Source of the DNA: Thermothelomyces thermophilus ATCC 42464
Taxonomy: Eukaryota; Ascomycota; Sordariomycetes; Sordariales; Chaetomiaceae
Direction: 5' to 3'
NCBI RefSeq assembly: GCF_000226095.1
Contig: NC_016478.1
Coordinates: 1,788,001-1,852,000 of the forward strand
DNA: 64,000 bases
A model generated the notes under the pieces. The model was not told the DNA's origin and ran no database searches. It saw nothing but the letters and a program-made list of their open reading frames with translations. A program made the translations under genes and the position numbers. Position 1 is the first letter of the stretch, and every line of letters starts with the position of its first letter. Of the stretch, positions 1-64,000 are shown in pieces.

Positions 1-34
1 AGCAGCTACTCAGTCAGCCAGCCAGTTTGGCCGG

Positions 35-67
35 TCAGTCAGTCAGTCAGTCAGTCAGTCAGTCAGT
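35..67. repeat. (TCAG)n microsatellite
   Basis: About eight uninterrupted copies of the tetranucleotide TCAG at the left edge of the window, preceded by degenerate copies from about position 10. Confidence 0.9.
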
Positions 68-2927
68 TGGGGAGAGAGATTGCCTGGAATATGTTCCAGG
101 CGATTCGGTGACGGAAATGAAAAACGCAGACAACAAAGAATCCCCAAGGTCGGCTTCTTGTACCGGCCGCACACGTACCAAAGCGATGCGTTCAGAACAC
201 CCAGACACCCGGCCACCCAAACAAAACGCTAGTAGATGTGTCAGTTCGCCAGTGTCCCTTTGCAAACTCGCAGCTTTGTCCCAACTCGCACTGCGGAGGC
301 CAAGGATCCCAGATCGAGCGGGGGAGAGGACTGTTAACTGTCTGGACACGACAAACTTGTATGCTTAAAGTACCTGACCACGGAGGTGGTGGGCGGCAGG
401 AGGAGTTCCGGTCTTTAAAGCATTTCCACTCCCGTGCCGTCAATTCGCCATCCTACCCGACTAGTATACTAGCAAACTACTCAGGTGTGTTGCCAAGTGC
501 GGGCAGCTGGGGGTCTGGCTTTCTCTGGCTTGCGGTTTCCTGCTAGCGACCTACATATGGCTCGAACTGGCTCCAATCTCTCGACCCGTCCCCGCCGTTG
601 ATATGCGGTGTGAAAAAGAGTCCGCGCCAAGTAACGGCAACATGGGATGGACTTGTGTTCACGGGCCGGACCACCCAGAGAGTGCCACCTTCTTCAGCGG
701 CGTTTGCTATCACCTGCCTGCATGCAATTAACTCTGGGTGGAGCCGTGTCCTAAAATTCTTTGGTGCAAATACTGAGAGACTGCAAGGAGGGTTACAGTA
801 AGCTCCCTTCGATTCGTCGGTAGAAGCTTTTGCTTTCTTCCATTGCAGCCACACTCCTGCTAGTGCATGTACCGCGAGTGATGGCGTTCAAGCGAACTCG
901 ATTGCCGGGCATGTCACGCGAATACTTCCTCCGGCAAACCTGGAATAGAGCTCACCAAGGTTGCAGATCGCTCTTGGGATACTCTGGGTGATGCGGGGGC
1001 TCGATGAAGACGGCTCCTCTGTTCCCTGAACAGGTTGAACAAAGGAGGATGAGTTGGCCACGCTGTCTTGCATGATGAGCTTTCTGAAAGGCCACACACA
1101 TGTGCCTTTGCTGCTAACACTAGTAGGGCCCAGTTGGTCCTACCTTTCTTGGTACCCATGGGTGAGGGAGGAAACTCTCCGTTCACGGGAGACCCTGCTA
1201 ACCCTCCGTCCCTGCTTGTTTGTTTGTTTCCCTTCGAGATGCTCGAAGATTCCCATCCATACGACATCTCTTTTTGCGTATTTTCTATCAGACAACTGTC
1301 AGTGCCGCATCAATGAGCAGAGGAATCTGAGTGCCTTTTGCGGTCACAATCAAATCAGAACAAGACAGACAGAGTTCTGATTCAGCAAGCCCACGGTACC
1401 CCACTACAAGATCCCCGCGCTTGGTGGGGTCTTTCCGACAAAGTGGGGTGTAGCCTTCAAAGATGTTCCCTGGTTCCTGTGACCGCCACACCCCAGGTAG
1501 CTTATTTCTCATCCCTTCCTTCATCTTTAACTTGGTCATCCAGACCAAACCCCACAGAGAGGAATGGGATGCAGCCATGATGGGAAATATTCAGCAAGAG
1601 AGAGAGTGTGTGTGGCCGACCAATGACGGGGTGCTGCACGCATGCCGGTTCTTCAACGGAAACCCAAAGTCCGGTGCCAGCGAGGTGAACCGATTGATTG
1701 GACCGCGACGTGGCATCAATTTAGCCAACTCACCCGGCGCCTCCATCTCAGCCCTTTCACGCCCTCTTTGCGTTTGTCTCCGTGCTGCCTCTTCGGGCTT
1801 CTCGGGCGCAGAGGCTCCTAGCGCAGAGTAATAAGTCAATTCCATACAAAATTCCATACAAGTAGCTCTTGCCAAGGCTCGCAATCTGTCATGCTCTGTG
1901 GCCGGGTTTGGGCGCCCTTATAGCCTACCATCCTGGCCGTGGTTCCCTAACGGGAGCCGGTTCTCCGTTTTGGTTCCGATATGCTCCCATTCTCAGAGGC
2001 ATGCCCCGTCCCTCGTCAGCTCTCGTTAGCGTTGTCAAAGACTAGGATCAAACCCAGACGACCTACGAGTACACTACATACAACTCCAAGCCCCCTCCCC
2101 GGCCAGATTGGGCGCCGACGACCAACAAGCTCCAATAGCCAGCTGCAAGTCAGTTCTGCTTGTCTCGCCTCTCCCGCAGCGCTAGACAATGCTTAAGAGA
2201 GCAGAATCCGCACGCCATTGGGCGCGCCCCTTGCATCGCCCGTTACGTGGCTGCACCTGTGCCTGGATACTACTAGTAGTGCACGGTACCCACGAAGAAC
2301 CCAGCTCCCCCCGACATCGCCATGCACTCCGGCAACTCAATTCGCACAGTGCCTCGCATTCATAAGATACACCTCAACCCATCACGATCCAGTCGTCATA
2401 CGTCCATTGGCCCTTCCCAGAAATCCCTCACCATCCGCCCACCCGCGCCATCTCGACAGAGAGATCCAGAGAAGAGAAGCCAACAGGACGAAGCCACGTC
2501 CCCAAACCACCTCCCCCTCCGGGGTTTCCCCCAACTTTCCAACGTCACATATCCAATCTCCTCTCCCCCCTGCCAACCAGGTACAGGGCACAGGGCGCAG
2601 GCACGGGCACCATCATTAGCCCAACCAGGCTGGCTCGATGTTCTCGTCCCTTGCAGCTTGCACGAAAATGAAAAAAAAAAAACCAGAAAGAAAGACGTGA
2701 AAAGATTGGAAACCCACGAGCCAACTGGCCCCAACGACGACCCAACATACCGCCCACCACCCACCACCCACCAACTGCGGCAGCGGTTGGAGACGGGAAT
2801 GCAAGGCACCCGCGTGGGGGATTCGGGTTTTCGGTTGCGGTTGGCAGGGGCAGGGTTCGAAAAGGAAAGCAAACAAAACGACGAGAGGCGGGCGAGGAGA
2901 AGAGAAGCGAGCTAACAAATGGGCTGG

Positions 2928-2988
2928 TTTTTTTTTTTTTTGTTTTTTTTTTTTTTTTTTTTTTTTTGGGGGGGGGGGGGGGAGGGGG
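2928..2988. repeat. Poly-T / poly-G homopolymer block
   Basis: A run of 14 T, one G, 25 T, then 15 G, one A and 5 G. It lies in non-coding DNA and gives extreme strand asymmetry. Lengths of such runs are often unreliable in assemblies. Confidence 0.9.
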
Positions 2989-3767
2989 CTGAGTTCTTTG
3001 TTGGCCCAGCCAGTAAGTAATGTAACTATCGGCAGGTACGGTAGGCCACGCCATTTGGGTATTCTTCGTAGGCGATGCCTACATCACGAGTAACACAACA
3101 CCCTGCCACCACGACCAAGTGCCCAACGCCGATGCTATGCCGGCATGTGCATACCTTTCAGCACACTGGCCGCGTTCGGCTGCGGGGGTTCCAGGACGAC
3201 GTTACGGAGATGAATGACGGCACGAAAGACTATACGTCGAGCGAGAAGAAACAAAAGACAGAACAAGACAGAAAAACAAAAAAAAAAAAAAGGAAAAGGA
3301 AAAGGAAAAGAAGAGGAACAAACAATGGCCGTGTTTGTCTATCCTAGCGACCTTAAATTGGGTAATACCACAAACCTTTTCCATCACCAACAACTGCCAG
3401 TCGAAAACTTCGCCCACCCCCTTTGGTTCGTCATTGAGTGGATAGATTCATCCTTTTTTGTGTATTTGCCCGTTCGTTTGCTTGTTTGTTCGTTCGTTCA
3501 TTCAGCCGACTAGCCATTCACGCACTGCGTAGCTCATCCGGCGGTGTAATTGTATGTGATATGCAAAGGTTCCGCCCCCCTTTCTTTACTTCCAACCAGA
3601 CCCCCTTCCTCGAAAGGACCTGGCCAGCGTGGCCTAACCGTAGCCCAGTCCAGCGGAGATTCTCCCCTCCTCTCTCTCTCTCGGTCTCTCGCCACGCCAC
3701 GCTATGGTCGACCTCCCTGCCTGACAGCAGCAGCTAATCAAACCTATTAACACTCAGAGCGTTCCCC

Positions 3768-6469
3768 CTAGTCATCCTCATCATCCCAATTCGCCTGTCC
3801 ATACAACGCCCCTCGTCCACTACTACTTCCCGTGCCGCTGCTCTCGAGCTTCTCCAGGAATTCAGGCGGGATAGTCGGGATATACTTTCTCTCCCGCTCG
3901 CGGTTGAGCCCGCCGAACCCAGCGCCGTAGCTCACCAGCATGTCTGTGGAGCTCGGCAGGGTGAAGGGCAGCATGAGCGCCGGATCGAGGAGTAGATTGG
4001 GGGGCGCCTCGTCCTCCTCGTCGTCTCTGGCGCGGCCGCCAGCGTCGCCTTCTCCTCCTCCCGCCGTATCCGGTCTCGAGGTCCCGCCGGCTGCTGCCCC
4101 GTTGGACGTTTTCCCGCCTTCTTTCCTCCCCGGGGTCCCCGGCGGCGAGGCGGCCGCGGCCGCGGCAGCGCGGTTCCTCTCGCGCCTCAGGGCGGCCTCT
4201 TTCTGGATGGAGACGAGGTACTTCATGGCGCTCTTCGGCAGGCCCTTCTCGCCCACCTCGGGCCGGTAGTGCGTGGCGGCGTGGATGAGCTGCTGCGGGC
4301 TGAGGGCTTTCAGCTGCTGCAGCGTGGCGACGAGGGCCTCGAGGTCGTCGGCGTCGAGGGACGAGAAGCACTGCAGCCACTGGAGTAATTGAATGACGGG
4401 AGCCAGGTGGCGGCGAGCGGCTTCGACGGTGGTCTCGCCCGACGACTTCATCTCGCCCTTCTCGTAGTGTTCTGGCTGGCGGTTGTTTTGGCGCGCCCAG
4501 TCCTCCAGGGTTGATACGTTCATGCGGATCTGCATCGCTTTTGTGCGGGCCAGGTATTTCCTGTTCGACATGATGCGGTTGAAGAGCTCCGCACCGAGCC
4601 AGTAGATGAGTTGGGAGATGACCTGGGCCGTGATGACCGAGTGGACGTCGTAGAGGTCGAGGACGAAGAGAGTGGACGAGAGGAGCGAGGTCACGTTGCG
4701 CGGGGAAGGCTTGGCTCTCCGCTTGGGTGATGGTGGCCGGAGCCGCTTCTCGAGCGGCTCCTCCTTGACCTCCTTCCTCCGCTTGAAGATCTTCCATTCG
4801 TTTTGGAACGTGATGTCTTCAAAACCGGGTATCGTTTCGTGGTCCAGCATGGCCACGTCGAGGACCTTGTCGAGCCGGCGCTCGGCGTCCCGGACGATGA
4901 GTATGAATATCTCGTTGATCAGCTCGGCGAGCTGCGCCTGAAATTCGGTGGTTGCCTCGACAAGACCGGCGTCTTTCTTCAGGTAGTGCAGGAGAAGTGT
5001 TGCGTTTGACATCCAGAACGCCAAGATGGTCATATCCCATTGGTGCTTCTCGACCACGGCGTTGATCTTGTTCAAGGCCGTGATGAGCAGCTTAGCCAGT
5101 AGCTCGGGGCTGGAGTGATAGTGGGCGTACCGCGCCGCCAAGAAGATCATGTTTGCGGGCACCGGCTTCTGGGATGGCGACCGCTGCGGAGTCATGTTGG
5201 TGATGACGATATCCAGGATGCGCTCAAGCTCATTCTCCTGGAAGACGAACATCTGGTCGTGGAGACACCTGGACCAGTCGAACTCTTGCTGTTCTTCCTC
5301 GAAATCATCGAGCGACTTGAGAGACCGACAGTTAGCTTGGTCCGGGAAGGGGGCGCGAACGGAACTCTGGGAGTTTTACCTCGGGCTGGTCGTCTATGCC
5401 CACGTTCCCCAGGTCCACTTCTAGGTCGCGGGCACTCTCCATCATCATGCGCCGGCGCATCTCGTTCTCGGCCAGCTCCTCTTCCAGCTTGTCCTGGTCG
5501 AAGCCAGGGTTGTAGAAGTCATCGGTCGTCCCGGCGGTCCCGATGCCGTAGCCGCTGAGATAGAAGGACATGTCGCTGTCGGGGGCGACGAAGTCGAACG
5601 CCGTCCTCCCCGTCGAGGTCTTCGCTTCGGTGGAAGCACCGTTGTCTAGCAGTAGCTTCGCGATGCCCTTGTGTCGGTTGGTCATGGCCCACATGAGGGC
5701 GCTCCACTGGTTGCGGTCCTGCTTGTTGACGTCCACGCCGGCGTCAATGAGGGCCTGGACGACCGATTCGTGGCCCTGTGCCCGGGGTATTAATAAGCGG
5801 AGATGCGGGACGCTGCGAGCGCTCAACTCACAAAACAGCTTGCGTAGATGAGGGCGGGAGTCCCCTCATCGTCGGGCGCGTCGATGTCGACGTATTTCCT
5901 CGCCTTCCCCTCGAGGATCTTGGTGACCGACTCGAGATTGCCGTTGCTTGCCGCCATGATGAACGTCTTTTGCAGAATGTCCTTCTTCTCGTCCTCGGAC
6001 CTCTTGTCATCCGCGGCAATGGCGTCCTCGTCTTCGAAGGCGGCGCTCGCCGCATGAGCGGCCTGAGCGGCGAGCATCTCCATCAGGCGCGACTCGCTTT
6101 CCGGGCCGCCCTTGGTGAGGTCGTCGCCGTAGTTGTCTTCGAGCGTCAAGTCGCTGAAGGTCATGGGCTTCGCGACTATGGGCGACGTCAAGAACTGCGA
6201 TTGCCCTAAAAGGAGAATTGTTTAGCCACGGCTACTGGGAGAGGCCCGGTGGGCTTTTAGGAAGGAAGGGGGGAGGAGGGGTAAAGGGCGAGCCGAGGGG
6301 CACACTAACCCTGCCATCCGTCGTACATCTCCGCCTCGGGCATCAGCTCGGTTGGCACACGTCGCCTGTCGTCGAGGGAGCGCGGGAGATCGTCTGGGAG
6401 GGTCCTCGGCTTCGGCGGCTGCCCTGGGGTGCCGGCATCGAAGCCGCCTTCAGAGTCCCCGAGATCCAT
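3768..6469 (-). CDS. Ankyrin-repeat and DIL (dilute) domain protein
   Basis: Four exons on minus: 6310-6469, 5832-6205, 5380-5775 and 3768-5315. They join in frame to 825 aa. The start ATG at 6469 opens an acidic, proline-rich N-terminus. Ankyrin-type repeats lie at roughly residues 90-250, with a clear repeat containing VVQALIDAGVDVNKQD and a second with IAKLLLDNGAS. Roughly residues 315-640 resemble the dilute (DIL) domain, the cargo-binding globular tail of class V myosins, but there is no motor domain. An alanine-rich, acidic low-complexity tail follows. Fungal ankyrin-DIL proteins without a motor are a known arrangement; a role in membrane or cytoskeletal tethering is inference. All introns have GT...AG ends and keep phase. 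Confidence 0.85.
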
Positions 6470-7169
6470 GGCTCAGGGTGATTGTGGTCTCGCATGCGTC
6501 AGCCGTTCATCGGTTCATGGGCGGGCGCATTCGGTATCGGCAGCGCGCATTCGGAACGGTCCCCGGAGTTGCGTGTTTACCCTCTCTTAGTTCGATCGGT
6601 GAGAGGGAAAGTTTGTAGGGCCGAGAGTATGTAGAAGTAGACGGGGGTGTCGAGCGATGCTGCCCTCGTCGTTTCCCCCCTCCAAAGATGGTCTTGGGCG
6701 TGCCTTAGTGTAAAGTGGGCTTGGCTTGATCGTGGTGCAAGGGGGAGGACACCCCACATTGGTGGCCCGTGCAGACGATAAAGTGGGCTATATCGGTAAA
6801 GAATGCAAGTAATCCGTACTCCGTAAAGCGATGCCAGCGTTCGATTCATGTGCCCAAGGATTGCACGCTTTCCCCCTGCGGTCGTAACCGTTGCGCCACG
6901 ACCTTGTCTGAGTTTCTCAATTACAAAAGAGAAGAGTACCTTGGAAGCATTTATTCCGTAGTTATGGAAGCGAAGCTTCAATGACTTAAGTCTCTGAGAT
7001 GTGTATATATACACATTGAAGAGCGAAGGGAAGAGCTTCGCTTCCATATACTGGCCTAATCCTCCAATATTTATCTCACCGGCCATTGGATGCCACACTC
7101 TTGGCTGCCCGCGTTGCTCTTTCCCTACCTATCTCCCGCAATTGAGAAAGCAGAGCCTTTTGCCCTTTC
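6470..7169. other. Intergenic region, ankyrin/DIL promoter side
   Basis: It holds the upstream region of the ankyrin/DIL gene and the 3' flank of allantoicase. A short GTACGG-type palindromic motif occurs at about 6811-6826. A small inverted repeat (GGTCGT...ACGACC) lies at about 6881-6904. No gene seen. Confidence 0.5.
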
Positions 7170-8323
7170 TTACACAGCGCGCTTCCCAAAGACGCGCAGC
7201 CTCTTGACTCCGCCGTCGGGGATCATAATGAGCTTTGCGTGAGTAAAGGGCCTATCCTTGACCAAGCTCTCGGCAGGGTGCTCGGCGTCCGGGCCGCACT
7301 TGATGGGCTCGGCCATGTTCACCCAGCCTTCGGCATCCGCGGGCGGCTCCGAGTCGCCGTTCCACTCGATGGCCTCGAGCCTCACCTGCTGCGGGTAGTT
7401 GCCGCGGAAGTGGGCCGTGTCGACGAGGAAGCTCTGGATGTAGCCGGGCGCCCCCAGCCGGATGATTGCCCAGTCAAAGTGGCCCTTGGTCCGGGACCGC
7501 GCTGTCTCCCACCCATCCCCCATGTCTTTGCCGCGGCCGGGCAGGATCAGGTTGGCGGCGGTGCCGAAGTGCTGATCGTTGCACGACACGGCCACGCCGC
7601 CGTTCTGGGCAGCGGCAAGGTCGAAGATGGCCTCCTTGTCCTCCGGGAAGACGGGCACGGCGTGTCCAAACAGGCGGAACCGCGCGATGCCGCCGTCGGG
7701 GTACATGTTGAGGCGGACGTGCGTGTACTGCTTCTTGGTGGGGTTGTCGAGCTTCCAGCCGAACCTCTGGCTCGGCCCGCACTCCTGGATCCCGAGGATG
7801 GTCTCCCAGCCGCCCCGGGTGCCCTTCCAGGAGAGGACCTCGTCGTCGTTCTGGCTGAAGCAGCCCTCCACCGAGATGGCGGGCGCGTGGTTGCCCGAGA
7901 AGAAGGCCGTGTCCACCTCGACGCCCTCGACCGTGCCGGAGGCCACGCCGAGGCGAATCACGACCCAGTCGAACGGCTCCGGGTTGTGCCTCCTCGTCTC
8001 CCAACCGTCATACCACGCGCCCGTGTGGACGTACTTGCCCACTTGCCGGATTGGGGCGGCCGGGTTGATCAAGTTAGCCGCATCGGCGAACCATTCGTCC
8101 GAGAAGCCCAATACCTTCCCGCCGAGACTCTGGGAGACGAGATCTGTATTGAAGCATGAAAGTCAGACCAGCAGGGAGAATTGAAGCGAGGCTGGCCTTG
8201 TTTGTGAGGTCAGAAAGCGAGAGTTCACGAACCGATGCAGCTGGAACGGAAGGTGTTGTCAATCTCATCGGCCGGGACCCGGGTGGCCGGGACGGCTTCT
8301 AGCTGGTATTCAATGTCCTCCAT
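7170..8323 (-). CDS. alc: Allantoicase (allantoate amidinohydrolase)
   Basis: Two exons, 8233-8323 and 7170-8143, give 354 aa, the normal length for fungal allantoicases. The enzyme hydrolyses allantoate to ureidoglycolate and urea in purine catabolism. The protein shows the two-fold internal repeat of the family. Each half has an asparagine-rich loop followed by a GWETxR element (DGWETRRHNPEPFDWVVIRL and DGWETARSRTKGHFDWAIIR) and then a VDTAxFxGN motif. The first exon begins MEDIEYQLEAVPATRVPADE. The single intron (8144-8232) has GT...AG ends. In Neurospora and Aspergillus this gene is under nitrogen catabolite control through GATA factors; several GATA cores lie 100-170 bp upstream of the start. 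Confidence 0.95.
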
Positions 8324-8420
8324 GACGTCGGCGGCGCGGAAAGTAAATTGGTGAATTGCTTAAAATAAGATGGCTCTTTACGGGGGCTCCGTGTGACAAC
8401 CCTCCTTACGACAACGAAGC

Positions 8421-8490
8421 GATATCGGCTTTAATTAAGGTGGTCAAAATATATCAAGAGGGGTTAGGTTATTAGTGAGATTTCCTTATC
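8421..8490. promoter_or_regulatory. Cluster of GATA cores upstream of allantoicase
   Basis: GATATC at 8421-8426, ATATC at 8451-8455 and TTATC at 8486-8490 give several GATA cores within 70 bp, about 100-170 bp upstream of the allantoicase start. GATA activators of the NIT2/AreA type are known regulators of this pathway. GATA is short and common, so this is suggestive only. Confidence 0.35.
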
Positions 8491-8516
8491 GCGAGCCCTG
8501 TAGGTACCTTATATAT

Positions 8517-8538
8517 GTACTGTACGGATTACAGTACA
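8517..8538. repeat. Dispersed near-palindromic GTAC element
   Basis: Reads GTACTGTACGGATTACAGTA followed by CA. The arms GTACTGTA and TACAGTAC are reverse complements around a CGGAT centre. A closely related copy lies at 19769-19797 and partial copies occur elsewhere between genes. Confidence 0.6.
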
Positions 8539-9272
8539 CTAACTGAACCCTGAATTGGGTTATTACTGTGGCATTCCCAACGGGCACCGAGGTGTGGGCT
8601 TCGGCCGGCTCCGTTCGCCTTCGTTGTTTGGAGAGATGCGGAGGCAAGTCGGGCGGGTCCATTTTGACCAGAGAGCACCCACTCACACGTTGTTGCTGAC
8701 CAGGTACGTATTAGTTATACGCTAGGTAATATCGAGAATGCAAAAGAGTTTTCCACTTCGCCCTCCTTGGCCGATTGCTCGGATGCCCGTTGAAGCGGGG
8801 CAACCCATGGGTCTCGGCACGGCGAGACACGGACGCCAAGCCGGGGGTGATTTAGAATCGCGCGAAATCCATTGGTCGGAGCTCTGCCTGCCGTCATCGC
8901 AGGTCGTAGCTGCACCATCAACACCACACCCAACAGCAGAAACTGTTCTTTGGCGAGAATAGATATTTAGCGTCACGAAAAACAGTTGTTCCCTCCCCTA
9001 CCTCCATCGCACTAAGTGGGAATTGTGTGTACTTTTGATCTGTTTTCTCTTCTCAATCTGTGCGCTGGCTTCTTTTTCGGTTGACACAGGCAGCCCGGAG
9101 CTCACCTCCAGGGGGACTGCTTCAGATAGCTGCAACTTCCCCGCAGCTTGCGCCATCGTTTTCAGTGGTCTCCTGTACGATCTTTTCACCCTCGGCTTCT
9201 CCAGAGCTTTCAACGGCTGCCACTTCTTTCGACGACCGGGGACCTGCATCAAATCCGAACATACGATAGCGT

Positions 9273-10223
9273 ATGAAGATGGCCTCTGCAGAGTCTACTT
9301 TGCCAACCCACGGCGACGCTCCTGCACCGACCGAAAGCGAACCTCTGCTCGGCAGGCCAGGCGACGCAACCCAGAGACCCGACGCCCCGATGATTTACAA
9401 CCTCTTCCTCGGTAAGCTGCGACTTGCAATACTTTCCATGTCGCCGTTCGAAAAAGCTCATCGTTTCTAGGCACGGGCAAGCTGGCCCAGGCTGGTGCAC
9501 TGCTCCTCCTCGCCATCATCTGGGCCTCCGTCTTCACCAACCCGACCCTCCCGCTCGTGTCTCCCCACCCTCTTCTACAATCCTTGGGCGTCTACACCGT
9601 GATTCAGGCAATTCTGATTCTTCAGCCGACCAACACTCCACATACCAAGCTCCTGGGCCAGCGCGCCCATTTCCGAATGGTAAGTCCTCCTGCATCCCCT
9701 CGCAAGGCGTAAGACCTCGCGCGATCTGCTGCATCATCATGTCCACCACCAATTCGCTGACACGTAACCCTCCCGGGTTCGCTCCCCCACCGTCCAACAG
9801 CACATCCTCTCCCTGTCCCTCTTCGTCGCCGGGACGACCATCATCGAGGTCAACAAGGCCACCAACCACCTCGCCCACTTCCACTCGCCCCACGCCTTCC
9901 TGGGCGTCATCACCCTCTCCCTGCTCCTCCTCCAGTACCTCTTCGGCCTCACCATCTGGGCCGTGCCCGCCCTCTACGGCGGCGAGGACCCCGCCAAGCG
10001 GCTGTGGAAGTACCACCGCTGGGTCGGCTACGCGGCCCTGCTCCTGCTCCTGGCCACCGTCGCGGCCGCCGTCGAGACCGACTACACCAAGAGCGTGCTG
10101 CGCATCCGCCTCTGGGCCGTGCTCGTGGCCGAGGCCCTCATCGTCGCCGGCGTCTTCCCGAGGGTGCACCTGAGAAAGTTGGGCTTGCGGTCACCCCGCG
10201 CCTCCTCCTCCTCCTCCTCCTGA
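9273..10223 (+). CDS. Cytochrome b561-type six-TM membrane protein
   Basis: Three exons, 9273-9411, 9471-9679 and 9801-10223, give 256 aa. Six hydrophobic segments can be seen, beginning near residues 50, 78, 118, 145, 183 and 212. Histidines spaced as in the cytochrome b561 core occur at QRAHFRM, NHLAHFHSPHAFLG and KYHRWVGY and are candidate haem ligands. Such proteins carry electrons across membranes using ascorbate or a similar donor; the partner here is unknown. The N-terminus (about 40 aa) is polar and proline-rich with an EPLL motif, which might sort the protein to vacuoles or endosomes. The C-terminus ends in a serine run. Splice sites are canonical. Confidence 0.82.
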
Positions 10224-11235
10224 AGGCTTGCTCTAACGGGGCTGGGTGGCGCGCCTTGAGGGAAGATACGGACGGATGAGGTGGTTGACGGGAAATGGAT
10301 TGAGAGTAATAGAATCATGCTAATGATTTTTTTTTTCTTTGGCCTACTTTCCCTCCTTTCTTAAATTGGCATCCAGACTTATTCTAGAGTCGATCTAAGG
10401 GAGGGGGGCCTACGTTTCAGGGAGTCAGCTATATTGGTGCTGGATGCTGGAGGAATAAGCTAGGAAGCCTATCTCACGGGACGACCTTCTTGTCGGGGTT
10501 AGATTGGATGAATGCTACTTCGTACTTCTTGGATCACGGCTTGAGCTTTTGGGATTGAACAATTGGACTGCTCTGCTGGGCTGGCAAACGTCAACATGTT
10601 ATGATAATCGCGGCATAGCCAACATGCGCCGACCTTTTAAAATACAGTATTCGTCATTAAACTGAGGCATCGTCTCTCGGGTATACAAGAACGCCAAACA
10701 TATTCTAACCCTCCCGTGATACATGCTGTTACAGACAGACAGCAGGCAATCTCTCGGGTACCTAGTCCCAACTCCGGCAGTCGTTCCCTCCCCCTCCCAC
10801 CATTACTTCATCCCCTCCTTTTCACAGCCTCCCACGCTGAAAGCGCGACCCGGCATTGTTTCCGTTCTCGCCTTTGCTTTCAGCGACCATCAGGCCAACC
10901 TCCTGTCGAGACCGCCGCGTATTTCCGCCGGTCACCATATGTCAATGTGCCCGCTCGCACCGTGTATTAGCCACATACCGCCCTTCACCGTATCCTGTTT
11001 GTTGAATAGGTTGTTTTTTTTCCCTCCTTGTTCTCTTCATTCGATTCGCAATGGACGCCGACAATCCGCCAAGCAAAGCAGCCGCCGCCAAAATTTAAAT
11101 AAATAAAAAAAGAGAAAAAAAAAATCAAGGTATCACAAAAAAGAGTGTCGTGAAACATCCAACCGCTAAACTCCGATGCTCCTTGCCGCCTGCCGTGTGG
11201 TACGCCGAAAGACGCGGGTATCTCGATAACTGCGT
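10224..11235. other. Convergent intergenic region
   Basis: About 1 kb between the ends of the b561-type gene and the CHS7-family gene. It should hold both 3' untranslated regions. Apart from A- and T-rich tracts (for example 11098-11126) I see nothing structured. Confidence 0.5.
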
Positions 11236-12429
11236 TCATGGGTACGGATGGACTGGATCCATTGGCCAATCGTCCTCGGTGATGCTGGACCAGAAGAACC
11301 ACACCAGAACCACCGACACTAGAGTGAACAGGGTTTGGAAGAGCGCCCCGTCGATCGCGCCAGAGGTGCCATCGCAGATGTACGGGCTGACGACGAAATT
11401 AAAGACCTGACCGGCAGCAAAAGCAACTGCCGCCGAAACGAGGAACATCATCGGCCTGATCTCGCCGAGCACCTTGAGGACAAGAACGCTCTCCAGCACG
11501 AAGAAGAGGACAATCCACAGGAGGGGAATGAGCAGGTACAGCACATAGAGCGCAATGTTCCTGTTCGGAAGGGAGTAGCTCGAGTCCCAGTACCCGGTAA
11601 AGGAGAATCCGGTGTCGAGGGCAATGTAACCGACGCCGATAAGGAAGACGAGGGACGAGACGAAGAACAGCCCGACGGAGAGCGGTGTCCCGTCATCCAT
11701 CAGCTGGTAGCCGACAATGCCGTTGAGAAAGAGGATCCATGTGGTTGCGGCAATGGCTCCAATGTGAATGGCGCTGAAGGCCTGTGATTCGAATCAATCA
11801 GTACAGAACTTTCCTGGTCCATCGACATCCTTACATACCATTCGCACGTCAGAATTGAGGGGGAAATCTCCCACCGAGAAGATCTCACATATTGAAATCA
11901 GTATGTAGCCCAGGAGGAACGCTTGCATTTCCCTACCACAGCGGTTAGATCAGGGCAGCGCGATACATATGCAGAGTCACCAACCTCCTTCCGACAGCTG
12001 CCCGTTTCCTTTCTGAGCGATACAGCAGCCATACGCTGACAACAATCGCAACGCCGGCCAGTAGTATCGAGCCTGGGATTGTCAGTCTTGAGACGTCGAA
12101 CAGTATTGTGGCGGGTCACAAACCGAGATTGCCCAGGTGCCGGTCATTGGACAATGAAATGCCCTTCAGCTGGCAGCCGCCCCATGGTCCCGACTGATCA
12201 TGCTTATCGCGTGATAGAAGCTGCAGAGAGATGGGTGAGCAAACGTGCCCCGAGCAAACATGCTTTGAGCAGGGATGGATCCTCTCTTGCGGGCCACACT
12301 CACATTGCAGACGGGGAGCGTCGTGTCTCGACAGAACTCCTATTCCCACGGCGTGGTCAGCCTCATGCAATCCTCTCCGATGCAGCTGGTGTTGCCCACA
12401 TCAAAGTTGCCAAACTTTGTTGAACCCAT
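11236..12429 (-). CDS. CHS7-family chitin synthase export chaperone paralogue
   Basis: Six exons on minus: 12400-12429, 12304-12339, 12124-12220, 11985-12072, 11839-11932 and 11236-11781. They join in frame to 296 aa. The N-terminus MGSTKFGNFDEFCRDTTLPV matches the start of the CHS7 family (MGSTxFGxF...CRDxxLPxC). About seven hydrophobic segments follow, with the family element YQLMDDGTPLSV and, near the C-terminus, FAAGQVFNFVVSPYICDG. Yeast Chs7 is an ER membrane protein needed for exit of chitin synthase III. This copy diverges in its second exon region (GGCQLKGISLSNDRHLGNLG) and lacks the usual long polar C-terminal tail, so it looks like a paralogue rather than canonical Chs7. The first intron uses GTGGGC, a weak donor. 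Confidence 0.8.
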
Positions 12430-13343
12430 TGTGCAAGGTGACGCCGCGGCCGTTTGGTGCTATGCGTTCCGTTCGAGTGATGCGGCCGAGTTACCAACGA
12501 CAATATGTGCGTTCAGAAGGAAGAAAAAAATCGAATGCAACGTTGTTGTATCTCAAAAGAATGTTCGTTTTCTTGTTTCTTTTTTTCTTCTTCTCTCGTC
12601 TCCCGTTGAATCTCGCCCTTCGCGGCCTTCACCGACCATTCGACACGCGCAGCGCTGGCCAGGATATGTGGTGGTTGGCGGGTGGGGATTCGAGCTTGGC
12701 TCTGATGCAGCCGACACACAGCGTTGCCCAGTGACGCTCGCCCTGCTTGCGCGCAAAAGCTGATTCCACCTCTTTTAGATGGCTCTGTACCCTGCGCAAC
12801 ACTCCTTGTCGACCGTCTGACGATTCCCGCGCACGCGACACGGTTCTCAACGGCAATTGAGGGCGATCGGCTCGTTTCTCGAAGCGGGCGGTGGCGTTGT
12901 GGGATGGACAGGCTGGCTGTGATGAAGAACGAGCGCGGGCTGGGGGTTTTGGTCAGCTCGGCAATATAAACCCAATGCCTGGTCGAAGGCCGGGAGCTGC
13001 CTCTTCGAGTTTACTTGCGGCAGGAACCAAGACAGCGCCCCGTTTTGGCGTGGCACGGAAAAATCGATCCACAAAATCTTCAATCTGAGAAGGTGATTGG
13101 CTCGAGACGGAGGCACCTTTCCCATTCGGTATCCAGCCCAAGTCTCTTACGAGATGACAGTGTGACAGCGAAACTGGAGCCAACCAGTTTCGCTTTACTT
13201 TAGCTGGAACGGTAGCATTTTCCATGCAACGGTTTCTTCCCTATTAGCGTGAGATCTCCGAAGACCGATCTGGGCAATACTATAGTACTCAAGCCATTGC
13301 GGAGTGGTGCCGACAGTCCTCGACAGGAGTCTACCAATTAAAC

Positions 13344-13360
13344 TACGGAGTACGGATTAC
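13344..13360. repeat. Dispersed TACGGAGTACGGATTAC element
   Basis: Partial copy of the intergenic GTAC/GGATTAC motif also found at 8517 and 19769. Confidence 0.5.
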
Positions 13361-13803
13361 ACAATCAGGTACACGGCGCTTCCCATCGCTCGTTGGCTAT
13401 GCTTTTTGATGGGGCGGTGCAGGCCGGCGGGGTGACAAGGGACGCAATCGGTCTCAGCTGCGAACACTCTGTCTTGGATGGGTTCCTAAGACGGTTATTG
13501 GTGGGTGAACAAGATTGCCATGGAGATCTTGCAAAGAGTGTTCCTGGTATTCGACCACACCCATCGCAGGGTTCGTCAATAACGGAGTGTAGAGAATGCA
13601 GATTTCTGGTTGTCGGCAAGCGTGTGCAGGTAGAATGCATGATGAGTTCGATGCCGGGCATACGGTGAGGTGCTTCGAAACATGACCATGCGTCACAGCC
13701 ACAGGTGCTGCGCAGCGCCAAAGACAGGAAGATCTGGTTGGCCTGTCGCGCCGGCCTTTCCCAATGTGGGTCTTCAGCGAGCTGGAGGTTCCAGTTGTCT
13801 CAC

Positions 13804-13824
13804 TCACTCACACACACACACACA
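13804..13824. repeat. (CA)n microsatellite
   Basis: About ten CA dinucleotides in non-coding DNA, preceded by short CACT copies. Confidence 0.85.
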
Positions 13825-15287
13825 AACCCACCCTCCGCCATGCTTCAACTTCCCGCAGTACGAGTCCGCTGCGCGTAATCCGTTGAAAAAAGGAATATTT
13901 CCAGGCTCATTACATGGGCCATTTCGGGAGTATTCGGCGGACTTTCCATCTTGTGCCAACTTGTAACTTCTCATGAGCTATTGCGACCCAGGTTCGCATT
14001 CGCCAGGTGGGACAAGACTCGTCACCATCCGGAACGAGCCATATTACGCAAGACAGTGCCAATCGATTCCGTGACTGTACTAGTAAGGTAAGCAAGTAAG
14101 CTCCGGTACTGCAAAATCAAATATTCCGAGGGGCGGAAGTGGGGAGCAAGAAGGCGGCAAGGCGCCCGCTGCGGGCCACCGTCGGCGGAGTCGGCCCCAC
14201 GGTGCCCACCGAGACCAAGCCGGCGGCGATTCATGCTCGAAACGGTCTGCGCCGGGATGGTGGAACCCATGGCCATCCGCGTGGCAAGACCGGCCAACAT
14301 AAGGAACACTCCACAGTGTTCGTTACATACTGTGTCGGACAGCGCGGAGAGCTGTCTTGGTCTGAAGCGCCCAGCTAATCGGTCGCTAGGTCCGGCTGCG
14401 ACAGCTTGGAGGCGGCACAGCTTGTTAGAGCGCAGGGCAAGGCATTGAAACGTTTTGCCTAGTGAGGTTAATAAGAATCAAGTTCCCTTCTCATCACTGT
14501 TCACCGTGGAAAGGCGGTGGTTGTTTGAATCTTTCACATGGCATGTTGTTGCTGCATTGCTTCTCTTGAACCCTTAATGTATGAGATGTTGCGGGTCAGA
14601 ACGCCACACGCGGTCGAACACATCTGCACTTTGTCAAAATGACGGGAGACGTGGCCAGGATCGCTAGGCCAAGCTGACCCTGCTTTGTTGGAGTTAGACT
14701 CACTGGTTACTTACCTATTCGTACTATGGAACTACCACAGTTTCTACAAATATGGAATGCCGGATAAAGGTATTTGTGCATGTACTGTGTGGCGGAGGTG
14801 CTTCCAAACCGTGAACCATGTTTGCTCGCGTGTCGGGCTCTCCTCAGGCAGTTTCGGTTTTGCCCAGATGACCGGACTCCTCGTCGGACGAATGCCACAC
14901 GAAAACGCGCATGATGTTCTCAGTCCCGTGAGCCCCTGAAAAGGGGGAGTAAGAACCGCAGTTTATCCGTCATCAAATTGCCGCCTTGCCGAGTTTCCGT
15001 AGGGATTTGCAGTGATGTGCGCTGGCTGGCGGTCATACTCGGGTAGGCTGTGGAAGACAACAGGAGGAACAAAGTTGGATGTGGGTCCGGGGTCCTGGCG
15101 AAGTGGGTTAGCGGCTTGGCAGACAGGGGGGTCCGCGTCGCTGGCGGGCTGCTTGGCGGCCGGGGGCGGTCCTCTGACGCCAAACTTCTCCCAAACTCCC
15201 AACCATTCTTCTGCACCGCCGCTCGAGGCCTGAGACCCGGAGGATACCCGACACTTTTGCACGGTAACCCTCGTGACAGCTGACCGG

Positions 15288-17884
15288 ATGAGTCCCTCGC
15301 CAGCGAATCCCGTCGAGTTCGGACAACGCCCCACGATTCCCCTCCCCACTCCCACGGCATCAACAATCGTGCATCTGCACTCCACGCGGACGCGGGCTGC
15401 TGCCAAACAGCCCCATAACCACCAAGATTCCCGTCCCCAATCCGGCCCGTCTTCCCTCCAACATTCCCCTCCGCACACTGCCCGGTCACAACCAACGACA
15501 ACACCCGGGCCACGATCGAGAACAGACATCCAGGCTACTCGGTTCATCTCACGGCTACGGCCACCCCGTTGACGAACCCGGCTACTCGGAGTCTGAGGAC
15601 GACAGTTCGTGGACAGATACGGGAGACATTGCCGAGCAGCTCGCCGACGACGATCCGCTTCGCCAGCGGGCAACACAGACACTCGGCGACGACGCGTTCG
15701 CCGGGTCCCTCAAGAAGAGGCATCACGGAGGCCGCTCCTCCAAGCGGGTCCGGTACAGCGAGCCGTTGTCTCCAGGGAGCAGCCGGTCTGCATCACAGCA
15801 CATTGACGCCATCAGCAAAGAGGCGATCCAAGTCCCAACCGTTGGCAATCGCAAGGCACCCAGGGCGGAGCGCCTACTAGCCGCAATCATGACGGGCGGC
15901 ACGAGTTCTATCCACGGCCTGACGGGCAAGCCGTTACTGTTCGTTGCTTCGAGCGCGTCGAATTGCTCAGGGATGCTGATCTTTGCCACAGTTATTTCAC
16001 TTCGATTTTTGTATCATTAGGAGTATTCCTTTTCGGATATGACCAGGGTGTTATGTCAGGTATCATCGTGTAAGCTCGATTCCTCTGAATCCCTCCCAGC
16101 ACCCTAGAATGCTGGCTAACCGAGGCGTTTTCACAGCGGCGAGTATTTTCGCAAGTATTTTCATGACCCGACACCGGTGCAGATCGCGACCATGGTCGCG
16201 ATCCTCGAGATCGGCGCTCTAATATCCTCCCTCATGGTTGGTCGGATTGGCGACATCATTGGACGTCGAAAGACCATCTTCTACGGTTCCTGCGTGTTCT
16301 TCGTCGGCGGTGCCCTACAGAGCTTCGCGGTGAACATGCCAATGATGTTGGTGGGAAGAGTCCTGGCCGGTCTGGGCGTCGGCATGCTGTCGACCATCGT
16401 ACCCGTCTACCAGTCTGAGATCTCGCCTCCCCATAACCGTGGCCACCTCGCGTGCATCGAGTTCACGGGAAATATTACCGGATATGCCACCTCCGTTTGG
16501 GTCGACTACTTCTGCATGTTCATCGAGGGCGACTTGTCCTGGCGTCTGCCCTTGCTGATGCAGTGTATAATGGGCGGCCTGCTCGGTTTGGGAAGCTTGA
16601 TCATCGTCGAGTCTCCTAGGTGTGTATCCGTACCACCACCCGGTCTCTCTCTCTCTCTCTCGCATGCTAACCAAACTTTGGCAGATGGCTTCTGGACAAC
16701 GACCACGACGAGGAGGGCATCGTCGTTATCGCCAACCTCTATGGTGGCGGTGACATCCACAACCCCCGTGCTCGGGACGAGTTCCGCGACATCAAGATGA
16801 ACGTTCTCCTGCAGCGACAGGAGGGCGAGCGCACCTACGGCGAGATGTTCAAGCGGTACAGCCGCCGCGTCTTCATTGCCATGTCGGCGCAGGCTCTGGC
16901 TCAGCTGAACGGCATCAATGTCATCTCGTACTACGCCCCTTACCTTTTTGAGCGGGCCGGCTGGATCGGCCACGCCGCCGTGCTGATGGCCGGCATCAAC
17001 GGCATCACCTATGTCCTGTCGACCATTCCGCCGTGGTACATTGTGGACCGCTGGGGTCGGCGGCCCATCCTGCTGTCCGGCGCTATTGCCATGTGCCTGT
17101 CGCTCTCGTCGATCGCGTACGTCCAGTACCTTGACATCCCCTTGACGCCCAAGCTGGTCGTCATTCTGGTCGTCATATACAACGCAGCGTTTGGCTACTC
17201 GTGGGGCCCCGTTCCCTGGCTTTACCCGCCCGAGATTCTGCCTCTCAAGATCCGCTCCAAGGGTGCCAGCTTGTCGACAGCCACCAACTGGGCCTTCAAC
17301 TGGCTGGTGGGCGAGATGACGCCCATCCTGCAGGAGTTGATTGCCTGGCGCTTGTATCTCGTGCATGCCTTTTTCTGCGCACTTAGTTTCGTAGTTGGTA
17401 TGTTTCTGGACCCCCCCCCCCCGGCCCCCGCCCCCCAAACTCCCGCCCGTTCAGTCGTGTGTGGTCCTAACAGAAGGCTCTAGTGTACTTCCTCTACCCC
17501 GAAACATGCGGCGTTCGCCTCGAGGACATGGACGCTCTCTTTGGCGACTCGACCCGCGCCCTCGGCACCCCTGTTTCGTCCTCCACCCCGGCCATGCGCG
17601 CCGAGTCGGACGCGCTGCTGCGTCCGGAGTCGCCCGTGCCCCCACTTGATGCCGCGGGTGGAGCGAGGAGCAGGCACGCTGCGAGCGCGGTTATTCCCGG
17701 GCTGAACATTGAGCCGCCTGTTGATGTCGAGGCTGATGGGAAATCCAGGACGGCCCCCACTAGGGCCTCTGCTGAAGGTAGGAGCGGAGGCCTGGGCGGT
17801 TGGTTCTCTAGGATCATCGGACGGGGCAGCAACGGAGAGGGGAGTTCCGGCGGGTATGCCCCTGTTCAACAAAGGGAGGACTAG
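15288..17884 (+). CDS. MFS sugar porter (hexose-type transporter)
   Basis: Exons ending at 15938, then 15992-16069, 16137-16619, 16685-17397 and 17484-17884. The second exon restores TM1 exactly (YFTSIFVSLGVFLFGYDQGV). Family signatures are present: GRIGDIIGRRK between TM2 and TM3, RVLAGLGVGMLSTIVPVYQS, VESPRWLL after TM6, QLNGINVISYYAP in TM7, DRWGRRP and LYPETCG at the end of TM12. The C-terminal tail of about 120 aa is polar. The 5' end is unresolved. The frame leading into TM1 is open from 15292 but has no ATG before 15889. An ATG at 15288 lies in another frame and would need an intron, for example 15369-15525. About 90 cytosolic residues precede TM1. Substrate cannot be read from sequence. 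Confidence 0.85.
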
Positions 17885-18562
17885 AGCGGTGTCGCTTTGG
17901 AAGGATATCTAGATGCGACTTTACCTAGGATCGTGTGTTGGGACTCGTGATTTTGGGTTTGGGTAGCACGGGGTGCATATAGATGGCGCGGATGTGTGTC
18001 GCTGGGCGGAATGTTATCCGGACCTCCCTGTTCCTTTTCCTTTTTTTTTCTCTTCTTTTTTGCTTCTTCCTTTTCTCTTCTTTTTTCCCGTCTTCTGGGC
18101 TAGGGGATCTTAATTCGGTCACATAGAGATGCTTTGGCTGGGGCGCAGCAAGCATGTACCGTACCAGCAAGCGGCTTCTTTGCGTCGGAACGGTCAAATA
18201 AACCCCTTTGAAATTGCGTTAGTTCTCTAACTTTGTGCAGGCTTGCAAGCATAGAATATATAAGGTACGATTTGCATTCTGCGGGCTCATGACAAAAAAA
18301 AAATTCTCGATTCCGTTCTCATGTTCCCGTCGCAATCGTGTTGGTCAATCGGGCGTTCTCGTACTGGTGTGAAGGAAGGGGCAGGGAGGGTGTGAGCAGA
18401 AGGTGGTCATTGGGTGGTCCGTGCACCAAACAGCAAGCTCAAGAAGCGGCCTCGAATCTGGGGCATATCTCGGTCGGAGATCTGATCTTGATGCCAGGAA
18501 CCGCGAACACCCAACATTTGAACAATTCCTTCATCAACAACCCAACAACCAGGACACGGACA
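17885..18562. other. Intergenic region
   Basis: Holds the 3' flank of the sugar porter (pyrimidine-rich 18030-18090) and the upstream region of the LYR-like gene. Nothing else seen. Confidence 0.5.
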
Positions 18563-18908
18563 ATGGCCGCCGCCGCCCCCGCCACGACAGAGCTCCTGCA
18601 CGCCTACCGGCGCCTCCTCCGGGCGGGCCTGAGGGCGGTGCAGTTCTCTCAGCCGTCGCGGTCGACGCTCACGGCGAAGCTGCGCGAGGGGTTCCGCGAC
18701 CCGCGGGGCACGTTCGACGCCGAGCGGGTGCGGCGGACCGTCTGGTTCCTCAATGCCGCCGCCCAGCAGCGCGGGCTCGAGCACCGCATCCTCAAGAACC
18801 TGTGCCGCGTGCACTGGGAGCGGGCGCGCGAGGCGAGCAGGACGGCGTGGCGGATGCGGGTGCGGCATGACGAGGCGGAAAAGAACAGGAAAGAGGCCAA
18901 GAAGAAGT

Positions 18909-18910
<2 letters not shown>
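18563..18910 (+). CDS. Small LYR-motif-like protein (probable DUF1763 family)
   Basis: Single exon of 115 aa from the ATG at 18563. The N-terminal helix contains ELLHAYRRLLRAGLRAV, which fits the LYR-type pattern (L-x-x-Y-R-x-L-L-R) of small mitochondrial matrix proteins that serve Fe-S delivery or respiratory-complex assembly. The rest is predicted helical and very basic (RVHWERAREASRTAWRMRVR), ending in a lysine/glutamate tail. The frame is open upstream, with another in-frame ATG at 18491, but alanine-rich MAAAAPATTE is the more natural start. Assignment to DUF1763 is from memory of the pattern; mitochondrial location is inference. A 33-nt T run follows just after the stop codon. Confidence 0.7.

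Positions 18911-18911
<1 letters not shown>

Positions 18912-18944
<33 letters not shown>
18912..18944. repeat. Poly-T tract (33 nt) after LYR-like gene
   Basis: Uninterrupted run of 33 T starting two bases after the stop codon at 18910. Transcribed, it would be a U tract in the 3' untranslated region. Confidence 0.9.
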
Positions 18945-19768
18945 CCGGGCTTTGTGGTTTTGTCTTTATATTCGGTTTCCTTTTTTTTTCCACTTTTATC
19001 GCGTCTCCTGTTGGTCTGTTCTATATCTTATTACCGTTTTATTCCTTTTAAACAACTCATTATATATATTTTTTTTCTTGTATGCGTATGCTAACGTGAG
19101 CGGCCGGAAATAGGGACCCCGATGTCATCAAGGGGACAGAGTATGAGCATTTTGAGCGGACCATTGCTATGCTCAATGATACGATGGGGTTATGTTTGCG
19201 GTGAACTCCCCATCCCTGGTGTGTGGGCATGCATACCCAGAAAGAGGTCACCGGGGTTTCCGTCTGCCGGGCTACTTGCCGATTGCCGGCACGCCGACCT
19301 ATCCAATGCCGTGCCCCGCCAGCCAACGGAAGCTTGCCCGGTCCCCTCGTAGGTGGCACAACCGAGTTTCATTCAGCACGACAGCCCCTTGCGCGGTGGC
19401 TGACGCCTGCGTGAGCCGAGCTCTTTTCGGCTGAGAGCACCGTTTCTCCCTTGTCGGAAGGCAAGATGCGCTTTGGGTTCCAGCAAACGCCGACAGCTAG
19501 CCAACCCGAGGAAGTTGGATAACTTCGATTGAAAGTTGGATCAGCACTATGAAATCTATAAAGGAGTATATAAAGGAGCTTCGGGTCACGAATCTGAGGG
19601 TCCTTGGTTCCGACCGCCCGCAGATCCATTGGTGTGCGGTTGGCCAGCCTGTTCAGTCGGGTAACTACTCCGTACTGGAAGGCCGATGTTAAGGGGTTCG
19701 GACGGGCTGCGGCGGTGGGGCGTCATCGGGACCGCGGATTAGGGTAAGCGATGGAAACTTGTATCTAC

Positions 19769-19797
19769 GTACTGTACAGAGTACGGATTACAGTACA
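19769..19797. repeat. Dispersed near-palindromic GTAC element
   Basis: Begins GTACTGTACAGAGTAC and continues GGATTACAGTACA. It shares the 3' 14 bases and the 5' GTACTGTAC arm with the element at 8517-8538, with an inserted AGAGTAC. Confidence 0.6.
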
Positions 19798-20977
19798 CCT
19801 CACTCGCCTGCGCATTTTGGGGAATCGTTTCCAGGCATTGCCTTTGAAGCTTGCCCCCCCCCCCCCCCCAAGCCTGGTCATTGAATGAGTGTAGTTCATC
19901 TGTTCATCTGTATCATGGGATTCTGATACGACGCGGTAGTCTCGTGAGTGTACTCGTACGAAATCACAAACCGGCTGTGGGTTGTTCTGGCCTCCACCCC
20001 ACCGCAGGAAGCTCTCCTCAATTGGCTAGCGATGCTGCAGCAATGACGTTACCGTGCCGGTTGACTTCTCACCGGATTGAAGCCGTCGTAGCCAGTCACG
20101 AAGCCAGCCAGCAAGTCCGCTTCACACCACTGCGGCACACAGTGCTAGATCTTCTCTTGTAGCTTCCTTTGACAGAAAATACAGTGCCTTGCGTCCGGTG
20201 CATTGTTTGTGCTCCTTTAATTGATAGCGAGAGTCGGGGCACAAGAAATCAGGGACCTGCCGAGGTCGGCCCCGCGCTAAAAAAGGGCCCCGGGCATGGT
20301 GGAGCGAGCTTGTGCGCTGCCGAGCTTAGACCTGTGGCTTTTGACCGACACCAGCAACCCCCAGCGACGAAGACGAACATGAGAAGCTGCTTGGTGTCAT
20401 GACCCCGCAATCGAGCTACGCCGTCGCGCATCCTTCACAACACCGCTCGCAACCTCCTCCCTGCCTGCAATCGTCCTTGCGCAACAAACGGGCTCGCCCT
20501 ATCACCCCCCCTTCGCCCGTCGATCCAACCAATTGACGCCCGATCATTGCGGGCAAGGGCATGCATATCAACGCCTGCCCCTCTACTACACCCCATCTCT
20601 TCGAGCCCTTTGTTGCTTTCGGCCCCCCCAACTCCTATCCCATCGTTTGGACCTCATTGACGCCGCAACTGAGCTCCCACCGACCGAAGAGAGCGACAAA
20701 GGTACCACCTCCGACCAGACCGGCGGGGGTTCTTTATGGACCCTCACCCGCTGGCCCAGGCCCTTTCGCGACCCTTCCGCTGAGGACTTTGGTCTCGGCT
20801 GGACCCCCGAGACCACCGTCTGCTGGCTGACGGCTGCTCCGTGAGAGGCGCCTTGCCGCACTTCGATAAGACGAGACGAATATTCGCATTCGAGGAAACG
20901 AGACGGGGAGCGGAGAGGGAAAGAACTTAACCACCGAGACAACGGGGGGGAAAAAAAATACAATCCGTTGAGATAGC

Positions 20978-21115
20978 ATGCCTGCTGAGCTAGAGTCCGC
21001 CGCCGCCGACGACGACCGCCATCGCCCCATCCTCCTACAAGATGGTCCAGCTCACGGCCGCCGCCCTCCATTTCCCATCATGCCTCCTTCATCCTCATCG
21101 CAGCAGCATGACGGT

Positions 21116-21147
<32 letters not shown>

Positions 21148-22555
21148 GCAAGAGCCGCAAAAACGTGACAGGAACCTGAGGGAACAGCGCCACACAAACA
21201 GAAACCTCGACGAGGACATCTCTCCGGATCCGCGACTGGCGACGGCAGCTGCGGCAGCGGCCGCCCTGAGCCGCGAGTCTTCTGCGCCCTCCAGCGCTCC
21301 CGCATCCAGCGGTGTCGATGCCATATCGAGCTACCAGCGCCTTGTCAAGCGCTACCGTGTCGAGGTGGCAGCCTCGGCATCCAGCGTGCTTTCCACCTTA
21401 ACAACCTTCCCGCTCGACAGTGTCAAGACGCGCATGCAGACGTACCGGTACGCCGGTTTCCTCGACTGCGTCAAGCACACGTACAGCACGGAGAAGTTTC
21501 GGGGCTTCTTCCGCGGCGTCACGGCGCCCATGGCCAGCATCACGCTCGTGCGGACCGTCTCCTTCTCCATCTACCAGCGGTCCAAGCACGCCTACTGCGA
21601 CTGGGTCAAGCGGAATTTGGGCGTCGACGTCATGGCCCACGTCAGCTCGCCGGGGAGCTTGCCGAGCTTCTGGTCCGTGGCGACGTTTGGCGCGGCCGGC
21701 GCGACGGCCGGGTCTTGCATAACGGTCATAGCCTGTGAGTTTGGCAGCGGAGAGGGGGGCCGGATCGGCGGTCTGCGTACTGACACTCTCGCTGCCAGGC
21801 CCGTTCGAGTTGACCAAGCTCAGCGCCCAGGTGTCCGTTCTGCTGGCGGACAAGAAGAACTATCCAAAGCCGGGAAGCCACGCGATCGCAGCGAGCTACC
21901 AGAACAAGGGAACGCTCAAGACGCTGGGGAACATCATCAAGCACAGGGGTTTCGGCGGGTTGTACACGGGATTTCGGTTACATCTGAGTAAGCGCGGTCC
22001 CCTTTTTTCCATTTTTTTTTTTTTTAGTTTCTTCTTTTTACTCTCCTTTTTTCTCTAGTTTTGTTGGTATCAACAATATCCGGCGAGGTGACTGACTCTT
22101 CTTGTCTCTTGTAGTGCGCGACACGCTCGGCACGGCAACCTATTTCATGACGTACGAAAGCAGCAAGCAGCTCCTGACCACTTTCGGGGGCGACGGCACC
22201 CATTCTAATCCGCTCGTCGTCGTCGTGGCCGGGGGCCTGTGCGGCATCGTTTCCTGGGCGTTGATATGTAAGCTAACACCCTCGAGGAATGTTGTCTCCT
22301 CCCGAGACGGACATGCATTGCTAACATGTCTGCCCTGTGCCTTCAGACCCCGTCGACTCGGCCAAGTCAATCTACCAGCGCAACTCCCTGATGTACTCCA
22401 AGGGCGAGAAGGTCGAGCCCGTCAAGATCCGCTTCTTCCAGCGCAACATGTACCGCGGCCTCGGCGTATCCATGGGACGGTCGTGTGCCGTCAATGCCGT
22501 CTTCTTCTCGTCGTTTGAGTTTCTGAAGAAGCGCATCAAGGCCTGGGACCAGTAA
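20978..22555 (+). CDS. Mitochondrial carrier family (SLC25) protein with long polyQ N-terminus
   Basis: Exons 20978-21734, 21799-21987, 22115-22267 and 22347-22555 join to 435 aa. Three carrier repeats are visible through their odd-helix signatures: PLDSVKTRMQTYRYAGF, PFELTKLSAQ and PVDSAKSIYQ. The canonical form is P-x-[DE]-x-x-[KR]. Each repeat is followed by a loop and an even-numbered helix (FRGFFRGVTAPM, GFGGLYTGFRLHL, MYRGLGVSMGRS). About 120 residues precede the first repeat and include a glutamine run, which is unusual because most SLC25 carriers start within 10-30 residues of repeat 1. An internal ATG at 21080 could give a slightly shorter form. The substrate is not evident. All three introns are phase 1 with canonical ends. 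Confidence 0.87.
21117..21151. repeat. CAG repeat encoding polyglutamine
   Basis: Interrupted (CAG)n in the first exon of the mitochondrial carrier gene, giving a Q-rich stretch with single lysine and glutamate interruptions. Confidence 0.85.
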
Positions 22556-23680
22556 TCCCAACCCCCCCAACCTTTTTTTTTTTTCGTTTTCTGAATTGTG
22601 TATACTCAAGTCTCACTTAGCGTCTATCGTCCTTGGCTGTTGAGGCCCACTTGGCCCCCTTTACTTCACCGATTCGGCGGACTGAGGGATAAAAATTGTA
22701 TACAGCAAGGCGGACGGTGCATACATTGGCTGTGTATGGTTTTCTCAGTGCATCATTCTTCCCTCTTGAACGGGACATTCAAAGGGAAGGGGCGTTGGTT
22801 TGTTTCTTCTGTTCATGAAGCATCTTGCTTACCGAGGCTGCGGCGGGAGTCAGGGGCATCAATACATTCGGGGTGACTAGCAAGTGATAGAATAGCGAGC
22901 GGGTTGAAGACAAACACTCCATGACAAACAAGGTCATGGGAGAATCTCTGTCATCATCTGTCAAATAGGCGTGGGCAGATCATCGGCATTGTCCAAAGAG
23001 TATTCCTGATCCGCACTTATCTTCAGAAACACAGATATCCACGCGTGGCTCATGCAACGTCGAAAAGTCAATTCACGCGCCTAGCCTTGTTTCGACCGCT
23101 GTAGATACTACTCGATTAGACCGGGTTTGTTCCGCCCTCGTCTGGGAGTCAGAGCAACGCCACGTCTGAACAACCAACCGCAGCAACAAAGGAGCGCCCT
23201 CCACTGCCGCGTCCGCTGAACCGGCTGTGGTTCCTATTGGAGCAGAAGCGGATGCCGCGGATGGCGGCCCGGAGCAGAAGGCTGAGACAGTTAGCTGCCG
23301 GGGAGAACATGGGGGAAAGGGAAAGGTAAACAATAAGAGATGTAGGCCCGTTGTGGGATCAGTGGCGTGTGTCATATCGAGTGTGTCTTTGTCCCATGGC
23401 CGCCTGGTGGTCCGAGTTCGAAGAATCTGACGCATTTCCTTCTCCTTCTTAGTACATACAATGGGAACGGCACCTCGGAGGGGAACGCAGTAAAGTATGG
23501 AAGAATAGAATGGGGGCATCGAGATGGTTCTGTGACGGCCCCTTCCCCGGGCTTGGGGCTTGGGGGTTGCGGACATGACGGGCAGGATATATATATATAT
23601 ATGAAAGGGGCGGAGAAGGTGTCAAGTGTGCTTAAAGATCCCGTCCGCTGTGCCTATTGAGAACAGAGTGAGAAAGAGGG
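22556..23680. other. Intergenic region
   Basis: About 1.1 kb between the carrier and kinase genes, on the same strand. A short (TA)n tract lies at about 23588-23601. No gene supported. Confidence 0.5.
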
Positions 23681-24938
23681 ATGCTCTTCGAAATGAGGTA
23701 TCGCTTGCTCAGTGAGCTCGGAAGCGGTAGCTTCGGCACGGTATACAAGGTTCGTGACAGGGCCACAGGTCGTCTCTATGCAGTCAAAGTCTTGGTCCCG
23801 CCGAACGGCTCCTGGGACCTCGCAATGACTCTGGCCCGGAGAGGAGAGGGCAGCATTCTTCCCACGCTCAATCATGTGAGTTTTGTCCCGTCACCTTGGG
23901 ATAAAGTCACCTTGCAGCAACTAAACAGCACTTCCCCTTCCCCCCGGCCTGATTAGCCTCATATCATACGCACTTTTGGCTCTGAGGGCTGGGGCACCTC
24001 GCACGTCGAGATCGTCCTGAACCTCATGGACGGCAATCTCGCGTCCCTAGCCGAAGGAATGGCCCGTCCTCGCCGCGTCCTCGCCAAGCACGTCCTCTGC
24101 CAGATGCTCCAGGCCCTCGACTACCTCTCCGTACGGGGCTACGTGCACCGCGACGTGAAGCCCGACAACATATTTTTTGTCCTGGCCCCCGGCTACGGCG
24201 GCCGCGACAAAGACCGCGGCGGCGACGATTGGGACAGCGACTGGGATAGGGGCACCGGCGCCTCCCCGTTCCCCTTCCATTTCCGCCTGGGCGACTTCGG
24301 CCTGTGCGAGCACGAGTCCCGCATCGACGCGGGCACGGTCCGCGGCACCACGGCCTTCATGGCGCCTGAGCTGTTCCCGAGCGGCGACGTGGGCAGTGAG
24401 CGGCCGCGGCGGCGGCTGCGGTGGCAGCGGCAGTCGCACAAGTCGGACGTGTGGGCGCTGTATGTCACGGCGCTGTGGGTGCTGGATCTGAATGGGATCT
24501 GGTATGTTTTGTTTCTGGTTTTGCCCCCACATCCCTCTCCCCCCTTCCCCCCCTTTCTTTTTTTTTCCTTTTTTTTCGTCCCGTCCATTGATCATTCTAT
24601 TGTTTTATCTTTCCTTTTTCCTGCATCGATACTGGACCTCACCTGTGACGGATTTGGGAGGACGGCAGTGCTCTCATGCGTCTGAGGTTTCTATGGCGGC
24701 CTAGTTACCGTAATGCGTGATGAATGGCTGACATTGCTTGCTGGACAGGGCAATGGCAAGTCGGGGCGGAGGGGAATGTGACACCACCATCTTTGTGCAC
24801 AACCTGGCAAAGAGGGTCGATGTAGACCACAGGGTTGGCTCGCTGAGGCGGATGGCCGAAACTGATCCGAGAAAAAGGGCGTCCGCGGGGGAAATGCTGA
24901 GAATGTTGGACTTGGCGAGGGTGGAGATGTTGGAGTAA
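23681..24938 (+). CDS. Divergent serine/threonine protein kinase
   Basis: Exons 23681-23875, 23957-24501 and 24749-24938 join to 309 aa. The kinase core is intact at the motif level: glycine loop GSGSFGTVYKV near residue 14, lysine in YAVKVL, catalytic loop HRDVKPDN, DFG in LGDFGLCE, activation-segment end FMAPEL, and SDVWAL in helix F. Between HRDVKPDN and DFG lies an insertion of about 30 residues rich in Gly, Asp and Arg. The C-lobe after helix F is short, ending with DPRKRASAGEML, which resembles subdomain XI. The last intron (24502-24748, 247 bp) is long for this window and may hide a further exon. I cannot place it in a named subfamily. Confidence 0.7.
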
Positions 24939-25791
24939 GAAGAAAGAGAAGGATCGGCGGTCAAGCTCAGCGAAAGAGTCCCGAGGGCAGTTTCCGAGAT
25001 TCATCATTGAAGCCTCTCTTTCCAGATTTGGAGTACGACTTACACACTACAAAGCATTACATCGGGGGTTAGGGTTCGATATGTCAATTTTCCTGTTTTG
25101 TACCTTCCGCTTCTTGTTTCCGTACTATCGCTTCCACTCTTTCTCAAAATGATTCGATAAATTCTTAGCATCTCTGATACTCTCTTAGTGTATCCTATCT
25201 ATCTCCTGGATCTTTTCCATTCAAACTATCCGTCCGAGATTTTCATAACTTCCATCTCGGCTTCTCATTGGTTGCTACACAGTACGGCCAGCGATGATAC
25301 AACTGTGACCGGCTTGAAGAAAAACGATATCCCCTTCATCGCCATGGAGAACGATCGATACAAGAAATTCTCAGAATTGAAGTCCGATTACGAGATACTC
25401 TTGCACTGGTCTCATAAGGGAAGCTCAATGTTTGCATTTCTGATGACATAGGCCGGCTCGTTGTCGGCTACCAGTGGTTGGTTTCGCAATAGAGGATTTC
25501 ACCGGCACTGTGTACCGCTGCCGTACCCTCGACTCAAGGTTTTTTTTTTTCCGCATCCCACTCGCTTCATCAATCGGTTTTATGATGAGCAGGAAAGCAC
25601 ACGTCGGCCGCTGCCGGACTGGATATACCTCTGGACAGCCCTTCGAGAGGTTGACAGTCTAACGACTTCTGGAACTTTTTTGAGTTCTTTCTGTCTGTCA
25701 CCTGCCTCTCATTTTCAATTTTTTTTTTTTCCACTTGATCTTTATTTTCCTTTTTTTTCGTGATACCAGATTTGGATTGTCGGCAGAAGGC
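24939..25791. other. AT-richer interval with possible coding fragments
   Basis: About 850 bp between the kinase and RIX7. One plus frame runs open from 25188 to 25451 with plausible amino-acid composition (for example ENDRYKKFSELKSDYEILLH). A second frame, 25474-25662, contains FAIEDFTGTVYRCR. I could not join them into a supported gene. They could be an uncharacterised gene, a relic, or chance. Confidence 0.4.
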
Positions 25792-28212
25792 ATGTCACGA
25801 CGGCAAGGTTTCAACATGAGATTGGGCCTAGACCGCGACGTCTACCAAATAGTGCTCAAACTGGAAGAGGAGGGGGAGGATGGGCGTAAGCCCCGGCTCA
25901 CGGTCGGATCGGTCTACGAGAGCATCAAGCGATCCAATTCAAGCCTCGCCCGCCAAAAGAAGCGGCCCCTGGAGGATTCGATCGAGCGGGTGCTGGCGAT
26001 ACGAAGGGAGCAGACCAAGGCCGACGAGCAGGAAGACTCTGACGACCTTCTCGAGGCTCAGGAGCAGGAAAGGATAAAGGCGGCCAAGGCGGAACGCGAT
26101 CAGAACCTGCTCAACCGCCAAATTGCCAAATCCTGGGGGTTTGCCAGCCAGAAAGCCGCCGGCACAGGAGCTACCACCACGCCTGCCGAGACTCCCGCTA
26201 CAACGCCCGGGGCGCAACCACCACCACAGCCCGAGGCCACCCCTGCTGTAGCTGGCATGGACACTCCTACCGCTGCCGGGGACAGGCAGCCTAACGGCGA
26301 GCCACGGCCCAAGAAGAGGAAGAGCGCCCCCAAGGAGGTGGACAGGAGCCCGCCAACCGGCGTTTCCATCCTGGACATTGCCGGCGTCGACGACACCCTC
26401 GACCGCCTGCTGGACGAGGTCTGGTTTCCGCTCTGCGCCGGGGAGGCCTGCGAGAAGATGGGCTACCGATACGACAACGGCGTCCTGCTCCACGGTCCCT
26501 CCGGCTGCGGCAAGACGACCCTCGCGCACGCCGTCGCCGGCAGCATAGGGGTCGCCTTCATACCCGTTTCCGCGCCGTCCATCGTGGGCGGGACGTCGGG
26601 CGAGTCCGAGAAGAACATCCGCGACGTCTTTGACGAGGCGATCCGCCTCGCTCCCTGCCTGGTCTTCTTCGACGAGATCGATTCCATAGCGGGCAGGCGC
26701 GAGAGCGCAAACAAGGGAATGGAGAGCCGCATAGTCGCCGAGATCATGAACGGCATGGACCGCATCAAGCAGCAGACGCCGCTGGGGAAGAACGTCGTCG
26801 TACTGGCCGCCACGAACCGACCCGACTTCTTGGACCCGGCCATCCGCCGCCGCTTCAGCGCCGAGATCGACATGGGCATGCCCAGCGAGAAGGCGCGCGA
26901 GCACATCCTCCGGTCGCTGACGCGCGACCTCAGCCTGGCAGACGACGTCGACTTCAAGGAGCTGGCCAAGCTCACGCCCGGCTACGTCGGCAGCGACCTC
27001 CAATACGTCGTCAAGGCGGCGGTCTCGGGAAGCTGCCGCAGCAAGCTCGAGGACCTCCTCCAAAAGGCCCGCGCGCAGAGCGCGCCCGACTACCTCGGCA
27101 GCGCCTCGGAGCGGCAGCGCGACTGGATCCTCCTCCAGGAGCACCGGGCGGCGCCCTGGGAGGAGAGCCGCATCACCATGGCGCAGTTCCGAGCGGCCGT
27201 CTCGCGGGTGCAGCCGGCGTCGAAGCGCGAGGGCTTCAGCACGATCCCCGACACGACCTGGTCGCACGTGGGCGCGCTCGAGGACGTGCGCAAGAAGCTC
27301 GAGATGTCCATCATCGGGCCCATCAAGAACCCGGACCTCTTCAGCGCGGTGGGCATCAAGCCGGCCGCCGGCATCCTCCTCTGGGGCCCGCCGGGCTGCG
27401 GCAAGACGCTGGTGGCCAAGGCGGTCGCCAACGAGTCCAAGGCCAACTTCATCTCCATCAAGGGGCCCGAGCTGCTCAACAAGTACGTGGGCGAGTCGGA
27501 GCGGGCGGTGCGCCAGCTGTTCGCGCGCGCCAAGTCGTCAGCCCCCTGCATCCTCTTCTTCGATGAGATGGACGCGCTCGTGCCCAAGCGCGACGACTCG
27601 CTCTCGGACGCCAGCGCCCGCGTCGTCAACACCCTGCTCACCGAGCTCGACGGCGTCGGCGACCGCTCCGGCATCTACGTCATCGGGGCCACCAACCGGC
27701 CCGACATCATCGACGAGGCCATCCGCCGCCCCGGCCGCCTGGGCACCAGCATCTACGTCGGCCTACCCTCCCCCGACGACCGCGTCGACATCCTCCGCAC
27801 CCTGTACCGGAACACGGTGGCCGAGGCGAGGAAGGAGACGACGGCCAAGGCGAAGGCGGCGGCCACGGCGGCAGGGGACGTGGACATGCCCGACGCTTCT
27901 TCCCCCGCCCCGGGCGGCGCCACGGCACCGATCGGCACGGACGAGGCCGTCCTGGAGAAGGTGGCCCGCGACGTGCGCTGCACGGGCTTTTCGGGTGCCG
28001 ATCTCGGCAACCTGATGCAGGCGGCCGCGCAGGCGTGCCTGGAGAGGGCGTACCTGATGCGGAAGCGGGGGCCCGCGGGCGCGGGTGCGGGTGCGGCGGG
28101 GACGGCAGCGGCTCTCGAGCCCGTTATCACGATGGAGGACTGGGAAAAGGCCCTCACCGAGGTCAAGCCCAGTGTCAAGGACGCGGACAAGTATATGCTA
28201 GAGGGTCAGTAA
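25792..28212 (+). CDS. RIX7: Ribosome biogenesis AAA-ATPase RIX7 (NVL-like)
   Basis: Single exon of 806 aa. The ATG at 25792 is the best start: LGLDRDVYQIVLKLEEEG follows within ten residues, as in fungal RIX7. Residues 1-80 match the N-terminal nucleolar domain. A lysine-rich linker with KKRKS is a probable nuclear signal. Two AAA domains follow. D1 has Walker A GPSGCGKTT near residue 235 and Walker B LVFFDEIDS near 290. D2 has GPPGCGKTLVAKA near 532 and CILFFDEMDA near 586. RIX7/NVL is a hexameric unfoldase that releases factors from pre-60S ribosomes in the nucleolus. The loop between D2 and its C-terminal helices carries an alanine-rich insertion near residues 680-720. A long antisense frame beneath this gene is a codon-bias shadow. 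Confidence 0.93.
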   Translation: MSRRQGFNMRLGLDRDVYQIVLKLEEEGEDGRKPRLTVGSVYESIKRSNSSLARQKKRPLEDSIERVLAIRREQTKADEQEDSDDLLEAQEQERIKAAKAERDQNLLNRQIAKSWGFASQKAAGTGATTTPAETPATTPGAQPPPQPEATPAVAGMDTPTAAGDRQPNGEPRPKKRKSAPKEVDRSPPTGVSILDIAGVDDTLDRLLDEVWFPLCAGEACEKMGYRYDNGVLLHGPSGCGKTTLAHAVAGSIGVAFIPVSAPSIVGGTSGESEKNIRDVFDEAIRLAPCLVFFDEIDSIAGRRESANKGMESRIVAEIMNGMDRIKQQTPLGKNVVVLAATNRPDFLDPAIRRRFSAEIDMGMPSEKAREHILRSLTRDLSLADDVDFKELAKLTPGYVGSDLQYVVKAAVSGSCRSKLEDLLQKARAQSAPDYLGSASERQRDWILLQEHRAAPWEESRITMAQFRAAVSRVQPASKREGFSTIPDTTWSHVGALEDVRKKLEMSIIGPIKNPDLFSAVGIKPAAGILLWGPPGCGKTLVAKAVANESKANFISIKGPELLNKYVGESERAVRQLFARAKSSAPCILFFDEMDALVPKRDDSLSDASARVVNTLLTELDGVGDRSGIYVIGATNRPDIIDEAIRRPGRLGTSIYVGLPSPDDRVDILRTLYRNTVAEARKETTAKAKAAATAAGDVDMPDASSPAPGGATAPIGTDEAVLEKVARDVRCTGFSGADLGNLMQAAAQACLERAYLMRKRGPAGAGAGAAGTAAALEPVITMEDWEKALTEVKPSVKDADKYMLEGQ

Positions 28213-28748
28213 AAGAAGGTTGGGTCGGCGTTAGAAGAGAGAGACATTTGCACCCTGTCCAAGTTGGCCAAGGGGACTGTTTCGGCGTTCGGGGTCTCGG
28301 CATCTCTTTGTGTCTTTCGAAAACATCTTGTCCCCGTCATCCTCTCAGATCAGGTCGAGTCGGTCAACAAAGCGAGACGGCATAATGGGAATGGGCACAG
28401 TGGAGAAAGAAAGGAGCCGAGGCGCTATAAAGAGTAGGAGATTAATCTTTCATCAATCAGGCTACATTCGCCCAAGCCCGTCTCGTCTAGTGAACATGTC
28501 GTCGTCCTCCCTCTATGGTACAAATGGCAGCAGATAGTTGCTTGTGCTGTACAAGAGCCGTCCCGTCTAATGCAAAAAAGGTCATAGTAGCAACAACGGA
28601 CCCAACTCCCCGTCCTTCTCGCAACCGTGTCCGCAACCGGAACCGGCAACCGCGTGCTTTTTGTCGAGGGTTTGGCTGTTTAAGCGAAGAAATCGAGTAA
28701 ATGGTAGTACAAGGGACGCCTAAACCCCGATTACAACAACCGGAAAAC
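28213..28748. other. Convergent intergenic region
   Basis: 3' flanks of RIX7 (plus) and cytochrome c (minus). No other signal seen. Confidence 0.5.
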
Positions 28749-29610
<862 letters not shown>

Positions 29611-30407
29611 CTTGACGGTTGGGGTAGTGAGAGGATTGAGTGTCTGAGAGGAGTCGGTGTTGGTGAGGAAGAGCAGATATTGCGAAGCAAGGTCGGATGT
29701 GAAGGGAAGTAGGAAAGAGTTCAAGAAAAATTTCGGAATGAGGTGTTAGTTTGCTGCAATCGCCGTGCCAGGTCCGCGCGCCGGATTTTTTGCATCGATG
29801 AACACTGCCAAGCCTTGATCATCCAACGAGCGAGCCATGGTAATCCGTGGAAAAATGACCCACCTATTTTCTAACTTGTGCCAATCATGTTTCGACTGTT
29901 AGTCAGTCGCCCCGGGCAAATTCGGGAGCGACCGGCACTGTTGGCGCGCCGCCACCCCCCCCCCCGGGGCAACCCAAAGACGCGCCTTGGCCCGAGGACC
30001 GCGAGCTACTATAGTGTACGGAGTACTGCACAGCAGAAGAGAAGCGCTAGCCGGAATGGGATAGCAGCAGAATCCTGCAGCAACTTGACGCAGGCGAATT
30101 TTCTGACCACTCGCATATCGCCTGATTGAGCCGCACCGCAACGTCCGCGACCCTGCGAATTGCCTTGTTGCCCCGACGCCGAGGGACCCCCGATCGGGCA
30201 CCCAGAAAACCGAGTTGCATTTCTGTCGCCGAGAGGAACCGGGGATAAGCAAAAAGAGGGAGGAGAGAGGAGACAAAGAATCTTTGATTGCCTCCCCTCG
30301 TTTCGAGGGATCTCGCTCGTACACTACGGATTACCTCAATCCGAATTCATTCCTCGCTCACTCGAAATTTGTGCGGACACGCGCGGCGGCAGTTAGTTAT
30401 AGTAGTC
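29611..30407. promoter_or_regulatory. Divergent promoter, cytochrome c / mitochondrial membrane protein
   Basis: About 800 bp between two start codons facing away from each other, both of genes for mitochondrial proteins. It contains a C run near 29957-29965 and a GTACGGAGTACTGCA element at 30016-30030. Shared control is inference from layout. Confidence 0.45.
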
Positions 30408-31440
30408 ATGACGCCGGCACCAGCAGCACCCATCATCCCCCGCTTCCTCCTCCCGCAGACCGGCCTGATATGGCGCCGGGCGGCTCCGGCGGCCTCGGCT
30501 CCGGCCTCCGTCTCGACCCGGAGCCGCGTATTCCTGCGGCTCGCCAGGAACAGCAGCAGCAGCAGCAGCAGCAGCAACGCCGGCACTCCGTCCGGCCAGC
30601 GGGTGCTCGCCAAGCCGGAGCGCTTCAATCCCCCCTCACACGGCTCCCGCCTGCCGAAGAAGAGCATCCCGCGCCACTACGGCGGCGACCTCAGCTTCGA
30701 GGAGGCCAGCGCGCAAGCCTCCCGCGACTACCCGGGCCTGCCGCCGCCGCCAAACACGTTCGCCCACTGGTTCCTGCATAGCCGCTGGATCCATGTTGTC
30801 ATCACCGTCGTACGTTTCCCTCCCTCATTACCCGGCCCCAAAGTTTCCTTCTTTCCTTCCTTCCTTCCCATTCTAAAACGAAAAAAACCTCCTCTAACCA
30901 CGGGAAACAAAACGAAACAAAAAAACAAAACAACAGGGCACGCTCACGGGGCTGGCCATCTACACGTTCGCCCTCTCGTTCCAGAGGACGTCCCCCTTCG
31001 CCGACATGCTCCCGCCGGCGTCCGAGTACCTGTACCACCCGATCGGCTCGGTGCGCGTGCTGATCGAGGTGCTGCGGCTGCACGAGGCGCACAAGGCGGA
31101 GCGCATCAACGAGAAGCGCCGCCGCAACGTCGAGGACGTGGCCAAGCGCGCCGCCTACCGCAAGGCCCACGGGCTGCCCGACGAGATGGGGCTCTTCAAC
31201 CAGCCGATGGCCAAGATCAGGACTGCTGAAGACGGCGGCGGCGGCAGCGATGCGGCGCAAAAGGAGGTTGAGGCTGCCGCCCCGGTCGAAGAAGAAGCCC
31301 CGGTCGAGGCTAGCGGGCACGGGGACGCCGGAGAGGGTGGTGTTGACGGGCCGAAGGGCTCGGAGGTGAAGCGGCTGACAGAAGAGGAGAGGAAGGCGGT
31401 GGTCGAGAAGACCAAGGGGAAATGGCTGGGTATCTTTTAA
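30408..31440 (+). CDS. Conserved fungal mitochondrial membrane protein, function unknown
   Basis: Two exons, 30408-30809 and 30937-31440, give 301 aa. The first 50 residues are rich in Arg, Ala and Ser and lack acidic residues, as in mitochondrial targeting peptides, and include a serine run encoded by AGC repeats. The middle holds KSIPRHYGGDLSFEEA and PPPNTFAHWFLHSRWIH. One membrane segment (VVITVGTLTGLAIYTFALSF) is formed across the splice junction. A basic helical region (LRLHEAHKAERINEKRRRNV) and an acidic tail ending KGKWLGIF follow. I recall similar proteins in other ascomycetes but no assigned function. Inner-membrane location with a matrix or intermembrane-space coiled region is inference. 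Confidence 0.75.
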
Positions 31441-31722
31441 AATTATCATCATGATGGCTGTATACATAACATACGTACGAAGGCGAAGGCGCGACGATTG
31501 TACAGTAGACGGTTCGGGACAGCGGGTGGGAAAAATGGATGGGAACTTGAGGCGGGCGGTTGAGGTTTGGGGGGGGAGGGGGAGGGGGGTACAGTAAAAA
31601 GAAAAGAAGAGGAAAGAAGAAAAGCATCGGATATCCCCTCCCTCTCTTTCACCTCCCAACCAAAACAACCCCTCAACTCACTGCACACACACACCCTTCT
31701 TTCTTCTTTTTCCCTTTTTCCC

Positions 31723-32080
31723 TTACCCCAACTCAACCCCCTCCAAGGCATCCAACACCTCGTCTACCACCCCGCCCCGCTCGAGCACCTTCTGCACCAG
31801 CGCCCCGAGCACCATCCTCTTGGCGCCCCCGCGCGGGGGCTTCCACACGCCCTCGACCGCCTCCGTCTCGGCGGTCCGCGCCTCCAGCATCTTCTGCGTG
31901 CCCGGGGCCGCGGCCCCGTACGCCGCGTTCGCCGCGTTGGGCACGCCCGGCGGCGTCAGCCTCGACGGCGGGTCGATCGTCCGGATGGACAGCAGCCGTA
32001 GGTTCCTGCCCCCCGCGGCGATGCCGTCTACGTCCATGTCCGCACCGGCGGCGTCGTCGTTGTTCCTCCCTTGACGACCC

Positions 32081-32117
<37 letters not shown>

Positions 32118-33101
32118 TGGTGACGGATACGGCCAAGGCCACGTCGGCGACGGCGAGCTCCTCCTTGGACGGGTCGAAGATGATGTTGTTGCCGACGGCC
32201 ATTACTAGGAGGGTTATGGGGGGCCGGGTCGCGATGACTGTCTGTTTGGCGGCGGCGGTGGTGGATGAGGTCGACCTTGGGAAGAGATAGGGCGCTGCGG
32301 CCCAGTCGTCGTCGAAGAAAGGGTCCTCATCGCCCTCGGATTTGAGGCGCGGGAGGCGGGTGGAGAGGAGGGCCAGGTGGGTTGTGAGGGAGAGGAGCGG
32401 GAGGGGATAGGAGAGGGGTGGGGAGATGAGGATGATCTGGGATGATGTCGAGTTAGCCATCTGTGATTTGCCGTGATTTGCCGTGGCATCGCCCATCTCG
32501 GGGAAAACCACAACAGTCAAGACGGGGAGACAGGGAAAAAAACAAAACAAAACAAAACAAAACCTACATCGAGATATAGCTTCCAATGAAACCGCCTGTT
32601 GATCCACAGCTTCTTGACGAACTCGCCGTCCGCGAGCAGCGCCTCGCTCAACAGGGCCGACAAGAAGGTCGTCCCGGAGTCGTCATCCCTCAGCCCGGGA
32701 ATCTCAACCGTCATCTCCACCCACGACGCCTCGCCTTTCCTCCTATCTACCCCGGTTCCTTTCCTACCATCCTCCTCCTCTCCTCCCTCCCCCTCCTCGC
32801 CGCCGTCGTCGTCATCCCCATCCCCGCTGGCGCCGCCCTCCTCGAGGAAGACGGTCTCGTCGCCCGGCCGTTGCGCAGTCCGTTCGACCTCGGCCTTCAC
32901 GCCGACGATGGCCTCGGTGCCGTCGGCGAAGCATATCCTCGCGCTGCCGTTGGTGCCGGGGAGGATGCCGGTCTCGGCGACGAGGGGGCGAAACTGGGTC
33001 GGGGACCGGCCGTCCGGCCGGATGGGCGGGGTCAGGGAGAGCGAGCTGTGTAGGTAGGCGAGCTCGGCGGGCGAGAGGAGGACGTGTTGGCTGGATGCCA
33101 T
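31723..33101 (-). CDS. RRP42: Exosome core subunit RRP42
   Basis: Exons 32568-33101 and 31723-32436 give 415 aa. It is an RNase PH-fold subunit of the exosome ring, which forms the RNA channel for 3'-5' processing and decay. Family features are RPDGRSPTQFRPLVAETGIL near the start, GSARICFADGTEAIVGVKAE, and after the intron ILISPPLSYPLPLLSLTTHL. Two low-complexity insertions lengthen it beyond the usual size of about 300 aa. One is an acidic Gly/Glu/Asp stretch near residues 90-115; the other is a run of about 13 glycines, encoded by GCC repeats on the plus strand near 32081-32116. The intron of 131 bp contains an (AAAAC)n tract. The gene converges on the mitochondrial membrane-protein gene, with stop codons 282 bp apart. 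Confidence 0.9.
32081..32116. repeat. (GCC)n repeat coding for polyglycine in RRP42
   Basis: About twelve GCC triplets. Read on the minus strand they give the glycine run in RRP42. Confidence 0.85.
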
Positions 33102-34555
33102 TTTCGGGACCTGGTCTGTCTCTCTTTTCCCCACCCTTTCCTAACTTTTTCCTTTTTTTTAATATATTTTGTAAATTTGACTCGGCCAACACCCTAGAGA
33201 TTAGATTTGGTCGTTCGGTTTTGTGGTGCTTTGAGAGAGGTGCTGACGGGGTGCTCCCATGCCGGGTCGCGAGCTGGGTTTCCCGTTTGCAGCTTGCCCT
33301 GTTTGGGTTGCAGTGTGGTGCTGAAATTTTGGAGGTGAGGGGCCCGGTTGGGCAATTGGCGCGAGGCCGATGTGGGGGTGAGGAGGCCCTCCGGGCGCTG
33401 GCAGCTGCTGTGGAGCAGGTGCTGCTTTGAATGGGCGCTCTCTGTCTGGGCGCCAGAAGCAGTTCTGATTAGTTATTAGGAAAGAACTCGTACTGTACCT
33501 GCCCGGTGGACCCTGTCACTTAACTTACCATACAGTACGTACAGGCCATGCAGGGCGTTCCCGAATAATTAATTTCTGCCTGAAATGCCTGCACCTGGTT
33601 GATTAATTTTGCTTACTACGACTCCATGCAGCCTGTGGCTATCGAGTGTACAACAAGTCTGTAACCAGCACTGCCAGACGCGCCAGTTCCAAAAGGCTCA
33701 ATGGCGTAAGGACGGTGAGAAACTCGGAAACGGAGAAAGCCGGTAGAGGACGAGGGAGGAAGCACTCAAATCTCGATTATCAACTCATGTATCGCCTAAA
33801 ATACGAAGAGAACTGCGCGTCCGTCCCCAGACACGCGTGCGCAGATGACGTGAAGCACTCAGCCAACAATAACGGAGTACGTCCGTACATACATCGGTAG
33901 GTAACATACATATGCATGGTCCACGCTAAGGAACCGGGTACACTACCCGCAACCTCCCGCTCCACAAGCGAGCTCCGAGCGATCCCGTCGCTCGGTAGAG
34001 GTCCTTGGCCATTGCCAATCATGCGTGGCCAGGATTCCAATGTTCCTAAGCTCATGCCATACCGGGCCCAATGTGATGAGCTTGTCGGGCCCCACGAACT
34101 GGGTGGTTTGCAAGCTCGAGGTCATATGAGTTCGCGGTCCTCGAAGCAAGCTGAAGTGAGGAATAGAGCTGCCTTTGGAAGGCTTCTTGCGCGCCAATAG
34201 CAACCACAGGAAAGCAAACCTGGAAGGCGGTCTTCACTTCCCCAGCGGTCCGCTACAATCCCGACAGCACCACCAGCGATTGGCAACACGTCCTGCCCGG
34301 CAAGTGAAGAGCTTTCTTAAGAAAATTGTATTAGTATGTCCGAACCGGAAAAAAAAACGCTGCTCAAAGCGAAATTCGCTACTTGCTAGTATTACCCGCT
34401 GCTCCGTAAGCTCATCGCGTCTTGATCAGGTATACACAGAATACATCGAGTTAGCACCTCCCACTGCGTATGTAGTCGTCGTTGCCTCGTGAAAAGCCCA
34501 CGTCTGGATCCATCATCATGGGCCCCGTTCTCTCTTCCGAACCCTGCCGGTTCGA
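33102..34555. other. Gene-free interval
   Basis: RRP42 upstream region and the 3' flank of the PARP-E2 gene. It contains GTAC/ACATAC-type motifs at 33526-33542 and 33875-33897. A tRNA-like hairpin near 33940-34010 did not hold up. No gene supported. Confidence 0.5.
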
Positions 34556-37500
34556 TTAACCCCCCAGGGCAGTAACCTTCAACCCCTTGGGTACCGTCCA
34601 ACCATGCGATTTCGCGGCTCTCGTGAAGGCCTCGATAGCCTCCCCGATGCTATAATCCCCCTTATACCCGGGGCGGGCGCCAGTCTTCCTCAGGAGCCTG
34701 GGGTCCAGCCGCGCCGGTCTCGGCTCCAAGTTGCACAGCGCCATGCGCACCTGCAGCAGCACGCTCTCCATGCTGTTGGCCGGACTCCAGCCCGACTCCG
34801 TCAGCAGCTCCATGCACATGGCGCCGCCCGCCGTGACGTGCCCCCCGCCGCCCTCCATGAAGGGCAGGAAGCGCGGGCGGACAACGCGCACAAATGGCGG
34901 GGAGAAGGGAAAGTCCGATCCGAAGCGCAACTCGAGCACAACCGAGGTGGCCTGGGCCAGCTTCATGTCCTGGGCTAGCGGCAAGCTTACGTCAAAGCTG
35001 TGCAGCTCGATGATCCACTGGTACAGGTTGCTCACGTTGTCGAAGTCGACGTACCAGCCGAGCTCGTGAAGTGGTGTCTTGGCCTGCAGGGCCTGGAGAT
35101 CCCGCAGCTCGCGGCTGAGCGCTCTTGTGGCGCCGTCGGTCGCAAACGAAGGGGGCTGAAGGCGCGGGAGAGTTGAGAGGTCTAGTGCGCCGGGCTCAAA
35201 CTCGGTTAGGCCGCGGCCGACGCTGCTGCTGGCCGGGCTCGGAGGGCCGCCGCGGCTTACATGAGATATGTTTTGAATGCTCGCCGCGCCCACACTAGAG
35301 GCCGGCGATGCTGGTTTTTTGCTCGGTGGAATGTAGAAGTCGTCGTCCTCATCATCTGACATCAGGCGGGACGCGTCTTCGGCATCCTCGTCTTCACTCT
35401 CCTCCAGCAGGTGCATTGTCCGTTTCGCGGAATCCGGCGGCGTGGCTGGTGCCGGGCCAATTGTTCGAAGTGGGATGGCACACAGAGGGATTTTCAAGGG
35501 CTGGTAGCCTTGTCCAAAAGCCTCACCTCCCCGCGCCTGTGGATAGAAAGCCGGGCTGGTCGTCGTACCACCATTGGCTGCCTGGTCTTGAGCCAACTCC
35601 TGCGTCCTACCCGCGGCTGTCTGGACAAAGAGGTAACGGCACTGCTGCCAATCCAGCTGAGACACCACGTAGTGAGGGTTAGAGGACACAAACTCGTCCG
35701 GTGCATTGATGATCTCGTTCAGACTCAAGCAGTTGGTGATGCCGAGGTCTGAGTTGGGCCACGATTGCCCCTTGGAGGCATATCCCACGCTGGTCTCTTT
35801 CCACCGGCTGAAGTAGACACCATGCCCAAAGGCGCGCCCGCTGTTGATGTTCTGGAAGTCCAAGCCGGTCCGCAGAATGCTGTGCCAGTTTGCTAAGTTG
35901 CTCCCGTGCCATGCGAAAATGGTCGGGTTATGGCCGATGTGCTTGCGTGCAGCGACCTCTTGGAGGGCTCGGTTGAAGCGTAATTCCTTGTCTGGTGCAC
36001 CCTGGGCAAAGCGGAATTGGACCCATCCATCCATGCCCAAGATGCGCTCGTGCTCCCGGTTTCTTCCCCTGCCAGCTACTCCAGCGGTCTCCGGAGGCCC
36101 CATGTTCTTCTTCTTCGCGCCGGGCGCTGGTTTTCCCCTCTCGATGGGCCCCTTTGCTCGTCGAGCGATAGCCCGCGAGCGGTCAACCTGAAGAATACAG
36201 GACCGGTTTGAGGACACAATCCATTGAAGGAGCGACGCGGCAGCGGGGGAGATGCGTCCCATGGCGCGGAAACTGTGCCCCGGGTGACTGGCCAGCCATT
36301 CCTCAATCTCGAGGATGGGCGGAAGGGTATCGAGAAGATGTCGCATTGCGGCGGCCTTGCTGAAGTCGTCCAAGGAGTCAAAGTCAGTGTCGTAGAGGTA
36401 GATATCCACCATGTCAGCGTCGTCCGTCGCTGCGCTTGGCGTCATGCTACCGGTGGCAGGACTCGGCCCTGGTTGGTTTGGCAAGTATTGCGGACTGTAT
36501 TGTGAAAAGGACCAAGAGACGACAGACTCGCCAATCACTTCAATAACGGCGGTCTTGGGAGAGCTGTAGACTTCCTTCACCCGTGCATTCCGGATGAGGC
36601 GCGTCGTGGGGTTTGGGAAAGCAAGCCAAGCGCCTGGTGCCAGGCGGCCTCCGAGGCTTTTCGCGGCCTCATCTTCAAAAACGATATGCTTGTCACCGGC
36701 TTCGAGCCTCGCCTTGAATGTTACTGCCGTGGGATTGGTCAAGTCCGGAACCCTGAGGCGCAAGCCGACCGGGAAGGAGCGGATTGGGAACTTGGGACGC
36801 GTATTCGAAGGATTGTTTGCCAAGTGGATGGAGGCTGGTTGGACGGCGGCGTAGCATAGGCTGACGAGGAGATCGACAACGTAAGGCTCCGTAAGAATCT
36901 CATGCTCTATCGAAGGGCCGAGTCCCACGGCCATGTACTGGAACAGGCACAGTGGGTCAGAGCAGACGTAGGGCCGCAGAGCTTCGAAGCCTTTCTCGAG
37001 ACGACGATGGCACCGCAGGCAGTATTCGGTGCACCTAACAAAGTAGCGCATGGCGAACTGGACCGCAATAAGAGGGAAGCTGCGCTCGCTGTCATTGCCT
37101 CCCTGCAGAAGGTGGTCTGCGCCGGGGACCCGAACAGGTTCGGGCTCGGGGGCAGTGTTGTTGGAGTCGGCATCAGAGTGCGGGTTATACCCCCAGCTCT
37201 CCTCGGCAACTAAACCGATCCTTGACAACAAGACGTCATTGGCCTTTTCCCAGCTGCAGCCGTGAGCCTCCCGGATCTTGAGGAGAGATATGAAACTCTC
37301 ACACATGAACGAGTCCAACGAGTTAGAGACCAGTAGTTTCTCGAACCTTGTCTCATCGCTATCCCGTTCTGTCGACTTCACTGGTTCGGACCCCTCGGTG
37401 GAAACGGAACGGTTGGGCTTTGCGAAGGCTCGCGAGGCCTGCTCGATCGACGGCTTGTGTTTGCTGCATTTTCCGATGCGGAAGGTCACTTCCGTGCGCG

Positions 37501-38263
37501 CGGCAGCCTGGTTAAAGACTTGTTCCAGTGGATAGTACTTCCTGTCGAACCGGACTAGGAGGACAACGTACTCGGTGGGCTTCACATCCCACGCCTCCAT
37601 GGCCTCGTTCGATAGAGCCAGTTTGTCAAGACGGATGGAAAGAGCAATGGTGCCGGTTGTAGAATCCTTGCCAAAGCCATCGAGGAAGCCGACTCTGTAG
37701 CCAGCTTCTCTTACCTCTCGGAGGTCTCTCCTGATGCGCCGAAGCAAGTCTTTTTGGTTGACTGACGAGTTCAAGTTGTGGTGCGAGCGTTGCGCTGGCA
37801 GTGACGGGAGGCCAAATTCGTCCCCATCTGAGGGATAGTCTGTGTCAAATGCAACATCATAGTCGTCAACTTCGTCTTCTTCAGTCACGTCGCCCGGGCT
37901 TCCGACCTCTCCGTCAAGTGCGCGGCCAATCTCCTTCTCCAAGCGGCGGACCAGCTCCGTCACCATTTCGTAGACGGACATGCCTAGCAGGTATTCTCGG
38001 GCGGCTTTTACCGCAGCGGCCACGGGTGTGGGCGGATCTGGATCATCGGTCCAGAGCATGAACATGTTTCCGTCGGGATACTCGCCGACATCCTGAGCCA
38101 GGGCCTGGATGCGAACATCTGCCAGCAAGCTCTCATGATGGTACTTGATGACAACCTCGCCATCAGAGTCGCCAGTCGTTATGGAGCGCACGCCTGGAAT
38201 TTCGCCGCTGGCAGCTTTCTGGCCTGCCGTGGAGACATCGGCCTTGAACTTCTTGAAGCCCAT
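34556..38263 (-). CDS. PARP catalytic domain fused to UBE2Q-like E2 domain
   Basis: Single exon of 1235 aa, starting at the ATG at 38263 (MGFKKFKADVSTAGQK). Residues about 1-600 show no named domain; they include acidic stretches and a Cys-rich segment CTEYCLRCHRRLEKGF...CSDPLCLFQY that could bind zinc. Near residue 784 begins a PARP-type ADP-ribosyltransferase core: FAWHGSNLANWHSILRTGLD, then GHGVYFS. These supply the His and Tyr of the H-Y-E triad; the third position appears to be His (SNPHYVVSQLDW). An acidic linker leads to a C-terminal UBC domain like UBE2Q, with a candidate active cysteine near residue 1149 in GAMCMELLTESGWSPANSME. PARP-UBC fusions are known in fungi, but their target is not. 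Likely role: ADP-ribosylation coupled to ubiquitin transfer (inference). Confidence 0.88.
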   Translation of the reverse strand: MGFKKFKADVSTAGQKAASGEIPGVRSITTGDSDGEVVIKYHHESLLADVRIQALAQDVGEYPDGNMFMLWTDDPDPPTPVAAAVKAAREYLLGMSVYEMVTELVRRLEKEIGRALDGEVGSPGDVTEEDEVDDYDVAFDTDYPSDGDEFGLPSLPAQRSHHNLNSSVNQKDLLRRIRRDLREVREAGYRVGFLDGFGKDSTTGTIALSIRLDKLALSNEAMEAWDVKPTEYVVLLVRFDRKYYPLEQVFNQAAARTEVTFRIGKCSKHKPSIEQASRAFAKPNRSVSTEGSEPVKSTERDSDETRFEKLLVSNSLDSFMCESFISLLKIREAHGCSWEKANDVLLSRIGLVAEESWGYNPHSDADSNNTAPEPEPVRVPGADHLLQGGNDSERSFPLIAVQFAMRYFVRCTEYCLRCHRRLEKGFEALRPYVCSDPLCLFQYMAVGLGPSIEHEILTEPYVVDLLVSLCYAAVQPASIHLANNPSNTRPKFPIRSFPVGLRLRVPDLTNPTAVTFKARLEAGDKHIVFEDEAAKSLGGRLAPGAWLAFPNPTTRLIRNARVKEVYSSPKTAVIEVIGESVVSWSFSQYSPQYLPNQPGPSPATGSMTPSAATDDADMVDIYLYDTDFDSLDDFSKAAAMRHLLDTLPPILEIEEWLASHPGHSFRAMGRISPAAASLLQWIVSSNRSCILQVDRSRAIARRAKGPIERGKPAPGAKKKNMGPPETAGVAGRGRNREHERILGMDGWVQFRFAQGAPDKELRFNRALQEVAARKHIGHNPTIFAWHGSNLANWHSILRTGLDFQNINSGRAFGHGVYFSRWKETSVGYASKGQSWPNSDLGITNCLSLNEIINAPDEFVSSNPHYVVSQLDWQQCRYLFVQTAAGRTQELAQDQAANGGTTTSPAFYPQARGGEAFGQGYQPLKIPLCAIPLRTIGPAPATPPDSAKRTMHLLEESEDEDAEDASRLMSDDEDDDFYIPPSKKPASPASSVGAASIQNISHVSRGGPPSPASSSVGRGLTEFEPGALDLSTLPRLQPPSFATDGATRALSRELRDLQALQAKTPLHELGWYVDFDNVSNLYQWIIELHSFDVSLPLAQDMKLAQATSVVLELRFGSDFPFSPPFVRVVRPRFLPFMEGGGGHVTAGGAMCMELLTESGWSPANSMESVLLQVRMALCNLEPRPARLDPRLLRKTGARPGYKGDYSIGEAIEAFTRAAKSHGWTVPKGLKVTALGG

Positions 38264-39652
38264 GGCGGCGTTGCGGGAGCATAGGGGGTTCAAGACTCAG
38301 GTCGGTTTCGGGGAATAGCGTCGTGCTAGACAGGGTTTTTGTCGCTACTCTTGAGAGGGACTCGAGCTCACAGATTGCTCGGTCGGTCACCTTTGAAATA
38401 AGTCGGCCTTGGGCGAATGGGGGAGATGGGGATTGAGGCTCCTGGTGTAGCGAAGGAGGCTGAGGCTAGCCACAAGATCGGCAGCCTTCCGTTCGGTCAG
38501 GAAACTAAAACCGTCAACCACTCGACTGAATTGGGTTGGGAAGGTCGACGCGCGGAAAACCCATGGGCAGAAGACCAGGTGGAGAGCTTTGGCATATGTT
38601 CCTTCTAATGCTACGGATTGGGACCGGTGGAACGAAACCAACAAAGGGTGATATCTGATGCGCAAGAAGGATGCCTTGCACTGGATTGGTCTCATGCCCT
38701 AGTGCGAAACAAGGAAACTCATCGGTCAATGATGCCTTGAGCAAGCAGGAGCGCTTTCCTCCCTGTGAGGCGCAGGCAGCAACGGCGGGGTCGAGCGCCG
38801 AACAGGCCATCTCTGCAACCGGGCACAGAGCGCGTGGACTTTCTCGAGGTCACGGTTCAAAGGTGTAGGAAAAGTGCCTGCAGGAGGCTTGGGCAAACAC
38901 TTTTCCAACTCTGGGTTAAAAAAAAAAGTCCAATCAACAACTTCCACGGCCGCGCATGTCAAGAGCTACATGTTCGCGCACACTCACCGGATTACTCCGT
39001 ATGTATGTCCAGGACACGAACTATATGTTCGGTCACCTCTTATTTGCCTTGTTCTCCCGCCTCTGACCTGCATCGTCTCATGCATGTGGCCATCTCCAAC
39101 AGAGCGCAACGAGCGAACCCGCGACATAGGAGAAATCAGAAAGAGAGAAAATGGCAGCGACCGTGGTCGGGTTCTGGGTGTTGATCTTGGCTAGAAGTTT
39201 GTGTTAATTAGCTATGTCTAGCCCCTCCGGACGGAGTTGCCTTACTAAGCAGGCTGATGAGCTGAAGTAATCCATAACGTCAATGAGTGTTAAATGTTAC
39301 AGCGCCAGGGACACTGCGCTAAGACCCCACAGCCGGACCCATCGGCCTCACGGAGCCTGAACCAGGAAGATTGTATTCAACGTTCATGGAGCGAGTACAA
39401 CATTGTTTCCTCTCATACACTTAACAATGACGTGAAGTCGATCTAGCAGGTGAATCATTACTCATTTGAATTCATACGAAGGGACATTCACACAGTCAAA
39501 CTTTCTTCAGTTTCTGTCTTTCTGATTTTTTTCCCTTTTTTTTTCTTTCGCATTGAGCCAATCCATCCACATCAGTAGGGGAACACGCGGTCCCGTCCCA
39601 GTGTCTTTCGGGGTGCTGTTGCATTCTCTCATTCTCCCCTCGTCCACCTAAC
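38264..39652. promoter_or_regulatory. Divergent intergenic region, PARP-E2 / COG7-like
   Basis: About 1.4 kb between two divergent start codons, so it should carry both promoters. ORFs inside are short and unsupported. A pyrimidine tract at 39500-39550 precedes the COG7-like start. Confidence 0.45.
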
Positions 39653-40951
39653 ATGGCCTGGGACTCAAAGGCGGCCCGCCGGAGGAAAAGCAGTGCCGCA
39701 TCGGGGACGAGGAGCATAGCCATCCACGCCAGACAGCAGTCGAGACGTGTCGCCCAGCCACGTTCTCAACATGTAGCAGATCCTTTCCTCCAGGACTTTC
39801 TGAGCCCGTCGTTTGACGCCGCCTCATACCTCAATGCGACTTTACCGCCGCTGCAAACCTCGTCTCGCACATCTGGGAGCCAAGGCTCGGCCCGGGAAGC
39901 AGTACCGCTTGCAGAACTCTCGATACAGACGCAGGAGTTGCTCTCTCAGCTCAACGCCCACACCACCAGGCTGACCAATACCCTGACCGAGTTGACAAAC
40001 GACATCCTCAGGAGTGGCAGCCGCCTAGCCTACGAGGTAGAGCTCTTGCGGGGCGAGACACTCAGTTTGGCGGAGGCGCTTTCCGAGGGGCTCGAGCATG
40101 ACATTTCCAGGTTCGTGCCGGGCGGCGTCCGGGACATCATGGCCGAGCCGAAGGCCGGCGTTGACAGCCATGGCACGTCTGCGCATCAGCGACGCAAGTC
40201 GATACTCATGGCCGCCCCGGGAGCCACGGCAGGGGCCACGAGAGCCGCCGCTGAAGGCACAGCAGCGCCAGCACCAGCGCCAGCGCCGGCAGAAGGCCCG
40301 GCCGGCCAGGCCGAGACGTCGAGCGCGCCCTCCGAGCCGCCCTACATCACCCAGCTGCGCACACTTACCCTGGTCCGCTCCCGCCTCGAGTCCGTCATCA
40401 AGACCTTCGGCGACGCCATGGAATTTGTCTTCCCTCCCTCCGAGCTCTCCGTCAGCTCCTCCTTCCTCTCCGTCTCGGCCCCGGACGCCGACGGCGGCGG
40501 CCGCCACAGCACCGAGGAGAAAGGCCAGCAGGTCCTCCGCAAGCTGCGCGACGAAATATCCGGCCTCCTCTCCGGCAACGACGGGGGCGACCCGATCAAG
40601 GGCATCGAGGACGCCGCGCGCCGCGTCGAGGAACTCAAGGAGCTGACCACCGTCTGGAAGGGCACGGCGGAGGAGAAGGGCCGCACCAAGTTTGTCGAGA
40701 GCTTGGCTAAGATGGTGGAGGATAGACATCGGGAGCTGCTGAGGGAGGTGGAGGCGCAGCAGCAGCAACAGCAACAGCAGCAGCAGCAGTCTTCGGGCCG
40801 GCGGGACGGAGCCGGCAGGCCCCAGGCGGAGGCGAGCGGCAAAGCGGCCGGTGGTGTCGAGGTTGCTGATGGTCCGGGGCAGACCGAGACCAAGGGTTAC
40901 GGCGCTTACGGGTTGATCAGCCAGCTACAGAGGCTGAGGAACGGCTTGTGA
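39653..40951 (+). CDS. COG7: COG7-like conserved oligomeric Golgi complex subunit
   Basis: Single exon of 432 aa. The N-terminal half contains FLSPSFDAASYLNATLPPLQ and a long helical region (IQTQELLSQLNAHTTRLTNT and onward) typical of COG/CATCHR tether subunits. An alanine/proline linker follows. A second helical block starts ITQLRTLTLVRSRLESVIKT and then reads FGDAMEFVFPPSEL. Near the C-terminus a glutamine run is encoded by CAG/CAA repeats at 40757-40789. COG tethers vesicles for retrograde transport within the Golgi. Assignment to COG7 rests on length and on the N-terminal motif; COG5 begins with a similar motif but is much longer, so COG7 is preferred. Confidence 0.65.
   Translation: MAWDSKAARRRKSSAASGTRSIAIHARQQSRRVAQPRSQHVADPFLQDFLSPSFDAASYLNATLPPLQTSSRTSGSQGSAREAVPLAELSIQTQELLSQLNAHTTRLTNTLTELTNDILRSGSRLAYEVELLRGETLSLAEALSEGLEHDISRFVPGGVRDIMAEPKAGVDSHGTSAHQRRKSILMAAPGATAGATRAAAEGTAAPAPAPAPAEGPAGQAETSSAPSEPPYITQLRTLTLVRSRLESVIKTFGDAMEFVFPPSELSVSSSFLSVSAPDADGGGRHSTEEKGQQVLRKLRDEISGLLSGNDGGDPIKGIEDAARRVEELKELTTVWKGTAEEKGRTKFVESLAKMVEDRHRELLREVEAQQQQQQQQQQQSSGRRDGAGRPQAEASGKAAGGVEVADGPGQTETKGYGAYGLISQLQRLRNGL
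40757..40789. repeat. CAG/CAA repeat coding for polyglutamine
   Basis: Eleven glutamine codons mixing CAG and CAA near the 3' end of the COG7-like gene. Confidence 0.85.
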
Positions 40952-42536
40952 TCGGTGTGATTATAAGTCATTCGGTGGAGTTGCTTCATGGCCTATCATG
41001 CGGTTACCTTTTTTTTCCGGCCTTCCTTTACAACGTCTCATGACAAGTCCGGTTTGGGGTCTTCTTCTTTACAAAGACGAACAACGGATCAGTGGCTCGG
41101 CTGGAGCGTCATAGGCAAATGCCAGGTTTCCGAGGCCGGGGTTTATCTTTCGGGTTTGGGCGTGAGTGGATAATAACAGCCTCAATACGGGACTGCAGGG
41201 GCAGGGGAGGGGTTGGCCGGAAGAAGGCGTGATCGGGTACCGTTACCGTGGACTCGACTGGCACCAATGGTGGTGGGAGCGTTCTCGGAAACGGGCGCCG
41301 TACCACCGTCTGGATCATTCGCCCTGTGAGGTTATATATCCTTTAACACAAGTCTCTCGCAGGACGAGCCCATTATCACATCATAGCTCACCAGCTGCGA
41401 AGAGATCTTCAGATCTCCTAATGCACATATTATCTCTCAACATGTCTACTCATCGTCAAAATGTCCCTTCCAATTCTATCAGAAACTCAGGCTCAGTTCA
41501 GGAACATGCCCCTAAGCTCCCGAGTCTTTCTCGGAAGGCCTACACTATGCTCGCTGAACACCATGAGCTGTGCGTGGATGTAAACGCAGCCAGATCCACC
41601 CCAGCTTCGAGTACGCGCCCTGCCGGTTTTGACCAATAAACCGTCTCCAGAGCGATAACATTTTCCTGACCCCCTCCCCCCAAGCGCCGGGTAACCTGAA
41701 CAAGATTGAACTGCATTCCTGTTAATTGCTTAACAGCATTACGATGCTCTTTTCTTTCGCTGCTTTCGAAAAGCCGTGCAAACCCAACCCACCCGAGATA
41801 ATGCAAGTTGTTCAAACGAAGTGTGCCGCCCCAAACCCGCATATGATTTCTGTGACTCTTCTCTCTTTTTTTTCTCTTTTCAAGCACCGGGATCCCTAAA
41901 AGAGGTGGCCTGCCCATGAATACCCAACCCATGTGTATCTTACGTCCAGAGGGGAAAGAAAAGGGTGTGAGATAGGCAACGCGAAACAGATCTACCACAG
42001 CCCGCCCTCGACAAACTCCTGGGGACACATGCGGATTAACCGCAACCGGTTCTTCGAGGAGTGACCGATCCCCTCCATGGTTGGGAGACCGAAATTCAAC
42101 AAAAGGAGCAATTCAACCCCGATGCAGTTCCCACGGGTGCAGGGTGACACATCGCCCTTCTGACAAAGAAGAACTCCATGCACTCCCCTTACCCAAAGGT
42201 AAGCATCTGGGCATTGACTAGGAATAATACCACCAACACCAAGATAAAGACAAAGAGAATAAAAGAGAAAAGGGGAAAACCTTGGGCAGACCAAGAAAAA
42301 TATCCTTGCCATGTCGAGGTGTACCCGTGAGCGTCAAGGCGGCTCAAAGCCACATTGGCTTCAGATCTTTCGACGTTTAAGTCTTGGGGAAGGAAGAGAA
42401 GAAGCTGACAAAAGCACTCTAGCCCGTTAAAGGCCGCCTTCGTCTCCCCCAAAGAGGACCGCTTGAGCCATTGCAGTACCAAGAATTCGGAAACAGGAAA
42501 CGGCACATTCCCCCCTCGACATGGCGATCCCTAAGG
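40952..42536. other. Convergent intergenic region
   Basis: About 1.6 kb between the ends of the COG7-like gene and the Nudix gene. An open frame at 41166-41639 lacks a domain or codon bias. Likely long 3' untranslated regions. Confidence 0.45.
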
Positions 42537-43285
42537 CTACCTCTTCATGGTCGACCGTTCCAGGGCGGTTTGCAGCTCGGGCCGGTCCTTCAGCATGTCC
42601 TTGGCCTCGGCGAACGTGAACCACTTGCGCTCGCGCTTCTCCCGCTCGGGCCAGTCGGCCTCTTCGCTGGTAACAGTGACCTCGTAAAACCGATAGAGCG
42701 AGCGGGGCTTCTCCTTAGGCGAGTCCTTGCCGTCCTTGGTCGAATCCTTGCCGGAGCTCTTGGACGACGAAGACGAAGACGACGGTGATGCCTTCTTGCG
42801 CGGGCTCGTCTCGTGGATGTCTCCCAGGTCGTAGTCGATCTGCACGAAGATGCCCGCCTCCTCCCAGGCCTCACGGGCCGCCGCCTCGTGACATTCCTCG
42901 TCCGTCTCCCAGCCGCCCTTAGGCAGCACCCAGCCCTTCCGCCGCGTCGACTGTATCAGCATCACGTAGGCCTTGTCCTCGGTCAAAGGCACCACACCGG
43001 CGACCAGGCGCTCGCCTTTCGAATTGTATCCTGTGGCACGGGGAAGAGAAGGGAAAAAGTCAGTTTTTATGACCTGCGCGGTTCGGGGAGTTGCAAAAGA
43101 TCGGAGCCTCGGGAGGAGGAAGAGAAAACCTGAAAGAGGCGCGTCTGCAACCCGTTCCACGAATTACTCTGAACTCATCGCCTCGCTGGATGGTTGGGGT
43201 TTCATTTAGAAGGCGAGGGCGACTCACTTTGATTACTCCTCCCAGTCCGCGACTCCATTGAGCGATTGTTCCCGCTTGCCGCCAT
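42537..43285 (-). CDS. APS1: Nudix diphosphoinositol-polyphosphate phosphohydrolase (Aps1/DIPP type)
   Basis: Two exons, 43228-43285 and 42537-43030, give 183 aa. The Nudix box is intact: GGWETDEECHEAAAREAWEE followed by AGI, matching G-x5-E-x7-R-E-U-x-E-E-x-G-U. Upstream, GERLVAGVVPLTEDKAYVM and QSTRRKGWVLPKGGWE are characteristic of DIPP/Aps1 enzymes. These cleave diphospho-groups of inositol pyrophosphates and dinucleoside polyphosphates such as Ap6A. A Ser/Lys-rich insertion of about 35 residues (SPRKKASPSSSSSSSKSSGK and onward) sits between the Nudix box and the last strands (YRFYEVTVTSEEADWPE). The start ATG at 43285 gives the N-terminus MAASGNNRSMESRTGRSNQ; a second ATG nine codons on is possible. 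Confidence 0.9.
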
Positions 43286-46200
43286 ATTTTTCAGTGACTT
43301 TATGGCAACTGGTTGTTGAGGCTTCGACAAGTCCCGGGGTGGCGTTAACAGACCCAATCGAGGAAGGTGTCAGCGAGGCTCGGCGGGTTCTGGACGGTTC
43401 CGCAGCAGGTAACAGCTGTAGAACGGCGAGAATGCGACCTTCTCTTCTAACAAGCTGAGGGCAGCATGGTCATCGCTCAGAGATCGTGTCAAGATGAGGC
43501 GGTGAGTTTACGGCTAAGGCAAGGGTGTCTTGCGCCTCGATTTACCGACGAGGATAATGAAGCGGGGGTTGCCGAGAAGCCACTGCACAGAATCTGTACT
43601 TGGTATCTGGCCGGGTGACAGCGACTTTTTTTGTTGCTCTTCCTTTTTAGTCTTGTAGCGAGGCGAGACCGTCTTCGTGGAGTAAACGAATGAAACCAGG
43701 CTGGTGGCTTGTTGCGGCGCAAAAATCTTGTGCAACGGTCTTTCCACCGCGTGAGGAAAGCCCGGGGTCGGTTGGAGACCACGCAGGGGCGAATGGCAAC
43801 CAGTCTCGACAAGTCGGTTTCGAATATACCAAAGAGGCCGGACGGGGAAACGGCTCGCAATTCGGGCGGAGACGTCGCGGGTTTCGCAGAGATGGTGGTC
43901 GAAACAAAGTTTTTGGCTCTACGCGCACGCGCTTGGCAACCGGGGATTAACAAAGGTTGGCCACGCCAGGTTCGGCCGCATGCAACAGTCTTGAAGGGGA
44001 TTTCGAGACCCAGTTTCGGGGTAAGCAACGCAAGTGTGCTACAAACGTTGACCACCGAAGACGTAGGTGGTTTGGTGGGCGCAAAAGAGCTGCGCTGAGT
44101 GTGGGGGGAAAAGGAGGACCTCGTTGCGCCGGCAGAGCAATAGTAAGGTGGGTGCCTAACCTATTCGCACCTGCTCGAGATGGGATGAATGCTGGCTCGT
44201 TGGCTAACGTTGAACGTCAGGGCGCGCTGCTGGGCGGGCAGGGCTGTTGGTCCCCCAGCTGGGGAAAGGAGGGGCAGTCTTCGGGGAACTCTGGGAGACT
44301 GGAGCTGGGCTTTATACTCTAAGGTACATCGCAAGGTACACGACAGAAAAAAAGGAGCAAAAAATGACTCTGTTCCGGCCGGGCCATCGAGGCAAAAGGA
44401 GGCTAGCAAGCAGCTCCCTGCAGAGCGCAGTGGCCTTGCTGCTCGCTGCGTTGCCCGCAGCCGCTGCGGCAGGCAGGGGTAGCTTCTGGTCGAATACTGC
44501 GTATCCTCCCACTGCGTACCCCACACATGGCGGGCGGCGATATGGTGGCCATGACGGAGGCGGGTGGGCAGGAACTGGATGGATGGATGGATGAGGAGAC
44601 GGAAGGGGAAAGGCACGAACTCCAGCAATAGTTTGGTAGAGCTAAAAATTTTGCCAATGCTGAGCGAGCAGTAAACCGAACGAGGAAAACGCCGAGTGGA
44701 GCGGCCGCATAGAGTGGTTGCGTGGGGTACATACATACGTACAGCACATACCCTGAAACGGTGACATGCTAGGTCGTTGTGCACTTGAAGTTTTAGAAGG
44801 TACCAGGGCTAGCTAGTGTCCTGTACAGTACATACATACGCAGTAGTGTATTGTACGAATTACTGCCGGGATCTCAAATCCCGCTACTGATGCTGGGACC
44901 CAGCCTGCTTGTCAGACATTCCGCTTCGGATTGACCATTTATTACATGTCAATCCAATCCCGAGACCAGCTAGTTATCGCCGGAGAAAACTTCTTTCCGT
45001 CCATGCATCGAGACAGAACACACGTTGAGCGACTGGATGGTGTGCGGAAGCCGCCGAGGCCTTCCGAGTTTGATTTTAATGACTGTCTTTCCGAGTCCTT
45101 TCCTAACGGAGATACATTGGCCATGGCATAGTGTAATCGAGACTTGCGGACTGCTTATCCAAAATCGCGTACGTGTCCCGTGAGGTGATGCCATTCCGAA
45201 ACGTCCCGGGCCCGAAAAGAGTGGGCATGTGTTCGGCCTCGCTGGCGCTTTCCAGATCGACCGATTCCATTCCCGCAAAGCACAGGCCAGCCTGCGACCT
45301 CGAGGGCGCCTGCCTGGGCAGTCTTGTTCATTTCGCACCTGTGCAACTTCCAAGGTTCAGACTTGCTTCCCTTTGCACTTGTTGGCGTCGTACGAAAACG
45401 TGATGGCCCTCAGACTGCTATAGTAACCGAAACAAGCTATTTGTTTGCCATTATTCGAAAGCCCTCCGATCTCCATCTCGAATCCCCTCTGAATACTAAC
45501 TTCGCTGAGCCGTCGATTGTGGCATCTGTCGCGCACTTGTCACCCGCGCCCGTGTACGACTGAATATGCGGGGCAGCGACTCCGGCTGCTGCCGCGGGGC
45601 AAGGCACTGACAGACAGTGGGGGTCGGTGATGTAGTGTACGGATTAACATACATACACACAGTACTCGTAGGTCGCTAGAACCGTTCAATGCCCAACAGC
45701 CCGGCATCACAGTCCGCCTGCTGCACGTCAACGCCGCTGTCCTGATCACCACCCATCGTTCAGCGGCGATCGTTGTTCACAGCATCGTCGTCATCCTTGC
45801 TTCGGTCACCCACGCAAGTTCGAAACTCTCGCGCGGTCGCGCGGGGCACTGGGCGAGCGATCTTGAAGCTGCCGCTCGGAGAATTGCCCTGGCGTACACT
45901 AGGCGCGCTCCTCTAGCTCACGCCCCGCTGGGTTTCACCGCTCTGCAACGGAAGTCTGTCTCCCTCCACAGCTGGATCCTCGGAGCCTGCGGGACGCCGA
46001 CCACAAGCCCCCGGAATACGCGCCACGCGGCACTACCCCAAAGCGTAGTACGGCTCTGCAGCCTCATTAACGGAAGTTTCGCACCTTCGGAAGCCATCAT
46101 CGGCTCTCCCGCGAGCATAGCCGGCCGTTGGACGTGCAAGCCCTGGAGCACAGCACCGACGTTCCTCACCTCCCTCGGCCGGCCACCGGAAATTGATAAC

Positions 46201-46345
46201 GGTGTCGAATCCGCCTGACGACGTCCGGCGCCGTGGCACTTGCATCGCCGCTCTCACCCGACTGCCCCGCTGGGCCCCCGACTTGCCCGGCTCCGGAGCA
46301 GACCCGGCTTGCCCTACCGGCTTGGTTTCACAAGCCAAGAGAAGG
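43286..46345. other. Large gene-free interval
   Basis: About 3 kb with no supportable CDS. It holds the Nudix promoter, a (GATG)n tract near 44575-44591, clusters of ACATAC/GTAC motifs (44727-44743, 44820-44840, 45636-45660) and the upstream region of ATE1. Frames on both strands up to about 200 codons lack domains and look like chance in GC-rich DNA. Confidence 0.5.
44820..44866. repeat. Intergenic GTAC/ACATAC motif cluster
   Basis: Contains CTGTACAGTACATACATACG and then a TGTACGAATTACTG segment, related to the GTACGGATTAC elements elsewhere in the window. Confidence 0.45.
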
Positions 46346-48383
46346 ATGGAAGGAGCAGCAGAGGCAAGCATGCAAGTACCTGGCGAGGTTGCAGCGCAGC
46401 ATTCGTTCCTCTTTCCAATCGGTGAGTCCCGAGATTCCGAGCCATCTCACCCAACCGTTCGGGCCATGTGCGTCAACGGCACGATATCGTTGGCCAATCC
46501 GCTCCGGAGACCACGCGATCTCCTCCCGCATTCTACACCACGCCTGAGTGGGCTTATGGTGCCGTCTCAATCTCTTGTCCTCCCGTGCTGTATTCACGAG
46601 CCTACACGAAAGCCAATCCCTTCACCATTTCACCCCACTCACAGCTAGCGCTGGATCCTTTTTCCTTCTGTCATGGGTTTCGGCCGCCAATGCGGCGGTT
46701 CCCCAACCACAGCCCCGGGTTCCACATCAAAGTGTACTGCGTTTTTCGACAAGATTACAGATGCTAACGGTCTTGTCAACACAACTAGGCTATGATAACT
46801 CTTCCGAGTGCGGGTATTGCCGAAGAAGCCGTGGTGGTCAGTTTGCAAAGCGTGAATGTTCTTCCCTCCTGACTGTGACATGACCTGGCGTTCATCGTTT
46901 ACACATCCCCGGACACATGCGGAACGGCTGCCCATCCCGAGCCTCCTGGTCGGCTCGACCACCCCCCACCCTCCCACTCTTCGGTCACGCTCCAGGATAG
47001 GCATCCTCTCACTAGAGATGCCTTGCCACCACTCGCGTCCATGAATGCGATGTCAACTAACACTCATTTTCTGCAGGTTATTCCTACTATGCCATAGCGA
47101 CGTCCCTGACCCCAGCCTTCTACCAAAAGATCGTTGACCGTTGCTGGAGGCGCTCTGGCACTCTTTTGTACCGGCCGAATCCGAGGCACTCGTGTTGCCC
47201 ACACTACACCCTTCGGTTGGATTCGACCCAGTTCAAACCCACCAAGGACCAACGCCAGGCCGTCAACCGCTTTAACCGCCACATTATCGGGGATACCTAT
47301 GTCAGGGAGGCGGCCCGTCTGCATCCGCGATCCCGCGCCGAGGTAAGGAGGCGCCACAATGTCTTTGACCTGGTCGAGAGAATCCACGAGCCAGAGGCCC
47401 AAGCCCTCAAGACCCCCCCAACACCGGACCACGACTTTACTGTCACTCTAGAGCCGGATACGTTCACCGAGGAGAAGTACGAGGTTTTTGAGAACTACCA
47501 GCGCGTCGTCCACCGCGAGCCGCCCGAGAAGATATCCCGCAATGGTTTTAAGCGGTTTCTGTGCAACTCCCCCCTGAGCCGGGGTGTAATGGTAGGCCCG
47601 GACGGTAGGGAACGCCAGCTGGGATCCTTCCACCAGTGTTACCGCATTGACGGAAAGCTGGTTGCCGTCGGCGTGCTAGACCTCCTACCCGATTGCGTGA
47701 GCGCTGTGTACTTCCTTTACCATGAGTCGATACATTGGCTCAACCCGGGCAAGCTCGGCGCGCTGCGGGAGATAGCCCTGGCACGCGAGGCCGGCTACCG
47801 TTGGTGGTACCCTGGCTACTACGTGCATAATTGCGCAAAGATGAGGTACAAGATCGAGTACAAACCGCAGTATGTCCTGGATCCAGAAGATCTGCGGTGG
47901 TATCCGCTTGATAAGGAGGCGCTGGCGCGGTTCGATAAGGCACATTACGTCTGTTTCTCGAGAGACATGCGGGAACATGAACAGGTCAGTCATGACGACG
48001 GGATCCACGACGGCACAGCAGAACCGCCGCTGCCAGAAGCAGCAGGAACATGTGCTAGTGGAGCCGGCCCACCAGAAGAAGCAGATGAAGATGATGTCGA
48101 CGAGTATGAGGAAGGGGAAGGGGAGGAGGGGACCTTCCTTCTGTCTAGCAGCATGCCCGGAATCCCATCGCTCGCCGAGATGGAACAGGTTAACATGGAC
48201 GGCCTGGTGCTACGGTCCGACTTCTCGGACAACCTGATCGTCGCCTCGCACCTTGTCAGTTGGGATACGGAGAAAATCTCCGACTTTGGCACGCTCAAGT
48301 CGCGCATTGCCGAGCTCGTGGCGGCTGTAGGGCCCGATCTGATTGGCGAGATCTGTATTGATTTTCGGAGGAGGTCTTCGTGA
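46346..48383 (+). CDS. ATE1: Arginyl-tRNA--protein transferase ATE1
   Basis: Three exons, 46346-46421, 46789-46836 and 47077-48383, join to 476 aa. ATE1 transfers arginine from Arg-tRNA to N-terminal Asp, Glu or oxidised Cys, marking proteins for the Arg/N-degron ubiquitin pathway. The spliced N-terminus reads FPIGYDNSSECGYCRRSRGG, then YSYYAIATSLTPAFYQKIVD. The CxxC (CGYC) and a later CC in HSCCPHYTLRLD are the conserved cysteines linked to activity and to Fe-S binding in this family. The C-terminal GNAT-like half has GKLVAVGVLDLLPDCVSAVY and ALREIALAREAGYRWWYPGY. An acidic insertion lies near residues 340-370. The first two introns, 367 and 240 bp, are long for this genome. Confidence 0.92.
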
Positions 48384-49561
48384 TAGCCAGCTGGTGTAGG
48401 CTCCGTCCGTATGACGGCTGCTAGATCATGAATACAGGGTGGCGAAGAGGGCGAGCGGGCGCGAGTGCGGATTTTGCAGCACGCACAGTTAGTTAGTGCA
48501 GTGCATCGCGGATGCGGCAGGAGGGCTTGGTTGGGTGGACACAGCGAGGTGGTTGTGCATGGATTCAACGTGATAATGACGGCGAGAAGATCTGAGGTCA
48601 CCCCTAATCCAGGAGAGACGGAGCCGCTTCGGTAAACGGATCAGGAAATTGATGTTGTTGTCCCCTTGCCGCTTTTGATGCTCGGTCCGCCACAGGCTCG
48701 GTCAAGGGACCAGCATGACTGTAGTCGGTAGTCTGTTATGTAAGTTGGCATGTGGGGGGGTTTGTTTACTTTGCCAGGAGGTGGCTCGTGGTCGCGTGAC
48801 CGATGACTTAAAACGTAAGAATGTGCGTTGGGCTCAAGATGGCGCTCCAGGATGCGGTTTACTGGTGCCCCAGAGTTCGTGCCCGGGTAACAACCGCGCT
48901 CTCAAGCCGCTTTTGCTAATCGAGAGGAGGGAAACACACGGACTTTGCGTCGGACCCCAAGGCTTGCATGGGAGACAATAGGCATGAAAGACGAAATCTC
49001 TATTATGTTACTGGCCTTTGAATGTTCCAAGGTTCTCTCTGCGGCAACATTTTTGACTTGGTGGCTGTTTTCGCTGCTGAGAGTGCCACAACAGTGATCA
49101 GAGTTGGCATTGGACGATGTCCTCAGCTCGGCAGTGGCGAGCGAGAGACGACGAGAACCACTTCCAGACTGGTGCGGTCTTGATTTGACTTACCAATACA
49201 TCTAGAGTTATTTGGGTAGAACTGCGACAAACATTTACGGAATCCATCTCAGAAATGGAACTTCCAACCTTCCTCCAGGTGTTCACTCGTGGTGTGGGCG
49301 GCGCCTTCCCGAAGAGAAGAGCATCTTTCCCACGGTACCTACCTCGAGTCCACGTAGTAAGTGATTCTCCTGTCACGATTCCGAGAGAGATTTGGAATGA
49401 CATGTCCGCATGGCATTTTGATCCCTCAAAAAAAAAGGCTGTCTATAATATCCATATTGTCCGTGCTTGCCGCTATCAAACCCGCAGCACTTTCTGGGGT
49501 GCGACTTCGAGAAAACTGCGTTTGGAAGTCGGCCCTTGAAGTCAGGTTGCGCTGACGTGCG
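48384..49561. other. Intergenic region
   Basis: About 1.2 kb between ATE1 and an unrecognised gene. A frame at 49255-49539 is open but shows no support as an exon. Nothing else seen. Confidence 0.45.
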
Positions 49562-51371
49562 ATGGTGGGGGTTTCGATCGACCTTGGAAGCATCGAGGTT
49601 GCCGGGAAGACGCCGGGCCTGTCTCTCGTCCTGTCAAGCTCGCTTTCCTTTGCATTTCCTCCATCTTGGCCAGGAACTCCAACCGCAGCAGCATTATCCC
49701 AGGCTTCCGCCTCCGGCAAGATTTGGATTTCCAAGGCCAGCTCCTGCCGAATTGAGGTCTCAACTTTGATAAACGGGGAAGTACCCGACACGGCGACCTT
49801 CGATCCAAGCATCTTGACCGCGATTGCCAACTTCCCCCCTGAATGTTCGGTGAGTACCTCGACATTCCCATCTGCTGTTGCTATCTAGCTAATCCCTACG
49901 GCATCTGATGCTGCAGGTCTGGGAACATCTCGGGCTTAGGCTGCGGACGAACCACGATTCCCAGATACAATCCGCCTGGAGCCATGCACAGGCTTCGTAC
50001 TTCTTGCACCATCCAGACCTCTCATCTAAGATGGTGGCCCCTGCAGACATCCCACTAGCTCAACTCCAGGGGCTGAAGTGCGAGGCGAATTACATGTTTA
50101 GATCACTGAGAAGAAAAGTTGGCAACCAGACGCACGTTCCCAAGCCAGTAACAGCCGAAGTGTTGAACCGCCCCCAGCAGGCAGAGAAACCTTCTCAAAG
50201 ACATACATATAACCTCAGAAGCAACCCAAAGCGAAGCAGGAAAGCGGTGTTGGCCCAAGAGGAATCCAACGATGTGAGTCCCACCTCGATGACGACGCAA
50301 CCCCCTCAGTTACCCGACCATGAACAAGGAGACGTGGAGTCATTAGCAGCAGAAGCCATTTCAGAGATGGCTTCTCTGCTAGACATTGCTTTTCGTAAAG
50401 TTATTGGCGTGAAGGGTGCAACGACGGGAATTAAAACCATCAAAAGTTTGGCCTCCCCATCATTACTTGAAATTGCTCCCGCCGTTTGGGATATGCAGTA
50501 TCTTCAGGTGACGTATTAGAGCATCTTAAACATCCCGTTGGTGAGCTAACTCAAGTCGTAGGCCATATATGTACACTCACAACTCATTCCGTCCATAGCT
50601 GCTGGAATTGGCCGTCTGCGGAACGCCCATTCCGCGACTCTCCGAAGGAAGCTGGACAACTTTGCGCGTCCGATCACACCAGCGAAAGACGACCAAGAGC
50701 TGGCGGATCCGAGGTCAGATGTCACAGACGAAGTGCGACAGCGACTATGGCTACTGTGTCAAACTCGAATACGGGCGGGACTGGTTAGGCGGCCATTTGC
50801 CACGAGACAAGCAGAGCGAAAAACAGTTGAACAGCCGCGGGTTCAACTCGGCCTTGCAGGAACGAGATGGGAGAATACTCCGACTCATGAAACCGACGTC
50901 GGCTATTTGCCCACAACGGAGCATCACGACCTGGCAGAAAGCTTCGACCTTAGTGGCGGCTTCTCGGAAGTCCTCTCCGAGCCGGCCGTCCACGAGATAG
51001 GCGTTCTGGAAGAGACGAGCGACTCCTACACGCTAGAGGACGGAGTACCGTCCTCAGACAACTTGACCCTCAGTTCCGAAGGCGACTACTTTTACACTGA
51101 CGGACAAGGAAATGTTTATCCGATCGCCAGGGAAGCAGTTGCGGAAGATGGCCAGAGTGAATGGTTATCCACCCAACTTACGGATCCCTACGACTTCAGC
51201 CAAACGCAAGGTGAAGAATTAGAGGAACACTGGCTTGGTAATCCAGGTCAAACATTTATTATGTATCAAGGAAACGGAACAACAGATCCGGTCGGCCATA
51301 TCAACACAAACGCTGCCGCAGAAAACTTCTTCCCGCCGCCGTACCCCGAAGATGCGCCGTTGGGCAGTTGA
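49562..51371 (+). CDS. Unrecognised three-exon protein
   Basis: Exons 49562-49849, 49917-50507 and 50562-51371 join in frame (both introns phase 0) to 562 aa. The proposed start is the ATG at 49562. I recognise no domain. The N-terminus is hydrophobic/serine-rich (SLVLSSSLSFAFPP). A basic cluster, NLRSNPKRSRKAVL near residue 190, could be a nuclear signal. A helical segment follows the second splice (VHSQLIPSIAAGIGRLRNAH). The last 200 residues are acidic and rich in Ser, Thr and Tyr. The second intron uses GTGACG, a weak donor, and base composition is less GC-rich than in neighbouring genes. It could be a lineage-restricted gene; the model may also continue into the open frame after 51371. 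Confidence 0.5.
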
Positions 51372-51719
51372 GCCGAGACTTTGTCGGACCAAATTCGCGG
51401 TCAGTCTGGCGGACGCATACCGCCTTCGCGCATGGTCGTATGAGAAAGAGCCAGAAGAGAGCTGGAATCAATGCCCCGAGGATGCGGCGACCCATGATGA
51501 GCTCAAAAAACTCGAAAGCAGAGTTACCCGCGGCCAGCGCGAAGACCCGAGGTGGCGACAAAAACTTGCGTCGGAGCGTCGACTTCTACCTCCGTGTCCC
51601 CAACCGTCCGTCCTTCTTTTGGCTGCCCGGCTCTCGCGTCGCCCAGCTGCTCAGACGGGAGATTGGGAAGCCACCCCCAAAGGCGCATTCCGTGACGCTC
51701 CCAGCCACGAGGTGAAGCC
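51372..51719. other. Interval with an additional open frame
   Basis: A plus frame is open from about 51368 to 51715 and ends with FYLRVPNRPSFFWLPGSRVA followed by QLLRREIG. It may be a further exon of the preceding unrecognised gene, a small separate gene, or chance. No splice junction could be fixed. Confidence 0.35.
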
Positions 51720-51941
51720 TCAACGTTTTTGCTCGGGACCCTTCTTCTCCCCCTTCTTTTCCTTTTTCTTTTTCTGTTCGGGTTTCATGGTGGCATAGTG
51801 GATGTACCAATGCAGTACACACTGGAGGATGAGGGCGATGAGGACGATGATCAGGATGGTGAAGAGGTGAGGCTGGTCGTTAAGCACGGCGACGGCCTCT
51901 GGTGTCGCCCCGATTTTGCCGAACCAGTCAAATTGCCCCAT
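51720..51941 (-). CDS. Small single-pass membrane protein with lysine-rich tail
   Basis: Single exon of 73 aa: MGQFDWFGKIGATPEAVAVL, then a strong membrane segment (FTILIIVLIALILQCVLHWY), then a very basic tail rich in Lys and Glu ending PEQKR. Third codon positions favour C and G across the hydrophobic part, as in real genes here. The layout (short lumenal or external N-terminus, one helix, charged cytosolic tail) resembles tail-anchored or small ER proteins. I do not recognise a family. It is transcribed divergently from uS5m. Confidence 0.55.
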   Translation of the reverse strand: MGQFDWFGKIGATPEAVAVLNDQPHLFTILIIVLIALILQCVLHWYIHYATMKPEQKKKKEKKGEKKGPEQKR

Positions 51942-53027
51942 CGCGGCGTTGTTGGTGTTGCCTGTTGCTGACGTCGATGTTTTGGATGTGACGCGACCGG
52001 AAGGTTGGTGCGATTAAGTTGAGGTTGAGGGCCGCCTCCGGGAATTACAAGAATAAGTTCCGCGGCCGCCTGCGCCCGTGGCAAAGAGATTGAGACGGAA
52101 GAGAAAATAACAGAATTACTACTAGATGTTGTCCGAAGGAACAGTCGAAGAGAGTGGAACGAAGAAACAGCAGAATCTACACGAGAAGGGAGAGGAAATG
52201 GGCGGCCGTTTAAGCGCAACCATGTGAAACCAGGGACGTCACGATGGAGCTGACTTCAGATACCTTACTGTGTAGGGATGTCATTGATGGCCCCGTCTTT
52301 CCCCCAATGCCTGAGCAGATCTCGGGATGCGGGTCTGATCCGGGGTCGTAGTTATTGGCGTTGCAGCAGCGGCAAGAAACCGTCCAGAAGGAGGGGGGGC
52401 TGGTCCTCGAATGTGTTTCAGGGCTGCGCCAGAGTTGAACGAGAGTTAGGTAAGCGAGGACTGATTGGTCGCAAATCGTGTCTGATCAGGAGTTGACAAG
52501 GCCCAATGGTCCAAAACATATCGCCCAGGGGTCCTTACTCGGGTCGGAAGTGAGCCAAGTCAGACTACGGACTGCTCCATACTGTTGTGTAAGTGAGTAC
52601 TGATACTTTCCATTTCAAAAAGCTTCTTGTTATCGTTGTGACTGGCTGATGTGTCGAACCGGGGGGAAAGGAGGTGGGAACGGTTTGTGGTCACATGAGC
52701 ACTCACATGACCAGTTCAGTCGCGCAACACAGAATGTGGTCCATGGGGGTACTCTGTAGAGTGCCAAGACAAGTTACCAAGTGAATGACTTGGTGCCTCG
52801 AAAGTTAGGCGCGTATCTTTACAAGTTGCAGGCAAGCTTGGACCCAAAAAAAATTGTCTGGGCCATCTGAACGTGTGGCAGCCGGTTGAGTGCTCGTCCC
52901 GGCCCGATAGAAGCGATACGTGACCGCCAACAAAAAAAGCTCGACCTCGGGACCAGCGACCAGCAGCCAGCAACCAGCAACCAGCAGCCAAGCCGGGTGC
53001 GGGCCGAGCCAATTGAGCCGAAGAGCG
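51942..53027. other. Divergent intergenic region upstream of uS5m
   Basis: About 1.1 kb carrying the promoters of the small membrane protein and of uS5m. Just before the uS5m start (about 52960-52992) are repeated CCAGCA/ACCAGCAACCAGC units. No gene supported. Confidence 0.45.
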
Positions 53028-54593
53028 ATGAGCATAGCACGTCCGGCCGCCAGGAGGCTCGTCTCCGGGTGCCTGGCCGCGGCAGCGGCGTCGCCGTCGC
53101 CGGGTGCTGCATGCGCTGCGCCGGCGACGACGACGGCGCCATGCCACCACGGCCGACTCGTCCTCTCTAACCAGTTCCACAGCTCGCCGCAGCTGTCGGC
53201 GAGGCGGCGGCCACGGTTCGCCAGCGTGCGGGCGGCCGACATGGGCATCATGGACGACAAGCAGATCGACCAGTTCACAAAGGAAAAGTTTCCAAAGTAC
53301 ACGCCCGAGGAGATCGAGCACCTCAAGACCAAGTACTCGCCCGAGCAGATCGCCGCCCTCGAGGCGGGCGAGGCGGCCATCGACCCGCGCGACCTGACGG
53401 TGCAGGGCCGGCTGCGGTCGGACCCGTACACGCTGCCCTACATTGACGACTTTGCCGAGACGCAGCCCATCGTCGACAAGCGGGCCCGGCACAAGGAGGC
53501 GCCGGACCCGCACGCGCGCTTCATGAACATGGACGAGTTCACCGAGGACCTGATCAGGTGGGCCGACAAGTTCCAGACGGGCGACGTGACGGGGACGCTC
53601 AAGACGCTGGTCGACTTCGTGCCGGACAAGTACAAGAAGACGCCCGAGGGCCAGTGGCCGGGCGACGTGCGCGAGGAGGCGCACAGGGCCTTCCAGCGCT
53701 ACCTCGAGGCCGAGGTGAGCAGGCAGGCGGCCAAGGACCCGGACGACACGTCCGGGCCGACCGACGCCGACGTGCTGCAGTACATCCTGGAGCGGTCGGC
53801 CATGACGGACGGGAACCGGACGACAGACACGTCGCTGGCGCACGGCCTGCCCGGCAAGGTGCCCGGGGTGGCCGGCCTGTACAAGAACGCGATCGACCCG
53901 GAGGACAAGGGCCTGGACGACACGGGCGTGTACCAGGACCTCAAGCGGCGTACCGGCCTGAGCGTGGCCGAGATCCTCAACCTGCAGTCGAAACGCATCG
54001 TCCAGCGCTTCGTGGCCAACCAGACGCGCCTGGGCAAGGTGCGCAAGGCCTCCGTCATGTTCGTCGTCGGCAACGGCAACGGCTGGCTCGGCATCGGCGA
54101 GGCCAAGTCGACCGAGCCCACCGTCGCCGCCCTCAAGGCCCGCCTCATGGCCATCCGGAACATGCAGCCGATCCGCCGGTACGAGAACCGGACCATTTAC
54201 GGCTCCGTCACGAGCAAGGTGTCGGGTACCGTCGTCAAGATGGAGGCCCGCCCACCAGGTAAGACTCTCTCTCTCTCTCTCTCTAAAAGGCTTCATATAC
54301 TACCGGCGTTACCTTGTTTTTTTTCGGGATTTGGAGGATCACACTTACTGACGGGTTAATGTACCTGTCCAGGATTTGGCCTCCGCGTACCGCACCGCAT
54401 CTTTGAGATGTGCCGCGCCGCCGGCATCCACGACCTCGCCGCGCGCATCCCGCGCTCGCGCAACCCCATGAACACAGTCAAGGCCGCCTACTGGGCGCTC
54501 ACGCACCAGCCCGACCCGGACGAGATCGCCATGGGCCGCGGAAAGAAGCTGGTCGACGTGCGCAAGGTGTACTATGGCGGAGACGTGTACTAA
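53028..54593 (+). CDS. MRPS5: Mitochondrial small-subunit ribosomal protein uS5m
   Basis: Two exons, 53028-54258 and 54373-54593, give 483 aa. The first 50 residues are Arg/Ala-rich with a probable cleavage region around [11 protein letters not shown], a mitochondrial targeting signal. The C-terminal third is the S5 fold: [13 protein letters not shown]-like entry, then [35 protein letters not shown], and after the intron [20 protein letters not shown] with [14 protein letters not shown]. The long middle region is the fungal-mitochondrial extension. uS5 shapes the decoding site and mRNA entry in the small subunit. The intron (54259-54372) carries a (CT)n tract near its donor. Confidence 0.93.
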
Positions 54594-55339
54594 ATCTTAT
54601 GTATATCAAACCACCAAACCTTTTTTTTCTCTTTTCTTTTGTATCTTGTCATTGTGGTTCTGCTTGTCCCCGGCAGAACTGCACTGTAGAATCCTCCTGT
54701 ATAAAAGAAGAAAGAAAAAGAGCAAGCGTCGTGTGCCGTGTGTACGTACGGACATGTGCATACATCCATCATGGCCCCGTTTGGCGAGTCCGGGGAGGGA
54801 TGTGCTGGGGGGCGTGGCGTGGCGTGGCGTTAGTTGTGAATGATGACGCCAATTGCTTAGTAGTGGTGGCATTGTACATATGTACGGATGACATACATAG
54901 GTAATGTTCGGTGTTGCTGGGCGGGCCCCTCCCAATGTTGTTGCATACACTACCTCCATACTCTAGGTAACTTCCCTCCTTCCTCCTTCCTCCTCGACTG
55001 GCACACGGCTTTTCTCTTGCTTTCCCCCTGTAAATGTCAAGCCCATAATCCCCACCCTGACCATCATCATCGTGGCCGTTGCTGCCGCCGCCGCCCTCGT
55101 CAACCAATCCTTAACCCATGAGACCGTGGATATCCTCGTCATGTGCCGCCCAAATGATGAATGGCTGTTTCTGGTAAAATACGGGACTTGGATGTCTCCC
55201 GCTGAACCTGAACCGGTTTCGGCCGCTCTCTGGCCGGGGGTGGGAAAAAAAAATTAAAAAAAAATAAAAGGTCCTTCTGTCAAGTTTCACCTCACCCTCA
55301 GCCGCTTGATCTGGTTCAATCCCCTCCAATCAATCCTCT
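54594..55339. other. Convergent intergenic region
   Basis: 3' flanks of uS5m (plus) and DAD3 (minus). A GTACGGATGACATACATAG motif lies at about 54882-54900. No gene supported. Confidence 0.5.
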
Positions 55340-55884
55340 TCAGCCTTCTTCCCCCTCGTCCTCCTCACCCCCCTGCTGCTCTTCCTGACCGTGATGCCCA
55401 TGACCCTGACCTTGCCCTTGCCCTTGCTGGTCGCCGCTGCCCCAGTCGATCTCCTGCTGCAGCACGATGCTGTACACGCTCGCCTTGAGCAGGGTGAAGA
55501 CGAGGCTGGTCTGACGCTCGAGGGCGCGCAGGCCGTCGAGGATGTCGGACGCCGGGGCGCCGGCGAGGTCGTCTAGGATGGCGGCGAGCTGGATTATTTT
55601 TGGTTAGTTTGTGTTTGTCAGTTTAGGGTCTTGACTTTTATTATTATTTTTCTTTCGTTCCATTTTATTTTTTTTAACTTTCTTTTTTTTTCTTTCCCGA
55701 GTTGGTATTGATTTCATGTATTCGATGATAACGTGTTTGGGGGAGTATGTGAGGGAGGAGGGGAACGGACGTTTTTCATGTTCTCGGCCAGCCGCTCATA
55801 CTCCTCCAGAACCTCCTGCTCGAGCGGGGAGAGCTCGGGCGGGGATGCGAGGAGGGCGCTCTGTGGTCGTGGTGGGGGATCCAT
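55340..55884 (-). CDS. DAD3: DASH/Dam1 complex subunit DAD3
   Basis: Two exons, 55771-55884 and 55340-55588, give 120 aa. DAD3 is a subunit of the DASH ring that couples kinetochores to microtubules. Before the intron the protein reads LSPLEQEVLEEYERLAENMK; after it come LAAILDDLAGAPASDILDGL and RALERQTSLVFTLLKASVYS, the core helices of the family. The C-terminus is a low-complexity GQGQGQGHGHHGQEEQQGG tail. The donor at 55770 is GTCCGT, unusual but the only one that preserves the family sequence across the junction. Confidence 0.9.
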
Positions 55885-56108
55885 AGCGATCACTGCGTGT
55901 GGTTGTCCCAATTCTCAAAGTGAGGTTGTGAGAATGCTTGTAAGGACGCGGTCGACGCGCACGGGGGGGCTTGTGAACGCAGCATTGAATTGAGCGGGCC
56001 GTTGCGAGTGGTTGTGGGGTTGTTACGCTGTGCCGCAGCGTGTAAGTCGTTACGGTATCTTACAGGCGCTCGGCCTGATGCGTGACTGCCGTGTCCTTCT
56101 ATCTGACC

Positions 56109-56147
<39 letters not shown>

Positions 56148-56420
56148 CGCGAATTCGATGGATAACAGAGTTAACATGCATCATCAATTTCATGGGCTGG
56201 TAAAAATACATTGCATCTAACCAAGAGCTCTTCCATGGCACTCATCCCATCCCTGAACCCCTAACCCCTAATACTCAACCCCCACCCCCCGGAACCCCTC
56301 TGATGGTGGAAAATGAGGTGACTGATTCTGGACTTGATGGCGCCAAAAAGAACATAATCTTATTCAGCTTACCGTACTAGTCGCTCTGGCAATGAATACA
56401 TATATAACAAGGTCAGCTCG
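55885..56420. other. Intergenic region with poly-T tract
   Basis: DAD3 upstream region and 3' flank of the two-TM protein gene, interrupted by a 35-nt T run at 56113-56147. No gene seen. Confidence 0.55.
56113..56147. repeat. Poly-T tract (35 nt)
   Basis: Uninterrupted run of 35 T between DAD3 and the two-TM protein gene. Confidence 0.9.
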
Positions 56421-58488
56421 TCAGCACGACTTCGTTCTGCAACGGCCGGCTTTCTCACACGCCGCCACGCCCTCCGGGACATGGCTCCCATCCCGGAGCC
56501 TCCTGAATAACAAGATGGCCATAATTGCGCCGTACCAGCTCAGCTGCTCCCTCTTCCACGCTCTCGGCTTTGACCCGTCGGCCGGTCTCTCCAGGATCAC
56601 CGCGGGAACCTGTTCCCAACCGGTGCTCCACCGGCGACGACGCGGCCGGTCCCCATCCTCCGGCTCTCCGGCAAGGATTGCAGAACCATCCGTCATCGTC
56701 GGCATGTCAAGGTTCCTTTCCTCGGCCTCGTGGTCCACGACGAAGGGCACGGCGTGATGCCGCAGCAGCCCGGGAGACGGTCGGTCTTCACCGTCTCGGG
56801 TCTTCCCCGGGGAGATAGGCACGACGCGGTCGGAGCCGATCTCGACCCAGACCTCGGCCTTGCGGATCGTGTCGGCGTGGATGAGGAGCAGGACGAGCCC
56901 GGCCAGAGGGACGGCCACGGCCCAAAAGACAAAGAACTTGTCGCCATAGGGGCCGAACCCGTTCCCCATGGAGAGGATTCCGGAGACGATGGGCAGAGGG
57001 CTGAGGATGCCGGCGAGGTAGCCGAGCCGGTCGAGCGCCTTCCGGTTTTCGTCCAGGGCTCTTTGGGCGATGGGGCCGTGGCGGCACGGGACAAGGCAGA
57101 ACTCGCCCGTTGTGCTGGGCTGGCTGGTGATCCTTCGCTTGGATATGTTGGCCATCTCGCCCGTCGTCCCGGAGACGGTCGGAGCCCGGGGAGTGGACAG
57201 GGAGGCGACCGGTGATGCGCTGCTCAGCAACTGGATGCGCCCTAGGAGACGGACGAGCAACCTCCTCCACACCGTGTCCCCGTCGTCGGCCTCGTCGTTG
57301 AGCTCCAGCGAGCGCAGCATCCGCAGGTAGCACGCCATCGTTGCCTCATCGAGCACCCTGGGGTGCGGCTCCAGAAAGTCAAACAGCACGAGCCATTGGT
57401 GGTAGGCCGCCTCGGCGACGACGGTGGGCAGCATGTCGACGGCGTGCGGGTTCGACCTTAGCATCTCCGTCACCATGTCCTCCAAGTCCTCCTTGACCTC
57501 CCCTTCCGCCCCGGTCTCCGTCTTTGCCTCTCCAGCAGCATCAGCATCAGCATCAGCAGCACTAGCAGCACCAGCAGCAACACCCGCGCTCCTCCTCGCC
57601 CTGCGCCTCCCCTGACCCTGGCCATCCCGCGGATCCCTGTCCAGGAACAAGACGCTCCTCTCCTTCCCAAACCACAGGCCCGCCCGGCAGAACACCACCC
57701 CCAGCCTCTTATTCCCCGTCTCGCGACCCTCCCGCTCTTCGCCAGCGCCTCCTCGGGGCAGCAGCGGCATCACGGGCGGCGGCAGCGCCCCGTCGACATC
57801 ACCGTCCCTCACACCACCACCGAACGCGATGCCGCCCCCCTCCAGCTCCACGACCTCAGGATACTCCCAAACGTACCCCCCGAGCCTCTGCCCCCTTGTC
57901 TCACTACCATTTCTACCACCACTACCACTAGCGGCACCGCCTCCATCATTCCCTCCCGCCCCATCTCCGCCGCCCCTCCCCCGGATCACCACCGGCCGCC
58001 ACGGCCTCCGCCGCGCCAGGCACTTCCGCACGAACCGGTCCGCCCACCCCGCCGGCACCAAGCCCTCGGCCAGCGCCGCCTCCACCACGTCCCGCGGCAG
58101 ACCGCGAACCACCACCACCGCCTGGTGCTGGTTGTAGTGGTGGTCGCTGCTGCTGCTGCTGCTGCTGCTGGGGCTGGGAAAGGAGGAAGGGGAGGGGGAG
58201 GGGGAGGCGGAGGCGGAGGCGTGGCGGAGGAGAAGCTGGTGTAGGGCCCAGCGGGGAGGAGGCGACGGCGGCGCGGCACGTCACGGATGCGGTTCGCGGA
58301 TCCGGTCCGTCTCCCTCGTCCGGGTCCCCGCGGATGATCTCGAGGACGGTGGGCGGCTGCCGGAAGGGGAGGGAGAAGCGACCGGACGAAATGGTGTTGG
58401 TGTTTGTGTCGTTTGGGCGGGGTGAAGAGGAAGGGAAAGGGGAGGCGGCGGCGTGGGTGTTGACGTGAGGGAGGGGGCAACAAGACAT
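56421..58488 (-). CDS. Unrecognised fungal protein with two membrane segments
   Basis: Two exons, 58285-58488 and 56421-58235, give 672 aa if the 49-bp intron with donor GTGACG is accepted. Without it the frame breaks between RGDPDEGDGPDPRTAS and LLLRHASASAS, so this junction is the least certain part. After a serine-rich segment come VVVVRGLPRDVVEAALAEGL and a glycine-rich region with YVWEYPEVVEL. A helical stretch leads to two membrane segments (GYLAGILSPLPIVSGILSMG and KFFVFWAVAVPLAGLVLLLI), then ADTIRKAEVWVEIGSDRVV. The C-terminal TM arrangement resembles many uncharacterised Pezizomycotina proteins, some annotated loosely as CorA-like, but no GMN motif is present. Function unknown. Confidence 0.65.
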
Positions 58489-59833
58489 CTCCGGTGTTTG
58501 GCTGTTTTGTGGTCGATCCGGGTGCGGATGGGCTCGTGTGTCGCGTCAGGGGTGACGTCGGAGGGAGTTTGTGGTGCCGGATCTTTTTTTTTTAAAAAAA
58601 AAAACAATGTGACGCTGGTGTCCCGAGCTCGTCAAGGAGAACACGGTGGATCAAGGATATAAGGTATATAGAAATGCATGTACATAAGGTACCTTTCATA
58701 TCGTATGGTAGGTACGTCAATGGCGGAGGGGAGGAGGAGGGTTAAGTTTGGGACAGACTTTAATAAAGCGGACGGCGGACGTGTTCAAGATCCGTCCTTT
58801 CCTTCCCTCTTCCTCGGCCTCGACAGAGGAAGCCACCGAGGGAAAGAGCCACCGAGGGAAAGAGCCACCGAGGGAAAGACTCACCACAGCAAGAGGCAAG
58901 CCACCGTCCCCCTTATCTTCTCCGTTTACTCCCTCGCCCCAAGCCCCGCTCCCCCACGAAACCAACTCAGGCGGGCACATGTGCGTTTGAGTCCTCCCTG
59001 ATTTGATATATTGAATATATTGAAATGGTGTGTTCACATTCCCCACCTTGCGAGTCCGTTGTCCCAACAGCCACATGCGAAACTGGGGAATGAAATCTAC
59101 GTACGTACATACAGAATCATGTCCATGTGTGCTGTATGAACATACATAACTGACCTCCCAGTACTGAGACAGCTCTCCGGGAATGCGCAGTTGCACCGGT
59201 CACACGGCCCATGCGAGCCACGCGGGCCAAGCACGCCGAACTTGCAAATATACACGGACCTTGCAGATCAACCTCGAGCTTGATTCTAGATCTCTTCTGC
59301 AGCAGGGGGGAGCTCACGTCAGCCGCTACCTCTCGACACGATGCTGTGGAAAGGCGACGTGGATGCAACTTCAATCATTTCTTCACTTGCTTACACTACA
59401 CGCCTAGGCCAGAAGGGCAGCAGACCAAGCAGTAGCACCACCGAGTCCAACCCCCGATCATGACCTAACCAAATCCTACAGGACGCTGTAATTTCTTTCT
59501 GCTCCGGTCTCAACTGTTCACAATGATTCTGTTTTGTTTTTTTCTTCAAAGGGAAAAGAGAAAACCTGTCTCATCCCAGCGTCGCTTCCCACCCATCCAC
59601 CGTCCATCCATCCATCCATCCATCCCTTCACAATGACAAAGAACAAGGATTCCCCCTTCATCAAAAGAAGACCGAAGGGCGACAAAAGACGAGAAAACGC
59701 CGTAAAACTCCACCAGATGAAGCATGAGTACATGGAACAGGAGAAAAAAGGTGCGGCCATCATGGTATGCGTCGTCATCTGCTCAAAAAGTTCCCCTCAA
59801 GCCGATCGCGATCGCGACTACTCAGCCCAACAA
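58489..59833. other. Intergenic region
   Basis: Upstream of the two-TM gene and downstream of nrc-2. It holds a 16-bp triple tandem repeat at 58832-58879, GTAC/ACATAC motifs near 59098-59112 and a (CCAT)n tract at 59597-59622. No gene supported. Confidence 0.5.
58832..58879. repeat. Three 16-bp tandem repeats
   Basis: Three perfect copies of GCCACCGAGGGAAAGA in non-coding DNA about 350-390 bp upstream of the two-TM protein start. Confidence 0.9.
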
Positions 59834-62105
59834 CTATGTCCTCCAATCATCTCCCTCGTGATGCAGAGTGACGCTGTTGAATTCCTCAAACGGATCTGGC
59901 GTCTCCGCGCCGGGAGTACTGCCATCGGGCGGCACACCTGGCTTCATGGGCCGCGAGCCGCTGATGTCGACGCTCTCGCTCTCCTTGACGTTGCGGAAGT
60001 TGACCGTATCGATGCCGCGGCCCTGGTGCGGGATGATGGGCGGCTTCATGTGCCGAATCAGCGCCCACTGTGTCGTCCGGAAGAAGGGGTGCGACTTGAT
60101 ATCCGACGCGCCCGCCCGCGCGCCGAGCCGCCGATTCTCGTCTTTGATAAGGAGCTTGCGGATCAGGGATTTGCAGAGGCTGCACCGCCACGTTAGTTAT
60201 GACAAAGGGGGATTGGGAGATGACCAGAGAGGAAGAAAATTGAGGAGACATAGAGAAAAAGAAAAGAACAGAAAAGCAAAAATATAGGGAAAAAAAGAGA
60301 ACTGACTTTGAGATTTGTGGCGCGCCGGCGTGATCCGGGAACGGAATGTCCTCCCGGAGAATGTTGGCAAACGTCGCGTTGCGGTTCTTGCCCTTGAAGG
60401 GCGTCGTGCCGTACAGCATCTCGTAGATCAGGATGCCCAGCGTCCACCAGTCGACCGCACTCGTGTGCCCGCTGCCCTTGATCACCTCGGGCGCAATGTA
60501 CTCCTCGGTACCGACGAACGAATTCGTCCGGAAGTTGGCGATGCACGACTTGGTGTCGATGGTCGGGAGCGACGACGAGCTTGTGCCATTCTTGCCGAGG
60601 ATCATGGTCGGCTTGCCGCCGGGATCCGACTGCTTGGAGAGGTCAAAGTCCGACAGCATGATGTGCCCGGACTGATGGAGAAGGATGTCTGGCGAGGGGG
60701 AGAGAGGGGAAGCAAGGTTAGCGGGATATCATGCTTATCATGGGGGGGGGGGGGGGGGAGATGGGTAGGATTATTCGAGTGTACTTACTCTCTGGCTTCA
60801 GATCACGGTAGATGAAGCCCATGAGGTGAAGATACTCCAGCGCCGCCGTCACCTCGGCCGCGTAGAAGCGGGCATCGTCCTCGGATATGCACTTGCCCGG
60901 GCGCGTCTGGAGCGCCCTGAAGAACTCGCCGCCGCTGCAGTATTCCATGCAGAGGTAGAGATAGTCCTCGGACTGGAACGAGTGATAGAGCGTGACGATG
61001 AACGGGTGGTTACTCGTCGCCAGAATCTCCTGCTCTGCCAGCGCCCGCTTGATCTTGTTCCGCTTGATCATCTCCTTCTTGCTCAGCACTGTGATAGCAA
61101 TCTGTCAGCAAAGAGAAAAGAGAGAGAAAAAAAACGGGGGACCCCGGCAGCCCGGAGAATACGCTTGGCCCCGGCAAACATTAGGCAACACTAACCCTTC
61201 ATCGCATACAGCCTGCTGCTCTTCTTTTCCCTGACCAGGTACACCTTGCCGACGTCCCCCTTGCCGATCAGTTTGATCTTGTCGAAGCTCTGCGGCCCCA
61301 CTTCCACGTCCCGGACCTTGATCGAGTTGGAGCTATACGTCCTGCGGAACGCGAGCGCCGACTGGCTCGGCGGCGGCAGCGAGCCGATCCCGTCCGTCTC
61401 CGAGGGCACCGCCAGCCCGCCGTCGGCCGCGGCCGTGCCGGAGCCTTCGCCCTCCTCAAACGGCTCCTTGGTCGGCTCATCCGAGACGGCCCGCTGGCCG
61501 TTGCCGCCGTCGTCGCCGCCGCTTCCGCTGCCGTTGCTGCTGCTGCTGCCGCCGACGACGCCGCCGCCGCTCTTGGCGCCCTTCGCAAACAGGCCCTGTG
61601 CGTTGGGCGCGCTGGCAACCCTCCTCAGCTTCCTCGCGAGCTCTGCGGCGGCCGTGGCGGAGGTGGCCTTCTCGGGGGGGACGCCGTGGTCATCGTCGGG
61701 CGGGTTCACGCTGACCGTGGGCGTGTCGGGCGGGCTGGGCGGCACGGAGCCCTCGTTGTGGTGGCGGAGGCCGGGCTGGCCCTGGTGGGCAAAGTAGGGG
61801 TTCGCGTGGGCGGTCGGGCTCATCGTCTCCGTCTCGAGCGGGTTGCCCTCGCTGGCCGTGGTGGCGCTGCGCAGGCGGCCGACCGTCCAGAACTTGGTCT
61901 GGCGGAAGGTGCTCTTGCCGCTGTCGGTGCGTGGGGCGCCATTGCCGGTGCCGGCGTTCTGGGGTGCGACGGTGTCGGCGACGGCGCGGTCGCGGTTGGC
62001 CGAATTCCGCGTGAACCACCCCTTCACCTTCTGGTGAAAATGGATGTCGCCGTTCGTGTTCTTGGTGATGGACGGCATCCTGGAGGTCGGCGTCGTGATG
62101 ATCAT
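59834..62105 (-). CDS. nrc-2: AGC kinase NRC-2 (Fpk1-type flippase kinase)
   Basis: Four exons, 61196-62105, 60789-61088, 60307-60688 and 59834-60179, give 645 aa, close to Neurospora NRC-2. The first 270 residues are Ser/Pro/Gly-rich. The kinase domain starts [20 protein letters not shown] with YAMKVLSKKEM. It contains [20 protein letters not shown], then DFDLSKQ in place of the usual DFG (known for this family), [11 protein letters not shown] and [14 protein letters not shown]. After the last splice come [20 protein letters not shown] and a C-terminal tail with [10 protein letters not shown]. Fpk1/NRC-2 kinases phosphorylate lipid flippases at the plasma membrane; in Neurospora nrc-2 represses conidiation. 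The ATG at 62105 is chosen; one nine codons later is possible. Confidence 0.95.
60742..60758. repeat. Poly-G tract in nrc-2 intron
   Basis: Seventeen G inside the intron at 60689-60788 (a C run in the transcript, near the donor half). Confidence 0.85.
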
Positions 62106-64000
62106 GGGGAGCGGACCATCGTGTTTTCCGGGTTCTTTTTGGGGGGGAGGGGGGAGGGAAGAGTTGAGGGGGGAAAGCGATTGAATAGACGGAATGGATG
62201 CGGTCGTGCACAACAATGTGGGCTCTGGCTACTGGGCTGTGTGCAGGCGGGCGGCCAGTGGCAGGAGAAGACAGGAAGACCGTGAGCAATCAACCGGCTT
62301 GATGGCCCCATCCAGTCCTTTTGGGGGGGGTGGGCGGCTGCTGCCAGCCGCGAAAAGCGAGCGGCTTAGCGCACGCATCCAGGCCCGAGCAGTAGCCTCA
62401 ACAGTGGGGAGTCACGGGACATGCCGCCCGCCGGCCAGAATCCGCTTCAGGCACCTTCCGTTTCCTGCCGCTGCTCCGGATCTACTTCGCTTCCCGACAA
62501 CTTACTAACTACCTGAGTCACCAAGTGACCGAGTTGAAGGTAATTTTGGAAGACTTGAACAAGTGAAGAAAGCCATTCTTGGTACTCAAAGCCAATCTTA
62601 CCACCTTGGCCCGATTGCACACATGAGGCTCTATCCAGTTGCTAAATGCTGTTTTTGCGACGTGGCTAACCCCCATGCATCCAACTCGAAAAAAAGTCCA
62701 CGGTTGCCCCGACAGACTGGTCAACCAGACACGCCACTACTCCGTACCCAATTCGTAACTGATCCTAGTGAGCACAGGCCAAGGCGCAGGCAGGAGCCCC
62801 CCCCCCTTTTCTCCAAATTCAACGCAGAGGCGCAGGGGTAGAGGCGGGGCGACTTGTCAATGCTGCCTCCTACTGCACAACACTCGAGCAGGTTCTGGTG
62901 CCTTCAGATTAGGTAAGGTACTGTAAGTACATACATACCAAGTACCTGGTGCGCACCAGGACCAGGACGAGAATGGCTAACTCGAAGGATTGAACATGGT
63001 GGTGCCAAATTTCGCCAACAAACGAGGCGGTTATATTCGATCTTTTCTTGGGATTTGAGCCCTCGGGATGAGTACCGCCGGTTCCGGGACCACCGCTTCT
63101 CGTGTCGGTTTGCCGCCGTTGAGCGCACGTTTCGGCTTACAAAGCCCTGCACCTACTGTATTGGGAGAGCGGTGTCGGACCACGGGGAAAAGAAAGTTAA
63201 CCCGGGCGAGAACCATGAGGTTGTTGCCGATGTCTTGTTGGTGATTCAGCCATCTAAATCACAACACCCGAAATTGGCACCAACACCATGGAGTATATAT
63301 GATTTCTGTACGGGTTACAGTGCTTAGTGCAACTGCTAGAGCCAATACCCGACTCGAACGTGAATAGCCGACTGTGGTAGGGGGGTTTCTCTTCACCTCG
63401 CCACCTTCCTCGACTCGTAAAGGGGAGATGACTGCATCAAAGTTCATTGATGAATGGATATGCCTACAGTACAGTATGTGCACCAAGTGGTGTGTACATA
63501 CGATCGCTCATCAATGTGCCGCTGGCAGCCACTTAGGCGACCCCTATCTCGATCGCCTTAACGAGTGGCCAATTCCAATATTGCGAGACTGACGTGTGGT
63601 CAATGCCCGGGGTGTCGTCTCTGGGTGCGAGTCAGTTCCCCGCGGGTCCCTGTGTCAGATTGTTCTATACGTCTTCTAGCCCTTCTGAGGGGCCAGGAAG
63701 CTAATCGGCGGCCGCTTGCCCTTCTTCTTTAGAACGGACCAGTAGAGAACGGAGCTCGACGGAATATAACCCGTACATTACGTATCTATCGACTCAAGCC
63801 AGCACAATTCACAAACGTTTACGTTTAACGCCGTTGCTCAACACGCCGTGCACGTTGCCATGAGATTGATATGCCCAGAATGTCCCATCACTACATAGAT
63901 GTCTCCAATCAACACCAGCTAGACTTTTGCTGGCATATATCGCTCCCCAGCTCTGGATATCTTAGGCCCAACACCTGTCATAAGACCATCATCATACGTG
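62106..64000. other. Right flank: nrc-2 promoter and unassigned DNA
   Basis: About 1.9 kb. The left part should be the nrc-2 promoter and 5' leader. ACATAC/GTAC motifs occur near 62918-62946 and 63468-63500. On the minus strand, 63676-63771 could encode the end of a protein (YWSVLKKKGKRPPISFLAPQ then KG and stop), but no start or splice site could be fixed. Confidence 0.45.

Follow-up and report, generated by a model that had tools for sequence, protein, structure and literature searches.

The fusion gene and its reading frame

The window analyzed here is a stretch of 64,000 nucleotides from Thermothelomyces thermophilus ATCC 42464 (contig NC_016478.1). Its reverse strand carries one open reading frame that encodes 1235 amino acids, has no internal stops, and combines an ADP-ribosyltransferase (ART, or PARP) core with a UBE2Q-type E2 core in a single chain (Table 1). 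Between stops, the longest frame anywhere in the window spans 1246 codons, compared with a maximum of 317 over 30 base-shuffled copies of the window, and the start codon lies in the context GCCGCCATGG. A simple intron scan gave seven candidates (mean of 3.6 in 200 codon shuffles), one of them in frame (residues 1077–1098; mean of 1.2 in shuffles). Because this candidate is inside a stretch that aligns to UBE2Q, we read it as coding. Given the unbroken frame and the outcome of the intron scan, the possibility of two separate mRNAs was rejected, and the single, probably intron-free gene proposed in the initial annotation stands.

Table 1. Features of the PARP-E2 gene, in protein order (window coordinates)
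Feature	Coordinates	Strand	Basis
Whole CDS including stop (P0001), clade 6 PARP and UBE2Q-type E2 fusion	34556..38263	-	ORF, profile and PDB sequence matches
RWD/E2-like domain, residues 1–116, 0 cysteines, inside the N-terminal "FPE" region described in the available text of Citarelli 2010	37916..38263	-	Predicted structure
Possible second E2/RWD-like unit (helix, strands), residues 170–267, unproven	37463..37756	-	Low-confidence model, block pLDDT <50
C4 motif C415-x2-C418-x15-C434-x4-C439, residues 415–439	36947..37021	-	CX2CX9-19CX4C pattern, found once in protein
Expected place of PARP6/8/16 helical extension, residues ~640–770	35954..36346	-	Position only, inferred
ART (PARP) catalytic core, residues ~777–885 (end at 885 weak)	35609..35935	-	Profile and PDB match, motif positions
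Linker, residues ~901–1035, with acidic stretch	35159..35563	-	Composition: Pro/Ser/Thr/Gly/Ala 0.50, hydrophobic 0.22
UBE2Q-type E2 core, residues 1041–1180, C1150 at catalytic place, H1142 in HPN-Asn column	34724..35143	-	PDB sequence alignments
C-terminal tail, residues 1181–1235, H1220-G-W1222-x-x-P1225 resembling UBE2Q1 N412-x-W414-x-x-P417	34559..34723	-	Spacing against residue names in excerpts of PMC10971424

Both halves that the initial annotation had recognized (a PARP core and a UBE2Q-like E2) were detected by Pfam profiles and by sequence matches to PDB structures, with PF00644 and PF00179 each above cut-off. The motifs are essentially where they had been placed: WHGS at 785–788 (given as near 784), GVYFS at 815–819, and the candidate active cysteine at 1150 (given as near 1149). 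The spacing of about 360 residues between the cores agrees with the 364 residues from H786 to C1150. The whole-protein Pfam scan returned PARP and UQ_con only; NCBIfam gave no match, and PADLOC gave only weak E2 and E1-E2 matches (E = 0.004). Searches with the whole protein and with the E2 piece found no relatives in viral or bacterial/archaeal contig collections, and tblastn found none among plasmids and phages. These are non-fungal collections and the result therefore says nothing on rarity among fungi.

The ART half and the region upstream of it

The PARP profile PF00644 matches residues 777–834 (E = 3.1e-10, 40.3 bits, cut-off 26.7), over profile positions 46–105 of 199, and a PDB sequence search matched PARP16 (4f0d, E = 6.9e-9). 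H786, G787, Y817, S825, and Y828, which we take to be residues of the NAD+ pocket, are all present. An exon of a PARP1-like gene in the same genome can be aligned to the sequence surrounding Y817, and none of 500 shuffles scored as high. By counting from RYLF, the third triad place is perhaps H864, in a weak local alignment matched by 58 of 500 shuffles. No Glu is apparent within the NPHYVV..RYLF stretch. Because of this, and because the available passages of Citarelli 2010 (PMC2964712) report the final Glu of the HYE triad in no clade 6 protein, mono-transfer is suggested, and the ART half is probably a PARP6/8-like mono-ADP-ribosyltransferase.

Upstream of the PARP domain, the C4 motif fits CX2CX9-19CX4C, the pattern given for PARP6/8 homologues in the part of Perina 2014 available to us. 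At the N terminus, residues 1–116 are predicted to resemble E2/RWD folds and would be catalytically empty. It should be noted that this fold comes from the best of five models and is a poor single-sequence prediction, as are the other four. Searched by sequence against the PDB, the N-terminal pieces gave nothing convincing (best E values 1.9 and 0.92), and residues 170–267 had no match. The Pfam RWD profile had 12 matches at E <= 1 over the genome, none of them in the PARP-E2 gene.

As far as the excerpted text of PMC10450202 goes, human PARP6 and PARP8 likewise have a C4 zinc finger ahead of the ART domain, together with one or more RWD (E2-related) domains and an additional N-terminal RWD in PARP8, and RWDs are also reported for UBE2Q1 (excerpts of PMC10971424). 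In contrast to the protein described here, no C-terminal E2 is described for PARP6/8 in those passages. The C4 finger comes ahead of their main, split RWD; here the order is the opposite, the modeled RWD-like domain lying ahead of the C4 motif (residues 446–640 are outside the model).

The UBE2Q-type E2 half

Pfam UQ_con (PF00179) matches residues 1110–1181 (E = 2.9e-7, 30.6 bits, cut-off 27). Among E2s of known structure, the top-ranked sequence matches are 1zuo (E = 3.5e-22) and UBE2Q1 (2qgx, E = 3.8e-20), followed by the next E2 at only 4.8e-6; another PDB sequence search gave 5.4e-21 for 1zuo and 6.1e-19 for 2qgx. The PDB title of 1zuo is hypothetical protein LOC92912, and we take it to be UBE2Q2. 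GGHVTAGGAMCMELLTESGWS, the active-site stretch, gives a gap-free alignment to the UBE2Q structures that places C1150 at the active-site cysteine position of UBCc domains. At GGGGHVTAGGAMC the HPN motif is absent, as in UBE2Q E2s and unlike canonical E2s, and by spacing H1142 occupies the column of the HPN Asn. Of 29 profile matches in the genome, the 8 best canonical E2 loci have Asn in this column; a UBE2W-like E2 locus has His there. We looked for a second UBE2Q-type E2 in the same genome and found none.

In the available sections of PMC10971424, human UBE2Q1 and UBE2Q2 transfer ubiquitin to Ser, Thr, glycerol, and glucose, and to a lesser extent to Lys. Histidines close to the catalytic cysteine are said to recur among hydroxyl-ubiquitylating enzymes (excerpts of PMC11649903). 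UBE2W, with His at the HPN-Asn place, modifies N-terminal amines according to the same two partial sources; it shares the His replacement with the E2 described here but differs in retaining the leading His-Pro and in having no ART domain. The likeness to human UBE2Q1/UBE2Q2 extends to the missing HPN, a similar active-site stretch, an N-terminal RWD in the same chain, and a Trp-x-x-Pro tail, as far as these features are given in the excerpts of PMC10971424. The differences are the absence of an ART domain in the human proteins, the change of Tyr343 to His1142, and the lack of His409 at the equivalent place.

By spacing, one of the three UBE2Q1 triad residues (Tyr343/His409/Trp414) is kept in place, the equivalents being H1142, A1217, and W1222; a His lies three residues beyond A1217. 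The tail part of this comparison depends on Trp-x-x-Pro alone, the tail being left unaligned by phmmer. According to the partial text of PMC10971424, triad mutants of UBE2Q1 other than Y343F retain ubiquitin loading and show no discharge on a B4GALT1 peptide.

Possible coupling of the two activities

The PARP plus UBC architecture is itself already known, in fungi since 2010, as the initial annotation had pointed out with reference to PARP surveys. In the passages available, Citarelli 2010 (PMC2964712) names the fungal PARP-UBC proteins PARP clade 6A, and Perina 2014 adds PARP6/8 homologues with UBCc from one moss and one green alga. Judged by sequence, the protein appears to be an ascomycete-type clade 6A member. 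It shares with those descriptions an extended N-terminal part with a predicted RWD-like fold, a PARP domain of clade 6, and a C-terminal UBCc with active cysteine, with no difference among the features tested against that text. In clade 6A the N-terminal part is described as FPE (Pfam-B_30617), a sequence domain of about 360 aa. The clade 6A passages do not assign the E2 to the UBE2Q type; in them the His is "shared with typical UBCc domains", whereas H1142 is in the HPN-Asn column by spacing. In the open-licence literature, among the matches listed (judged in part by title or start of abstract), we found only surveys and reviews; none reported functional work on fungal PARP-UBC proteins or tied them to UBE2Q.

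The reading that we favor, tentatively and at a little short of an even chance, is that this clade 6A protein carries a PARP6/8-like ART domain and a UBE2Q-type E2 on either side of a flexible linker, the E2 passing ubiquitin to the ART domain's own target with a preference for hydroxyls. E1 would charge C1150 with ubiquitin, the ART domain would move single ADP-riboses from NAD+ to the target, and the RWD/C4 part may recruit targets or an E3. The tethered E2 would then hand ubiquitin to the same target, on a hydroxyl (serine, threonine, sugar, or possibly ADP-ribose) over lysine, so that the fusion would tie the second mark to the site where the first is written. Such a two-step modification gains specificity because the E2 is UBE2Q-type and human UBE2Qs discharge ubiquitin on hydroxyls (excerpts of PMC10971424). 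It is weighed down by the two of three UBE2Q1 activity residues that are not conserved at their places.

A more specific and doubtful version is a single-chain writer of a hybrid mark, in which the ART half would mono-ADP-ribosylate a target and the E2 would esterify ubiquitin onto an ADP-ribose hydroxyl (or a neighboring Ser/Thr), the base being H1142 and/or the His of the tail, and no Deltex ligase being required. We propose it because human UBE2Qs attach ubiquitin to hydroxyls and sugars, at least in the text available. In vitro, Deltex ligases working with a separate E2 produce the ADP-ribose-ubiquitin ester (excerpts of PMC12000418 and PMC12203941). Deltex ligases and MARUbylation (partial text of PMC12000418; see also PMC12583694) resemble the proposal in coupling mono-ADP-ribosylation to ubiquitin on one target; they differ in that ART, E2, and E3 are separate proteins. 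Profiles for the Deltex DTC domain and PARG_cat_C had no match in the genome in searches run without a positive control, and we do not claim absence.

Alternatively, the activities may be co-located without chemical coupling, which we consider possible, if rather unlikely. The ART domain would modify itself or partners (e.g., as an on/off switch of the E2), and the E2 would be an ordinary RING-assisted, lysine-directed enzyme with other targets. The long low-complexity linker and the partly kept UBE2Q1 triad are consistent with this, as is H1142, which the genome's UBE2W-like E2 shares, UBE2W being amine-directed in the sources excerpted above. However, the UBE2Q-type structures match far better than the next E2 (3.5e-22 and 3.8e-20 vs. 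4.8e-6), and the human UBE2Qs prefer hydroxyls in the passages cited.

It is unlikely that one half is catalytically silent, either the ART being a degenerate module that binds NAD+ or serves in docking, with the E2 as sole enzyme, or the reverse. The final triad Glu is not apparent and Pfam covers less than the whole ART profile (positions 46–105 of 199), but the E2 cysteine is kept, and so are the His, Gly, Tyr, Ser, and Tyr of the presumed NAD+ pocket. Very unlikely is a protein that limits rather than extends ubiquitylation, its ART domain modifying ubiquitin itself or E2-charged ubiquitin: this draws on the analogy of bacterial effectors that ADP-ribosylate ubiquitin, whereas the PARP9 case was later put down, in the available part of PMC12203941, to DTX3L, a Deltex ligase that makes ubiquitin-ADP-ribose. 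Two adjacent genes or an assembly join taken as one are highly improbable, since the frame is open for 1246 codons, its sole in-frame intron candidate is within the aligned E2 core, and chains with both PARP and UBCc are on record from fungi, a moss, and a green alga (Citarelli 2010; Perina 2014, as excerpted).

To the known architecture we add the C4 pattern as in PARP6/8 homologues, a cysteine-free N-terminal domain with a model that appears to resemble E2/RWD folds, and an E2 of UBE2Q type, the sole one found in the genome, with His1142 at the HPN-Asn place as in the organism's own UBE2W-like E2. The E2-like folds of PARP6/8 are called enigmatic, with roles yet to be described, in the accessible text of a 2025 review (PMC12687431). 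With a PARP6/8-like transferase and an E2 of UBE2Q type in one natural chain, the protein offers a compact means of testing whether the two activities are coupled. If the hybrid-mark reading were true, human PARP6/8 would be relatives still carrying the docking part in the form of their empty E2-like domains, and the E2 would have been lost from them or never acquired.

Two enzyme cores in one reading frame

Comparison of sequences and motifs establishes two predicted catalytic folds in a single frame of the fusion protein, together with a candidate active-site cysteine, the absence of the HPN motif from the E2 half, and a C4 pattern (C415-x2-C418-x15-C434-x4-C439, as in PARP6/8 homologues). 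The frame comprises 1235 residues with no internal stops, and its start codon context is GCCGCCATGG. The stop-to-stop stretch around it, at 1246 codons, is longer than any other in the window (maximum of 317 in 30 base-shuffled copies). A scan for fungal-type introns returned seven candidates, against a mean of 3.6 over 200 codon shuffles; just one candidate keeps the frame (shuffle mean 1.2). Because this sole in-frame candidate falls within the UBE2Q-aligned E2 core, we treat the gene as intron-free from its DNA sequence, in agreement with the initial annotation.

Profile searching, which that annotation had proposed as a check, detected both folds, each above its curated cut-off: Pfam PARP (PF00644) at residues 777–834 (E 3.1e-10; covering only positions 46–105 of the 199 in the profile) and UQ_con (PF00179) at residues 1110–1181 (E 2.9e-7). 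With both in one unbroken frame, the claim of a PARP and an E2 in one chain stands, and we regard this architecture as almost certain. Among solved structures, the ART half is nearest to PARP16 (4f0d, 2.8e-10). The E2 half is nearest to 1zuo (3.5e-22; listed as hypothetical protein LOC92912, which we take to be UBE2Q2), then UBE2Q1 (2qgx, 3.8e-20) and canonical E2s (best 4.8e-6). A model of low confidence gives residues 170–267 a helix and strands, and this segment could be a second E2/RWD-like unit.

The architecture is already described, and the earlier statement that surveys contain such fusions is confirmed: fungal PARP-UBC proteins form clade 6A, with a UBCc that has its cysteine and an N-terminal fungal “FPE” domain of partly RWD-like secondary structure (Citarelli et al. 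2010, PMC2964712), and UBCc-bearing PARP6/8 homologues are reported from Ascomycota, Basidiomycota, a moss, and Chlamydomonas (Perina et al. 2014). The first two groups are also those in which fungal UBE2Q-type domains chiefly occur (2024 survey, PMC11354881). Human PARP6/8 contain RWD domains and a C4 finger (PMC10450202, 2023).

Active-site residues of the two halves

The ART half carries H786 and G787 (WHGS), Y817 (GVYFS), S825, and Y828, whose roles we assume to be those of PARP1. Over 21 columns around Y817, the score against an exon of the genome's own PARP1-like gene (residues 1–60 of its frame) was matched by 0 of 500 shuffles. For the H864 region, the formal alignment spans 8 columns, and 58 of 500 shuffles did as well; counted from the shared RYLF, H864 is perhaps the third triad place. 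If the observation that no clade 6 PARP has the final Glu of the HYE triad (Citarelli et al. 2010) is valid here, mono-ADP-ribosylation is expected. Judging from its families, the ART half is moderately likely to be an active ADP-ribosyltransferase, which would carry out this modification using NAD+.

In the E2 half, C1150 lies within GGGGHVTAGGAMCMELLTESGWSP, which aligns without gaps to the UBE2Q active site from GGHV onward, and family membership makes it quite likely that this cysteine is loaded with ubiquitin. We aligned the fusion E2 (MAFFT) with nine E2 open frames of the same genome, chosen by a motif permitting Asn or His at the HPN-Asn place. H1142 occupies that column, which holds Asn in eight frames (the best 8 of 29 profile matches) and His in one, a UBE2W-like E2 (locus L005, G000:C1:1575111-1575317, + strand) in which HPH replaces HPN and which matches 3we5 at 1e-16 and UBE2W (2mt6) at 2.3e-15. 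The UBE2Q1 counterpart of H1142 is Tyr343, eight residues upstream of the cysteine, and the UBE2Q1 tail houses the remaining activity residues, His409 and Trp414 (numbering of PMC10971424). The fusion tail has W1222-x-x-P1225, resembling W414-x-x-P417, but A1217 at the place of His409, with H1220 three residues further; the phmmer alignment to E2 structures did not extend into this tail. The fusion E2 thus lacks the full Tyr343/His409/Trp414 set, and has a histidine in both regions (H1142 and H1220).

Proposed working and genomic setting

Human UBE2Q1/2 ubiquitylate hydroxyls and sugars (Abdul Rehman et al. 2024, PMC10971424), and ubiquitin is reported in ester linkage to protein-bound mono-ADP-ribose (Bejan et al. 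2025). Judging from the protein families, the N-terminal part may recruit targets or an E3, and the E2 half might, tentatively, pass ubiquitin preferentially to hydroxyl acceptors. That the chain attaches ubiquitin to ADP-ribose of its own making is speculative and, in our estimate, unlikely. MavL, a Legionella macrodomain protein that binds ADP-ribose, also binds UBE2Q1 through the RWD of the latter, with no ADP-ribosylation of UBE2Q1 detected in that work; this is an independent hint that UBE2Q meets ADP-ribose biology. Titles and abstract openings in the open-licence literature (subscription papers and preprints lay outside) yielded no paper tying the fungal fusion to UBE2Q chemistry. The value of the fusion protein is that the PARP6/8-ubiquitin question becomes testable on a single recombinant protein.

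In the genome (38.74 Mb, 7 contigs), the three PARP-profile matches come from two genes: one lies in the fusion gene, and the other two are exons of the PARP1-like gene on C2. An exon-wise search with the whole fusion protein returned itself and the UBE2W-like gene (E 0.012) alone, so no second UBE2Q-type E2 was found. There were two Macro-domain matches, and none to the Deltex DTC or PARG_cat_C profiles in searches run without a positive control.

Coordinates of the fusion gene and its neighbours in the window
Feature	Position	Strand	Profile evidence
DIL-domain protein	3768-5252	-	PF01843, 4.7e-32
Mitochondrial carrier	20978-21991	+	PF00153, 4e-15
Double AAA ATPase	25735-28209	+	PF00004, two stretches, 7e-85
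Fusion gene	34556-38263	-	
Residues 170-267 of fusion protein	37463-37756	-	
Open frame on opposite strand, upstream of fusion gene	39653-40951	+	weak COG5_N, 1.8e-4, below cut-off
Arginyl-tRNA-protein transferase (N-degron enzyme)	47166-48383	+	ATE_C 2.8e-43, ATE_N 3.7e-8

Another protein-modification gene, that of the arginyl-tRNA-protein transferase, lies ~9 kb from the fusion gene, probably by chance.
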